Assembly (NCBI GenBank): GCA_027450005.1
Contig: DAIDKO010000039.1
Coordinates: 1-48,280 of the forward strand
Source: Rhodanobacter sp.
GTDB lineage: Bacteria > Pseudomonadota > Gammaproteobacteria > Xanthomonadales > Rhodanobacteraceae
Reading direction: 5' to 3'
Length of the DNA: 48,280 bases
Shown here piece by piece: positions 1 to 48,280 of this stretch. Within the stretch, counting starts at the first letter, position 1; every line of letters begins with the position of its first letter. Position numbers and translations under genes: made by a program. The notes below the pieces were generated by a model, which was not told the DNA's origin, searched no databases, and saw only the letters and a list, made by a program, of their open reading frames with translations.

Positions 1-60
1 GCCTTTCAGCACCTTGATGTTGCTGGAGTCGTAGTGCGATTCGTTGGTGGGTTCGTTCAT
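1..60 (-). CDS. gyrB: DNA gyrase subunit B, N-terminal fragment (runs off the window)
   Basis: Only the first 20 codons are present; the gene continues beyond position 1. The reverse strand starts at the ATG at 58-60 and reads MNEPTNESHYDSSNIKVLKG. The YDSSxIxVLKG stretch is the conserved start of GyrB just before its ATPase domain. GyrB is the ATPase subunit of the type II topoisomerase that introduces negative supercoils. Its place behind recF on the same strand matches the standard dnaA-dnaN-recF-gyrB order. The assignment rests on this short stretch plus context. Confidence 0.85.
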   Translation of the reverse strand, partial: MNEPTNESHYDSSNIKVLKG

Positions 61-129
61 GCGGCTTCCGGTTTCTGGAGGTGCGGCAGATACGGCCTGC
101 AAGCCGTTGAGCTGCTATGCGATTTTTGA

Positions 130-1209
130 TTATAGCAGGGGCACCAAACACCCCTGTTCCACGTGGAACATGCGGTACGGCAAACCGCGCAAGGCGGTTG
201 GCTCGGTCGTTCCAGTCAGCAACACCTGGGCTTCGCAGGTCGCCAATTGTTCGATGACGGCCCGCTGGTGCATTTCATCCAGTTCCGATGCAAGGTCATC
301 AAGGCAAATGATGGGCCATTGCCCATGCTCTTCGGCATACAACCGTGCCTGCCCCAGCATGCAGCCAAGGGCCGCGAGCTTCTCCTGACCGCGGGAGAGA
401 TGTTCACGCAAGGGCGCATGCTCGAACGCCAGCGACCAGTCCGCACGATGGGCACCCAAACTCGTATGCCCACGCGCAAGATCCCTGCTCCTATGGGTCG
501 AAAGCAGCTCGCGCAAACCCTTGTCCTCGGCCCAGCCGCGTCGATAGCGCAACTCAGGCGCACCGAGCTCGGGCAGCAAGGCGTTTACGTAGTTCTGCAG
601 GAGAGGCTGTAGTCGCTTCAGGTAGCCGCTTCGCAGATCGTCAATCCAGAAAGCCAGGCCTCCCAACTCCGCTTCCCACGGCGCATACAAGGACGAAGCC
701 GATTCTGTTCCGGCACGTAGCAAGCTGTTGCGCTGCTTCAGGGCGCGTTGGTAACGACGCCAGCCATCCAGAAACGCGTGTTCCACGTGGAACACCCCCC
801 AATCCAAGAAGCGCCGCCTTTCCTCAGCAGCTCCTGCGATCAGTGCATGCGAACCAGGCTCAAAACAGGTGACGGCGCATTCCGCGATCAGCTCGCCCAA
901 GCTCGAACCTTCACCCTCGATGCGCGCTTCCCACCGAGACGACTCACGGCCGAGGCCCAGCCGCACCAGGCGACCATGCCCCTGTCGCAGTTCCGCAAAC
1001 ACGGACAAGCGCGACGATCCGCGGGCCAGCAAGGCTTCCCGCGCGCCGCTGCGAAACGAACGTGCGTGCGACAACAAGAACACAGCTTCCAATACGCTGG
1101 TTTTGCCCGCGCCGTTGTCGCCCACGAGGACATTGATGCCGGGCGCAAGAACGATGTCGACATCGCGCAGACAACGCAAACCCTGAACCCGCAGACGCTC
1201 CAGCCTCAT
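130..1209 (-). CDS. recF: DNA replication and repair protein RecF
   Basis: A cytoplasmic SMC-like ATPase of 359 residues that helps load RecA at single-stranded gaps together with RecO and RecR. The Walker A motif GDNGAGKTS lies at residues 30-38, the ABC signature region (LSRGQEKLAAL) is near residue 275, and Walker B (ICLDDLASELDE) is near residues 301-312. I chose the ATG at 1209, which gives the canonical MRLERLRVQGLRCL start; an upstream in-frame ATG at 1230 would add seven residues. It lies between gyrB and dnaN, all transcribed leftward. Two parS palindromes lie inside the gene, in the same reading frame, and are read as VFHVEH (about residues 139-144) and MFHVEQ (about 347-352). Confidence 0.97.
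   Translation of the reverse strand: MRLERLRVQGLRCLRDVDIVLAPGINVLVGDNGAGKTSVLEAVFLLSHARSFRSGAREALLARGSSRLSVFAELRQGHGRLVRLGLGRESSRWEARIEGEGSSLGELIAECAVTCFEPGSHALIAGAAEERRRFLDWGVFHVEHAFLDGWRRYQRALKQRNSLLRAGTESASSLYAPWEAELGGLAFWIDDLRSGYLKRLQPLLQNYVNALLPELGAPELRYRRGWAEDKGLRELLSTHRSRDLARGHTSLGAHRADWSLAFEHAPLREHLSRGQEKLAALGCMLGQARLYAEEHGQWPIICLDDLASELDEMHQRAVIEQLATCEAQVLLTGTTEPTALRGLPYRMFHVEQGCLVPLL
155..170. promoter_or_regulatory. parS: parS centromere site 1, inside the 3' part of recF
   Basis: TGTTCCACGTGGAACA is a perfect 16-bp palindrome. It matches the chromosomal parS consensus bound by ParB. It is embedded in the recF coding sequence and lies about 2.3 kb from the dnaA-dnaN gap. A cognate ParA/ParB pair is encoded at 33.2-34.9 kb. 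Confidence 0.92.
779..794. promoter_or_regulatory. parS: parS centromere site 2, inside the middle of recF
   Basis: A second TGTTCCACGTGGAACA; the palindrome extends by one base on each side to 18 bp (778-795). It lies 624 bp from site 1, in the same recF reading frame. The core is identical to site 1 and matches the ParB-binding consensus. Confidence 0.92.
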
Positions 1210-1298
1210 TCCGAACGAGCCCCAAAGCAAGAACGCCGAAGCGTCAGGTGACGTCTCCGGCGTTTCCAGGTCCTCGTGCTACGGATGAACGGCATGCG

Positions 1299-2399
1299 TC
1301 AGAGACGCAGCGGCATGATGACGTGACGAGCCTGCTCGTTGTCGTGTTCCTGTACCAGGCAGCTGGACTGCGCGTCACGCAGGCTCAGGCGCGCCTGATC
1401 GCCGCGCAGCGCGGAGAGTGCATCCAGCAGGTATCCAACGTTGAAACCGACCGCAAGATCCGAAACGTGCGTATCCGCCTCGACCTCTTCGACGGCTTCT
1501 TCCTGTTCCGGGTTATGCGCCACGATGCGCAGCTTGCCCGGTGACAGCTCGAGCTTCACGCCCCGGTACTTTTCGTTGGAAAGAATCGCCGCACGCTGCA
1601 AGGCGCCGCGCAGAACTTCGCGATCCAGCGTGGCCGTCTTGTCAGCGCCCAACGGGATCACGGCTTCGTAATCAGGGAAACGGCCATCAATAAGCTTGGA
1701 GGTGAAGGTGACGCCACCACGGTAAACCCGCAGATGATTGCGTCCGAATTCAAGCTCGACCTCGCCCTCGCCCGGTTCCAACAGTCCAACCAGTTCGTTG
1801 ACGCCCTTGCGCGGAATGATGATCTGCCGCCGCGTCTTCACTGACGTGGCGAGACTGGTTTCCTTCATCGCCAACCGATGCCCATCGGTTGCCACGCAAC
1901 GCAGGCTGTGCTCCTGCAGGTCAAGCAACATGCCGTTCAAGTAGTAACGAACGTCCTGGTTCGCCATGGCAAACGCCGTGCGTTCCATCAGGTCACGCAG
2001 CGCCTCCTCTGGAAGGCTGACCTTCTCGACCAGTTCAATCGAGTCGATCGTCGGAAACTCACTGGCAGGCAACGTCGTCAAAGTGAACCGGCTGCGTCCC
2101 GCATTCAGGGCTACGCGATCCCCGTTGAGCTTCAGCTCGACGGTCGCTCCATCGGGCAGCGCGCGCACGATGTCGAAAAGCTTGCGCGCAGGAATGGTTA
2201 CCTCGCCATCGACCAGTTTGTCGGCGATGGCCGTGGCAATCATCTCCACCTCGAGATCGGTACCGCTCAACGACAGTTGCCCGTCGGCAACGCGCACCAG
2301 CAGGTTGGCCAGAACCGGCAATGTCTGACGGCGCTCCACCACGCCCACGACCTGCTGCAGCGGCTTGAGCAGAGCTTCCCGTTGAATGCTGAATTGCAT
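1299..2399 (-). CDS. dnaN: DNA polymerase III beta subunit (sliding clamp)
   Basis: The 366-residue protein forms a ring-shaped dimer that tethers DNA polymerase III and other proteins to DNA. It starts MQFSIQREALLKPLQQVVG and ends with the typical clamp C-terminus (QARHVIMPLRL). Length and three-domain layout match the family. RecF lies 89 bp downstream on the same strand. Upstream is the 252-bp gap that carries the DnaA boxes. The start at 2399 gives the canonical N-terminus. Confidence 0.98.
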   Translation of the reverse strand: MQFSIQREALLKPLQQVVGVVERRQTLPVLANLLVRVADGQLSLSGTDLEVEMIATAIADKLVDGEVTIPARKLFDIVRALPDGATVELKLNGDRVALNAGRSRFTLTTLPASEFPTIDSIELVEKVSLPEEALRDLMERTAFAMANQDVRYYLNGMLLDLQEHSLRCVATDGHRLAMKETSLATSVKTRRQIIIPRKGVNELVGLLEPGEGEVELEFGRNHLRVYRGGVTFTSKLIDGRFPDYEAVIPLGADKTATLDREVLRGALQRAAILSNEKYRGVKLELSPGKLRIVAHNPEQEEAVEEVEADTHVSDLAVGFNVGYLLDALSALRGDQARLSLRDAQSSCLVQEHDNEQARHVIMPLRL

Positions 2400-2463
2400 G
2401 TCTGCGCGTCCCCTATGCCTGCTGTTCTATCTTTCGAAGAAGGTTGGTAGTTGATGTAGATGG

Positions 2464-2472
2464 CGTGGATAA
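2464..2472 (-). promoter_or_regulatory. DnaA box, one mismatch
   Basis: The top strand reads CGTGGATAA, i.e. TTATCCACG on the reverse strand: one base off the TTATCCACA consensus. It lies next to the AT-rich stretch of the dnaA-dnaN gap. Confidence 0.7.
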
Positions 2473-2559
2473 CTCGATTTCGCCATTTATACATTTGAAA
2501 TCAATTGTTTGCCTTAACTTCAGGGTGTGCGGAAAGCGGTGGCCGCAAGGTGGGTTATA

Positions 2560-2568
2560 TGTGGATAA
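2560..2568 (-). promoter_or_regulatory. DnaA box, perfect consensus
   Basis: The top strand reads TGTGGATAA, the exact reverse complement of TTATCCACA. It lies 26 bp from a convergent perfect box. Confidence 0.85.
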
Positions 2569-2593
2569 CTTTGCCGCCACATTCATCCACGCA

Positions 2594-2602
2594 TTATCCA
2601 CA
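2594..2602 (+). promoter_or_regulatory. DnaA box, perfect consensus
   Basis: TTATCCACA on the top strand, 49 bp from the stop codon of dnaA. With the box at 2560 it forms an inverted pair. Confidence 0.85.
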
Positions 2603-2651
2603 GCTTCCCTTCCAGCTTATCAAGAACTTGTGCTTGTGCTCGCGGAATAAC

Positions 2652-3992
2652 TCAACCGGTAAGGATCCGGATTAGTTGTTCCCAGTCCTGCCGCATGCGG
2701 GTGTCCGCCTCGCAGAGCTTCTTGATCGTGCGGCAGGCGTGCAGCACCGTGGTGTGGTCGCGGCCTCCGAAGGCCTCGCCGATTTCCGGCAGGCTGTGGT
2801 CGGTGAGCTCCTTGGAAAGCGCCATCGCGATCTGTCGAGGCCTGGCCAGCGAGCGCACACGACGCGTGGAGAGCAGATCCTGCAGGCGGATATTGAAGTA
2901 CTCGGCCACCATCTTCTGGATGTTGGGGACCGTCACCGCTTGTGCGTGGGTGGCCAGCAGGTCGCGGAGAGTTTCCTCGGCAAAATCGGTGGTGATCGGC
3001 TTGCCGTAGAAGTTGGCGCGTGCTGCGAGCGTGTTCAGGGCGCCCTCAAGGTCGCGCACGTTTGAACGGATGCGCTTGGCCAGCAGCATCGCTACGTGCT
3101 CGTCCACCGCCACGCCCTTGTCCTGCGCCTTCGAGAGAAGGATGGCTGCACGCGTTTCGAAATCCGGTGGTTCGATTGCCACGGAAAGGCCCCAGCCAAG
3201 GCGTGACTTCAGGCGCGGCTCCAGCTTGTCCACTTCCTTGGGGTAGCGGTCGCAGGTCAGGATGATCTGCTGCTTGGATTCGAACAGCGCGTTGAAAGTG
3301 TGGAAGAACTCTTCCTGCGTGGTGTCCTTGCCGGCGAAGAACTGGATGTCGTCGATCAGCAGCGCATCCACCGAGCGAAAGCGCAGCTTGAACTGGTCCA
3401 TGCTCTTGGTGCGCAATGCCTCGATCATTGCGCCCACGAATTGTTCCGAGCGCAGGTACAGCACCTTGCAGGCGGGATTGTTCTGCCGCATGAGGTTGCC
3501 GGCCGCGTGCATCAGATGGGTTTTTCCCAGGCCGGTGCCGCCATAGAGCAGCAGCGGGTTGTAGGCCCGCCCGGGGTTCTGCGCCACCTGCATCGCCGCG
3601 GCCTTGCCAAGCTGGTTGGACTTGCCTTCCACGAACGTTTCGAAGGTGTAGTGCGGATCGAGGTTGTGGTTGAACGCCTGTGCGGGTGCGGCCGCCGGTT
3701 CGGCAATTCCGCCAGCAGCGGCCTTGGTTGCCGGTTTGGCGGGACTGCGTGGCGCGCTGGACCCGACATCCAGTCGCACCGGCAGTTCGCGACCGGCCAG
3801 CTGCGCCAGCAACGTGCCAATCTTCGGCAGGTAGCGTTCGCGCACCGTGTCGAGGGTGTAGGGGTTGGGCGCAAACAGCGACAGTCCGGTCTCGTCTTCG
3901 CGGGCCTGCAGCGGCATCAACCAGGTGTGCAGATCCTCGGCGCTCAACTCGCCTTCCAGACGCTCCAGGCAGCGCCGCCACAACTCACTCAT
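2652..3992 (-). CDS. dnaA: chromosomal replication initiator DnaA
   Basis: The 446-residue AAA+ initiator binds DnaA boxes and melts oriC. Residues 1-75 form the N-terminal helicase-loading domain ([15 protein letters not shown]...), followed by an Ala/Pro-rich linker to about residue 105. Walker A is GGTGLGKTH (151-159) and Walker [10 protein letters not shown] (211-219). The C-terminal DNA-binding signature [12 protein letters not shown] starts near residue 409. The open frame extends further upstream, but the ATG at 3992 gives the conserved MSELW start and has a GAGAG ribosome-binding sequence. It is divergent from rpmH across 220 bp that contain only weak DnaA-box-like sequences (for example near 4000-4010 and 4077-4085). 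Confidence 0.98.
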
Positions 3993-4139
3993 GAAGTCTC
4001 TCGTCCACAGGCAGGGGCGCTTGCGCGCAGGGTGGATCGACAAGTCTAGCAGCAGCCTCCGGCGTATCGTCCCCAAACCATCCACATGGCGACCCACAAG
4101 TTGGTACGGGACATCCAGATCGATTCGAAAGGTGTTGAT

Positions 4140-4169
4140 TTGACAAGGTCCCGCACCGCAATGCATACT
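4140..4169 (+). promoter_or_regulatory. probable sigma-70 promoter of rpmH-rnpA
   Basis: TTGACA at 4140-4145, an 18-bp spacer, and CATACT at 4164-4169 as the -10 element. It is about 45 bp upstream of the rpmH start. The -35 is perfect and the -10 matches four of six bases. Confidence 0.65.
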
Positions 4170-4212
4170 TTGCGGCCTTTTTCCCATCATTCATTCCCTT
4201 CGGAGCAACGCC

Positions 4213-4347
4213 ATGAAGCGGACCTATCAGCCCAGCAAGCTCAAGCGCGCCCGCACCCACGGCTTCCGTGCCCGCATGGCCACCGCCGACGGTCGCAAAG
4301 TTCTCAACGCCCGCCGCGCCAAGGGCCGCAAGCGCCTGATCCCGTAA
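4213..4347 (+). CDS. rpmH: 50S ribosomal protein L34
   Basis: A 44-residue, very basic protein of the large ribosomal subunit. It begins [18 protein letters not shown] and ends [11 protein letters not shown], the conserved L34 signature over its full length. The ATG follows a CGGAG ribosome-binding sequence. It heads the rpmH-rnpA pair; rnpA starts 14 bp downstream. It is divergent from dnaA, the usual arrangement around oriC. Confidence 0.98.
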
Positions 4348-4361
4348 TCGGGACTACAGTC

Positions 4362-4763
4362 ATGCGCCCTGCCGGCTTGCCGCGCGAGTTGCGGCTGCGT
4401 CAGGCCGGCGACTTCGCAGCGTTGCGTACGAGCAGCGGCCGCCTCGGTGGCCGCTGTTTTCATTTGCGTTACCGGCCTAACGGCTTGTCGCATGCGCGAC
4501 TGGGCCTGGCAATCTCCAAGCGGGCCTCCAAACTCGCGGTCGAGCGCAATCGGCTGAAGCGCCTACTTCGCGAGTCGTTCCGACGCTTCCGCAACCAGTT
4601 GCCATCGGTGGATCTGGTGGTGATGGCGCGCGACCAGGCCGTCAGCCTGTCCAACGCGGAATTACTGGCCGAGGCCGAGGCGCTCTGGCGCCGGCTCGCC
4701 ATGATCCGGCTGGAACCACCCGCATCGGCCGCTGCCGGGGCGGATTCCCTCCCGCGCCATTGA
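4362..4763 (+). CDS. rnpA: ribonuclease P protein component
   Basis: A 133-residue basic protein that assists the RNase P RNA in cutting the 5' leader from precursor tRNAs. The RNR motif (VERNRLKRLLRE) lies near residues 60-71, preceded by LGLAISKRASKLA. The start follows the rpmH stop codon by 14 bp, so the two are co-transcribed. The C-terminal 20 residues (Ala/Pro-rich) are not part of the conserved fold. The open frame runs further upstream through rpmH but only this ATG gives a family-like N-terminus. Confidence 0.93.
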   Translation: MRPAGLPRELRLRQAGDFAALRTSSGRLGGRCFHLRYRPNGLSHARLGLAISKRASKLAVERNRLKRLLRESFRRFRNQLPSVDLVVMARDQAVSLSNAELLAEAEALWRRLAMIRLEPPASAAAGADSLPRH

Positions 4764-4855
4764 TGCCGACGGACGCCGCCGCCACAATCGCGCGTTGACC
4801 TTTTTTCTCCCCTTGTGGCCGCGTGCCGCGTGGCGATGTCCGGATCCGTGAGCCG

Positions 4856-6559
4856 ATGAACCAAACACGCAACTTCCTCCTGTTCGCCCTGCTTGCTGTG
4901 GGCTACTTCCTGTTCACGGCTTGGCAGAAGGACTACATGACGCCACCGGTCGCGGCTGGCGCCACCAGCGCGGCGAACGCCACCAGCGCCTCGGCTGTGC
5001 CTGGTGCGCAACCTGCCGTTGCCGTTGCGCCGGCTGTCGCCACCGCCACCGGCAGCAACGCCCCCGCGTCGCTCATTACCGTCACCACCGATGTGCTGCG
5101 ACTGACCATCGACACCCGCGGCGGCAGCATCGTGAAGGCGCAGTTGCTGGATTATCCGGTGGTGCCGCGTACGAAGAAGGATCCAGATCCCGCGCCGGTC
5201 ACCCTGTTCGACAACAGCGACGCGCATTACTTCGTGGCCCAGAACGGCCTGGTCAGCAGCAGCGATGCCGCCGCTGCCGACCAACCCAACCATCTCGCCG
5301 TGTTCCAGGGCGCGCAGTCGTCATACACGCTGGCGCCCGGCCAGAAGGAACTCGACGTGCCGTTGACCTGGCAGGATGCCAAGGGCCTCAGGGTCACCAA
5401 GACCTATCACTTTACGCGCGGCAGCTACGTCGTGGCGCTCGACCAGAAGATAGCCAACGGTGGCAGCGTGCCGTGGCAAGGCAACGCCTACACCCAGCTG
5501 CTGCGTGCCGAGCCACCGCAGCCCGGTAGCTGGCTGACCAAAATGTCCAACCCGGAAAACCGCAGCTTCCAGGGAGCGGCGTGGTACACCGGCGAGAAAT
5601 TCGAGAAGCTGTCGTTCAAGGATCTCGCCAATCCTAAGGACAAGTTGCAGGCGCAGTTCAAGGGTGGCTGGGCGGCGATGCTGCGGTTGTACTTCTTCGC
5701 CGCATGGATCCCGCCGGCGAACGAGATGGCCAGCTACGCCACCGACACGGTGAATCCCGGCAGCGCGCACCCGCGTTACCTCATCCGCGCCATCGGTCCT
5801 ACGCTCAGCGTGGCGCCCGGCCAGAGCGTCGATGCCACCGCGCGGCTGTACGTCGGCCCCAACCTGCAGGGCAAGCTGGATGCGGTGGCGCCAGGACTGG
5901 ATCTCACCATCGACTACGGCATGTTCAAGGCGATTGCTGTGCCGATGCACGGCATCCTGTCGTTCCTGCATTCGATCGTGAAGAACTGGGGCGCCGCGAT
6001 CGTCCTGCTGGTGCTGCTCATCAAGGGCGCCACCTGGAAGCTCACCGCGATGCAGTACCGCTCGAGTGCCAAGATGCGCAAGCTGCAGCCGCGTATCCAG
6101 GCGCTCAAGGAGCGCTACGGCGATGACAAGGTGAAGCTGCAACAGGCCCAGATGGAGTTGTACAAGAAGGAAAAGGTCAACCCGATGGCGGGTTGCCTGC
6201 CGGTGCTCATCACCATGCCGGTGTTCTTCTCCCTGCTCTACGTGCTGGAGTATTCGCTGGAACTGCGCCAGGCATCCTTCCTGTGGATCCACGACCTCAG
6301 CGCACACGACCCTTACTACATACTGCCGGCGATCTACGCGGTGGTGATGCTGGGCACGCAATGGCTGAACCCGGCGGTGGGCATGGATCCGGCGCAGGCA
6401 AAAATGATGAAGGTGATGCCGCTGCTGTTCTCGGTACTGTTCGCCTTCTACCCCTCCGGTCTGTGCCTCTACTACGCGGTAAACGGTCTGGTCGGCCTCG
6501 GCCAGCAGTGGTGGATCACCCATCACGTGGAGCGCGAGGAGGCCGTGGCCAAGGCTTGA
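4856..6559 (+). CDS. yidC: membrane protein insertase YidC
   Basis: A 567-residue inner-membrane protein that inserts and folds membrane proteins alone or with SecYEG. It has an N-terminal membrane segment (about residues 5-22), a low-complexity Ala/Thr linker, a large periplasmic beta domain (about 75-345), then the conserved five-helix core with a cytoplasmic hairpin (KMRKLQPRIQALKERYGDD) and the MAGCLPVLITMPVFFSLLYVL segment region near residues 445-465. The chosen ATG gives MNQTRNFLLFALLAV, the family start. A yidD gene, often present between rnpA and yidC, is absent: the 92-bp gap is too short. Confidence 0.97.
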   Translation: MNQTRNFLLFALLAVGYFLFTAWQKDYMTPPVAAGATSAANATSASAVPGAQPAVAVAPAVATATGSNAPASLITVTTDVLRLTIDTRGGSIVKAQLLDYPVVPRTKKDPDPAPVTLFDNSDAHYFVAQNGLVSSSDAAAADQPNHLAVFQGAQSSYTLAPGQKELDVPLTWQDAKGLRVTKTYHFTRGSYVVALDQKIANGGSVPWQGNAYTQLLRAEPPQPGSWLTKMSNPENRSFQGAAWYTGEKFEKLSFKDLANPKDKLQAQFKGGWAAMLRLYFFAAWIPPANEMASYATDTVNPGSAHPRYLIRAIGPTLSVAPGQSVDATARLYVGPNLQGKLDAVAPGLDLTIDYGMFKAIAVPMHGILSFLHSIVKNWGAAIVLLVLLIKGATWKLTAMQYRSSAKMRKLQPRIQALKERYGDDKVKLQQAQMELYKKEKVNPMAGCLPVLITMPVFFSLLYVLEYSLELRQASFLWIHDLSAHDPYYILPAIYAVVMLGTQWLNPAVGMDPAQAKMMKVMPLLFSVLFAFYPSGLCLYYAVNGLVGLGQQWWITHHVEREEAVAKA

Positions 6560-6627
6560 TCCTTGCGGCCACTCCTAATCGCCAAGATCCAACAGGCGGC
6601 CAATCCTGGCCGCGTCTGTCGGCAAAG

Positions 6628-6660
6628 CGGCCGCGCCGGGCAACTGCCGCGGCCGTCTTC
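6628..6660 (+). terminator. possible terminator between yidC and mnmE
   Basis: CGGCCGCG (6628-6635) pairs with CGCGGCCG (6648-6655) around a 12-base loop and is followed by a short pyrimidine run (TCTTC). It lies 68 bp after yidC. There is no long T-run, so it may instead be only a hairpin in the mnmE leader. Confidence 0.4.
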
Positions 6661-6675
6661 GTTTACCCTCCCGCC

Positions 6676-8019
6676 ATGAACTTGCACACCGACACCATCG
6701 CCGCCATCGCCAGTGCGCCGGGTGCCGCCGGCGTCGGCGTGCTGCGCATATCCGGGCCGCAGGTGCCGGCGATCGCGCGAATCCTGCTGGGCCGCACGCC
6801 ACGCCCGCGCCATGCGCACTTCGCCAGTTTCCGCGACGCGCAGGGCCAGCCCGTCGACCATGGCCTGCTGCTGCACTTCCCGGCACCCTCCTCCTACACC
6901 GGCGAGCATGTGCTTGAACTGCAGGGCCACGGCAGCGCGGTGCTGCTCGACACCTTGTTGCACCGTGTCTGCGAACTCGGTGCGCGGCTCGCGCGCCCTG
7001 GCGAATTCACCGAGCGCGCCTTCCTCAACGGCAAGCTCGACCTTGCACAGGCCGAGGCCGTGGCCGACCTGATCGCCGCGCGCTCGCAAGCCGCTGCCCG
7101 TGCCGCCCTGCGCTCGATGGAAGGCGTGTTCTCGCGCAGGGTCGAGACCTTGCTGCAGGCGCTGGTGGCCCTGCGCGTGCACGTCGAAGCGGCGATCGAC
7201 TTCCCGGAGGAGGAAATCGACTTCCTGGCCGACCCTGCCATTGCCGCGCAACTCGCCGCACTGCGTGAACAGCTGGACGAACTGCTGCGCGAGACGCAAC
7301 GCGGACTGCGTCTCACCGACGGCTTGCGCGTGGCCATCGTTGGCCGGCCGAATGCAGGCAAATCGAGCCTGCTCAATGCACTGGCCGGCAACGAACGCGC
7401 CATCGTCACCGCCATCGCCGGCACCACCCGCGACGTGCTGCGCGAGAGCGTGTCGCTGGACGGCATCGCGCTGGAGCTGGCCGACACCGCCGGCCTGCGC
7501 GAGACCGACGACGAAGTCGAACGCGAAGGCGTGCGCCGCGCGCACGGTGAACTCGAGCGCGCCGACGTCGCGCTACTGGTCACCGATGACCAGCACGCGA
7601 ACACCGACCTCGCCCTCTTCGCGCACTTGCCAGCGGACAGCGAACGACTCGTGCTGGTCAACAAGATCGATCTCGCCCACGCCGCACCAAACGCGGAAAC
7701 CCGCGATGGCATCCGCTGGCTGTGGGCTTCCGCGAAAACGGGCGAAGGCCTGGATGCCCTGCGCGAACACCTGAAGCAACTCGCCGGTGCCGGCAGCGGC
7801 GAAGGCGCCTTCAGTGCGCGCCGCCGCCACGTGCTTGCGCTGGAAACCGTGCGCAAGCACCTCGGCCGAACCGACTATGCCCTCGCGGTCGGCCGGGCTG
7901 GCGAACTTGCCGCCGAGGAATTGCGCCAGGCCCAGCATGCGCTGGGTGAGATTACCGGCAGCTACAGCAGCGACGACCTGCTCGGTGCCATCTTCGGTTC
8001 GTTCTGCATCGGAAAATAG
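6676..8019 (+). CDS. mnmE: tRNA uridine-5-carboxymethylaminomethyl modification GTPase MnmE
   Basis: The 447-residue GTPase works with MnmG to modify U34 of several tRNAs. It has an N-terminal formyl-THF-binding domain, a helical domain, an inserted G domain (G1 GRPNAGKSS near residue 224, the TTRD switch, DTAGLR, and NKID) and the invariant C-terminal CIGK. The ATG gives MNLHTDTIAAIASAPG, the normal start. MnmG is not in this window although the two are often neighbours at oriC. The 3' end is a known integration site for SGI1-type islands, and non-core sequence begins just after its stop codon. Confidence 0.97.
   Translation: MNLHTDTIAAIASAPGAAGVGVLRISGPQVPAIARILLGRTPRPRHAHFASFRDAQGQPVDHGLLLHFPAPSSYTGEHVLELQGHGSAVLLDTLLHRVCELGARLARPGEFTERAFLNGKLDLAQAEAVADLIAARSQAAARAALRSMEGVFSRRVETLLQALVALRVHVEAAIDFPEEEIDFLADPAIAAQLAALREQLDELLRETQRGLRLTDGLRVAIVGRPNAGKSSLLNALAGNERAIVTAIAGTTRDVLRESVSLDGIALELADTAGLRETDDEVEREGVRRAHGELERADVALLVTDDQHANTDLALFAHLPADSERLVLVNKIDLAHAAPNAETRDGIRWLWASAKTGEGLDALREHLKQLAGAGSGEGAFSARRRHVLALETVRKHLGRTDYALAVGRAGELAAEELRQAQHALGEITGSYSSDDLLGAIFGSFCIGK
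8002..8015 (+). other. possible left attachment core at the mnmE 3' end
   Basis: TTCTGCATCGGAAA lies in the last codons of mnmE, the position of the attB used by SGI1-type elements. A 12-of-14 match (TTATGCATCGGTAA) lies at 11934-11947 on the other side of the accessory genes. No integrase gene is present, so the role is inferred. Confidence 0.35.
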
Positions 8020-8022
8020 CGG

Positions 8023-8050
8023 GACGTCCGGGGAGTTCCAGAGACGTCCG
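8023..8050 (+). repeat. short direct repeat after mnmE
   Basis: GACGTCCG occurs at 8023-8030 and 8043-8050, 20 bp apart, each followed by a similar GAG-containing stretch. Spaced direct repeats beside an attachment core can be integrase arm sites; this is an inference. Confidence 0.4.
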
Positions 8051-8066
8051 CCGAGCGTTCATGAAT

Positions 8067-8120
8067 TGCCTATTATTTAGGCATTTCGCCCAACATTCGT
8101 CTATTGCCCACCGCGGGCAA
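8067..8120. repeat. two short inverted repeats in the mnmE-island gap
   Basis: TGCCTA-TTATT-TAGGCA spans 8067-8083, and TTGCCC-ACCGC-GGGCAA spans 8104-8120. Both are perfect 6-bp arms with 5-base centres. Neither is followed by a clear T-run. They could be operator-like sites, weak terminators for the converging mnmE and island transcripts, or remnants of an attachment region. The first lies in an unusually AT-rich patch. Confidence 0.5.
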
Positions 8121-8189
8121 CCGCGTTACCGTGCCCCGAAAGGGGCCCCCATGGAGGGGTGACATCTGCTGGTTCACCGAGAGCGGGGA

Positions 8190-9194
8190 CTAGCCGCGTC
8201 GACCAGTTCCGGTGTCGACATGCGCCATGCGAAGGACATTCTCGCGATGAAAATCCAGATAACACCGCTGACCTTCTGAGAATGCGCCGACGTTGATTCG
8301 ACGGTCGTGGTCAATACCCATGCGCTTCATCGACATGGGGTCCGCCACAGGCGAGACGATCAACTGCCCGGAGTCTTCAAACGATATAAAGCCTTTGTCG
8401 AACAAGTGATCCACCGTTGGCGTCAAGAGCAGCCCGTTCTCGCCGTCAAGCCGCTGTTCGTTGTTGCTGTCGCGCCAAGGGCGTACGTGGCTCGCGACTA
8501 GGTGCTCCATGCGCTCCACCCTCGTTATCCGACAGGCGCGCTCGATCGCGCGAACATTGTCCCGAAACTGCCCCTGGCCTCGACGCGCCAGCACGAGCGC
8601 AGAACGCTCAGTTTCGCGAATGGCAACGTCTGTCGTGATTTCAATCTCCAACCGCCGTTCCCATTCCTCGGTGTCTTGCTCCGGCGCGGGCGTATCGCGC
8701 TCGATTTTGCTGACTTCGTGACCTAAATCCTCAGCGCGACTTGCTTCCGGGCCGATCAACGATTTTAGTGTCGTTGCCAATGGTGCGCTGACGGCTGTCA
8801 GATAAACACTTTGCAGCCCGTTGCCCTCGAGTGTGAGAGGCGCGTACTTGTTCGCAAGATCAGGCCGCAGCCGGGCAATGTGGTCCTTAGGGCGGACGGC
8901 GTTCGTGAGTCGTTGCCAGCGAACACCCACACGCCAGCCGATTTGGCTCCAGTTGGTGCCGGCGGTGCCGAACTCCTCCGGCTTGGGGCTCTCGCGACAA
9001 TAGCCACTAACGACACCGAGCGCTGCAATTCGCGTTTCGAAGAACGAAAACACGATGTCGCCGGGCGCGACCTCGCGCATGAACTCGTAGAACGGATTGC
9101 GGTTACCGTTCTTGTTGCGCTTGGGTGACCAGAGGTAGCCGCCCTCGATTTCCTGGCGGAACGTCTGATTCTGGTTGACCCACCAGTAGCGCAT
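8190..9194 (-). CDS. EVE-like/HNH endonuclease, last gene of a putative defence operon
   Basis: A 334-residue protein. Residues 1-115 (MRYWWVNQNQTF..GGYLWSP..PGDIVFSF..AALGVVSG) resemble the EVE/PUA-like fold used to read modified bases. Residues about 231-270 match the HNH_2 type: H-ASHV-P-W, then NGLLLTPTVDHLFDKG, with the catalytic His and the Asn/His pair in place. Such fusions are type IV-like, modification-dependent restriction enzymes. The ATG lies 3 bp after the stop of the helicase gene, so it is translationally linked. Base composition is visibly lower in GC than the housekeeping genes around it. The nuclease class is firm; target and partners are inferred. Confidence 0.85.
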   Translation of the reverse strand: MRYWWVNQNQTFRQEIEGGYLWSPKRNKNGNRNPFYEFMREVAPGDIVFSFFETRIAALGVVSGYCRESPKPEEFGTAGTNWSQIGWRVGVRWQRLTNAVRPKDHIARLRPDLANKYAPLTLEGNGLQSVYLTAVSAPLATTLKSLIGPEASRAEDLGHEVSKIERDTPAPEQDTEEWERRLEIEITTDVAIRETERSALVLARRGQGQFRDNVRAIERACRITRVERMEHLVASHVRPWRDSNNEQRLDGENGLLLTPTVDHLFDKGFISFEDSGQLIVSPVADPMSMKRMGIDHDRRINVGAFSEGQRCYLDFHRENVLRMAHVDTGTGRRG

Positions 9195-9197
9195 GGA

Positions 9198-11129
9198 CTA
9201 CGGCTCGACCTTTGCCTTGTCGGCGACCATAGGCAACTCGATGTCCGGCTGCACCTGTTCGTGCCGGTGAGCAATCCTCGCGCGAAAGTAGGAGGCCGTC
9301 TCGGGATCCGTGCAGTAAATGTAGCAACCCTTCATCCCGCGGGTCATCAGGGTCCGATACGTGTTCTTGATGATGGTGGCTGCTTTGTTCCGCGCTTCTA
9401 TCGGATTCTCGCGCAGTTCCTTCTTGTAGCCCTTGATGGATTGGTCCTGTCGTGAGCGCTTCTCAGGTCGGGTCACAATCTGGCTATCGCGTGCGATCAG
9501 GTCCGGTCCAACGATGACACCGATGTAGTCGACCTCGAGTCCCTGGCAGGTGTGGATGCAACCGATCTGTTCCACCGATCGTTCCGCCGTGATCCAGAGG
9601 CCACCGTCCTGGGCGAGGTTCCACTGCATCTCGAAACCTTTCTCCGGGATTATGACATCGAATGCACTCGGCTCCTTCTTGCTCTTCCAGTCCCAGCAAT
9701 AGCCGGCCACCATGCGGGCTCGGTTGTTCGCGCGATTCTTCTCCTCGATCAGGCGCCGGACTTCATTGGGTGATTCGAACACCTGGAAATCGAACTCTTT
9801 GGCTCCCAGCATAGGATTGGCGGTATCTCGAATGCCGAGCACCTGGTCCAGCCACGCGAGATATCCATCGGAGCCCGAGCAGCGAAACTGAGAGGCGAGC
9901 TTCAAGTGCGTCACCGCAGCGCCCGCCTTCTGAGCCCACGCCTCGATCTCAGACATCCGGCCGATGTCCTTCCAAGTGACGCGCTGGTCCTCGTCGATAA
10001 AAAATACGGCGCAGCGCGTGGCGCGGATGATCTCCTCGATCTGGTTATTGCCGAGATTCGAGTAGAGACCGGATTTTTCATTCAGCCGATGTGCCTCGTC
10101 CACAATCAGTGCATCGAAGGTATCGGTGGGCGTCTCGATGAATTCGCCGGATCCGGCAAATAGGCTCGAGATATGGGAGCGGCGGTAAGACCCAGAGAGT
10201 GTTTGTTCGAAGACGGCGCGCGGTGCGCGGTTCTTGGTCACGTACTTGGCCATCAGGCGCTTGGCGGTGAGCGCAGTCAGCAGGTTGATGGCAACCACGG
10301 ACTTTCCGGTGCCTGGACCTCCATCGATGATGATGACGCGCTTCGCGCCCTCGGAGGCCTCGATTGCCTCGGCGAAGACCGTCTCGTGAGCCACCTTCTG
10401 GTCATCGATCAACACAAATTCGCGCTTGCCGTCCAGCATCCCGACGAGCGCATCGATCAGTCGGCGGGAAGGCCGGATCCTGCCGTTCTCGATCTGCACT
10501 ATGAGGTTACCGCGATCACCTCGCCGGACATGTCGGGCGATAAAGGCGCGGAGGCGCTCGCGCTCGGTCTGCCCAGAAAGAAAGATCGGTGCCTTCTCGA
10601 CATAGGACTGATAGCGCGGGTCATTCAGGACCGCGCCATCGACAAAGTTGTGAAGATAGGCGCAGGGCTGCAGCGGAACCTCCCGCGAGTAGACCTCTTC
10701 GTTGAAGTTGCGCAGCAGCTCTGCATAGGACCAGGCCTGATAGGACGGGTGGCTCGTATCCGACTCGCCTCCGGCGAACCGGGTTCTTACGAGCCCGTCC
10801 TTCTGGGTGACGCTTGCGCTCTCCCACTGCTTCAACTCGACGATGATCAGCTTGCTGCGGTCCTGCTCGTCGATGCCGGTCAGCAACAGGTCAATACGCT
10901 TTGCGGTTTGCGGAATGACGTATTCGATGGCGACGCCACAGTCGTCCGGGATCGACTCATGGCGCAGCACCTTGGCCATCGCTACCAAGGACTCCCTCCA
11001 TGCGCGTATCTCGGACTCGGCGACCCGGTGCCCGGTACGGTCCTGGTACGCTTTGAGCACGATGGTCTCGATGTCATGACCGAAAGCGTCATTCAGGAAG
11101 CCGTCCTTGGTGGATCGGTAGATGATCAT
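9198..11129 (-). CDS. nuclease-helicase fusion of the DUF2075 family
   Basis: A 643-residue protein. The first about 200 residues carry a PD-(D/E)xK-like pattern: D80 in KRIDLLLTG, then E98 and K100 in LIIVELKQW. A P-loop DNA/RNA helicase domain of the DUF2075 (Schlafen group 3-like) type follows: Walker A GGPGTGKS (270-277), Walker B ALIVDEAHR (340-348), a later HTCQGLEVDYIGV motif near 560, and RTLMTRGMKGCYIYC near 595. The nuclease half is a motif-level reading. The gene starts 15 bp after the MazG-like gene and stops 3 bp before the HNH gene, on the same strand. Composition differs from the core genome. It is the likely motor and cutter of the three-gene module. Confidence 0.85.
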   Translation of the reverse strand: MIIYRSTKDGFLNDAFGHDIETIVLKAYQDRTGHRVAESEIRAWRESLVAMAKVLRHESIPDDCGVAIEYVIPQTAKRIDLLLTGIDEQDRSKLIIVELKQWESASVTQKDGLVRTRFAGGESDTSHPSYQAWSYAELLRNFNEEVYSREVPLQPCAYLHNFVDGAVLNDPRYQSYVEKAPIFLSGQTERERLRAFIARHVRRGDRGNLIVQIENGRIRPSRRLIDALVGMLDGKREFVLIDDQKVAHETVFAEAIEASEGAKRVIIIDGGPGTGKSVVAINLLTALTAKRLMAKYVTKNRAPRAVFEQTLSGSYRRSHISSLFAGSGEFIETPTDTFDALIVDEAHRLNEKSGLYSNLGNNQIEEIIRATRCAVFFIDEDQRVTWKDIGRMSEIEAWAQKAGAAVTHLKLASQFRCSGSDGYLAWLDQVLGIRDTANPMLGAKEFDFQVFESPNEVRRLIEEKNRANNRARMVAGYCWDWKSKKEPSAFDVIIPEKGFEMQWNLAQDGGLWITAERSVEQIGCIHTCQGLEVDYIGVIVGPDLIARDSQIVTRPEKRSRQDQSIKGYKKELRENPIEARNKAATIIKNTYRTLMTRGMKGCYIYCTDPETASYFRARIAHRHEQVQPDIELPMVADKAKVEP

Positions 11130-11144
11130 CTGTGCGTGCGAGAT

Positions 11145-11492
11145 TCAGGTATCCGAGTACTTGCGGGCCGATCCCTTGAATGACTCGACGGGATACTTCT
11201 CGGCGTTGCGAACCATCTTGGCGCGCACCGCCTGCAGCAGGTCGACGTCGAGCTTGTCAGCGAGACGAATCAGGTAGATCTGGACGTCAGCGAGTTCATC
11301 TACGACGGCGGCTCGCCGTTTCTCGTCAAGATTCCGGCTCTGCTCCTCAGTCAGCCACTGGAACGGCTCCAACAGCTCCGCAGCTTCCACCGCTAGGGCG
11401 GACGCGAGGTTCTTCGGAGAATGGAATTGGTCCCAATCCCGCGCAGCTGCGAAGTTACGCAAATCGTCACGAAGCTTTACGAGTTCAGACAT
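11145..11492 (-). CDS. MazG-like nucleotide pyrophosphohydrolase, first gene of the putative defence operon
   Basis: An all-helical protein of 115 residues resembling RS21-C6/DCTPP1-type and MazG-like NTP pyrophosphatases, which split nucleoside triphosphates to monophosphate and pyrophosphate. The metal-binding pattern is complete: E36-x2-E39 (VEAAELLEPFQW) and E66-x2-D69 (VDELADVQIYL). A FHSPKNLASAL segment precedes it. It opens the operon that continues with the helicase 15 bp downstream. No strong ribosome-binding sequence precedes the ATG. Such enzymes do general nucleotide cleaning elsewhere; here the context suggests nucleotide-pool control during defence, which is an inference. Confidence 0.88.
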   Translation of the reverse strand: MSELVKLRDDLRNFAAARDWDQFHSPKNLASALAVEAAELLEPFQWLTEEQSRNLDEKRRAAVVDELADVQIYLIRLADKLDVDLLQAVRAKMVRNAEKYPVESFKGSARKYSDT

Positions 11493-11982
11493 AGGGTTTG
11501 CCCATTGTTTGGCGCCAGCGTCGCCGATTTTGGCTGCGCAGGCAAAGTCTTGAGGCTAGCGCTTCCTGGGCGGCCGGGCGGGCGGAAGTGGCACCCGCTT
11601 GCTTGACCACTAGTCCCCTCTGCCTTCGCGGCTGAAAGCAAGAATCAGGTTTGGCTAAACGCTAAAACCAGCTTCGGCTGAATGCTAGTCTGCTTTTCGA
11701 CCAGTTGAGGGGTGTTTGAGGCCCGGCACATCGCCGGAGCAAGGGGTTGCCTGCCGCCGGATCGCTAGCTCCGCGCTAGGACCAAATCCCGCGTCCAGCC
11801 ATACACGCGGCCGCCCTTGGCTCCCCGCCGATCAACGGCACGGTAGGGCCGAAGGGCCGCAAAGGTGCCCCGTCCGCTCTCGCGCTCGACGCCACTCTTT
11901 CAGCCAATCATCGCCTTAGCTAAGCTCTCGATCTTATGCATCGGTAACCGGGGCGCCGCCTACGGTCCGCGCTGCCGCTGGC
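11493..11982. other. 490-bp non-coding stretch at the right edge of the island
   Basis: No convincing gene is seen. It should contain the leftward promoter of the MazG-helicase-HNH operon, but no clear -35/-10 pair stands out. Around 11640-11700 there are partly repeated GGCTAAACGCTAAA / GGCTGAATGCTAG elements. The last 50 bp hold the possible right attachment copy (11934-11947), and the pnuC stop follows at 11985. Mixed composition fits an island/core junction. Confidence 0.6.
11934..11947 (+). other. possible right attachment copy
   Basis: TTATGCATCGGTAA matches the mnmE 3'-end segment TTCTGCATCGGAAA at 12 of 14 positions and lies 36 bp from the first core gene on the right. The 8-base core could occur by chance, so the call is tentative. 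Confidence 0.3.
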
Positions 11983-12555
11983 TTAGGCTGCGCTCGGCAT
12001 AGCCGTATCGCGCAGCTTCACCCAGTGCCGCCAGGACACCAGCGCGTTGAACCAGTACACCGCGTAAAGCGCCGAGGTGAGGTATAGGCCGCGGCTGGCA
12101 TACAGCGGCACGGCAATGCTGTTGACCAGCAGCCAGAACGGCCAGTTCTGCACATGGCGGCGCATCATCAGCAACTGCGCCACGATGCTGAAGGCGAGCA
12201 CGGTGGAGTCGAGGAAGGGCGAGTAGGCGTTGGTGAAACGGCGCAGCAGTAGGCCGTAGCAGATCGCGCCGGCCGCGCCGCACAGCAGTTGCAGCCACAG
12301 CTTGCGCACCGGCAGGTCGGTGACCGGGAGCGCCTCGCCGTGGCTGCCGTGCAGCCACTGCCACCAGCCGACGACGCTGGTGATCACGAAAAATGCCTGC
12401 AGCACGGTGTCGGCGTACAGGCGGCTGTGCAGGAACACGAAGGCGAACAGCCCGCAGCCGACGATGCCGGTCCACCAGGTGTGCACGCTGTTGCGCCCGG
12501 CCAGCAGGATGGACGCGCCGGCCAGCACGTTGGCCGCGAGCTCCAGCGGGCTCAT
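11983..12555 (-). CDS. pnuC: nicotinamide riboside transporter PnuC
   Basis: A 190-residue inner-membrane protein with about seven hydrophobic segments, carrying nicotinamide riboside or a related vitamin into the cell. Family hallmarks are TWWTGIVGCGLFAFVF near residues 26-41, SRLYADTVLQAFFV near 44-57, GWWQW near 63-67, and a C-terminal LYLTSALYAVYWF. The start ATG at 12555 overlaps the stop of rbsK (ATGA), so it is the downstream partner of a translationally coupled pair. The longer open frame upstream is a shadow of rbsK. Substrate is inferred from family. Confidence 0.9.
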   Translation of the reverse strand: MSPLELAANVLAGASILLAGRNSVHTWWTGIVGCGLFAFVFLHSRLYADTVLQAFFVITSVVGWWQWLHGSHGEALPVTDLPVRKLWLQLLCGAAGAICYGLLLRRFTNAYSPFLDSTVLAFSIVAQLLMMRRHVQNWPFWLLVNSIAVPLYASRGLYLTSALYAVYWFNALVSWRHWVKLRDTAMPSAA

Positions 12556-13457
12556 ATGCCGGACCGACCCGCGATAAAGGCGTCCAGCTCGGACTGCCGT
12601 GGCATCCCGCCCTGCGCGCCCAGCCGAGTCACCGACAGTGCGGCCGCGGCACAGGCCTTGCGCACGGCTTGCGGCAGACCCTGTCGCAGGAACACGGCGA
12701 GCGCGCCGTTGAAGGTGTCGCCGGCACCGGTGGTGTCGATGACGTCCACGGCGAAACCAGACTGATGCATGGGCTCGCTTCGAGCGGCGTCGCGGTACCA
12801 CGCGCCCTCGCCACCACGGGTGAGCACTACGGGACAGGGTGCGCGCCGCATCAGTTCGCGGAAGTCCGAATGCGCGCCCTGGTCGAGCACGGTGGCAAGC
12901 TCGTGCTGGTTGGGTGTGAGGTAGCTGACCAGCTTCAGCCAATCGCCCGGCAGCCTTTGCGCGGGGGCTGGGTTGAGGATGACGGGAATCTCAAGGCTGC
13001 GGCCGAGGCGCAAGGTAGCCTCGACCGCATCGAGCGGAATCTCCAGTTGCACCAGCACGGCGTCGGCTTGGGCGATGGCTTCGCGGGCGCCTTCCACTTG
13101 CGCCGGCGTAACGCACGCGTTGGCGGCGGGCACCACGATGATCTGGTTCTCGCCTGCAGCCACCGTGATGGAAGCCGTGCCGCTGCCTTCATCGTCGAGG
13201 CGGGCGACATGGCTGAGGTCGATGCCCTCGTGTGCCAGCCCTGCATGCAGCTGGTCGCCGAAGGCATCGCGGCCCAGCGCGCCGACCATCGTTACCTCGG
13301 CGCCCAACCGCGCGGCGGCCACCGCCTGGTTGGCGCCCTTGCCGCCGTGGGCAGTGAGGAAGCGGCTGCCGAGCAGGGTTTCGCCCGGGCCGGGAAAGCG
13401 CGGCGCGAGCGTGACCAGATCCATGTTGATGCTGCCGACGACGACGATGCGGGGCAT
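12552..13457 (-). CDS. rbsK: ribokinase (PfkB family)
   Basis: A 301-residue cytoplasmic sugar kinase. N-terminal NMDLV and the PfkB signature GGKGANQAVAAARLG lie near residues 10-14 and 38-52; the catalytic motif DTTGAGDTFNGALA lies near 240-253. Length and motifs fit ribokinase, which phosphorylates ribose at O5. Its stop overlaps the pnuC start by 4 bp, so transport and kinase are co-expressed. This suggests use of ribose released from nicotinamide riboside, or direct phosphorylation of a nucleoside; both are inferences. No ribose ABC transporter genes lie nearby. Confidence 0.88.
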   Translation of the reverse strand: MPRIVVVGSINMDLVTLAPRFPGPGETLLGSRFLTAHGGKGANQAVAAARLGAEVTMVGALGRDAFGDQLHAGLAHEGIDLSHVARLDDEGSGTASITVAAGENQIIVVPAANACVTPAQVEGAREAIAQADAVLVQLEIPLDAVEATLRLGRSLEIPVILNPAPAQRLPGDWLKLVSYLTPNQHELATVLDQGAHSDFRELMRRAPCPVVLTRGGEGAWYRDAARSEPMHQSGFAVDVIDTTGAGDTFNGALAVFLRQGLPQAVRKACAAAALSVTRLGAQGGMPRQSELDAFIAGRSGI

Positions 13458-13504
13458 GTGGCTTTCCCGTGTGCGGATGCGCGCAGAGTAAATGCTGCGG
13501 TGCC

Positions 13505-13539
13505 CGGAAACGAAACGCCCGCCGGATCACGGCGGGCGT
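13505..13539 (-). terminator. rho-independent terminator of the 13564-14178 gene
   Basis: ACGCCCGCC (13515-13523) pairs with GGCGGGCGT (13531-13539) around a 7-base loop. Read leftward, the stem is followed by a T-rich tail (TTTCGTTTCC). It lies 24 bp beyond the stop of the leftward gene. Confidence 0.75.
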
Positions 13540-13563
13540 CGAGCGCAGCGCTGTCTCGCGTTG

Positions 13564-14178
13564 TCAGTGCATGTGGCCGATACCGGCGTCGCCGGATTCC
13601 AGCGCAGGCGCGTTGCCGGCCACGGCGAGCAGGGACTGGGCGTAGCCGTCGCCGATGCTGAGGGTGGAGACCTCGTCCCAGGCAAAGAACGAGGCCTGGC
13701 GCATCCATTCCGCGTCCGGGCTGAGTTCCTGCAGGTAGAAACCGTCATCGTCGGTGCTGGTGAGGTGGCCGATGTAGCAGACCTCTTCCTCTTCCTCGGT
13801 GTCTACGTGCACGGCAATCACCGGCGACAGGTCCGCGGCGGCCTTCACGGCATCGCGGATCGAATCCAGTGGGAAGTTGCGCGGCAGGCGCGGGGCAATG
13901 CCCTTGAGCGCCAGTGCCTTGGCCATGAAAGCATGGTGGCGCTCCGGCGATTCCAGCTCGGTGATGTCGCGGTGCCGCATGATGTAGATGCCATCGTCGG
14001 TGATGCCGTCCCCGACCACCCACAGCAGCACGAACTCGCTGCCCACCCCGCCGATGTAGCCGCAGAAGCTGCCGTGCTCTAGTTCGGCACGCCACAAGCG
14101 CACCATGGTTTGCTGTTCCTGCGCCTCGCGTAGCTGGGCCCGCAGGCCGTTGGTCTTGAACTCGAGAATCTTTGCCAT
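13564..14178 (-). CDS. conserved acidic protein of unknown function
   Basis: 204 residues, no signal peptide or membrane segment, rich in Asp and Glu (including a TEEEEEV run near residue 126). It begins MAKILEFKTNGLRAQLREAQEQQ. I recognise no domain. Codon use is strongly GC3-biased like its neighbours, and a terminator follows, so it is a real gene. The body alternates short hydrophobic strands and acidic turns (YIGGVGSEFVLLWVVGDGITDDGIYIM), suggesting a beta-rich cytoplasmic protein. It stands alone between rbsK and hslU. Confidence 0.75.
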   Translation of the reverse strand: MAKILEFKTNGLRAQLREAQEQQTMVRLWRAELEHGSFCGYIGGVGSEFVLLWVVGDGITDDGIYIMRHRDITELESPERHHAFMAKALALKGIAPRLPRNFPLDSIRDAVKAAADLSPVIAVHVDTEEEEEVCYIGHLTSTDDDGFYLQELSPDAEWMRQASFFAWDEVSTLSIGDGYAQSLLAVAGNAPALESGDAGIGHMH

Positions 14179-14301
14179 GGGCGGGATTTTAGCAGAGTGG
14201 CTCTGGCGGCTTGTTCAGCGGATGTTTCCGTCTATCTTCGGCGAAAAGGCTACTAAGACTCCGCTTCTGCAGAGTACGGCACATTTCCTGCCAGGTTGCG
14301 C

Positions 14302-15642
14302 TCAGAGGATGTAGCGGCTCAGGTCTTCGTTCTGCACCAGTGTGCCGAGGCTTCTGTCAACCTGTTCGGCGTCGATCAGGTACTTTTCACCGGACTTGTC
14401 CGCAGCCTCATAGGAGATTGTTTCCAGTAGCCGTTCCATCACGGTATGCAGGCGACGGGCGCCGATGTTTTCGGTACGTTCGTTCACCAGGAAGGCCACC
14501 TCGGCCAGGCGATCGATGCCGCCATCGGTGAATTCCAGGCTGACGCCTTCGGTACCCAGCAGAGCCACGTACTGCTTGGTCAGTGCGTTGTGCGGTTCGC
14601 GCAGGATGCGCTTGAAGTCGCCCACCGACAGGGCGTTGAGCTCGACGCGGATCGGCAGGCGCCCCTGCAGCTCTGGTATCAGGTCCGAGGGCTTGGCCAG
14701 CGAGAACGCGCCTGAGGCGATGAACAGCATGTGGTCAGTCTTCAAAGGGCCATACTTTGTGGAGACGGTGGAGCCCTCCACCAGCGGCAGCAGGTCGCGT
14801 TGCACGCCTTCGCGGCTGACGCCCGCGCCGCCCCATTCGGAGCGTTGCGCCACCTTGTCGATCTCGTCGATGAAGACGATGCCGTTCTGCTCGGCCGCCT
14901 CCACCGCCTGCGCGCGGATTTCCTCGTCGTTGAGGAGCTTGCCGGCCTCCTCCTCGATCAGCATTGGACGTGCGAGCTTGATCGCCAGCTTGCGATGCTG
15001 GGTCTTGGCGCCGCCCAGGTTCTGGAACATCTGGCGCAGCTGCGCACCCATCTCCTCCATGCCGGGCGGCGACATGATCTCCACGCCCACGTTCATGGCG
15101 AAATCCAGCTCGATCTCGCGCTCGTCCAGCGCGCCTTCGCGCAGCTGCCTGCGCAGCTTCTGGCGGGTGTCGCTGTCGATGGAAGGCGTGGGCGATGCGT
15201 CCTGGCTCCAGTCGCTGGGCGTCTGCCGGCGCGGCAAGAGCGCGTCGAGGATGCGGTCCTCGGCGCGATCCTCGGCCTGCGTGCGCACGCGCTTCATCGC
15301 GAGTTCGCGGGTGAGCTTATACGCCACGTCGGCGAGGTCGCGGATGATGGATTCCACGTCCTTACCCACGTAGCCCACCTCGGTGAACTTGGTGGCCTCG
15401 ACTTTCACGAACGGGGCATTGGCCAGCGTGGCCAGGCGACGCGCGATCTCGGTCTTACCCACGCCAGTGGGGCCGATCATCAGGATGTTCTTCGGCGTGA
15501 TCTCGTTGCGCATCTCCGGCGCCAGCTGCATGCGCCGCCAGCGGCTGCGCAGCGCCACCGCCACGGCGCGCTTGGCGTCATGCTGGCCGATGATGTAGCG
15601 GTCGAGTTCGTTGACGATTTCGCGGGGGGTCAGTTCGGACAT
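14302..15642 (-). CDS. hslU: HslU ATPase, unfoldase of the HslVU protease
   Basis: A 446-residue AAA+ (Clp/Hsp100) ATPase that unfolds substrates and feeds them to HslV. Walker [10 protein letters not shown] lies at 57-65, the pore motif GYVGKD at 90-95, Walker B FIDEIDK in the centre after the I-domain, and the C-terminus ends in the conserved SRYIL-type tail that docks into HslV. The ATG at 15642 gives [20 protein letters not shown]. HslV lies upstream; the 122-bp gap between them, unusually long for this pair, contains a dispersed repeat. Confidence 0.97.
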
Positions 15643-15699
15643 GGTGTTCGTCAGCTGTGTGGAAAAGCTGCAACGGCAGGATGCGGCTTTGAGTGAGAA

Positions 15700-15753
15700 G
15701 TGCGGCCACGGATCGCCCGCTTGATCTTCGCCATCAGGGACGATCGCAAAAGC
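15700..15753 (+). repeat. two-hairpin dispersed repeat, copy A (between hslV and hslU)
   Basis: Starts GTGCGGCCACGGAT and ends GACGATCGCAAAAGC. The first half can pair GCGG with CCGC; the second half contains TGATCTTCGCCATCA, a hairpin. It matches copy C (28743-28799) at most positions and copy B (28673-28730) more loosely. It lies in the gap between two co-transcribed genes. Confidence 0.8.
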
Positions 15754-15764
15754 TGTGCGCGCGC

Positions 15765-16301
15765 CTACAGCTCTTCGATCGTGGTGTTGTGGTTGGTGTA
15801 GATGCAAATGTCGCCGGCGATCTTAAGGGCGCGCTCCACCACGCCGCGCGCATCCAGCTCGGTGTTCTCCAGAAGCGCCAGCGCAGCGGATTGTGCGTAA
15901 GGGCCGCCGGAACCGATGGCGATCAGGCCGTGCTCGGGTTCCAGCACGTCGCCGTTGCCGGAGATCAGCAGCGAAGCCTCCCTGTCGGCCACCGCCAGCA
16001 TTGCCTCGAGCCGGCCGAGGCGACGGTCGGTACGCCACTCCTTGGCCATCTCTACCGCCGCGCGGGTAAGGTTGTTGCCGTGCTTGTCCAGCTTCTGTTC
16101 GAACAGTTCGAACAGGGTGAAGGCATCGGCGGTGGCGCCGGCGAATCCGGCCAGGACGTCGGCGTTGCGGCCGAGGCGGCGGATCTTGCGCGCGTTCGCC
16201 TTGGCCACGATGTTTCCCAGCGTGACCTGGCCGTCGCCGCCGATCACGACCTTGCCGTTGCGGCGCACGCTGACGATAGTGGTGGCGTGGAAGGGTTCCA
16301 T
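15765..16301 (-). CDS. hslV: HslV peptidase subunit of the HslVU protease
   Basis: A 178-residue proteasome-beta-like Thr protease forming a double hexamer in the cytoplasm. The catalytic Thr is exposed after removal of the leader [26 protein letters not shown]. The [14 protein letters not shown] region near residue 130 is typical. It is the first gene of hslV-hslU and lies downstream of xerC, an order common in Xanthomonadales. Length is normal. Confidence 0.97.
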
Positions 16302-16574
16302 GAAAGCTCCAGGGTTGAACGGAGGACATGGGGCCGGCCCAGCGAGGCTTCAATGCGAAGCGAACCTGCTGGCACGTTGGACTCCTCTCCCCGGAGGAAG
16401 TATTGAGGAGAGGGGCGAAGCTTGCGACGACTCTCATCGAAGTAGCTTCAGTGAAACGCCCCCGCGAGCACCGACCCTCATCCCAACCTTCCGCGTTCCC
16501 CCAAGCCGGCGCCATCCATGGCCTCTCCCCGCGTGCTCTCCGAAGGGGAGCCGGCGCAAACGCAAGAATCGCGA

Positions 16575-17459
16575 TTACTTTTTCTTGGCCCGCGGATGCG
16601 CCGTGTCGTACACCTTGGCGAGGTGCTGGAAATCCAGGTGCGTGTAGATCTGGGTGGTGGCGATGTCAGCGTGGCCGAGCAATTCCTGTACTGCGCGCAG
16701 GTCGCCGGAAGACTCCAGCATGTGGCTGGCGAAGGTGTGGCGCAGCAGGTGTGGGTGCACATGCTTGGCGAAGCCGCCCGCGAGCGCGAGCTTGCGCAGC
16801 CGGAGCTGCACGGTGCGCGGGTTGATGGCGCCGCCGCCGCGGCCACGAAACACGGCCGATTCCGCAGCCATGCCAGTGGTCTCGCCCAGTGCGCGCAGCG
16901 CCGCCACGGCGTAGCGGCCCACCGGCACGATGCGCGTCTTGCGTCCCTTGCCCAGCACGCGCACTTCGCCACCGTCGAGATCAAGGTCGCTCCAGCGCAG
17001 GCCGACCAGTTCGGACAGGCGCAGGCCGCTGGAATAGAACAATTCCAGCATCGCGCGGTCGCGCGGCGCCAACGCACCATCGCCGCCGGATTCCACCAGC
17101 GTGGCGGCTTCGTCCACGTCCAGCACCACGGGCAGCTTGCGATGCACCTTGGGGCCGCGCACGCCGGCCAGCGGGTCGTGGGCGAGCGCGCCTTCGCGGC
17201 TTAGCTGACGGAACAGGCTGCGGCAGGACGAGAGCAGCCGCTGCAGGCTCTTCGGCGCCAGTCCCGCGCGATGTTGCGCGGCGACGAACTGGCGCAGGCG
17301 ATTCGACTCCAGCGCGTCGAATCCTGCGATGCCCTGCGCCTCCATCCATGCGGTGAGCTTGCCGAGGTCGCGGCGGTAGCCATCCACCGTGTGCGGCGAA
17401 GCTTGCCGCTCGCCGGCCAAGCGGGCGAGCCAGGCGTCGACCTGTTGCTGCGGCTTCAT
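16575..17459 (-). CDS. xerC: site-specific tyrosine recombinase XerC
   Basis: A 294-residue tyrosine recombinase that with XerD resolves chromosome dimers at dif. An N-terminal SAM-like domain (LARLAGERQASPHTVDGYRRDL) precedes the catalytic domain with Arg in SGLRLSEL, HLLRHTFASHML, and the nucleophile Tyr in TQIYTHLDF near residue 273. I chose the ATG at 17459, 7 bp after the DUF484 stop; a start at 17486 would overlap DUF484. A position beside dapF and DUF484 is typical for XerC rather than an integrase. Confidence 0.95.
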   Translation of the reverse strand: MKPQQQVDAWLARLAGERQASPHTVDGYRRDLGKLTAWMEAQGIAGFDALESNRLRQFVAAQHRAGLAPKSLQRLLSSCRSLFRQLSREGALAHDPLAGVRGPKVHRKLPVVLDVDEAATLVESGGDGALAPRDRAMLELFYSSGLRLSELVGLRWSDLDLDGGEVRVLGKGRKTRIVPVGRYAVAALRALGETTGMAAESAVFRGRGGGAINPRTVQLRLRKLALAGGFAKHVHPHLLRHTFASHMLESSGDLRAVQELLGHADIATTQIYTHLDFQHLAKVYDTAHPRAKKK

Positions 17460-17466
17460 GACCGGC

Positions 17467-18153
17467 TCAAGCGAGATCCCGTGCACGTGCCAGCGCGGCG
17501 GTGACGGTGGCGGCGATCATCCGCAGGAACAGCGTGCCCATGCCGGGCTGGAAGCGGTCTGCGTCGTGGCTGCCGATGGCGAGGATGCCGGCTTCGCCCA
17601 GCGGTATCAGCACCGCCGAGCGAATGCTGGCCGCTTCGTCGCCGAACAGCTGCGCCAGCTTGTCCGCCGAGAGGCGGCCGGAGACGGGGTCGTGCCGTTG
17701 CAGCACGTCGGCCAGCTCGGGCAGTTCCGCGGCGCCGCCACCCACCTGGCGCAGCCAGTCTGAGCGCGGCAGGTCGGCGTGGCGGCCAAACAGCAGCAGG
17801 CGCACCACCTCGGTTTGGAAATCCTCGTTGAGCCTGGCGATCAGGGTGCGCGTGGTCACCTCCAGGGTGTTCGCACGCAGCAGCGCGACCGTAAGAGCAT
17901 GCACCCGCTCCATCAGCTTCTGGTTGTCGGCAGCGATGGTCGTGAGCTCGGCGAGGCGCTGCTCCAGCTGGGCATTCTTCTCGCGCAGCTGCTGCAGCTG
18001 GTAAGCGGCCAGCGACGCGACGGAGCCCTGCTCGCGCGGCATGGTGAGTTGCGCGGCCAGTTCGGGGTAGTCGTTGAGGAAGGACGGATGACGCTTCAGG
18101 TAGGCCGCGACGGCGACGGCGTCGATGGTGTCGTCGGACAAGGGGGCATTCAT
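17467..18153 (-). CDS. DUF484 family protein
   Basis: 228 residues. Residues 1-40 form a conserved helical start (VAAYLKRHPSFLNDYPELAAQL), followed by a coiled-coil (about 50-90: LQQLREKNAQLEQRLAEL) and a GAF-like C-terminal domain. The family lies between dapF and xerC across gammaproteobacteria, including here, but its molecular role is not established. It is co-transcribed with dapF upstream and xerC downstream. Confidence 0.9.
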   Translation of the reverse strand: MNAPLSDDTIDAVAVAAYLKRHPSFLNDYPELAAQLTMPREQGSVASLAAYQLQQLREKNAQLEQRLAELTTIAADNQKLMERVHALTVALLRANTLEVTTRTLIARLNEDFQTEVVRLLLFGRHADLPRSDWLRQVGGGAAELPELADVLQRHDPVSGRLSADKLAQLFGDEAASIRSAVLIPLGEAGILAIGSHDADRFQPGMGTLFLRMIAATVTAALARARDLA

Positions 18154-18259
18154 GCGCGGTTTCCGGCTGCGGTCGTGCGGCGAGTGTGCGATGGACGCGC
18201 GGTTCGATCAATCGAGGATACGAAAAAGGCAGCACGCGGCCGGCCCGTGTCGGCGGCGG

Positions 18260-19096
18260 TCAGGGCACTCCGGGCCACTCGCCCTCGAATGCGAAGGCAG
18301 CCGGCCCGGTCATCCACAGCTTGTAGCCGGGGCCGCGCCAGGCGATCTGCAAAGTGCCGCCGGGCAAGTCCACGCGCACCTGTTCGTCCACCGCGCCGCG
18401 CTGGCGCAATACTGCCATTGCAGCGCAGGCGCCGGTGCCGCAGGCTTGGGTCCAACCGACGCCGCGTTCGTGCACGCGCAGTGCGATGTGATCGGGAGCA
18501 AGGCGCCGGACGAAGCCGGCGTTCGCGCCTTCGGCGAAGCGCGGATGCGCGGTGAGCGCGGGAGCCAGCCGCTCCACCTCGCCGTCGGCCAGCTCGTCCG
18601 TCATCACCACGGCATGCGGGTTGCCCATCGACACGGCGCCGATCCACAGTGTCATGCCGTTGGCTTCGATCGCGTAGCGCGGCGCCTCGGTGTCGGCGTC
18701 GAACGGGATCCGCGCCGGTTCGAATTGCGGCTCGCCCATATCCACCGTGACTTCATGCGCGGACAGCAGGCGCACCGTCACCGGGCCGGACGGGCTTTCC
18801 AGTCGCACCGGCGTGCCCGCCGCCAACGCGCCGGCACGATGCAGCCATGCCGCCACGCAACGCACGCCGTTGCCGCACTGGGCTGCCGGTGAACCGTCGG
18901 TGTTCCAGATGCCGTAGTAAAAGGCGCAGGATGGATCGCGCGCTGGCTCCACGCTGAGAAGTTGGTCGAAGCCCACGCCAGTGCGGCGATTGGCCAGCGT
19001 GCGGACGCCGGCCGCGTCCAGCGCGAACGGCGCCGCGCGGCAATCGAGCACCACGAAGTCGTTGCCCAGCCCGTGCATCTTAGAAAAGCGCAGCAT
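18260..19096 (-). CDS. dapF: diaminopimelate epimerase
   Basis: A 278-residue cytoplasmic, cofactor-free racemase converting LL- to meso-diaminopimelate for lysine and peptidoglycan. The two catalytic cysteines are visible: C74 in QCGNGVRC and C219 in QACGTGACA. It starts MLRFSKMHGLGNDF, the conserved N-terminus. It is preceded 9 bp upstream by the lptM-like lipoprotein gene, as in enterobacteria, and followed by DUF484. Confidence 0.97.
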   Translation of the reverse strand: MLRFSKMHGLGNDFVVLDCRAAPFALDAAGVRTLANRRTGVGFDQLLSVEPARDPSCAFYYGIWNTDGSPAAQCGNGVRCVAAWLHRAGALAAGTPVRLESPSGPVTVRLLSAHEVTVDMGEPQFEPARIPFDADTEAPRYAIEANGMTLWIGAVSMGNPHAVVMTDELADGEVERLAPALTAHPRFAEGANAGFVRRLAPDHIALRVHERGVGWTQACGTGACAAMAVLRQRGAVDEQVRVDLPGGTLQIAWRGPGYKLWMTGPAAFAFEGEWPGVP

Positions 19097-19105
19097 CGGC
19101 TAAGC

Positions 19106-19288
19106 TCAGTGCGAGGCGCTACTGCCCGCCGGCGCCGCTGCCGATTGCGCGCTAGCCGGCGATGACTGGGCCGGCGCCACCCATTGCGTCGGCTTCGGCG
19201 GCGGCGGCAAGTACAACGGGCCCTTGTTGCCGCAGCCGGCAAGCAGGGCGGCTGCGAGGCAAAGCGGCGGCAGCAACAGACGGCGCAT
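19106..19288 (-). CDS. lptM: small outer-membrane lipoprotein LptM/YifL-like
   Basis: 60 residues: a lipoprotein signal with lipobox LLAGC (lipidated C19), then GNKGPLYLPPPPK, the hallmark of the YifL/LptM family, then an Ala/Ser/Pro-rich tail. In E. coli LptM helps mature the LPS translocon LptD-LptE. It sits directly before dapF, the conserved location. Confidence 0.88.
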   Translation of the reverse strand: MRRLLLPPLCLAAALLAGCGNKGPLYLPPPPKPTQWVAPAQSSPASAQSAAAPAGSSASH

Positions 19289-19377
19289 GGTCGGATACCC
19301 GTGGACACGTGACGCTGCAGTATAGCGAGCGCGTCGCTACCTCTTATGATGCGCGCGCCCTCCCCGCGGAAACCCCG

Positions 19378-20067
19378 ATGAACCCGATCGAGCTGCTGCG
19401 CCTCCCCGCCACCCTGTTGCTGGTGCTGGCCGCGGCGCTGTTGCTGTGCTGCCTGCTGCAGCTGGCGACGCTGCGCCGCCGCCTGGATGCCGGGGCGAAG
19501 TTCGCCGCCGGCTGGCACGCGTTGCTGTGCGTGGCCTGCCTGGCACTCAGCCTGCTTTCCGGCATCGGCGGCTGGGCCCTGCGTGGCTACCGAATGCTGG
19601 GCGAGGAGACGCCGGTGGTGCAGATCGAGTCGCACATCCTCTCGCCGCAGCGCTGGCTGGTCGTGATGAATTGGCCCGATGGCGCCTCGCGCCGGGTGCA
19701 ACTGGCCGGCGACGATTGGCGGGTCGAGGCCGTGGTGCTGAAATGGAAGCTACCCGCCGTGCTTGCCGGCCTGCCACCGGTATACCGCCTCGACCGCATC
19801 GACGGTCGCTATGACGACGTCACGCAGGAACAGACCGCGCTGCGCACCGTGGTCGCGCTCGGCTCCGCCGACGGTTTCGACCTGCTCGACCTGCATCGCC
19901 GCTACCCACGTGCACTGCCGATGGTGGATGCGGTCTACGGCAGCGGTGCTTTCCTGCCGCTGGTCGACGGCGGCCACTACAGCCTGAGCCTCTCGCGCAC
20001 CGGTGCGCTGGTGGCGCGACCGGATGCGGCCACCGAACAGCGCATCCGTTCGCCGTTGGGCGGCTAG
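19378..20067 (+). CDS. membrane protein of unknown function
   Basis: 229 residues. Two hydrophobic segments (about 9-27 and 42-63) are followed by a soluble domain with conserved-looking motifs (VVMNWPDGASRRVQLAGDDW, VYRLDRIDGRYDDVTQEQTA). No known domain recognised; some Xanthomonas relatives carry this under vague transporter names that the sequence does not support. The ATG at 19378 is preceded by a TATGAT -10-like element near 19355. It is divergent from lptM-dapF. Confidence 0.75.
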   Translation: MNPIELLRLPATLLLVLAAALLLCCLLQLATLRRRLDAGAKFAAGWHALLCVACLALSLLSGIGGWALRGYRMLGEETPVVQIESHILSPQRWLVVMNWPDGASRRVQLAGDDWRVEAVVLKWKLPAVLAGLPPVYRLDRIDGRYDDVTQEQTALRTVVALGSADGFDLLDLHRRYPRALPMVDAVYGSGAFLPLVDGGHYSLSLSRTGALVARPDAATEQRIRSPLGG

Positions 20068-20160
20068 CTGGCTAAGCGACGGCCGGATCCGCATGATCGG
20101 TGCGGCTGTGGCGTCGGCCTGGATGGGCAACCGGCGTGGCGCATGCCACGGCGATGCCTT

Positions 20161-20391
20161 TCATCGGGCGGCCAGCCCACACGAGCCGATCAGCACCGCG
20201 AGCGATACGGCGAGCAACAGCGCCAGCCAGCGCACCCAGCGCCAATAGCGCTCCGGCTCGTTCGAACGCTTTATGCCACCCTGGTTTGTCGGCAGCCTGC
20301 CGCTGGCGAGCGCCAGCGCCAGCAGCGCGAGCAGTACGGCTGTCGCCGCTGCCAGCGGCCAGTTGTGCCGCAGATACAAGAAAAATGGCAT
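20161..20391 (-). CDS. small membrane protein of unknown function
   Basis: 76 residues with two membrane segments (about 10-27 and 54-73) joined by a basic, polar loop (NQGGIKRSNEPERYWRW). The ATG at 20391 gives MPFFLYLRHNWPLA. GC3-biased codons support coding. It is convergent with the 19378 gene and follows the GNAT gene on the same strand after 70 bp. Role unknown. Confidence 0.65.
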   Translation of the reverse strand: MPFFLYLRHNWPLAAATAVLLALLALALASGRLPTNQGGIKRSNEPERYWRWVRWLALLLAVSLAVLIGSCGLAAR

Positions 20392-20461
20392 GGCAGACCT
20401 CACCGTTGCTTGTCGAGCCGACGGGCCGGCAGGATGCCGAGGCCCCACGCGCCGGATTGGA

Positions 20462-20923
20462 TCACCTCAACACTTTCTCGTAGCGCCAGCCGTCCGCGCC
20501 GTCCTCATAGTACTTCGCGAGCGCGGCCAGCCGGCGGTAGCCCAGGCGCTCGTACAGGCGGATAGCGCCGGCATTATCGGCGCGCACTTCCAGCCGCAGC
20601 GCGCGGCAACGACGCCGGAGGGCGAGCTGTTCGACCGCGTAGAGCAGCGCGGAGCCCACGCCCTGGCCACGCGCGGCACGGTGGATGGCAATGGAATACA
20701 GCCGCGCCACGCCGCTGCGCTTGCGGAAGAACATCACTGCGGTGCCGAGGAAGCGGTGCGGGCCGGTGCTGGCCACCAGCACCTTGGCGCTTTCGCTGTC
20801 GAGATGGCGACGGAATTGCGTGCGGCTCAGCCGGTCGCTGGTGAAACTCTGTTCCTCCAGCGCGACCAGGTCGTCGAGATCAGAAAGCTCGGCGGAGCGG
20901 ACGCGCACATTGGCTGGCGGCAT
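20462..20923 (-). CDS. GNAT family N-acetyltransferase, RimI-like
   Basis: 153 residues with one GNAT domain. The acetyl-CoA loop RGQGVGSALL lies at 85-94, and the AGAIRLYERLGYRRL motif near 119-133. RimI acetylates the N-terminus of ribosomal protein S18, but single-domain GNATs vary widely. It lies divergently 205 bp from an RLAN/ATP-grasp ligase; GNAT and RimK-type ligases often occur together in peptide-modifying gene pairs, which makes an amidation/acetylation role possible. Confidence 0.85.
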   Translation of the reverse strand: MPPANVRVRSAELSDLDDLVALEEQSFTSDRLSRTQFRRHLDSESAKVLVASTGPHRFLGTAVMFFRKRSGVARLYSIAIHRAARGQGVGSALLYAVEQLALRRRCRALRLEVRADNAGAIRLYERLGYRRLAALAKYYEDGADGWRYEKVLR

Positions 20924-21128
20924 GGCGATGGATCCCTTTTATCGGGCGCGCGCGGCGCAAACCGGGCGGACTGTAGTGCGGGGCGTCGGGCGCGGCAATC
21001 GCGCTGGTGTCGGCCCTTAGCGGGGATTCAGTGCCGCGCTCCGGGACGCGGCCACGCTGTGCGACACTGCACGCCTCCGGCCGCCCTGCATGCGGGGCGG
21101 ATCCACAATCGAGCGTCTGAGTGGTGAC

Positions 21129-22613
21129 ATGGCCCGTCTGGTCATCGTGGTCGAGAAAGCCTCCGACTGGGGCGTCTATTACCCGTCTGCGGACGTGGTC
21201 ACCGCCGCGGATTACCTGCGCGAGGCCGTCGGCGTCGACGACGAGCGCACCCACGTCATCAACCTGTGCCGTAGCTACAAATACCTCGGCACCGGCTACT
21301 ACGTATCGCTACTGGCCGAGGCGCGGGGTCACAAGGTGATGCCATCGGTGCGGACGGTGAACGACCTGCGCCGTCGCTCGCTGTACGGCCTGGAGATCGA
21401 GGACCTCAGCGCCAAGCTGACCCGCTTCCTGCCGGCCGGCGGGCGTGACACCACCGACTTCGGCATCCTGGTGTACTTCGGGCAGACCTCGTTGCCGGCG
21501 CTGCAGGACCTGGCGCGACAGGTGTTCGAAATGTTCCCCTGCCCGCTGCTGCGCATCGAGTTCGAGCGCGACCGCGTGTGGCAAATCAGCGCGATCAAGC
21601 CGGTAGGCCTGTATACGCTGGACGACGCGCAGGAAGACGCCTTCGCCGAGGAGCTCGACCGCTTCAGCAAGAAGCTCTGGCGCAAGCCCAAGGCGCGTCG
21701 GCAGTTCCGCTACGACGTCGCCATGCTGGTCGATCCGAACGAGGCGATGCCGCCGTCGAACAAGCGGGCACAAAACAAATTCATTGCCGCCGGCAAGGAG
21801 CTGGGCATCGAGGTCGATCCCATCGGCAAGAATGACTACCAGCGTCTCGCCGAATACGACGGCCTGTTCATCCGCGAAACTACCGCCAGCGACAACCACA
21901 CCTACCGCTTCGCCCATCGCGCGGAGAAGGAAGGCATGGTGGTGATCGACGATCCGACGTCGATCCTGCGCTGCACAAACAAGATCTTCCTCAACGACCT
22001 GATGGTGTCGCGCAAGCTGGCGGTGCCGCGAACTGAGATCCTCTATCGCGACGATGCGAAGGGCCTGAAGGACGTCGCCGCGAAACTCGGCTACCCGCTG
22101 GTCCTGAAGATTCCCGACGGCTCGTTCTCGCGCGGCGTGGTGAAGGTGGAGGACGAGGCCGCGCTCGCCAAGGCCACCGCGGAACTGTTCCAGCACAGCG
22201 CGCTGCTGCTGGCGCAGGAGTTCGTCTACACCGAGTTCGACTGGCGCATCGGTGTGTTGAACGGCGACCCGTTGTACGCCTGCAAGTACTTCATGTCGCG
22301 CGGCCACTGGCAGATCTACAACCACGGCGCAAAGGGCGCATCGAAGACCGGCGAGTCGGAAACCCTACCCATCGAGACGGCCCCGGCTGACGTGGTGAAG
22401 CTCGCGCTCAAGGCCACGCAGGCCGTGGGCAATGGCCTCTATGGTGTAGACATCAAGCGGGTGGGCGACAAGCCGGTGGTGATCGAGGTGAACGACAACC
22501 CGTCGATCGACGCCGGCGTCGAGGATGAACACCTAGGCGACGAGCTGTACCTCCGCGTCATGCGCGAATTCCTGCGCCGGATGGAACGCAAGCGTCAGGG
22601 CGTCAGCCATTGA
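21129..22613 (+). CDS. RimK-type ATP-grasp ligase with N-terminal RLAN domain
   Basis: 494 residues. The first about 180 residues form an RLAN-type domain (LVIVVEKASDW, THVINLCRSYKYLGTGYYVSLLAEARGHKVMPS); residues about 270-480 form an ATP-grasp fold with PLVLKIPDGSFSRGVVKV and the metal-binding VIEVNDNPSIDAG. RimK-type ligases make amide bonds between a carboxylate and an amine, usually adding amino acids to proteins or peptides. Substrate unknown. The ATG at 21129 gives MARLVIVVEKASDW. It is divergent from the GNAT gene. Confidence 0.88.
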   Translation: MARLVIVVEKASDWGVYYPSADVVTAADYLREAVGVDDERTHVINLCRSYKYLGTGYYVSLLAEARGHKVMPSVRTVNDLRRRSLYGLEIEDLSAKLTRFLPAGGRDTTDFGILVYFGQTSLPALQDLARQVFEMFPCPLLRIEFERDRVWQISAIKPVGLYTLDDAQEDAFAEELDRFSKKLWRKPKARRQFRYDVAMLVDPNEAMPPSNKRAQNKFIAAGKELGIEVDPIGKNDYQRLAEYDGLFIRETTASDNHTYRFAHRAEKEGMVVIDDPTSILRCTNKIFLNDLMVSRKLAVPRTEILYRDDAKGLKDVAAKLGYPLVLKIPDGSFSRGVVKVEDEAALAKATAELFQHSALLLAQEFVYTEFDWRIGVLNGDPLYACKYFMSRGHWQIYNHGAKGASKTGESETLPIETAPADVVKLALKATQAVGNGLYGVDIKRVGDKPVVIEVNDNPSIDAGVEDEHLGDELYLRVMREFLRRMERKRQGVSH

Positions 22614-22674
22614 GGCGAACATCGCCGCTTCCCTGCGGCGACGAGCCCTTCCACTGCGAGATGGAAAGTCGTAA

Positions 22675-22911
22675 TCAGTAGCGCCGCCGTGTGCGACGCG
22701 GCATGAGCAGTGCACGCGGCAAGCCCGGTTCGAGGATCAGCAGCAGCGCCAGTGGCGCCGCCAGCAGCCATACCAGCGGCGCCCAGCCCAGCAGCGTGGT
22801 TTGCGCCGGTACCAGGGTGGTTGCCAGCAACGTTGCGCCGATCACGAGCCACAGCAGAGCGATGGCCAGCAGGCGTTCGTGGCGGCGGTGGTCGATGGTG
22901 GTGATGCGCAT
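22675..22911 (-). CDS. small membrane protein of unknown function
   Basis: 78 residues with two hydrophobic segments (about 14-32 and 37-57) between basic ends ([15 protein letters not shown] at the start, MPRRTRRRY at the end). GC3-biased codons and a plausible ATG at 22911. It converges on the ATP-grasp gene and is divergent from aroE. No recognised family. Confidence 0.6.
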
Positions 22912-23027
22912 GGCGGCTTCCTCGCGGGCGATGGACGAAGCATGCGGAGGCCGCATCTCACCGGTTGCGACGCCACGGAAAAGGGACCCGCGCTCTTACA
23001 ATGGCCGTTCCTTTCCAGGAGCAACGC

Positions 23028-23858
23028 ATGAGCCAGCCCTCCCCGTTCGCCGTGTTCGGCCATCCGGTCGCCCATTCGCTGTCGCCGCGCATCCACCAGG
23101 ATTTCGCCGAGCAGTTCGGTATCGTGCTGGAGTACCGCGCCATCGATGCGGCGCCAACGGCCTTTGCCGAGGCGGTACACGCTTTCTTCGCAGCGGGCGG
23201 CATTGGCGCCAACGTCACGCTGCCGCACAAGGGGGCGGCGTTCGCACTGGCGGACGAGCGGAGCGAAGCGGCCCGGCGCGCCGGCACGGCGAACGTGCTC
23301 ACCCGCCTGCCCGATGGCCGGCTTGCTGCGCACAACAGCGACGGTGCCGGCCTGGTGCGCGACCTTACCGAGCGACATGGCGTGGACCTGCGCGGCCGCG
23401 ACGCGCTGCTGCTGGGCGCCGGTGGCGCGGCACGTGCCGCGGCGTGGTCGTTGCTGGACGCGGGCGTGCAGACGCTCACTATCGTCAATCGCACGCCGGA
23501 GGCCGCCGATGCGCTGGCCGACGCCATCGGCGAGCCGGCACGCGTGCACACCCGCTATTGGGACGACTTGGCCGACCTCGGCTCCTACGACCTGATCCTC
23601 AATGCCACTTCGGCCGGCGTGCTGGGCGGAACACTGAAGTTGCCCATGTCGCTGGTCGGGGCACGCGCGCTCTGCTACGACCTCGCCTACGGCGCCGCGG
23701 CGATCGACTTCGTCGCGTGGGCGGAAGCGGCCGGCGCGCACCGCGCCTGGGATGGCCTTGGGATGCTGGTGGAACAGGCGGCCGAGGCGTTCGAGCTTTG
23801 GCATGGCCGGCGTCCGGACACCGAGCCGGTTTACCAGGCGCTGCTCGCGGCGGGCTGA
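23028..23858 (+). CDS. aroE: shikimate dehydrogenase
   Basis: 276 residues; reduces 3-dehydroshikimate to shikimate with NADPH in aromatic amino acid synthesis. Substrate-binding [12 protein letters not shown] lies near 12-23, catalytic K68 in VTLPHKGA, D105 in NSDGAG, and the nucleotide loop GAGGAARAA at 130-138. The ATG follows an AGGAG ribosome-binding sequence, and a TACAAT -10-like element lies near 22997. Confidence 0.96.
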
Positions 23859-24225
23859 GCGCGCGCGCATTTGACTCCGTCTAAAAATGCCGATGCCAGC
23901 ATACGCCCTACTGGGGGATGACCGGGCCCGCTCCAGTGTCTCGAGGCGACCCTGCTGGTGGACCGGGACGGCGCAGCAGGCAGGTCACCGACCGCGTGAC
24001 GCGCCACACCCTGGGCGGCCCGCCGCCCTTGTCGCGGTCGTCCTTGCGGAACGGTCGCGGCCGGTGTCCGGTCGGGCAAGGGGGCGCCATCCCGTCGTGC
24101 TTTGCCCGTGTCGGCTGGCCGGGCCCGGTGGTTTTCTGGTCCCTGGTGCGCGCTGCCGGGCCGCGCGCGCGTCATGAAAGCCGCCGTGATGGCGGCGCCA
24201 GCCGAATGTGCCGGAGCGAGGGTAT
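23859..24225. other. 367-bp stretch with no recognised gene, very GC-rich
   Basis: Between aroE and the carbonic anhydrase. The leftward frame through 23908-24090 and its upstream extension is open and GC3-rich, but its protein is Arg/Pro/Gly-rich and matches nothing I know. Several GC-rich inverted segments (GGGCCCG, GGCGGCCCGCCGCC) could form stems. It may be a structured RNA, a decayed gene or a repeat; the sequence does not decide. Confidence 0.5.
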
Positions 24226-24756
24226 TCAGCGCGCGAGGTAGTCGTCCTTGACCCGCACGTAGTGCGCGGCGGAATACACCAGGTGGTCCACCTGCGCGTC
24301 GCTGAGCATGCGCACCCGCTTCGCCGGATTGCCCAGCCACAGCTCGCGCTCGCCCACCACCTTGCCCGGTGGAATCAACGCGCCCGCGCCGACGAAGCCG
24401 TGCTTCTTCACCACCGCGCCGTCGAGCACGCTGGCGTGCATGCCGATCAGGCAGCCGTCCTCGATGGTGCAGGCGTGCACAACCGCGGCATGGCCGATGG
24501 TGACGTCGGCACCGATCAGGCAGGGGTAGCCGGGGCCATAGGGGCCGGCATGCGCCACATGGACGATGGCGCCGTCCTGGATGTTGGTGCGTGCGCCCAC
24601 GCGGATGCGGTTCACGTCGCCGCGCAGCACCGCACCGGGCCAGACCGACACATCGTCGCCCAGCACCACGTCGCCGATCACGGTGGCGGCAGGATCGAGA
24701 TAGACGCGTTCGCCGAGGGCGGGAGCGATGCCGCGGTAGGTGCGCAAGGGTTCCAT
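24226..24756 (-). CDS. gamma-class carbonic anhydrase family protein (YrdA/PaaY type)
   Basis: 176 residues of left-handed beta-helix built from hexapeptide repeats (VIGDVVLGDDVSVWPGAVLRGD). Three His that normally bind the metal are visible: H66 in AIVHVAH, H89 in IGHAA and H94 in VVHAC. Family members occur as trimers; some are active carbonic anhydrases, others have lost activity. Genes of this type often lie near aroE, as here. Confidence 0.92.
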   Translation of the reverse strand: MEPLRTYRGIAPALGERVYLDPAATVIGDVVLGDDVSVWPGAVLRGDVNRIRVGARTNIQDGAIVHVAHAGPYGPGYPCLIGADVTIGHAAVVHACTIEDGCLIGMHASVLDGAVVKKHGFVGAGALIPPGKVVGERELWLGNPAKRVRMLSDAQVDHLVYSAAHYVRVKDDYLAR

Positions 24757-24778
24757 GCGGACATTCTAGCGGCAGCGC

Positions 24779-26503
24779 TCAGCCGCGCTCGGCTTCCAGC
24801 GCGCGCAGGGTGGCGCGGTATCCGGCATCCACCGCGCGGCGCCAGGCCTTCCAGTCCAGCAGTCCCACGTGTTCCAGCGACGGCGTGATCAGCCGGTGCG
24901 CCAGTGAGCGACAGAGCTCGCTGGTCTCCCCGCTGTTGACCATGGTGGCGCGCGCCAGGGTGGAAACCAGGCCCGGCCAGCGTGGACCGTGACGTTGCTC
25001 CAGCAGCAGGCGCCACCATGGCGGGGTGGCCACTTCCTCGGTGTCGCCGGCGTGCCGGGCGAATTCGCCGTGGATGCTCACGGCGGTGATATGCGCAATC
25101 CCGTCGGCTACCATCACGTCGGTGGGCAGGTTGTCCACCAGCGCGCCGTCCACGTGCACCTCGCCATGGTGCAGCACCGGTGGCAACACGCCGGGGATGG
25201 CGCTGGAGGCGCGCAGCCACAGCCACAGCGGGCCATGCCGATGCACCGCCCGAGGTGCGCCGGAAAGGTTGGTGGAGACGCAGAAGAACGGCTTCGGTAG
25301 GTCTTCGATGCCGATGTCGCCGAAGGAATCGCGCAGCATGCGGCTGGTGCGTGCGCCGCGGGTCAGCGCCACCAGCGGCAAAGTCCAGTCCGACAACGGT
25401 CGGCGGCGCACAAAAGCGTCGAAATAGCGGCGCAGCATGGTGCTGGTGTCCCAGTCGCTGGCCACGCCGGCCGCGATGATCGCACCGATGCTGGTGCCGC
25501 CGATGGCGTCGAATGGCTCCCCGGCATCGCGCAGCGCCCGGATCGCACCGAGGTGGGCCAACCCGCGTGCGCCGCCGCCGGCGAGCACCAGGCCGCGGCC
25601 ATAACCGGCGATCAGCCGCGCCACGCGTGGAATGTCGCGCGCATCGCGGACATGGTGATGCGCCAGCGCGCCGCCGAACTGCGCCAGCCATTGTTGCGCC
25701 AGGCCAGGCCGGATCGGGCGTTCCTCGTGCAGCAGCAGCAGGTGGCGCGGACGATGCCAAGCCCGTGCGGGGTGGATCGGCTCGGCCTCTGGCCAGGCGC
25801 GGGCCGCCCTGCTTGCCAAGACTGGCAGCAACAGCACGTCGGCCTGGCGCAGGCAGCGCCGCCGCCATACCGGGTCGCCGGTGTCGTCCAGGTAGATCAC
25901 GAACTTCGCCCAGGCTTCGCGCTCGGCGAACCAGTCGCTGCCGCGATCCTTGCCCAGCTCGGCATCCACGACCGTACAGCTGCCGAGTTCCTGCAACGCG
26001 GTGGCCAGTTGCTGTGCCAACGCACGAGCCGGGACGCCGGCGTCCACCGGCAGCAGGGCGAAGGTCCGCGGGCGGTTGGGCGAGGGTATGCGGCGGGTGT
26101 TCTGCAGCAGGCGCAGGGTGGCGGTGCGCGCCACCGCCAGCATCGTGGCCGGGTGGTGCTCGACCAGCGACTCGAAATCGGCGGCATTCAGCCGCAGCAG
26201 CTCGCAATCGCGCAGTGCACGCACCGAGAGATGGTGGTTGCCGCCCGACAGCAGGCTGACTTCGCCCACGCAGTCGCCGGTGGAAAGCTGGTGCATCAGG
26301 TTCGTGGGGCCGTCGAACACCCCTAGGCTGCCGCTGCGCAGCAGATACAGCGCATCGGACGGCTCGTCGGCCTTGAACAGGTATTGCCCGCCGGGTAGGC
26401 ATAGCCACTGCATCCGCCGTTCCAGCATGGCGATCTTCGCCTCGTCGAGATGCGCGAAGATCGTGCTACGGCGGATCAGGTCGGCCAGGTCGGGTGGCTG
26501 CAT
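24779..26503 (-). CDS. cyclic-nucleotide-binding patatin-like phospholipase
   Basis: 574 residues. Residues 1-125 form a cNMP-binding domain (LPGGQYLFKADEPSDALYLL, GDCVGEVSLLSGG), about 145-300 a linker domain, and 303-490 a patatin domain: oxyanion GGGARG (309-314), nucleophile S338 in GGTSIG, and D452 in VDGA. This is the layout of neuropathy-target-esterase-like lysophospholipases. The ATG at 26503 gives MQPPDLADLIRRSTIF; the longer frame upstream is only an antisense shadow of the next gene. Confidence 0.92.
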   Translation of the reverse strand: MQPPDLADLIRRSTIFAHLDEAKIAMLERRMQWLCLPGGQYLFKADEPSDALYLLRSGSLGVFDGPTNLMHQLSTGDCVGEVSLLSGGNHHLSVRALRDCELLRLNAADFESLVEHHPATMLAVARTATLRLLQNTRRIPSPNRPRTFALLPVDAGVPARALAQQLATALQELGSCTVVDAELGKDRGSDWFAEREAWAKFVIYLDDTGDPVWRRRCLRQADVLLLPVLASRAARAWPEAEPIHPARAWHRPRHLLLLHEERPIRPGLAQQWLAQFGGALAHHHVRDARDIPRVARLIAGYGRGLVLAGGGARGLAHLGAIRALRDAGEPFDAIGGTSIGAIIAAGVASDWDTSTMLRRYFDAFVRRRPLSDWTLPLVALTRGARTSRMLRDSFGDIGIEDLPKPFFCVSTNLSGAPRAVHRHGPLWLWLRASSAIPGVLPPVLHHGEVHVDGALVDNLPTDVMVADGIAHITAVSIHGEFARHAGDTEEVATPPWWRLLLEQRHGPRWPGLVSTLARATMVNSGETSELCRSLAHRLITPSLEHVGLLDWKAWRRAVDAGYRATLRALEAERG

Positions 26504-26603
26504 GGCGCCGATGCTACGCCAACGCTGTGAGGATGGGATCGAGCCGGCCGCCCTTGATTTCGATGCGGGTGCTCGCCACGCTTCCAGCGACAAGGAGCCG
26601 CCC

Positions 26604-28664
26604 ATGAACCACGACAATCCGCTGCTGGCCGACGACACGCTGCCAGCCTTTTCCCGCATCCGACCCGAGCACATCGCGCCGGCCATCGATGCCATCCTCG
26701 CCGATGACGATGCGGCGATCGCCGCGCTCACCGCCCCGGGTGCGCCGCGCGATTTCGCGCACGTGATGCTGGCGCAGGAACGCCATGGCCAGCGCCTCGC
26801 CCGTGCCTGGGCGCCGGTGGCGCACCTGCATGCGGTCGCCGACAGCCCCGCCCTGCGCGAAGCCTATGGCCCGGCCGAGGAAAAGCTTACCGAGCACGCC
26901 ATCGCGCAGGGCCAGAACCGCGATCTCTATGCCGCCGTGCAGGCGGTCGCCGACGCGTCGGACTTCGCCGTGCTGTCGCGGCCCGGGCGCGCGCTGGTCG
27001 AGCATGCACTGCGCGACTTCAAGCTTTCCGGTGTGTCACTGGAGGAACCCGCGCGTAACCGCTTCCGCGAGATCGGCGTGGAGTTGTCCAGGCTTTCCAC
27101 CGAGTTCTCCAACGCGGTGCTGGACGCCACCGACGCCTGGAACGAGCACGTCACCGACGAGCGCGACCTCGCCGGGATCCCGGAATCCGGCCTAGCCGTG
27201 CTGCGCCAGTACGCCAAGGACCAGGACCTGGACGGCTACCTGGTCACGCTCAAGCAGCCCAGCGTACAGGCGGTGCTCACCTATGCCGAAAACCGTGGCC
27301 TGCGCGAGCGCGTGTACTGGGCCTACCAGACGCGCGCCTCCGACCAGGGTCCACATGCCGGCAGGTACGACAACTCCGCGCGCATCGAGCAGATCATGGC
27401 GCTGCGCCATGAGGCGGCGCAGTTGCTCGGCTTCGCCAATGCGGCGGAGGAATCGCTGGCCACCAAGATGGCCGGTTCGCCCGCCGAGGTGATGGAGTTC
27501 CTGCACGACCTCGCCACGCGTGCGAAACCGGTGGCGCAGCGCGAGCTGGCCACGCTGCGCCAGTTCGCGCACGACGAGCTCAAGCTCGACAACCTCGAAT
27601 CCTGGGACGTGGGCTATGCCTCCGAAAAGCTGCGCCAGAAGAACTATGCGCTGGACGAGGAGAAGCTCAAGCCGTACTTCCCGCTGCCCGCGGTGATCGA
27701 CGGGCTATGGGCGATCGTGCGCAAGCTCTACGGCATCACGCTCGCTGCCCGCGACGGCATCGATGTATGGCACCCCGACGTGCGCTACTACGACGTGATG
27801 GATGCTGACGGTCGCGTGTTCGCCGGTGCCTACGTCGACCTCTACGCGCGCAATGGAAAGCGTGGCGGTGCATGGATGGACGTGTGCCGCGCGCGCTTCG
27901 ACGACGGCGAGGCGAAGCAGTTGCCGGTGGCTTTCCTCACCTGCAACTTCGCGCCGCCCACCGAGGGCCGGCCCGCGCTGCTGACGCACGACGACGTGCT
28001 CACGCTGTTCCACGAGTTTGGCCATGGCCTGCATCACCTGCTCACCGAGATCGCGTTGCCCTCGATCGGCGGCATCGACGGCGTGGAGTGGGACGCGGTG
28101 GAGCTGCCCAGCCAGTTCATGGAGAACTTCGGTTGGAACCGCGAGGCGCTGGACCTGTTCGCGCGCCACTGGCAGACCGGCGCGAAGCTGCCGGAGGAGC
28201 TGTTCCAGCGCATGCTCGCCGCGCGGCATTTCCACGCCGGCCTGTTCCTGGTGCGCCAGCTCGAATTCGCACTATTCGACTTCAGCCTGCACCTCGGCTA
28301 CGACCCCGCCGATGGCGCGCGCGCGCTGGCCGTGCTTGAGCAGGCGCGCAAGCAGGTGGCGGTGATGCATCCGCCGGCCTGGCAGCGCTTTCCGCATGCG
28401 TTCTCGCACGTCTTCGCGGGCGGCTACGCGGCGGGCTACTACAGCTACCTGTGGGCCGAACTGCTCAGCGCCGACGCGTTCGGCGCGTTCGAGGACGCGA
28501 CGAAGCGGGGCGGCAGCGTGATCGATCCCGACACCGGCGCACGCTTCCGCCGCGAGGTGCTCGCGGTGGGCGCCAGCCGCCCTGCGCTGGAAAGCTTCGT
28601 CGCCTTCCGCGGCCGCAAGCCCGAGCCTGAGGCGCTTTTGCGCAGCCACGGGTTGCTGGACTGA
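26604..28664 (+). CDS. prlC: M3 family oligopeptidase A
   Basis: 686 residues; a cytoplasmic zinc metallopeptidase degrading short peptides, including signal-peptide fragments. The zinc motif HEFGH lies at 470-474, with the glutamate of the third ligand region (GIDGVEWDAVELPSQFMENF) about 25 residues later. N-terminal LPAFSRIRPEHIAPAID is typical. The ATG follows AAGGAG. Length equals the E. coli OpdA class. Confidence 0.95.
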   Translation: MNHDNPLLADDTLPAFSRIRPEHIAPAIDAILADDDAAIAALTAPGAPRDFAHVMLAQERHGQRLARAWAPVAHLHAVADSPALREAYGPAEEKLTEHAIAQGQNRDLYAAVQAVADASDFAVLSRPGRALVEHALRDFKLSGVSLEEPARNRFREIGVELSRLSTEFSNAVLDATDAWNEHVTDERDLAGIPESGLAVLRQYAKDQDLDGYLVTLKQPSVQAVLTYAENRGLRERVYWAYQTRASDQGPHAGRYDNSARIEQIMALRHEAAQLLGFANAAEESLATKMAGSPAEVMEFLHDLATRAKPVAQRELATLRQFAHDELKLDNLESWDVGYASEKLRQKNYALDEEKLKPYFPLPAVIDGLWAIVRKLYGITLAARDGIDVWHPDVRYYDVMDADGRVFAGAYVDLYARNGKRGGAWMDVCRARFDDGEAKQLPVAFLTCNFAPPTEGRPALLTHDDVLTLFHEFGHGLHHLLTEIALPSIGGIDGVEWDAVELPSQFMENFGWNREALDLFARHWQTGAKLPEELFQRMLAARHFHAGLFLVRQLEFALFDFSLHLGYDPADGARALAVLEQARKQVAVMHPPAWQRFPHAFSHVFAGGYAAGYYSYLWAELLSADAFGAFEDATKRGGSVIDPDTGARFRREVLAVGASRPALESFVAFRGRKPEPEALLRSHGLLD

Positions 28665-28672
28665 AGCCCGTA

Positions 28673-28730
28673 GTGCGGCCATGGAGACGGCCGTCCGCTT
28701 GATTGCCCTGGTCGGGGATGATCGCCAGGC
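28673..28730 (+). repeat. two-hairpin dispersed repeat, copy B
   Basis: Begins GTGCGGCCATGGAGACGGCC (preceded by GTA, so GTAG at 28670-28673) and ends GATGATCGCCAGGC. More diverged than copies A and C, but the order (GCGGCCAYGGA, then CGCTTGATT, then GGGAYGATCGC) is the same. It lies 70 bp before copy C, in the same orientation. Confidence 0.75.
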
Positions 28731-28742
28731 CGTGCTGACACA

Positions 28743-28799
28743 GTGCGGCTACGGATGGCCGCTCGTTTGATTCTCGCAATCAAGGACGATCGCAAAAGC
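28743..28799 (+). repeat. two-hairpin dispersed repeat, copy C
   Basis: Begins GTGCGGCTACGGATGGCCGC and ends GGACGATCGCAAAAGC. First hairpin GCGGCTA/TGGCCGC; second TTGATT-CTCGC-AATCAA (perfect 6-bp stem). Its last 16 bases are nearly identical to those of copy A, 13 kb away. Confidence 0.85.
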
Positions 28800-28833
28800 A
28801 AACTAAAGAAAAAGCCCGCCTCGCGGCGGGCTT
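28800..28833 (-). terminator. rho-independent terminator of the cold-shock gene
   Basis: AAGCCCGCC (28812-28820) pairs with GGCGGGCTT (28825-28833) around TCGC. Read leftward the stem is followed by TTTTTCTTTAG, a clear T-run. It lies 25 bp after the cold-shock gene stop. Confidence 0.9.
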
Positions 28834-28858
28834 CCCCAGGCGGCGGAGTGCCGAAGGC

Positions 28859-29068
28859 TCAGGCCTTCTGCACTTCCTCGGCCTGCAGGCCCTTAGGGCC
28901 CTTGGTGACGACGAAAGTGACGCGCTCGCCTTCCTGCAGCGACTTGAAGCCGTTGCCCTGGATCGCGCGGAAATGCACGAACAGGTCTTCACCGCTTTCC
29001 GGCGTGATGAAGCCGAAGCCCTTGGCGTCGTTGAACCACTTGACCGTACCGCTCTGACGTTCCGACAT
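28859..29068 (-). CDS. cold-shock domain protein (CspA family)
   Basis: 69 residues; a beta-barrel RNA/DNA chaperone. RNP1 KGFGFI lies at 16-21 and RNP2 LFVHF at 29-33. Starts [14 protein letters not shown]. The ATG at 29068 gives full family length; the longer open frame upstream lacks similarity. A -10-like TATGCT on the reverse strand (29170-29175) would give a leader of about 95 bases, fitting the long leaders of csp mRNAs. Confidence 0.95.
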
Positions 29069-29235
29069 GACACATACCTTTGAAACATGAATGAATCGCG
29101 GCCGGGGCGAACGCGCTGGCCGCAACATGGAGCAGGAAATCCGAGTCCTCCCCGGCTCTTGCCACAGCGAGCATACATGGAAAACGACCGCGGCGACGGC
29201 CCGGGCCTTCACCGGTCCAGCCGGAAAGCATCCCG

Positions 29236-29241
29236 TACAAT
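29236..29241 (+). promoter_or_regulatory. -10-like element directly before exonuclease III
   Basis: TACAAT ends 6 bp before the ATG at 29248, so transcription would begin at or next to the start codon, giving a leaderless or nearly leaderless mRNA. No good -35 element is seen. Confidence 0.45.
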
Positions 29242-29247
29242 GCTCGG

Positions 29248-30024
29248 ATGAAGATCGCTTCGTGGAACGTGAACTCGCTGAAGGTGCGCCTGCCGCAGCT
29301 TCTGCAGTGGCTGGCGGATGCAAAGCCGGACATCGTGGCGCTGCAGGAAACCAAGCTGGAGGACGCCAAGTTTCCCGCCGCCGAGCTCGCCGCGGCAGGT
29401 TACCGCACGGTGTTTTCCGGGCAGAAGACCTACAACGGGGTGGCGATCCTGGCCCGCGAGACGCTGGGCGATTTCGCCGACACGGTCACCGACATCCGCG
29501 GGCTGGACGACCCGCAGCGGCGCATCCTGGCCGCCAGCGTGGGCGGCCTGCGCATCGTCGACCTCTACGTGGTCAACGGCAAGGCGGTTGGCGACGAGAA
29601 ATACGCCTACAAGCTGCACTGGCTGGAGCGCGTGCGCGAGTTCCTCGCCGGCGAGATCGAGCGTCACCCGAGGCTGGTGGTGCTGGGCGATTTCAACATC
29701 GCGCCCGACGACCGCGACGTGCACGATCCGGTCGCCTGGGGCGAGGACATCCTCTGCTCGCCATCCGAACGCGCCGCGCTCAAGGCGATCACCGAGCTCG
29801 GCCTGCACGACAGCTTCCGGCTGTTCCAGCCGGAAGGCGGGCACTTCAGCTGGTGGGACTACCGACAGGCCGCGTTCCGGCGCAACATGGGCTTGCGCAT
29901 CGACCTGATCCTGCTCGGCGAGGCCCTGAAACCTGCTGCGATCGGTGCGTCCATCGATCGCGAACCGCGCCGTTGGGAACGCCCCTCCGACCACACGCCG
30001 GTGATGCTGGAACTGGATACCTAA
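29248..30024 (+). CDS. xthA: exodeoxyribonuclease III
   Basis: 258 residues; AP endonuclease and 3'-5' exonuclease acting in base excision repair. Motifs in order: ASWNVNSL (4-11), LQETKLED with the metal-binding Glu34, the GDFNIAP motif near 149-155, and the catalytic SDHTPVM near 246-252. No Shine-Dalgarno sequence precedes the ATG. Its stop overlaps the start of the next gene by one base. Confidence 0.95.
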
Positions 30025-30710
30025 TGAGCACAAGCAAGACCGACTGGCCGAGTTCGCTCACCGACGAGGAACTCGACGAACTGGATCGCTACCTGCGCGT
30101 CCATGCGCTGGAAGGCGACGAACGCCTGCTGCTGGATGGCGTGCATGGGCTGCTCAGCGCACTGGCGGTGGGGCCGCTGCAGGTACTGCCCGACGAATGG
30201 TTACCCGAGGTGCTGCACGAACCGTTCGCCGACGAGGCCGAGGGCAACCGTGTGCTGGAGCTCCTGGCCAAGCTGAACGACTCGATTAGCGCCGAGCTCG
30301 ACGTAGACGCCTACGAGCCCATCCTCGGCGAGATTGACACCGCATCCGGCCCCGCGCTCTCCGCCGCCGGCTGGTGCGAGGGCTTCAGCCGAGGCATCGA
30401 CCTGCGCGCTGCGCTGTGGGAAGGCCGCCTCGCCGACGATCCGCAGCTGATCGAGCTGCTCGGTCCGGTGATGGCATTGGCGGTGGACGACGGCGTGCTC
30501 AGCGCCGAGGCCGAGTTCGAGAAGCTCAGCGACGACGAATACGACGACTGCCTCGCGCAGATCCCCGCAGTACTCGATGCCGTCGGCCAGTACTGGCAGA
30601 CCAAGCCGGTCACCGAGGGCGAACTGGAAGCCATGGTGCAGCGGCACAGCGATCCGGAAGTCCACGAGGGCTCGGCACCGCGCCATCGCAGCGGGCATTG
30701 GGTGCACTGA
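30024..30710 (+). CDS. UPF0149/YecA-like protein
   Basis: 228 residues, acidic and helical, starting [24 protein letters not shown]. It matches the YecA/YgfB (UPF0149) type: LDGVHGLLSALAVGP near the start and AAGWCEGFSRGIDL in the centre. No C-terminal SEC-C zinc motif is seen. The start overlaps the xthA stop (TAATG), so it is translationally coupled to it. Function not established. Confidence 0.82.
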   Translation: MSTSKTDWPSSLTDEELDELDRYLRVHALEGDERLLLDGVHGLLSALAVGPLQVLPDEWLPEVLHEPFADEAEGNRVLELLAKLNDSISAELDVDAYEPILGEIDTASGPALSAAGWCEGFSRGIDLRAALWEGRLADDPQLIELLGPVMALAVDDGVLSAEAEFEKLSDDEYDDCLAQIPAVLDAVGQYWQTKPVTEGELEAMVQRHSDPEVHEGSAPRHRSGHWVH

Positions 30711-30816
30711 CCCGGGTTTCGTCGTCTAAAGCGAAACAATCCGTTCTTGCGGAGGCGCTTGGATATCGCGTGCAGCGCGTGCATCTTGGTGGCATTCCAT
30801 CCATTGGAGCATCGTC

Positions 30817-31650
30817 ATGGGCGAGCGCCGCATCCGCCGCCGCGTCCGCGGTATCGACACTGCTGACGGCGCGGGCGTCAAGCTCAAGCGCATCATCGGC
30901 CAGCCCGGGCTGGACATGCTCGATCCGTTCCTGCTGCTCGACGAGTTCCGCTCCGACAGCGCCGACGATTACATCGCCGGTTTCCCCGAGCATCCGCACC
31001 GCGGTTTCGAGACGGTCACCTACATGCTTGCCGGCCACATGCAGCACGTCGACAACCACGGTAACCGCGGCGACCTTGTCGCCGGCAGCGTGCAGTGGAT
31101 GACCGCCGGACGCGGCATTCTGCATTCGGAAATGCCGCAGCAGGAAAACGGCCTGATGTGGGGTTTCCAGCTGTGGGTGAATCTGCCTGCCAGCGACAAG
31201 ATGACCGCGCCGCGCTACCAGGACATCGACCCGGAACGCATCCCCGTGGTGCATTCCGCCGCCGGCGTGGCGGTGAAGGTGATCGCGGGCGAGCTGGCCG
31301 GTGTCAGCGGGCCGGTGGCCGGCATCGTCACGGCGCCGGTGTACCTGGACATCGCGGTCCAGCCCGGTGCGCAGGTGGAGATCCCGCTGCCCGAAGGCCA
31401 CCACGCCTTCGCCTACGTATTCGACGGCGCCGAGGCCATGGTGGCCGGCGACACGCTCGCCCGCAGCGAGCTGGCGGTACTGTCGCCGGGCGAGAGCGTG
31501 CGCATTGGCGGCGGCGCGGCACCGGCGCGCGTGCTGTTGGTGGCCGGTCGGCCGCTCCATGAGCAGGTCACCCGCTACGGACCGTTCGTGATGAACACGC
31601 CCGAGCAGATCCATGAGGCCATCGCCGACTTCCGTGCCGGCCGGTTCTGA
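30817..31650 (+). CDS. pirin family protein
   Basis: 277 residues with two cupin domains. The metal ligands of the N-terminal cupin are present: H59 and H61 in PEHPHRGFE, H103 and E105 in GILHSEMP. Bacterial pirins include quercetin dioxygenases and regulators of central enzymes; the role here is open. It stands alone after a 106-bp gap. Confidence 0.92.
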   Translation: MGERRIRRRVRGIDTADGAGVKLKRIIGQPGLDMLDPFLLLDEFRSDSADDYIAGFPEHPHRGFETVTYMLAGHMQHVDNHGNRGDLVAGSVQWMTAGRGILHSEMPQQENGLMWGFQLWVNLPASDKMTAPRYQDIDPERIPVVHSAAGVAVKVIAGELAGVSGPVAGIVTAPVYLDIAVQPGAQVEIPLPEGHHAFAYVFDGAEAMVAGDTLARSELAVLSPGESVRIGGGAAPARVLLVAGRPLHEQVTRYGPFVMNTPEQIHEAIADFRAGRF

Positions 31651-31722
31651 CCGACACGCTGGTACCGCGTTGCCGGGCTCGGGGCTTGACGTGATGTCGC
31701 AGACCCTAGCCGTGTCCGGAAA

Positions 31723-31738
31723 TGTGATGTCCATCACA
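31723..31738. promoter_or_regulatory. perfect CRP/Clp-type binding site
   Basis: TGTGATGTCCATCACA matches TGTGA-N6-TCACA exactly, the site of CRP and of Xanthomonas Clp. It lies 72 bp after pirin and about 200 bp before the small SPFH-like gene, the likely target. Confidence 0.7.
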
Positions 31739-31876
31739 CAACGGGGTTTGTCGCGGCCTCAAGCCGGCGTGTCCTGCGTCGATTTCCTGAACGAAGTCGC
31801 AAAAGCCGGGGGACTGGTGACTTGTCAAGCCCTCAGCTTTGTCGTTAAATGTCGGTTAACCCCAGTCTCGTCATGC

Positions 31877-31899
31877 AACTGCACCCCAAAGCTGCAGTT
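31877..31899. repeat. inverted repeat upstream of the SPFH-like gene
   Basis: AACTGCA (31877-31883) and TGCAGTT (31893-31899) are perfect 7-bp arms around 9 bases, about 40 bp before the start. It could be an operator or leader hairpin. Confidence 0.45.
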
Positions 31900-31939
31900 C
31901 ATTCCAAGAGAAGCATGTAACTCATTGTTGTTGAAGGCT

Positions 31940-32395
31940 ATGAATACGCTGTTGATCTTGCTGCCCCTGCTTTCCGTCCTGCTGCTCGCGAGCGCGGTGC
32001 GCCGCGTGCCGACCGGGCAGGTCTACAGCCTCTATCGTGGCGGCAAGCTGGTGCGGGTGTTGTCCGAAGGTACGCATTTCATCCTGCCCTGGCGCGAACG
32101 CGTGGCGCACAAGATCGACCTTACAGGGCAAACCCTGCAGTTGGCTGAGCCGCTGGATGAATCCCGCGAACTGCGCGGCACGGTGTATTGGCAGGTGCTC
32201 GAACCCGAGCGTGCGGACGCGGTGATCGACCAAGTGAACGAGCTGATCCGCCGTGGTGCCCAGCAGGCCCTGCGTGGCGGAGTCCACGCCGACCGCGACG
32301 AGCTTGGCGTGTGCGTTAAGCGGACCCTCAACGGCACCTTGCGCGAGCGCGGCATGATGGTGACGCGGGTTGAACTGGAGCTTGCCGCCGCCTGA
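31940..32395 (+). CDS. small SPFH/Band 7-like membrane protein
   Basis: 151 residues: one N-terminal membrane segment (about 3-18), then a short domain resembling the start and middle of Band 7/prohibitin-type proteins (VPTGQVYSLYRGGKLVRVLSEGTHFILPWRERVAHKIDL, ending RTLNGTLRERGMMVTRVELELA). It lacks the long C-terminal coiled coil of full SPFH proteins. Function unknown. The start used is the ATG behind GAAGG; the spacing is short, and TTG starts just upstream cannot be excluded. A terminator follows. Confidence 0.75.
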   Translation: MNTLLILLPLLSVLLLASAVRRVPTGQVYSLYRGGKLVRVLSEGTHFILPWRERVAHKIDLTGQTLQLAEPLDESRELRGTVYWQVLEPERADAVIDQVNELIRRGAQQALRGGVHADRDELGVCVKRTLNGTLRERGMMVTRVELELAAA

Positions 32396-32424
32396 GCCGG
32401 CTTGCTCAAGGTTTCGCCCTGCCG

Positions 32425-32450
32425 AACCCGCCGATTGGCGGGTTTTCGTT
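32425..32450 (+). terminator. rho-independent terminator after the SPFH-like gene
   Basis: AACCCGCC (32425-32432) pairs with GGCGGGTT (32437-32444) around GATT, followed by TTCGTTTG. It lies 29 bp after the stop codon. Confidence 0.88.
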
Positions 32451-32563
32451 TGTGCGCACCGCCCCACCGTCCTGCCCCGGTACGCCACCGCGCCTGCCGC
32501 AGGCGATTTTTTACGGATGACGCCGGATACTGCCCGTCCGTCCACCGTTCAACAGGATTCCGC

Positions 32564-33199
32564 ATGACCTCCCGCGCCGCCCTGCAAGCACGCCTGGAAC
32601 AGGGTATCGCTGCGCTCGGCCTAGTCCTGCCTGCCGATGCAGTGGAGCGCCTGCTGGAATATCAGGCCCTGCTGGGGCGCTGGAATGCGGCCTATAACCT
32701 CACCGCAGTCCGCGATCCGGCCGAGATGGTTACCCGCCACCTGCTCGATTCGCTGGCGATCCTGCCTTACGTCCAAGGCGAAACCCTGGCCGACCTCGGC
32801 ACCGGCCCCGGCTTGCCCGGCATCGTGCTGGCGATTGCCGCACCCGCGCGGCAGATCCTGCTGGTGGACTCCAACGGCAAGAAGGTGCGCTTCCTGCGCG
32901 AGGCGATCCGCGCTCTGCAGCTCGGCGGAGTGCGCGCCGTGCAGTCGCGGGTGGAGGAGGTGGAGGGCACGTTCGACTGCATCACCGCACGTGCCTTCGC
33001 CAGCCTCGCCAACATGCTCGGCTGGGGCGGTCACCTTTTGGCACCGGGCGGCACCTGGCTGGCCATGAAGGGCAAGGCGCCGGACGAGGAGTTGCCCGGC
33101 GTACCGCCGGGCTTTGCGGTGCGTGCGATCCATCCGTTGGCGGTGCCCGGGCTGGATGCCGAGCGCAGCGTGGTGGTGCTCGGCCACGCCCGCCACTGA
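32564..33199 (+). CDS. rsmG: 16S rRNA m7G527 methyltransferase RsmG
   Basis: 211 residues; methylates G527 of 16S rRNA using SAM. The Rossmann motif DLGTGPGLPGIVLAI lies near 77-91, preceded by YNLTAVRDPAEMVTRHLLDSL. The ATG follows a GGATTCCGC context and gives MTSRAALQARLEQG. It is followed after 48 bp by parA, the standard rsmG-parA-parB cluster. Confidence 0.96.
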   Translation: MTSRAALQARLEQGIAALGLVLPADAVERLLEYQALLGRWNAAYNLTAVRDPAEMVTRHLLDSLAILPYVQGETLADLGTGPGLPGIVLAIAAPARQILLVDSNGKKVRFLREAIRALQLGGVRAVQSRVEEVEGTFDCITARAFASLANMLGWGGHLLAPGGTWLAMKGKAPDEELPGVPPGFAVRAIHPLAVPGLDAERSVVVLGHARH

Positions 33200-33247
33200 A
33201 CCGGGCCTGCTAATCTACGTTCCCTTTCGGCACACGAAAACGACGAC

Positions 33248-34084
33248 ATGGCACGCATCATCGCTGTCGCCAACCAGAAGGGCGGCGTCGGCAAGACCAC
33301 CACGGCAGTGAACCTCGCAGCGGCACTGGCCGCGGCGAAGCGCCGCGTGCTGCTCGTCGATCTCGATCCGCAGGGCAACGCCACCATGGCCTCCGGCGTC
33401 GACAAGCATGCGGCGCGGCCCAACGGCTGTGCGGTGCTGCTGGAAGAAGCCACCGTCGCCGAGGCTGCCGTCCCCACCGAGGCACACTACGACCTGCTGC
33501 CCGGCAACGGCGACCTCACCGCTGCCGAGCTGAAGCTGATGGACACGCTGGCGCGCGAGCATCGCCTGAAGGAGCAACTGGCTCCGGCAGTCGGCCGCTA
33601 TGACACCATCCTGGTCGATTGCCCGCCCACGCTGAACCTGCTCACGCTCAACGCGCTCACCGCGGCGGACGGCGTGCTGATTCCGGTGCAGTGCGAATAC
33701 TTCGCGCTGGAAGGCCTTTCCAGTCTGCTGGAAACGGTGAAGGCCGTGCGCCAGCGCCTGAATCCCCGGCTGGAGATCGAGGGCCTGCTGCGCACCATGT
33801 ACGACGTGCGCAACAACCTCGGCAACGAGGTCTCGGCGCAGTTGACCGCGCATTTCGGCGACAAGGTGCTGCGCTCGATCATCCCGCGCAACATCCGCTT
33901 AGCCGAAGCGCCCAGCCACGGCCAGCCGATCCACCTCTACGACCGCAGCTCACGCGGCGCGATCGCCTACATCGGCCTCGCCGGCGAGATCATCCGCCGC
34001 GAACGCGGGCTCCCGCCGACGCACCACGAGGCGGACGAACCCGTCATGCAGGACGCGGCGCTGGACGCCCAACAGCAGGATTGA
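33248..34084 (+). CDS. parA: chromosome partitioning ATPase ParA (Soj)
   Basis: 278 residues. The deviant Walker A KGGVGKTTT lies at 11-19, Walker A' LLVDLDPQGNAT near 36-47, and Walker B ILVDCPPTL near 121-129. ParA forms ATP-dependent gradients on the nucleoid and moves ParB-parS complexes. It heads the parAB pair; parB starts 2 bp after its stop. The C-terminal about 20 residues are acidic and variable. Confidence 0.97.
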   Translation: MARIIAVANQKGGVGKTTTAVNLAAALAAAKRRVLLVDLDPQGNATMASGVDKHAARPNGCAVLLEEATVAEAAVPTEAHYDLLPGNGDLTAAELKLMDTLAREHRLKEQLAPAVGRYDTILVDCPPTLNLLTLNALTAADGVLIPVQCEYFALEGLSSLLETVKAVRQRLNPRLEIEGLLRTMYDVRNNLGNEVSAQLTAHFGDKVLRSIIPRNIRLAEAPSHGQPIHLYDRSSRGAIAYIGLAGEIIRRERGLPPTHHEADEPVMQDAALDAQQQD

Positions 34085-34086
34085 AC

Positions 34087-34947
34087 ATGGCAAAGAAACG
34101 AGGACTGGGCCGCGGGCTGGACGCGCTGCTGGGCGGCGAAGGGGCCGCCGCGCCCGTGCTGGAGCAGGAAGGCGAGCTGCGCATCCTGCCGATCCAGCAG
34201 ATCCAGCCCGGCAAATACCAGCCGCGCCGCCACTGGAACGACGAGGCATTGGACGAACTGGCGGCCTCGATCAAGGCGCAGGGCCTGATCCAGCCGGTGG
34301 TGGTGCGCGCCATCGGCAAGTACCAGTACGAATTGATCGCCGGCGAGCGCCGTTGGCGCGCCTCCCAGCGCGCCCAGCTCGCCGAGATCCCCGCCTTGGT
34401 GAAGGAGGTGCCGGAGGTCGCGGTGCCCGCCATGGCGCTGATCGAGAACATCCAGCGCCAGGACCTCACGCCGCTGGAAGAAGCCGACGCGCTCAAGCGC
34501 CTGATCGAGGACTTCGAGCTCACCCACCAGCAGGCCGCCGAGGCGGTGGGCCGCTCGCGCGCCGCGGTGTCTAATCTGCTGCGCCTCACCGAGATGCCCG
34601 AGCCGATCAAGAAGCTGCTTGACGAGGGCAAGCTGGAGATGGGCCATGCGCGTTGTCTGCTCACCCTCGAGGAATCCATCGCCGTGCAGCTCGCCCGCCA
34701 GGCGGTGACGCTGGGCTGGTCGGTGCGCGAGCTGGAGGGCGCCGCGCGCCGCGCCCAGGCCGCGCCCAAGGGCAAGGCGAAGCGTGCGCCGGCGCAGGAT
34801 CCCAACATCGCCGCGCTGGAACGGGAGCTGGGCGAGCGCTTCGCTACCCGCGTCGAGCTCGCCACCGCCGGCGGCGGCCGCGGCAAGCTTGTGATCCACT
34901 ACCACAGCAACGACGAGCTGGAAGGTATCCTCGGCAAGCTGCGTTGA
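34087..34947 (+). CDS. parB: chromosome partitioning CTPase/DNA-binding protein ParB (Spo0J)
   Basis: 286 residues. N-terminal KKRGLGRGLDALLG is the ParA-contacting peptide; the CTP-binding motif GERRWRAS lies at 86-93; a central helix-turn-helix (THQQAAEAVGRSRAAVSNLLRL) reads parS; the C-terminus dimerises. Its likely targets are the parS sites at 155-170 and 779-794. Confidence 0.97.
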   Translation: MAKKRGLGRGLDALLGGEGAAAPVLEQEGELRILPIQQIQPGKYQPRRHWNDEALDELAASIKAQGLIQPVVVRAIGKYQYELIAGERRWRASQRAQLAEIPALVKEVPEVAVPAMALIENIQRQDLTPLEEADALKRLIEDFELTHQQAAEAVGRSRAAVSNLLRLTEMPEPIKKLLDEGKLEMGHARCLLTLEESIAVQLARQAVTLGWSVRELEGAARRAQAAPKGKAKRAPAQDPNIAALERELGERFATRVELATAGGGRGKLVIHYHSNDELEGILGKLR

Positions 34948-34962
34948 GCCAGGAACTGAAAG

Positions 34963-35508
34963 ATGAAGCGCCTCGGGCCGGTCTCCTTGTTCGTGAATCC
35001 ACGACAGCGGCAATTCGAAGCCTTGACCCGCGCCCATGCCGGCGATCTATACCGTTTCGCCTACTGGCTGTGCGGACAGGACGCGCTGTCGCAGGACCTG
35101 GTGCAGGAAACCCTGCTGCGCGCCTGGAAAAGCCTCGATGCGCTGCGCGAGGCCGAATCGGCCAAGCCCTGGCTGCTCGCCATCCTGCGCCGCGAACATG
35201 CGCGCATCCACGAACGCAAGCCGTTGGATACGGTGGAACTAGACGAAGGCATCGCTGAAGAATCTGCCTGGGCCAGCCCCGAGCGCCACGGTGATGCCGC
35301 CGAACTGCGTGAAGCTATGTCGAAACTGCCGCACAAATACCGTGAACCGTTGCTGCTGCAGGTGCTGGGCGGGATGAGCTGCGAGGAGATCGCCGTCGAG
35401 CTTGGCCAGCAGCCCGGCGCGGTGATGACCCAGCTGTTCCGAGCCCGGCAGAAGCTCAAGTCCATCCTGCAGGGCGACCGCCCGGAGGTGCAGCATGGAC
35501 TGTCTTGA
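34963..35508 (+). CDS. ECF-type RNA polymerase sigma factor
   Basis: 181 residues. Region 2 (AGDLYRFAYWLCGQDALSQDLVQETLLRAW) near 25-55 and region 4 (LPHKYREPLLLQVLGGMSCEEIAVELGQQPGAVMTQLFRARQKLK) near 120-165. It begins only 15 bp after parB, without room for a separate promoter in the gap, and overlaps the anti-sigma gene by 14 bp. Its regulon is unknown; the facing bufferin operon is a candidate. Confidence 0.92.
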   Translation: MKRLGPVSLFVNPRQRQFEALTRAHAGDLYRFAYWLCGQDALSQDLVQETLLRAWKSLDALREAESAKPWLLAILRREHARIHERKPLDTVELDEGIAEESAWASPERHGDAAELREAMSKLPHKYREPLLLQVLGGMSCEEIAVELGQQPGAVMTQLFRARQKLKSILQGDRPEVQHGLS

Positions 35509-36259
35509 ATTCCGCCGCCGCCTCGGCGCCGAGCCGCAATCGCGCGATCCCGCGCTGCTTGTCCATCGCCGCGACTGTCCCGCGTGTGCTGCGGCGTGGG
35601 AGCGTGCACAGGCCTTCGAGCATGAACTGCAGGCGGCGCTCGACGTGCCGGTGCCCAAGGGTCTGGTCGAACGCGTGCTGCTCGCCCAGGCCACCGGCGA
35701 GCGCCAGCTGCAGTACCGGCGGCGCCATCGCTTCGGCTACGCGCTGGCTGCATCGCTGCTGCTCGCCTTGGGCATGGGCGGCTACGCCTTGCATCAGCGC
35801 GACGCGGGCTCGCTGCCCGCGCTGGCGGTGGCGCACATGCCTTTTGAGATCGGCTCGCTCGACCTGGTCCGGCCGATTTCCGCGCGGGCCATCGCCGCCG
35901 GCTTCGCCGATCGCGGCATACGATTGCGCGGTCCGCTGCCTGCCGGCGTCACCTATGTGCACGACTGCCCGGTCGGACCCTACAAGACCGTGCATCTGGT
36001 CAGTCGTATCGACGACATGCCGGTGGCGGTGCTCTACGTGCCGGGCAAACGGGTGCCGCAGGCGCGTGATTTCCAGCGCGGCGGCTGGCACGGCCGCATC
36101 GTGCCGCTGCAGCGGGGCACCCTGGTGATGCTTACTGACCGCCAGGGCGCGCGACCGTTCGACAGGGTCGCGCAGGGCTGGCGGCTGGCCATCGATGGCA
36201 GCGGAGCGGCAAGGGTGACCGACCGGCCGGTGCAGGCGAGCGGCCTGCTGGCGCCCTGA
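35495..36259 (+). CDS. probable anti-sigma factor, DUF3379-like
   Basis: 254 residues. The cytoplasmic N-terminus has a zinc anti-sigma pattern H24-x3-C28-x2-C31 (HRRDCPAC), then one membrane segment (about 82-99) and a periplasmic domain of about 150 residues. This is the layout of a membrane anti-sigma factor binding the ECF sigma encoded by the overlapping gene before it. Family assignment as DUF3379-like is from general similarity. Confidence 0.82.
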   Translation: MDCLEFRRRLGAEPQSRDPALLVHRRDCPACAAAWERAQAFEHELQAALDVPVPKGLVERVLLAQATGERQLQYRRRHRFGYALAASLLLALGMGGYALHQRDAGSLPALAVAHMPFEIGSLDLVRPISARAIAAGFADRGIRLRGPLPAGVTYVHDCPVGPYKTVHLVSRIDDMPVAVLYVPGKRVPQARDFQRGGWHGRIVPLQRGTLVMLTDRQGARPFDRVAQGWRLAIDGSGAARVTDRPVQASGLLAP

Positions 36260-36272
36260 GCCCCGGCCGGAC

Positions 36273-36743
36273 TCAGCGCCGGGCCAGCACGCGTCGAAGC
36301 AGGGTATCCAGCGATAACTTCCCTGCGCCCAGCGCCACCAGCGCGAGTAGCATCAGGCCCCATGCCTTGTGGTCGTTGAAGTCGGCGCCGAGCAGCCCGT
36401 GCCACAGGCCGTTCGGCCACAGCGCGGGGTAGGAGATCACGGCGATGATGTTGTAGACGAACAGTACCGCCGCAACCACTCGCGTGCCCAGTCCGAGTGC
36501 GAGGAACCAGGGCAGCACCAGTTCGGTCCACATGCCCACTGCGGCGGCTACCGCCGGAGCAAGCAAGGGCACGTGGTACTCGTTTTCGAACAGGTAGGCG
36601 GTGCCGCTGGGGTCGCTCCACTTCACTACGCCGGCGCGCCAGAAAGCCAGCGCCACGAAGACGCGGAACAACATCAGGACGAGCGGGGTGAGTACGGCCA
36701 GCCGTGCGGTGAGGCGCGACCAGCGATCGATGAAGGCGTGCAT
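36273..36743 (-). CDS. DoxX family membrane protein, last gene of the bufferin operon
   Basis: 156 residues with four membrane helices (LTPLVLMLFRVFVALAFWRAG; then the ELVLPWFLALGLGTRVVAAVLF region; then LMLLALVALGAGKLSL). DoxX-like proteins commonly end bufferin-type operons; their role is unclear. The ATG at 36743 lies 28 bp after the DUF2063 gene stop. It converges with the anti-sigma gene, 13 bp apart. Confidence 0.88.
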   Translation of the reverse strand: MHAFIDRWSRLTARLAVLTPLVLMLFRVFVALAFWRAGVVKWSDPSGTAYLFENEYHVPLLAPAVAAAVGMWTELVLPWFLALGLGTRVVAAVLFVYNIIAVISYPALWPNGLWHGLLGADFNDHKAWGLMLLALVALGAGKLSLDTLLRRVLARR

Positions 36744-36771
36744 GGGGTTTCCTCGGTGATCGGTGTATGGG

Positions 36772-37527
36772 TCAGGCGGCGAAAAGGGCGTGTTCCAGCA
36801 GCGGTTGAAGCAGGGCCTCGGCGGGCGTCGTCGCGTCGACGGACTGTGCTTCGGCCAGCGCGTCGGCCAGTGCTGCCTGCCGACACAGGGCCTGGACGAA
36901 GGCGGCTTGCGCGGGCGCGATTGGGCGCATTGCCACCTGGGCGTGCTCGCGCCACAACAGCACGGCCTGTGGCGTGGCGGGATCGGGCGCGGCGATGTCC
37001 GGCAGCAGCGCATGGCACCAAAGGTCCAGTACGGCCCAACCCGAGCGCAGCACACGCACACAGGGGCGCAGGCGCAGCGCACCCCGCGCGTCGGCCAGCG
37101 CGGCGAGCAGGGCAGCGCCGTCGGCGGGCGCCGCGTCGGCGGCCAGCACCGCCTGCTGGCGCAGCCACTCCAGCCGTGCCACATCGCCCAGCCACGGCCA
37201 GGCGGCGGTCTCAGCCTGCACGGCGAGGAAGCCGGCGAAGTCGGCGCCGTAGTCCTGCAGGTTGCCGCTGTAGCTGCCGCGGCGGGCGGCATGGCGGGTG
37301 GCCAGGCCGTCGAAGCATTCCTCACCGAGCAGTCGGCGCAATGCGGGAAAAGCGGTGACCAGCGCATCGACGTGGATGGCGTAGCCGGCGTGGCGGTAGA
37401 TGCGCAGTCGCGCGGCGGGATCGATCCCGCGCTCGGCAATCCACGTGTGCAGCGCCGGCGCCTCGTTCCCTTGGAGCACGCCCGCGAAGGCGTGCTGCAG
37501 CTCAGACAGCGAGGGCGGCGCAGGCAT
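36772..37527 (-). CDS. bufC: DUF2063 (HvfC/BufC) partner protein
   Basis: 251 residues. N-terminal LSELQHAFAGVLQG and RLRIYRHAGYAIHVDALVTAFPALRRLLGEE are typical of the family, which delivers the precursor peptide to the DUF692 enzyme. The ATG at 37527 overlaps the end of the DUF692 gene by 26 bp, indicating translational coupling. The name bufC is by analogy. Confidence 0.88.
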   Translation of the reverse strand: MPAPPSLSELQHAFAGVLQGNEAPALHTWIAERGIDPAARLRIYRHAGYAIHVDALVTAFPALRRLLGEECFDGLATRHAARRGSYSGNLQDYGADFAGFLAVQAETAAWPWLGDVARLEWLRQQAVLAADAAPADGAALLAALADARGALRLRPCVRVLRSGWAVLDLWCHALLPDIAAPDPATPQAVLLWREHAQVAMRPIAPAQAAFVQALCRQAALADALAEAQSVDATTPAEALLQPLLEHALFAA

Positions 37528-38380
37528 CGAGGTGCTCCGTGGCGAGCCGCGCCTCGTCCAGCAGCACGGCAAAATCGGGCAGGTCCTGATCCCATTCGAT
37601 CAGGGTGGGACGTGCGCCGATCAGGGACAGCGCGCGCGCGTAAAGCGCCCACACGGCGGGGTCAACGCGACGGTTGTGCGAATCGATCAGCAGTGCGCCG
37701 CCCGCGTTGTCCTGGCGAAGGCCTTCCTTCCGCGTGAAACCGGCCAGGTGCAGCTCGCCCACCGCGGCGGCGGGAATGCCGGCAAGGTAGTCGTGCGCGT
37801 CGAAGTCATGGTTGACGCTGTTGACGTAGACATTGTTGACGTCCAGCAGCAGGCCGCATCCGCTGCGCGCAGCTAGCGCGGCGAGGAACTCCCACTCGGG
37901 CATGGTGGAATGGGTGAACTGCAGGTAGCTGGAGACGTTCTCCAGCAGCACGCGGCGGCCCAGCGCTTCCTGCAGCCGGTCGACGTGCGTCGTCATCGCA
38001 TCCAGGGCTTCCTCTGTGTAGGGCAGCGGTAGCAGGTCGTTGTAGTGGCGTCCGCCGATGGCACCCCAGCAGACGTGCTCGGATACCAGCGCCGGCTCGG
38101 CATGGCGCACCAGCGCGCGCAGCGCGGCAAGGTGGCCGGCGTCCAGAGCCTCGGCCGAGCCCAGCGACAGGCCTACGCCATGTAGGCTCAACGGATAGTC
38201 GCAGCGCACTGTGTCCAACAGCTCCCACGACGCGCCGGGGTGGAAGAAGTTCTCGCTGTGCAGCTCGAAGAACGGCACGGTCGGCCGCTGTTCCAGTACG
38301 TGGGCGACATGCGGCGACCGCAGCCCGATCCCGACCGCAGTCGGGATCGGCCGCGCAAGCATGGCTTGCGGAGAGCCCAC
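37502..38380 (-). CDS. bufB: DUF692 multinuclear iron oxidase (HvfB/BufB), peptide-modifying enzyme
   Basis: 292 residues, TIM-barrel, with the metal-binding His/Asp/Glu set of the family: FELHSENFF, LSLHGVGLSLG, SEHVCW, LENVSSY, LLLDVNNVYVN, ELHLAGF, and the LIDSHNRRVDPAVW motif. MNIO enzymes use non-haem iron and oxygen to modify cysteines of a precursor peptide. The precursor gene ends 3 bp upstream. Start at 38380 gives MGSPQAMLARPIPT; a start at MLARP is also possible. Confidence 0.92.
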   Translation of the reverse strand: MGSPQAMLARPIPTAVGIGLRSPHVAHVLEQRPTVPFFELHSENFFHPGASWELLDTVRCDYPLSLHGVGLSLGSAEALDAGHLAALRALVRHAEPALVSEHVCWGAIGGRHYNDLLPLPYTEEALDAMTTHVDRLQEALGRRVLLENVSSYLQFTHSTMPEWEFLAALAARSGCGLLLDVNNVYVNSVNHDFDAHDYLAGIPAAAVGELHLAGFTRKEGLRQDNAGGALLIDSHNRRVDPAVWALYARALSLIGARPTLIEWDQDLPDFAVLLDEARLATEHLDACAALAV

Positions 38381-38383
38381 GGC

Positions 38384-38692
38384 TCAGCCCTTTTTCATGG
38401 CGTCGTGTGCCATCGCAGCCATCGGCCGCAGCGAACCGCCGTCGATCTTGCTGCACAGGCCGGTGGGCACCGCCACGAAGGCCTGCGGATCGCGCGCCTT
38501 GCTGTCCTGACCGGCGCAGGAATGGCCCGGGCTCTGGCAGTCGTTCTTCAGCGCGGCGTTGATGCCGTAGCACTTCTGCATGTTCATATGGCCGGCCATC
38601 TTGTCGGCGGCATGGGCGCTGGTGGCGGCACCGAGCGCACCAGCGGCGAGCAGGCTGAGCAGGGCGGAGCTGAGGATGGTCTGGGCTTGCAT
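38384..38692 (-). CDS. bufA: bufferin-type precursor peptide (DUF2282)
   Basis: 102 residues. A signal peptide (about 1-28, cleavage after TSAHA) precedes the conserved core KCYGINAALKNDCQSPGHSC, then CSKIDGGSLRP. Four cysteines (C41, C52, C59, C80) are placed as in bufferins, periplasmic copper-binding peptides whose cysteines are oxidised by DUF692 enzymes. It is the first gene of bufA-bufB-bufC-doxX. An AGGAGA ribosome-binding sequence precedes the ATG at 38692. Confidence 0.9.
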   Translation of the reverse strand: MQAQTILSSALLSLLAAGALGAATSAHAADKMAGHMNMQKCYGINAALKNDCQSPGHSCAGQDSKARDPQAFVAVPTGLCSKIDGGSLRPMAAMAHDAMKKG

Positions 38693-38734
38693 GGGCTTCT
38701 CCTGTGGTTGCCGGAGGATTCCGGCTGCCACAGG

Positions 38735-38762
38735 TGACCCGGGCTCGCGGGATTTCCTTACA
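38735..38762 (-). promoter_or_regulatory. possible ECF-sigma promoter of the bufferin operon
   Basis: On the reverse strand TGTAAGG (38756-38762), a 15-bp spacer and GGGTCA (38735-38740) resemble a TGTAA..GGTC-type ECF promoter. It would give a leader of about 40 bases. The match is by eye and the responsible sigma factor is unproven. Confidence 0.45.
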
Positions 38763-38850
38763 CCGGGTTGTGCACGGCATAACCGGTACAGGCGGTAAAC
38801 TGCCCGTTCGCCGTCGTCGCGGCGCCCCGTTTCCGCTGAAAGGCCGCCCC

Positions 38851-39567
38851 ATGCCGCAACTCTCCGTGGTCGTCCCCGTGTTCAACGAGCGCGACAACAT
38901 TGCGCCACTGCTTGCCGAAATCGCCGCGGCCCTGCGCGGCAAGGTCGATTACGAGGTGGTCTACGTCGACGACGATTCCAGCGACGACAGCCGCGCGGTG
39001 CTGAATGCGCAGAAGGTGCAGCACCCCGAATTGCGTGTGCTGCACCACGTTACCCGTAGCGGCCAGAGCACCGCGGTGTGGAACGGCGTGCGTGCGGCGC
39101 GCGGCAGCTGGATCGCCACGCTGGACGGCGATGGCCAGAACGATCCCGCCGACATCCCCAAGCTGCTCGCCGCCCGCGACGCTGCCGCGACCGAGGTGAA
39201 GCTGTTCGCCGGCTGGCGCACCACCCGGCGCGACAGCTTCAACAAGCGCATCTCGTCCAGGATCGCCAACGCGGTGCGCTCGCGCATGCTCAGGGACGCC
39301 ACGCCCGATACCGGTTGCGGCCTCAAGCTGTTCGAGCGCGAGGTGTTCCTGCGCTTGCCTTACTTCGACCACATGCACCGCTACCTTCCCGCGCTGGTAA
39401 AGCGTGCCGGCTTCGCCAGCCAGAGCGTGCCGGTGGGTCATCGCCCGCGCACGGCCGGCGTGTCCAAGTACGGCATGCTCGACCGCCTGTGGGTGGGCCT
39501 GGCCGACCTGCGCGGCGTGGCCTGGTTGATGCGCCGGGGCAAGGTGACCAGGGTCGAGGAGCTCTGA
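38851..39567 (+). CDS. family 2 glycosyltransferase (dolichol-phosphate mannosyltransferase-like)
   Basis: 238 residues; transfers a sugar from a nucleotide donor, probably to polyprenyl phosphate. GT-A motifs: VVVPVFNERDNI (5-16), YVDDDSSDDS near 39-48, and LDGDGQNDPADI near 91-102. No C-terminal membrane helices, so it is a short cytoplasmic/peripheral form. It is divergent from the bufferin operon. Confidence 0.88.
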   Translation: MPQLSVVVPVFNERDNIAPLLAEIAAALRGKVDYEVVYVDDDSSDDSRAVLNAQKVQHPELRVLHHVTRSGQSTAVWNGVRAARGSWIATLDGDGQNDPADIPKLLAARDAAATEVKLFAGWRTTRRDSFNKRISSRIANAVRSRMLRDATPDTGCGLKLFEREVFLRLPYFDHMHRYLPALVKRAGFASQSVPVGHRPRTAGVSKYGMLDRLWVGLADLRGVAWLMRRGKVTRVEEL

Positions 39568-39634
39568 CCGGCGTCACGCCTGCGCGAAGATGCAGGCGTA
39601 TGCTGGTGCGCATCCCGCTGTGGGAGTCGTGCGC

Positions 39635-40003
39635 ATGAGCATTGCCGTGAAACGCGTCTACGAGCCGCCCGCGAAGTCCGACGGCTACCGCGTGCTGATC
39701 GATCGCCTGTGGCCGCGCGGGCTGAAGAAGGACGAGGTGCCGCTGGACCTGTGGGCCAAGGAACTGGCACCGTCCGCCGCGCTGCGCCAGTGGTTCGGCC
39801 ACGAGCTCGCACACTGGGAAGGCTTCCGCCAGCGCTACGCCGGCGAGCTGGACAAGCGTGCCGAGCATTGGCGCCCGCTGGCGGAGCGCGCCGCGAAGCA
39901 TTCCGTCACCCTGCTCTACGGCGCCCGCGACGAGGAGCACAACAACGCGGTGGTGCTGAAGTCCTACTTGGAGAACTGGCTGCGCACGCATGGGCCGCGC
40001 TAG
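39635..40003 (+). CDS. DUF488 family protein
   Basis: 122 residues, starting MSIAVKRVYEPPAKSDGYRV, with the family hallmark VLIDRLWPRGLKKDEV and a C-terminal VTLLYGARDEEHNNAVVLKSYLE. Biochemical role unknown. It follows the glycosyltransferase on the same strand after 67 bp. Confidence 0.9.
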   Translation: MSIAVKRVYEPPAKSDGYRVLIDRLWPRGLKKDEVPLDLWAKELAPSAALRQWFGHELAHWEGFRQRYAGELDKRAEHWRPLAERAAKHSVTLLYGARDEEHNNAVVLKSYLENWLRTHGPR

Positions 40004-40039
40004 CTGGAACCCGTGCGGGCAGGGGGCGCGAACAGGCTC

Positions 40040-40957
40040 CTAGCGGCGCGGCCAGCGTGCCAAGGCCTCGCGCGCCTGCTGCCGGCCCAGTTCGATCAGT
40101 TCGCGCGCGCGGTAGAACTCGTAGGCGTTGGCCATGTTGCGCGGCAGCTGGATCAGCAGGTCCGGTTCGTAGGCGGAGAGGCGCAGCCGGGCCAGGTTCG
40201 CCTGCATCAGGTCCATCGCCTGGGTGAGCAGCTCGAGCGCGCCGGGTTCGCGTGGCACGTCGCCGCCGCCGCGCGGCACCAGGCGGTTGATGAGGGCGCC
40301 GACGCGCTGACGATAGCCCGGCGTGTCGCCTGCGTCCGCTTCCACCGGCGTGCCCGGCGAGGTCTCGACGGCCACGCCGTCCACGCTGACAGCCACAAGG
40401 TAGTCCGCCGTTTCGCGGATCAGCGGCGTTACCGGTACGGGGTTGAGCAGGCCGCCGTCCACCAGCCGGCGGTCGTCGATGCGATGTGGGCGAAACACCG
40501 TGGGGATGGCGATGGAGGCGCGGATCGCGTCGAACAGCGGGCCGCGTGACAGCCAAACCTCGCGTTCGCGGTCGATGTCCACCGCGACGGCGGTGAAGGC
40601 CAACGGCAATTCCTCGATCAGCGCATCGCCGACCAGCTCGCGCAGCGTGCCGATGATCTTCTCGCCCTTGATCAGGCCGCCGCCGGAAAAGCTCCAGTCC
40701 ACCAGCTTAAGCACGTCGAATTTCGCCAGCGAACAGACCCAGTTGCGGTACACGTCGAGCTTGCCCGATGCGTGGATGCCGCCGATCAAGGCGCCCATCG
40801 AGCTGCCTGCGATCGCTGTGATGCGGTAGCCCTGCGCCTCCAGTTCCTCGATCACGCCGATATGCGCCAGGCCTTTGGCGCCGCCGGAACCCAGCGCCAG
40901 CGCCACGGTGGGTTGGCGCGCCGCGCCATCGGTTGCGGGGAGGGATGATGTGTTCAT
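40040..40957 (-). CDS. patatin-like phospholipase, RssA type
   Basis: 305 residues. Oxyanion loop GSGGAKG (23-29), nucleophile S53 in AGSSMGA, and the catalytic Asp in RLVDGGLLNP. Single-domain cytoplasmic acyl hydrolase family; RssA in E. coli has no firm physiological role. The ATG at 40957 gives MNTSSLPATDGA. It is the second patatin of the window but lacks the cNMP domain. Confidence 0.92.
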   Translation of the reverse strand: MNTSSLPATDGAARQPTVALALGSGGAKGLAHIGVIEELEAQGYRITAIAGSSMGALIGGIHASGKLDVYRNWVCSLAKFDVLKLVDWSFSGGGLIKGEKIIGTLRELVGDALIEELPLAFTAVAVDIDREREVWLSRGPLFDAIRASIAIPTVFRPHRIDDRRLVDGGLLNPVPVTPLIRETADYLVAVSVDGVAVETSPGTPVEADAGDTPGYRQRVGALINRLVPRGGGDVPREPGALELLTQAMDLMQANLARLRLSAYEPDLLIQLPRNMANAYEFYRARELIELGRQQAREALARWPRR

Positions 40958-41109
40958 TCGTGCATTCTGCGCCGTCGATCGGGCCGGAGTGCAATGTTCG
41001 GGGTTTCGCGAAGTTGCCGGCGGCCACCGAAAACTGCACTCTGACCCTGCACCCAAAGGGAAAAGCCGATGCAGACACCGTCGCCGACCGCACCTAACGG
41101 AGCCCGCGC

Positions 41110-42876
41110 ATGAGCTGGCAGGCCTGGGCGGTGGTGGCCGTGATCGTGGTGGCGATGGCGCTCTTCGCCAGCGAGAAGCTGCGCATCGACCTGGTGGCCC
41201 TGCTGGTGCTCACGACGCTGGTGGTGCTGGGCATCGTCAGCCCCGCCGAAGCACTCTCCGGCTTCAGCAACGAGGCCACGGTGACGGTGGCGGCGATGTT
41301 CGCGCTGTCGATCGGCATCGAGCGCTCCGGCGTGCTGGAGCCGCTGAGCCGCCTGCTCATGCGCATCCACCGGCCGTGGCTGCTCACGCTCGTGCTGATG
41401 CTGGCCATCGCGCCGCTGGGTGCGTTCGTGAAGAACATCGCGCTGGTGGCCACTTTTCTGCCGCTGGCGCTGCGCGTGTGCCAGCGCACCGGCACGTCGC
41501 CGGCGCGGGTATTGATGCCGATGGCCTATGCCGCGCAGATGGGCGGCGTGTGCACGCTGATCGGTACCTCCTCCAATCTGCTGGCCGATTCGCTGGCGCA
41601 AAAGAACGGCCTGCCCGCCTTCGGCGTGTTCGAGTTCACCGGCATGGGCGCGCTGCTTGCGGTGGCCGGCATCGTCTACCTGATGCTGGTGGGGCGCTGG
41701 CTGCTGCCGAGGCACATCGACGCCGACGAGATCGAAGAGGTGGAGATCGGCAAGTACGTCACCGAGCTGGCGCTTACCGCGCAGTCGCCGCTGGTGGGCA
41801 AGAGTATCGGCGAGGTGCAGCTGGTTGAGCGCTACGGCGTGTATCCGCTGGAGCTGTTGCGCGGCGAGCGGCGCATGTGGTCGCCGCGTTCGCAGCAGAT
41901 GGAGGCCGGTGACGTGCTGCTGGTGCGCGGCGACTGGGCGAAGATCGAGGAGTTCCAGCGCCGCGCGCACCTGCAGAACGTGCCGGAAAGCCGCTACGTG
42001 CGCGGCGCCGACCATCCGCGTGTGCTCGCCGAGGTGATGGTGGCGCCGGCCAGCCTTGCCGAGGGGCGCCGGCTGGACGAAACCGACCTCGGCGCCCGGC
42101 GTGGCGCGGTGGTGCTGGCGATCCATCGGCGCGGCCAGGTGCTGCGCGACAAGCTCAGCGACGTCAGCCTTGCGGTGGGCGACGTGCTGCTGGTGCTGGT
42201 GGACGAGGACGGCATGCCGCAGCTGCGCGGCGACGACGCCTTCATCGTGCTCAGCGAGCGCGACGATGCGCGGCGCATGTCGCGCAAGGCGATCGTGGCG
42301 GCGGGGATCATGGCCGGCGTGGTGGCGGTGTCCGGCTTGCGCCTGATGCCGATTCCGGTGGCGGCGATCTGCGGCGCGGCGGCGATGGCGATCACCGGCT
42401 GTTTCGGCCGCAAGGACGTCTACGAAGGCATGGACTGGAAGATCATCGTCCTGCTCGGCGCGATCCTGCCGCTGGGCACCGCGATCGAGAAGACCGGCCT
42501 GTCGCACGCGGTGGTGCATGCGGGCCTCAGTCTCATCGGCGACCACGGCCCGCTCGCCGCGCTGCTGATGGTGTACCTGCTCACCGCCCTGCTCACCGAA
42601 CTGATGGGGCACAACCCGTCGGTGGTGCTGATGGTGGGCATCGCGACCAGCGTGGCCCACGCGATGCATGCCGATCCGCGCCCCTTCGTGGTGGCGGTGG
42701 CGTTCGCCGCGGCTACCTCGTTCGCCACCCCGGTGGGCTATCCCACCAACACCATGGTCTATTACGCCGGCGGCTACCGTTTCACCGATTTCATGAAGGT
42801 CGGCATACCGTTGATCGCGCTGTTCTGCAGCCTGTCGATGTGGCTGATACCGCGGTTCTGGCCGTTCCATCCGTAG
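41110..42876 (+). CDS. SLC13-type anion permease with two TrkA-C domains
   Basis: 588 residues. Membrane helices at both ends (about 1-200 and 395-588) flank two RCK/TrkA-C regulatory domains (about 215-295 and 305-385, e.g. SPLVGKSIGEVQLVERYGVYPL). Permease motifs: VTVAAMFALSIGIERSG, IGTSSNLLADSLA and the repeat region GYPTNTMVYYAGGYRF. Members carry sulfate, dicarboxylates or other anions; the substrate cannot be read here. Confidence 0.9.
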   Translation: MSWQAWAVVAVIVVAMALFASEKLRIDLVALLVLTTLVVLGIVSPAEALSGFSNEATVTVAAMFALSIGIERSGVLEPLSRLLMRIHRPWLLTLVLMLAIAPLGAFVKNIALVATFLPLALRVCQRTGTSPARVLMPMAYAAQMGGVCTLIGTSSNLLADSLAQKNGLPAFGVFEFTGMGALLAVAGIVYLMLVGRWLLPRHIDADEIEEVEIGKYVTELALTAQSPLVGKSIGEVQLVERYGVYPLELLRGERRMWSPRSQQMEAGDVLLVRGDWAKIEEFQRRAHLQNVPESRYVRGADHPRVLAEVMVAPASLAEGRRLDETDLGARRGAVVLAIHRRGQVLRDKLSDVSLAVGDVLLVLVDEDGMPQLRGDDAFIVLSERDDARRMSRKAIVAAGIMAGVVAVSGLRLMPIPVAAICGAAAMAITGCFGRKDVYEGMDWKIIVLLGAILPLGTAIEKTGLSHAVVHAGLSLIGDHGPLAALLMVYLLTALLTELMGHNPSVVLMVGIATSVAHAMHADPRPFVVAVAFAAATSFATPVGYPTNTMVYYAGGYRFTDFMKVGIPLIALFCSLSMWLIPRFWPFHP

Positions 42877-42894
42877 GCTGCACCGCCGGCGCCC

Positions 42895-43779
42895 TTAGTC
42901 GTCGTACGGGCTGGCGAGTCCGTGTCCGGACCAGCGCTTGTACTGCCACTGGTACTGGCTGAAGGCCAGCTCGATGCACGCCTCCACGCCCCGGTTGAGC
43001 GCGCCGCAGGCGCTGGCGAGGTCGGCGTCGGTGAGCCCTTCCGGTGCAGGCAGGAAGCGGATGCGGTAGCCGGCACCCCGTGGCAGGCGCTCGGCGAAGG
43101 CGAAGAGTACGGTGGCACCGGTGCGTGCGGCCAGTCGCGGCAGCAGCACCATGGTCAGCGCGTTGCGACCGTAGAACGGCACGATCTCCCCCTCGCCGGC
43201 ACGCGGCTTCTGGTCGGGCAGGATGCCCACCGTACCGCCGGCGGCCAACCGCTTGTACAGCGTGCGCACGCCCGCACCCTCGGCGCGCACCTGTTCCGGT
43301 GCCAATGCGCCGCGCACCTTGCGCAGCAGGCCCTCCATCGCGGCGATCCGCGGCGGGCGGTAGAGGATCGCCATCGGTGTCTTGCGGCACAGCCAGTAGT
43401 TCAGGAGCTCCCAGCAGCCCAGATGCGGGGCGGCGACGATCACGCCCTTGCCCGAGGCCAGCGCGGCATCGAACAGCGCCTCGCCGTGCACTTCGCGCAC
43501 CAGCCGCAGCGCGCGCTCGGCACCCGAGCCCCAGATCTTGATGATCTCGGTGGCCGATTTGCCGCTTTCTTCCAGCGCCTCGCGCAGCAGCGCGTTGCGC
43601 GAGGCTTCGTCCAGCCCCGGGCGCGCGATGGCGAGGTTCGCCGCCACGTGTCGTGCAGTGCGCGTGCGGCGCCCGAGCGCGAGGCGGCCCAACAGGCTGC
43701 CCGCGGCATGCAGCGCCCGCAGCGGCAGCAGGGCGAGCAGGCGCAGCAGGAGGTAGATCAGGAACATGTCGGCACGCAT
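42895..43779 (-). CDS. lpxL: lipid A biosynthesis lauroyl/myristoyl acyltransferase
   Basis: 294 residues; adds a secondary acyl chain to lipid A at the inner membrane. One N-terminal membrane segment (about 5-22), then the HX4E catalytic motif H119-E124 (HLGCWE), and [23 protein letters not shown] in the middle. It ends with a short polar tail. The start at 43779 is the first plausible ATG; 43767 is possible. LpxL versus LpxM cannot be decided. Confidence 0.88.
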
Positions 43780-43860
43780 CCGACCAGTGTACGGGATCGT
43801 CGCCCTTCCGCCGGCGGGGAGGCGCGCTATGCTGCGCATTCCGCTCGCCGACGAGTCGCC

Positions 43861-44301
43861 ATGATCGCCCTGATCCAGCGTGTGCTTTTCGCCCGTGTCG
43901 AGGTCGAAAACGAAACCGTGGGCGCCATCGGCGCCGGCCTGCTCGCCCTGGTGGCGGTGCAGCCGCACGACGGCGAGCGCGAGGCGCAGCGCCTGCTGCA
44001 GCGCCTGCTTGGCTACCGCGTGTTCGGCGACGAAGCTGGCAGGATGAACCGCTCGCTTGCCGACACCGGCGGCGGCCTGCTCCTGGTGAGCCAGTTCACC
44101 CTGGCCGCCGATACCCGCTCCGGCATGCGCCCCAGCTTCACGACCGCGGCGCCGCCCGAGCACGGCCGGCACTGGTTCGAGCGGTTGGTGGCATTGGCCC
44201 GCGCCGCGCATCCGCGGGTGGAAACCGGACGCTTCGGTGCCCATATGGTGGTGAGTCTGGTGAACGACGGGCCGGTCACGTTCCGGCTCGACACCGGCTG
44301 A
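43861..44301 (+). CDS. dtd: D-aminoacyl-tRNA deacylase
   Basis: 146 residues; removes D-amino acids wrongly attached to tRNA. Active-site motifs [10 protein letters not shown] (near 74-83) and VNDGPVTF (near 136-143) are present. Normal length. It starts [15 protein letters not shown]. Confidence 0.95.
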
Positions 44302-44387
44302 ACGAAACCCCGCTTCGGGTGTGGCGCAAGCCCGCGTTCTGGCGCGATTTTTGCGTCCCGCGAAGCGATTTTTTCCAGCTTGAAATC

Positions 44388-44416
44388 TGGTCAAAAAAGC
44401 AGCATATCGCTATAAT
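44388..44416 (+). promoter_or_regulatory. sigma-70 promoter of rpoD
   Basis: TGGTCA (44388-44393), a 17-bp spacer and a perfect -10 TATAAT (44411-44416), about 30 bp before the rpoD ATG. Confidence 0.75.
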
Positions 44417-44448
44417 GTCCGGTTCTTGAACCCTGCGGCGGTCGGTGA

Positions 44449-46320
<1,872 letters not shown>

Positions 46321-46362
46321 GCGCGCGCTACCCGCTCTTCTGGCGGAGCGGGGCAGAGGACA

Positions 46363-46392
46363 CGAGAACGGCCGCGCAAGCGGCCGTTCTCG
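46363..46392 (+). terminator. hairpin terminator after rpoD
   Basis: A perfect 13-bp stem (CGAGAACGGCCGC / GCGGCCGTTCTCG) closed by a GCAA loop, 43 bp after the rpoD stop. No strong T-run follows, so termination may be partial. Confidence 0.7.
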
Positions 46393-46571
46393 CATGGGCA
46401 GCGGCTGCGCTCGGGCACGTGGCGCCGGCGACTCAGAAATGCCACAGTTTCCGCAGCTAGCATGCGCGCCCAGCCCGACCCCACGGTCGGCAGGGCGGCC
46501 TGCGGCCATGGCCGAACCGGCCCAGCCGGCCGCAAGGCCGTTTACCCGCAAACCCAGGAGCGCACAAACCC

Positions 46572-47138
46572 ATGACGCAAACGCCACCCCCTGTCGCCAC
46601 CCCGGCTGCGGCGAGCCGCTACGACCGCACCACGATCGTCCTGCATTGGCTCACCGCGGTGCTGGTGCTCGTGCTCTTCGCGTTGGCCATGCTTTGGGAC
46701 TTCATGCCCCATGACGTGCACAAGCAGATGCAATCCCTGCACATCTCGCTGGGCATTGTTCTCGCGGCGGTGCTGTTGCTGCGCCTGGTGTGGCGCGCCA
46801 CGCGCGGCAGGCGGCTGCCGATGGCCGTCGAGGGGCTGCAAGGCAAGGCGGCCAAGGCGATGCACTACCTGCTCTACCTACTGCTGGTGGCGCAGGTGAT
46901 CCTCGGCTTTGCCTGGCGCTGGGCGCAGGCCGAGGTCTTCCAGTTCTTCGACTTGTTCCCGCTGCGCCTTGCCGACGTCAGGAACGGCCCGCTGGCGCAC
47001 CTCTTCGGCAACCTGCATGACGTCATCGGCTGGACCATCGTGATCCTGGCCGGCCTCCACGCCGCGGTTGCGCTGGTTCACCACCACGTGCTCAAGGATG
47101 GCGTGCTGAAGCGGATGATGGGCGGCACCAGCCCATGA
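46572..47138 (+). CDS. cytochrome b561 family protein
   Basis: 188 residues with four membrane helices. Likely haem-binding His lie in TTIVLHWLTAV (H25), SLHISLG, AMHYLLYL and NLHDVIGW/GLHAAVALVHHHV. The family passes electrons to or from quinone. Its stop overlaps the start of the next gene by 4 bp. Confidence 0.9.
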   Translation: MTQTPPPVATPAAASRYDRTTIVLHWLTAVLVLVLFALAMLWDFMPHDVHKQMQSLHISLGIVLAAVLLLRLVWRATRGRRLPMAVEGLQGKAAKAMHYLLYLLLVAQVILGFAWRWAQAEVFQFFDLFPLRLADVRNGPLAHLFGNLHDVIGWTIVILAGLHAAVALVHHHVLKDGVLKRMMGGTSP

Positions 47139-47830
47139 GCCGCCTGCATCGGGAGTCGCATCGGGCAAGCCGCGCGGGGTGGTTGCGCGCGGCCGTGCTG
47201 GGTGCCAACGACGGCATCATCTCCACCGCCAGCCTGGTGCTGGGCATGGCTTCGGCCGCATCGGGTAAGCACGCGGTGCTGCTGGCTGGCGTAGCGGGCT
47301 GGATCGCCGGCGCGATGTCGATGGCGGCCGGCGAGTACGTTTCGGTGAGCTCGCAGTCGGACACCGAGCATGCCGACCTGGCGCGCGAGCGTCGCGAGCT
47401 GGCGGAAGATCCCGAATCGGAAGCGAAGGAACTGGCGCAGATCTATGTGGCGCGCGGACTGACCACGGAGCTGGCGCACCAGGTGGCGGACCAGCTCATG
47501 GCCCACGACGCCCTCAGCGCGCATGCGCGGGACGAACTGGGTATCTCAGAATTCACGGCGGCTCGCCCGGTGCAGGCAGCGCTGACCTCGGCAGCCACCT
47601 TCTCCGTCGGTGCCGCGGCGCCGTTGCTGCTGGTGCTGGTGGCACCGGATTCGCGGCTGGTGCCGGTGGTCGCGGTCGGCTCGATCCTCTGCCTCATCCT
47701 GCTCGGCGTGGCCAGCGCAAAGACCGGCGGCGCCAAGGTACTGAAACCGGCATTGCGGGTGGTGCTGTGGGGAGCGCTGGCGATGACGCTCACCGCCGGC
47801 ATCGGCCTGCTCGCCGGAAAGGTCGTTTAG
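47135..47830 (+). CDS. VIT1/CCC1 family membrane transporter
   Basis: 231 residues, five membrane segments. N-terminal GANDGIISTASLVLGMASAA and SMAAGEYVSVSSQ are the family hallmarks; members move iron or manganese. A soluble helical segment (about 70-135) lies between the helix pairs. The start overlaps cytochrome b561 (ATGA), so the two are co-translated. Confidence 0.9.
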   Translation: MSRLHRESHRASRAGWLRAAVLGANDGIISTASLVLGMASAASGKHAVLLAGVAGWIAGAMSMAAGEYVSVSSQSDTEHADLARERRELAEDPESEAKELAQIYVARGLTTELAHQVADQLMAHDALSAHARDELGISEFTAARPVQAALTSAATFSVGAAAPLLLVLVAPDSRLVPVVAVGSILCLILLGVASAKTGGAKVLKPALRVVLWGALAMTLTAGIGLLAGKVV

Positions 47831-48043
47831 TAAAGACTTCGTCGGAATGAAGGTTGAAGCAGGAGCGTCGCGCCGCGTCCGCGCGCGCAGCAGATCGCGG
47901 CGCAGGTGTTCGCAAGTTCCGAAGTGCATCGGTATGCCGCGAACCTCGCGGCCCGAGTAGTAGCTAGCAGCGCCATCTGCTTGGCGCGCATCGCACGCTG
48001 CCGCTACCATGGGCGGACGACCCTCAGCGGGCGTCACCCTCAC

Positions 48044-48119
<76 letters not shown>

Positions 48120-48280
48120 TTTTGCCGTCCATCGGCATCCATTGTGCGGGAAACCATAAAGTGCCATCTTGCCAGGCCAGGCTTGGTTAGGACGCGATCG
48201 GAACACCCCAATCAATCCCCGCCGCGCACCCGCACCAGGGGTCGGCGCAAGCAGTGCGCCGCTGCTGTCTGACGCAGCGG

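What the first reader, a model, noticed from the sequence alone, without database searches (positions are those of the whole stretch)
8190..11492. Three-gene operon MazG-like / nuclease-DUF2075 helicase / EVE-HNH: candidate undescribed defence system
Seen: three leftward genes with 15-bp and 3-bp spacing, lower GC than the flanks, inserted just behind mnmE. They combine a nucleotide pyrophosphohydrolase with complete ExxE/ExxD motifs, a helicase with a PD-(D/E)xK-like N-terminus (D80, E98, K100) and an EVE-like/HNH protein. Known: EVE-HNH proteins act in modification-dependent restriction and MazG-like enzymes can alter NTP pools. Inferred: the HNH protein senses modified phage DNA, the helicase-nuclease degrades it, and the pyrophosphohydrolase limits nucleotides or clears modified dNTPs. 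I cannot place this triple in a named system.
Basis: partly seen in the sequence, partly recalled or inferred. Interest (0 to 1): 0.78.

Follow-up and report, generated by a model that had tools for sequence, protein, structure and literature searches.

The report
Mobile MazG, nuclease-helicase, EVE-HNH restriction cassette
Three genes that probably help the bacterium cut up foreign DNA sit on a small mobile insert: a relative of enzymes that cut DNA with modified bases, a DNA-unwinding nuclease, and an enzyme that cleans up nucleotides; the last two occur side by side in many bacterial phyla and we found no published name for the pair.

Summary
In detail: three leftward genes (15- and 3-bp gaps) lie in a 3.9-kb, lower-GC insert behind mnmE. 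It is flanked by the window's only two copies of TT[C/A]TGCATCGG; the left one opens the last 18 nt of mnmE, the site used by SGI1-type islands. Five same-genus genomes show the empty site. The EVE-HNH protein is a full-length homologue of the modification-dependent endonuclease VcaM4I, pocket and catalytic residues kept. MazG is closest to RS21-C6/DCTPP1, 5-methyl-dCTP hydrolases. The third protein joins a PD-(D/E)xK domain to a Schlafen-group-3 helicase.

The conserved unit is MazG+helicase: 69 of the 80 nearest helicase relatives, over ten or so phyla, have MazG in the locus. EVE-HNH is a minority third gene; elsewhere DpnI, Mrr, Shedu, methyltransferase-HNH, other genes or none follow. Twenty of 80 helicases carry a C-terminal LexA-like domain. 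PADLOC has no matching system and our paper searches found no name, though one paper's figure of a predicted MazG system could not be seen.

Best reading: a mobile anti-invader cassette, a MazG/nuclease-helicase core with an exchangeable nuclease. Defence is not shown, and cooperation of the third gene with the core is open.

The parts
8002..8019 (+). last 18 nt of mnmE = left attachment-site-like repeat (begins TTCTGCATCGG)
   Evidence: TT[C/A]TGCATCGG occurs in the 48-kb window only at 8002 and 11934, none on the other strand; sequence; SGI1 attB is the terminal 18 nt of trmE (PMC6531882, passages)
8190..9194 (-). EVE-HNH endonuclease, VcaM4I-like
   Evidence: 6yex, E 2.5e-87 over residues 1-322; pocket P24, W82, Y131 and catalytic H236, N253, D262, D266 conserved
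9198..11129 (-). nuclease-helicase: N-terminal PD-(D/E)xK domain (weakly NERD-like) plus SLFN-g3 (DUF2075) SF1 helicase
   Evidence: PF09848 6.7e-105; motif columns invariant; NERD in 9 of 22 members at E<=1, best 4e-4; model pLDDT 85.3; Foldseek SLFN11, RecD2, RecBCD-D, Dna2 among the first ten
11145..11492 (-). MazG-like pyrophosphohydrolase, RS21-C6/DCTPP1 type
   Evidence: PF12643 1.1e-16; 2a3q E 4.8e-25; ExxE and ExxD motifs
11934..11944 (+). right direct repeat TTATGCATCGG, end of the insert
   Evidence: homology with the empty site of G008 resumes at window 11944

Best explanation
A horizontally moving anti-invader cassette. Shown by sequence: it entered at the mnmE 3' end; its core is a MazG-type pyrophosphohydrolase next to a PD-(D/E)xK/SF1 nuclease-helicase, joined here by a VcaM4I-type EVE-HNH endonuclease. 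Inferred: the EVE domain flips 5mC or 5hmC out of incoming modified DNA and the HNH part cuts it; the nuclease-helicase loads on the ends and degrades the DNA; the DCTPP1-like MazG destroys modified (and perhaps normal) dCTP, so that 5-modified cytosines freed from the invader are not built into the host chromosome, where they would become targets, and phage synthesis is starved. Where EVE-HNH is missing the pair would have to act on its own or with another nuclease.
For: Insert with direct repeats at the trmE attB site and empty sites in five same-genus genomes; L002, L004 and L005 carry their copies beside mnmE too. Patchy: 6 of 398 genomes of the window's phylum, own included; 1 of the 15 genus members, the own genome. 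MazG lies within about 150 bp of the helicase in all 6 of those six and in the locus in 69 of 80 relatives. Downstream genes are often nucleases: 15 of the 45 same-strand genes within 250 bp (counted; L001-L003 are one lineage, and 7 of the 45 were not examined), among them DpnI 4 bp downstream in L080. VcaM4I digests 5hmC and 5mC DNA and was tested by restriction of T4gt (PMC7897488, abstract, passages, section 21). RS21-C6 and DCTPP1 are named as 5-methyl-dCTP hydrolases (passage of PMC10742078). C5-cytosine methyltransferases: 0 of 5 full-length EVE-HNH carriers against 143 of 294 others, one-sided p 0.037. dN far below dS in all three genes.
Against: No activity is shown. EVE-HNH stands without this core in 8 of 8 other places looked at and the core mostly without EVE-HNH; L004 and L005 have the pair at the same mnmE site without it. 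Several third genes are not nucleases (superoxide dismutase L052, DUF3224 L019, DUF4147 L060, HIT L039, glycosidase-like L076). A PADLOC scan of 120 neighbours from 20 of the 80 loci against 120 genes over 100 kb away on the same contigs gave 57 and 48 families at E<=1e-10: more dedicated defence names near the helicase, no clear difference in number, 25 families of each shown. The methyltransferase test is small: with L001-L003 and L054 it is 1 of 9 (p 0.026; the hit lies at a contig end), against 5 of 12 same-genus genomes p is 0.15, and the own genome is 88% complete. MazG relatives occur mostly elsewhere (46 of 299 genomes; settings). Of four plasmid or phage records fetched with the helicase, two lack MazG (L128, L129).
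Confidence: 0.5

Rival explanations
1. The MazG-helicase pair is a defence or damage-response module of its own, and EVE-HNH is an independent type IV restriction gene picked up beside it, as other restriction genes were elsewhere; there is no shared mechanism.
For: Pair without EVE-HNH in most of the 80 loci and at the same site in L004 and L005; EVE-HNH without the pair in 8 of 8 other places looked at; very different third genes.
Against: 3-bp spacing kept in L001-L003 with similarly low dN in all three genes; EVE or a VcaM4I-type HNH beside the helicase in at least four parts of the tree (window group with L006; L054; L010; L040 and L048); in L006 the HNH gene follows MazG by 18 bp in a different gene order.
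Confidence: 0.35
2. The pair is a DNA-repair and nucleotide-pool housekeeping unit: the nuclease-helicase processes broken ends and MazG removes damaged dNTPs; in relatives a LexA-like domain couples it to DNA damage.
For: LexA-type C-terminal domain with invariant Ser/Lys in relatives; fold neighbours RecD2, Dna2, RecBCD-D; DCTPP1 given a possible house-cleaning function (passage).
Against: Present in only 6 of 398 genomes of the phylum, sits at a mobile-island site, next to restriction genes in several lineages.
Confidence: 0.1
3. A stabilisation or addiction unit of a small integrative element rather than host defence.
For: Sits alone inside a 3.9-kb insert with direct repeats; purifying selection.
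Against: No tyrosine integrase in the insert, no toxin-antitoxin family named for the three genes; helicase relatives in only 41 of 72,556 plasmid and 4 of 50,697 phage records.
Confidence: 0.05

Closest known systems
VcaM4I-type EVE-HNH modification-dependent endonucleases (PDB 6yex)
   Same: full-length alignment; counterparts of pocket P24/W82/Y130 and catalytic H224/N241/D250/D254 kept
   Different: here third gene of an operon with MazG and a nuclease-helicase; the words 'helicase' and 'operon' do not occur in the main text of the VcaM4I paper
RS21-C6 / DCTPP1 dCTP pyrophosphatases
   Same: closest solved sequences, E 5e-25, with ExxE and ExxD motifs
   Different: bacterial, beside a nuclease-helicase; substrate untested
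Schlafen-group-3 (DUF2075) helicases; human SLFN11 helicase domain
   Same: PF09848 and helicase fold
   Different: N-terminal PD-(D/E)xK domain where the human proteins have the Schlafen RNase core (recalled); in relatives a LexA-like tail
SauUSI homologues with neighbouring MutT homologues (figure legend in PMC7641849)
   Same: a modified-cytosine helicase-nuclease beside a nucleotide pyrophosphohydrolase (passages)
   Different: PLD nuclease, MutT instead of MazG
Predicted MazG-containing defence system of DefensePredictor (PMC13092281, section 8 read)
   Same: a MazG NTP pyrophosphohydrolase in a predicted, unvalidated defence system
   Different: its other genes are shown only in a figure that is not held, so identity with this pair can be neither claimed nor excluded
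PADLOC PDC-S41, AbiO, Nhi
   Same: partial helicase similarity, 68.5, 43.9 and 41.9 bits
   Different: only part of the helicase is matched and MazG matches no PADLOC model
SGI1-type islands at trmE
   Same: terminal 18 nt of trmE/mnmE as site
   Different: 3.9 kb, no tyrosine integrase

Membership tests
VcaM4I-type EVE-HNH endonuclease | N-terminal EVE domain aligned over its length, with the flipped-base pocket | tested here: met
   P24, W82, Y131 and E15 match
VcaM4I-type EVE-HNH endonuclease | HNH residues H224, N241, D250, D254 | tested here: met
   H236, N253, D262, D266
VcaM4I-type EVE-HNH endonuclease | cuts 5mC/5hmC DNA | not testable with these tools
   indirect only: few C5 methyltransferases in carriers
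all-alpha MazG / DCTPP1 pyrophosphohydrolases | ExxE and ExxD motifs (recalled as metal-binding), sequence kinship | tested here: met
all-alpha MazG / DCTPP1 pyrophosphohydrolases | hydrolysis of dCTP or 5-modified dCTP | not testable with these tools
   seen in print for the mammalian relatives only
SLFN-g3 helicase (PF09848) | score over the gathering cut-off, Walker A and DEAH | tested here: met
   351.7 bits against 24; G270-K276, D344, E345, H347 invariant, A346 nearly so
PD-(D/E)xK nuclease | D...ExK motif in a strand-strand-helix setting | tested here: met
   D80, E98xK100, Q131xxxY135 invariant; strands 79-86 and 92-100, helix 128-142 in the model
PD-(D/E)xK nuclease | profile or sequence match to a nuclease family | tested here: inconclusive
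   NERD in 9 of 22 members at E<=1, best 4e-4; window member 0.038, 14.9 bits against a cut-off of 22.1; no PDB sequence match
a named PADLOC system | all three proteins matched by one system | tested here: not met
   HNH C-terminal half matches restriction-HNH models (77, 45, 40 bits), the helicase parts of PDC-S41, AbiO and Nhi, MazG nothing
SGI1-type integrative island | insertion at the terminal 18 nt of trmE with direct repeats | tested here: met
SGI1-type integrative island | own tyrosine integrase | tested here: not met
   PF00589 over the own genome: 9 matches, one in this contig, at 16623-17123, none in 8002-11944

The most novel reading that the evidence does not exclude
An unnamed, phylum-crossing defence platform: MazG plus a PD-(D/E)xK/SLFN-g3 nuclease-helicase, switched in a quarter of the sampled loci by a fused self-cleaving LexA-type domain that senses RecA filaments, and armed with exchangeable, often modification-dependent nucleases, with MazG protecting the host by clearing modified dCTP.
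Probability: 0.25. Interest if true: 0.85.

Novelty: new variant of a known kind. Interest (0 to 1): 0.62.

Why it matters
If true, a nucleotide-pool cleaning enzyme works together with modification-dependent restriction, which would explain how such a cell survives the recycling of modified phage DNA. The LexA-type fusions in relatives would put a nuclease-helicase under direct control of DNA damage. The pair is widespread and small enough to test.

Tried and rejected
Pfam EVE hit: none at E<=1; settled through the PDB search. PDB sequence search with the helicase N-terminus: none, alone or as a profile. Viral contigs with the helicase: 3 pattern matches, none confirmed. VIA-align mostly covers residues 110-622, so it says little on the nuclease domain. 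PADLOC neighbour test: inconclusive by number. Promoter-like sites in 7900-12100: none. Search for att-like repeats on the far side of the insert in L002, L004 and L005: only the mnmE end itself within 3 mismatches. ORFs antisense to mnmE in L005 and upstream of MazG in L002 were taken as spurious by eye. The N-termini of the HNH proteins in L048 and L006 do not match the EVE profile. An earlier thought that the EVE-HNH genes of G250 and G077 might be broken was dropped: ORFs of 330 and 309 aa cover residues 3-321 and 1-322. Paper searches for pair, triple or domains; one search listed 15 of 51 papers. Opened: PMC12839542, PMC7641849, PMC10853773, PMC12707154 (passages), PMC13092281 (passages and section 8). 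Only open papers are held; no supplements or figures were seen. In one search the script misplaced MazG of L052 (long open frame); one search has it beside the helicase.
Full report
The three genes are real. They lie at 8190-9194, 9198-11129 and 11145-11492 on the minus strand with 3- and 15-bp gaps. GC between the flanking repeats is 0.595 against 0.664 in the window. Against the nearest relatives L001-L004, dN is 0.06-0.11 while dS is 0.59 to saturated for every gene compared, so the genes are kept by selection; L004 has only MazG and helicase.

The insert is mobile DNA. In the window an NMN transporter gene faces mnmE from the far side of the insert. In five of 14 other same-genus genomes (G008, G013, G003, G002, G004) the two genes are 44 or 5 bp apart. 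In the other nine this comparison is not possible: no close transporter homologue next to mnmE, or, in G011, no mnmE match. BLAST with G008, G013 and G003 shows homology up to window 8030, 8015 and 8022 and again from 11944, 12008 and 12007. TT[C/A]TGCATCGG occurs twice in 48 kb, at 8002 and 11934. The left copy opens the last 18 nt of mnmE, which is the attB of SGI1 (PMC6531882, passages). PF00589 finds 9 tyrosine-recombinase matches in the genome, none in the insert; the one in this contig lies at 16623-17123. L002, L004 and L005 carry their copies beside mnmE too, L004 and L005 without EVE-HNH; no second repeat was found in these three.

The HNH protein is a VcaM4I homologue over its whole length, E 2.5e-87. 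The pocket residues in the abstract of PMC7897488 (P24, W82, Y130) and the HNH residues in its section 21 (H224, N241, D250, D254) have counterparts P24, W82, Y131 and H236, N253, D262, D266. MazG is closest to RS21-C6 and DCTPP1, named as 5-methyl-dCTP hydrolases (passage of PMC10742078); DCTPP1 also takes 5-halogenated and 5-formyl forms in vitro (passage of PMC7162842). The helicase has PF09848 and an N-terminal domain in which E69, D80, E98xK100 and Q131xxxY135 are invariant over 44 sequences; the AlphaFold model (pLDDT 85.3) places D80 and E98/K100 on neighbouring strands and Q131/Y135 on the next helix. NERD is matched weakly (9 of 22 members at E<=1) and no PDB sequence is matched. Foldseek, led by the helicase part, lists SLFN11, RecD2, RecBCD-D and Dna2 among its first ten.

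The conserved unit is the pair. The genome scan kept the best 80 of 565 confirmed relatives of the helicase, so counts are of the nearest ones. MazG lies in 69 of 80 loci, in 62 upstream on the same strand within 150 bp (63 with L052); in L037 and L068 only a part is seen at a contig end. The 11 without it include loci with short flanks, such as L063. Loci with MazG belong, by the labels of the tree, to Pseudomonadota, Bacteroidota, Balneolota, Gemmatimonadota, Verrucomicrobiota, Armatimonadota, Kiritimatiellota, Omnitrophota, Melainabacteria and several Patescibacteria-type lineages; the Acidobacteriota locus L065 lacks it. A haloarchaeal plasmid has the pair annotated side by side. Of four plasmid or phage records fetched (L127-L130) two have MazG and two do not. 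In an even draw of 398 genomes of the window's phylum (Pseudomonadota by its nearest relatives, inferred) 6 have the helicase, own included, and all 6 have MazG within about 150 bp, in G105 downstream. In the reverse direction 46 of 299 genomes have a MazG relative at E<=1e-12, so most MazG relatives are elsewhere.

The third gene varies. One search considered 83 loci (L001-L080, L082-L084); 80 had a called helicase ORF and 45 of these a same-strand ORF of 75 aa or more within 250 bp downstream. Of the 45, 30 were scanned with Pfam (L084 through its longer copy L137), 6 were assigned by BLAST (L001-L003, L054, L063, L075), 2 are core genes (MazG in L006, a second helicase in L015) and 7 were not examined (L027, L035, L041, L044, L055, L058, L065). 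A nuclease domain is present in 15: EVE-HNH in L001-L003 and L054, VcaM4I-type HNH in L048 and L010, Mrr in L011 and L062, DpnI in L080, SduA in L026, methyltransferase-HNH in L056, L063 and L075, HNH in L036, PLD-helicase-DUF3427 in L053. L040 has an EVE domain whose ORF ends early near the contig end. Others: ThsB-TIR in L009, SIR2 in L137, ABC-type AAA in L057, HD in L049, BRCT in L069; metabolic, unknown or spurious in the rest. In L006 the order is helicase, MazG, HNH.

LexA-like tails. In 20 of 80 loci (L074 with an interrupted frame) and in 2 of the 6 evenly drawn genomes (G105, G123) the helicase carries a C-terminal domain; 18 of the 20 had been used to build the profile. By profile it matches LexA structures (1jhe 8.9e-7) and by fold LexA again (model pLDDT 85.1); Pfam S24 scores lie on both sides of the cut-off. 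Ser82 and Lys126 of alignment A2 are invariant in its 18 rows, and AAG, or ACG or GCG, stands where the profile aligns with the LexA cleavage region (the cleavage site itself is recalled). L065, not in A2, has AAD there. On the tree the label (19 rows, without L074) needs 11 changes, at least 8 by well-supported branches. Two other proteins in these loci carry the same domain: a PLD-helicase-DUF3427 protein in L061 and a methyltransferase-HNH protein in L066. No ORF of the window matches it.

A prediction tested: a nuclease for 5mC should be rare in cells that make 5mC. Of 299 genomes of the phylum 143 have a C5 methyltransferase; of the 5 full-length EVE-HNH carriers found (taken as the same draw) none has (G000, G048, G068, G077, G250), p 0.037. 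Adding L001-L003 and L054 gives 1 of 9, p 0.026. Against 12 same-genus genomes, 5 of which have one, p is 0.15. The carriers include incomplete assemblies. This is weak support.

Defence context: PADLOC matched neighbours with RTasRmuC, Zac, ZorE, SduA, MzaA, HEC-01 and PD-Lambda-2 names and controls mainly with PD-T4-6, mads and PDC-S31 models and GlgB, but family totals were 57 and 48, so this stays suggestive. A Hymenobacter plasmid has a restriction-modification set beside a helicase of the family, without MazG.

In print: no paper found by our searches names the pair or triple. DefensePredictor (PMC13092281, section 8) highlights a predicted system with MazG; its figure is not held, so it may or may not be this pair. 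The EVE survey PMC7641849 mentions HNH once and MazG not at all in its main text.

Conclusion: a mobile cassette whose parts point to restriction of foreign DNA; the pair is the widespread core for which we found no name, and EVE-HNH is one of several exchangeable partners. Mechanistic coupling and defence remain to be shown by experiment.

Noticed in passing
C-terminal 180 aa of the helicase in L007, L009, L011-L013, L022, L040, L060, L066 and others: LexA/UmuD-like S24 domain fused to the nuclease-helicase, with Ser/Lys dyad and cleavage-site-like AAG or ACG.
   Followed up: yes
L061:10259-13708 and L066:4279-6567: A PLD-helicase-DUF3427 (SauUSI-like, name recalled) protein and a methyltransferase-HNH protein carry the same S24 domain near the MazG-helicase genes.
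   Followed up: partly
L056, L063, L075, gene directly after the helicase: A 560-aa protein (methyltransferase plus HNH in L056, the other two by BLAST) follows the helicase with a gap of 0.
   Followed up: partly
L080:9874-10647: DpnI-family endonuclease 4 bp after the helicase in a Parcubacteria genome.
   Followed up: partly
L015 and L129: A second, diverged helicase of the family (about a third identical to the window's) stands directly behind the first.
   Followed up: no
L204:6067-8051; L198:1400-4556; L196:5925-7193: MazG relatives overlap an RtcR-type sigma-54 activator gene, precede an N6 methyltransferase gene, or form the C-terminus of a 422-aa protein.
   Followed up: partly
L130 (record PP438423.1, Microcystis phage Mwe-JY31): A 22-kb record filed as a phage genome carries the MazG-helicase pair among genes annotated as hypothetical.
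   Followed up: no
window 13564-14178, minus strand: A 204-aa reading frame without a Pfam match above cut-off, near a PfkB kinase and an NMN transporter.
   Followed up: no
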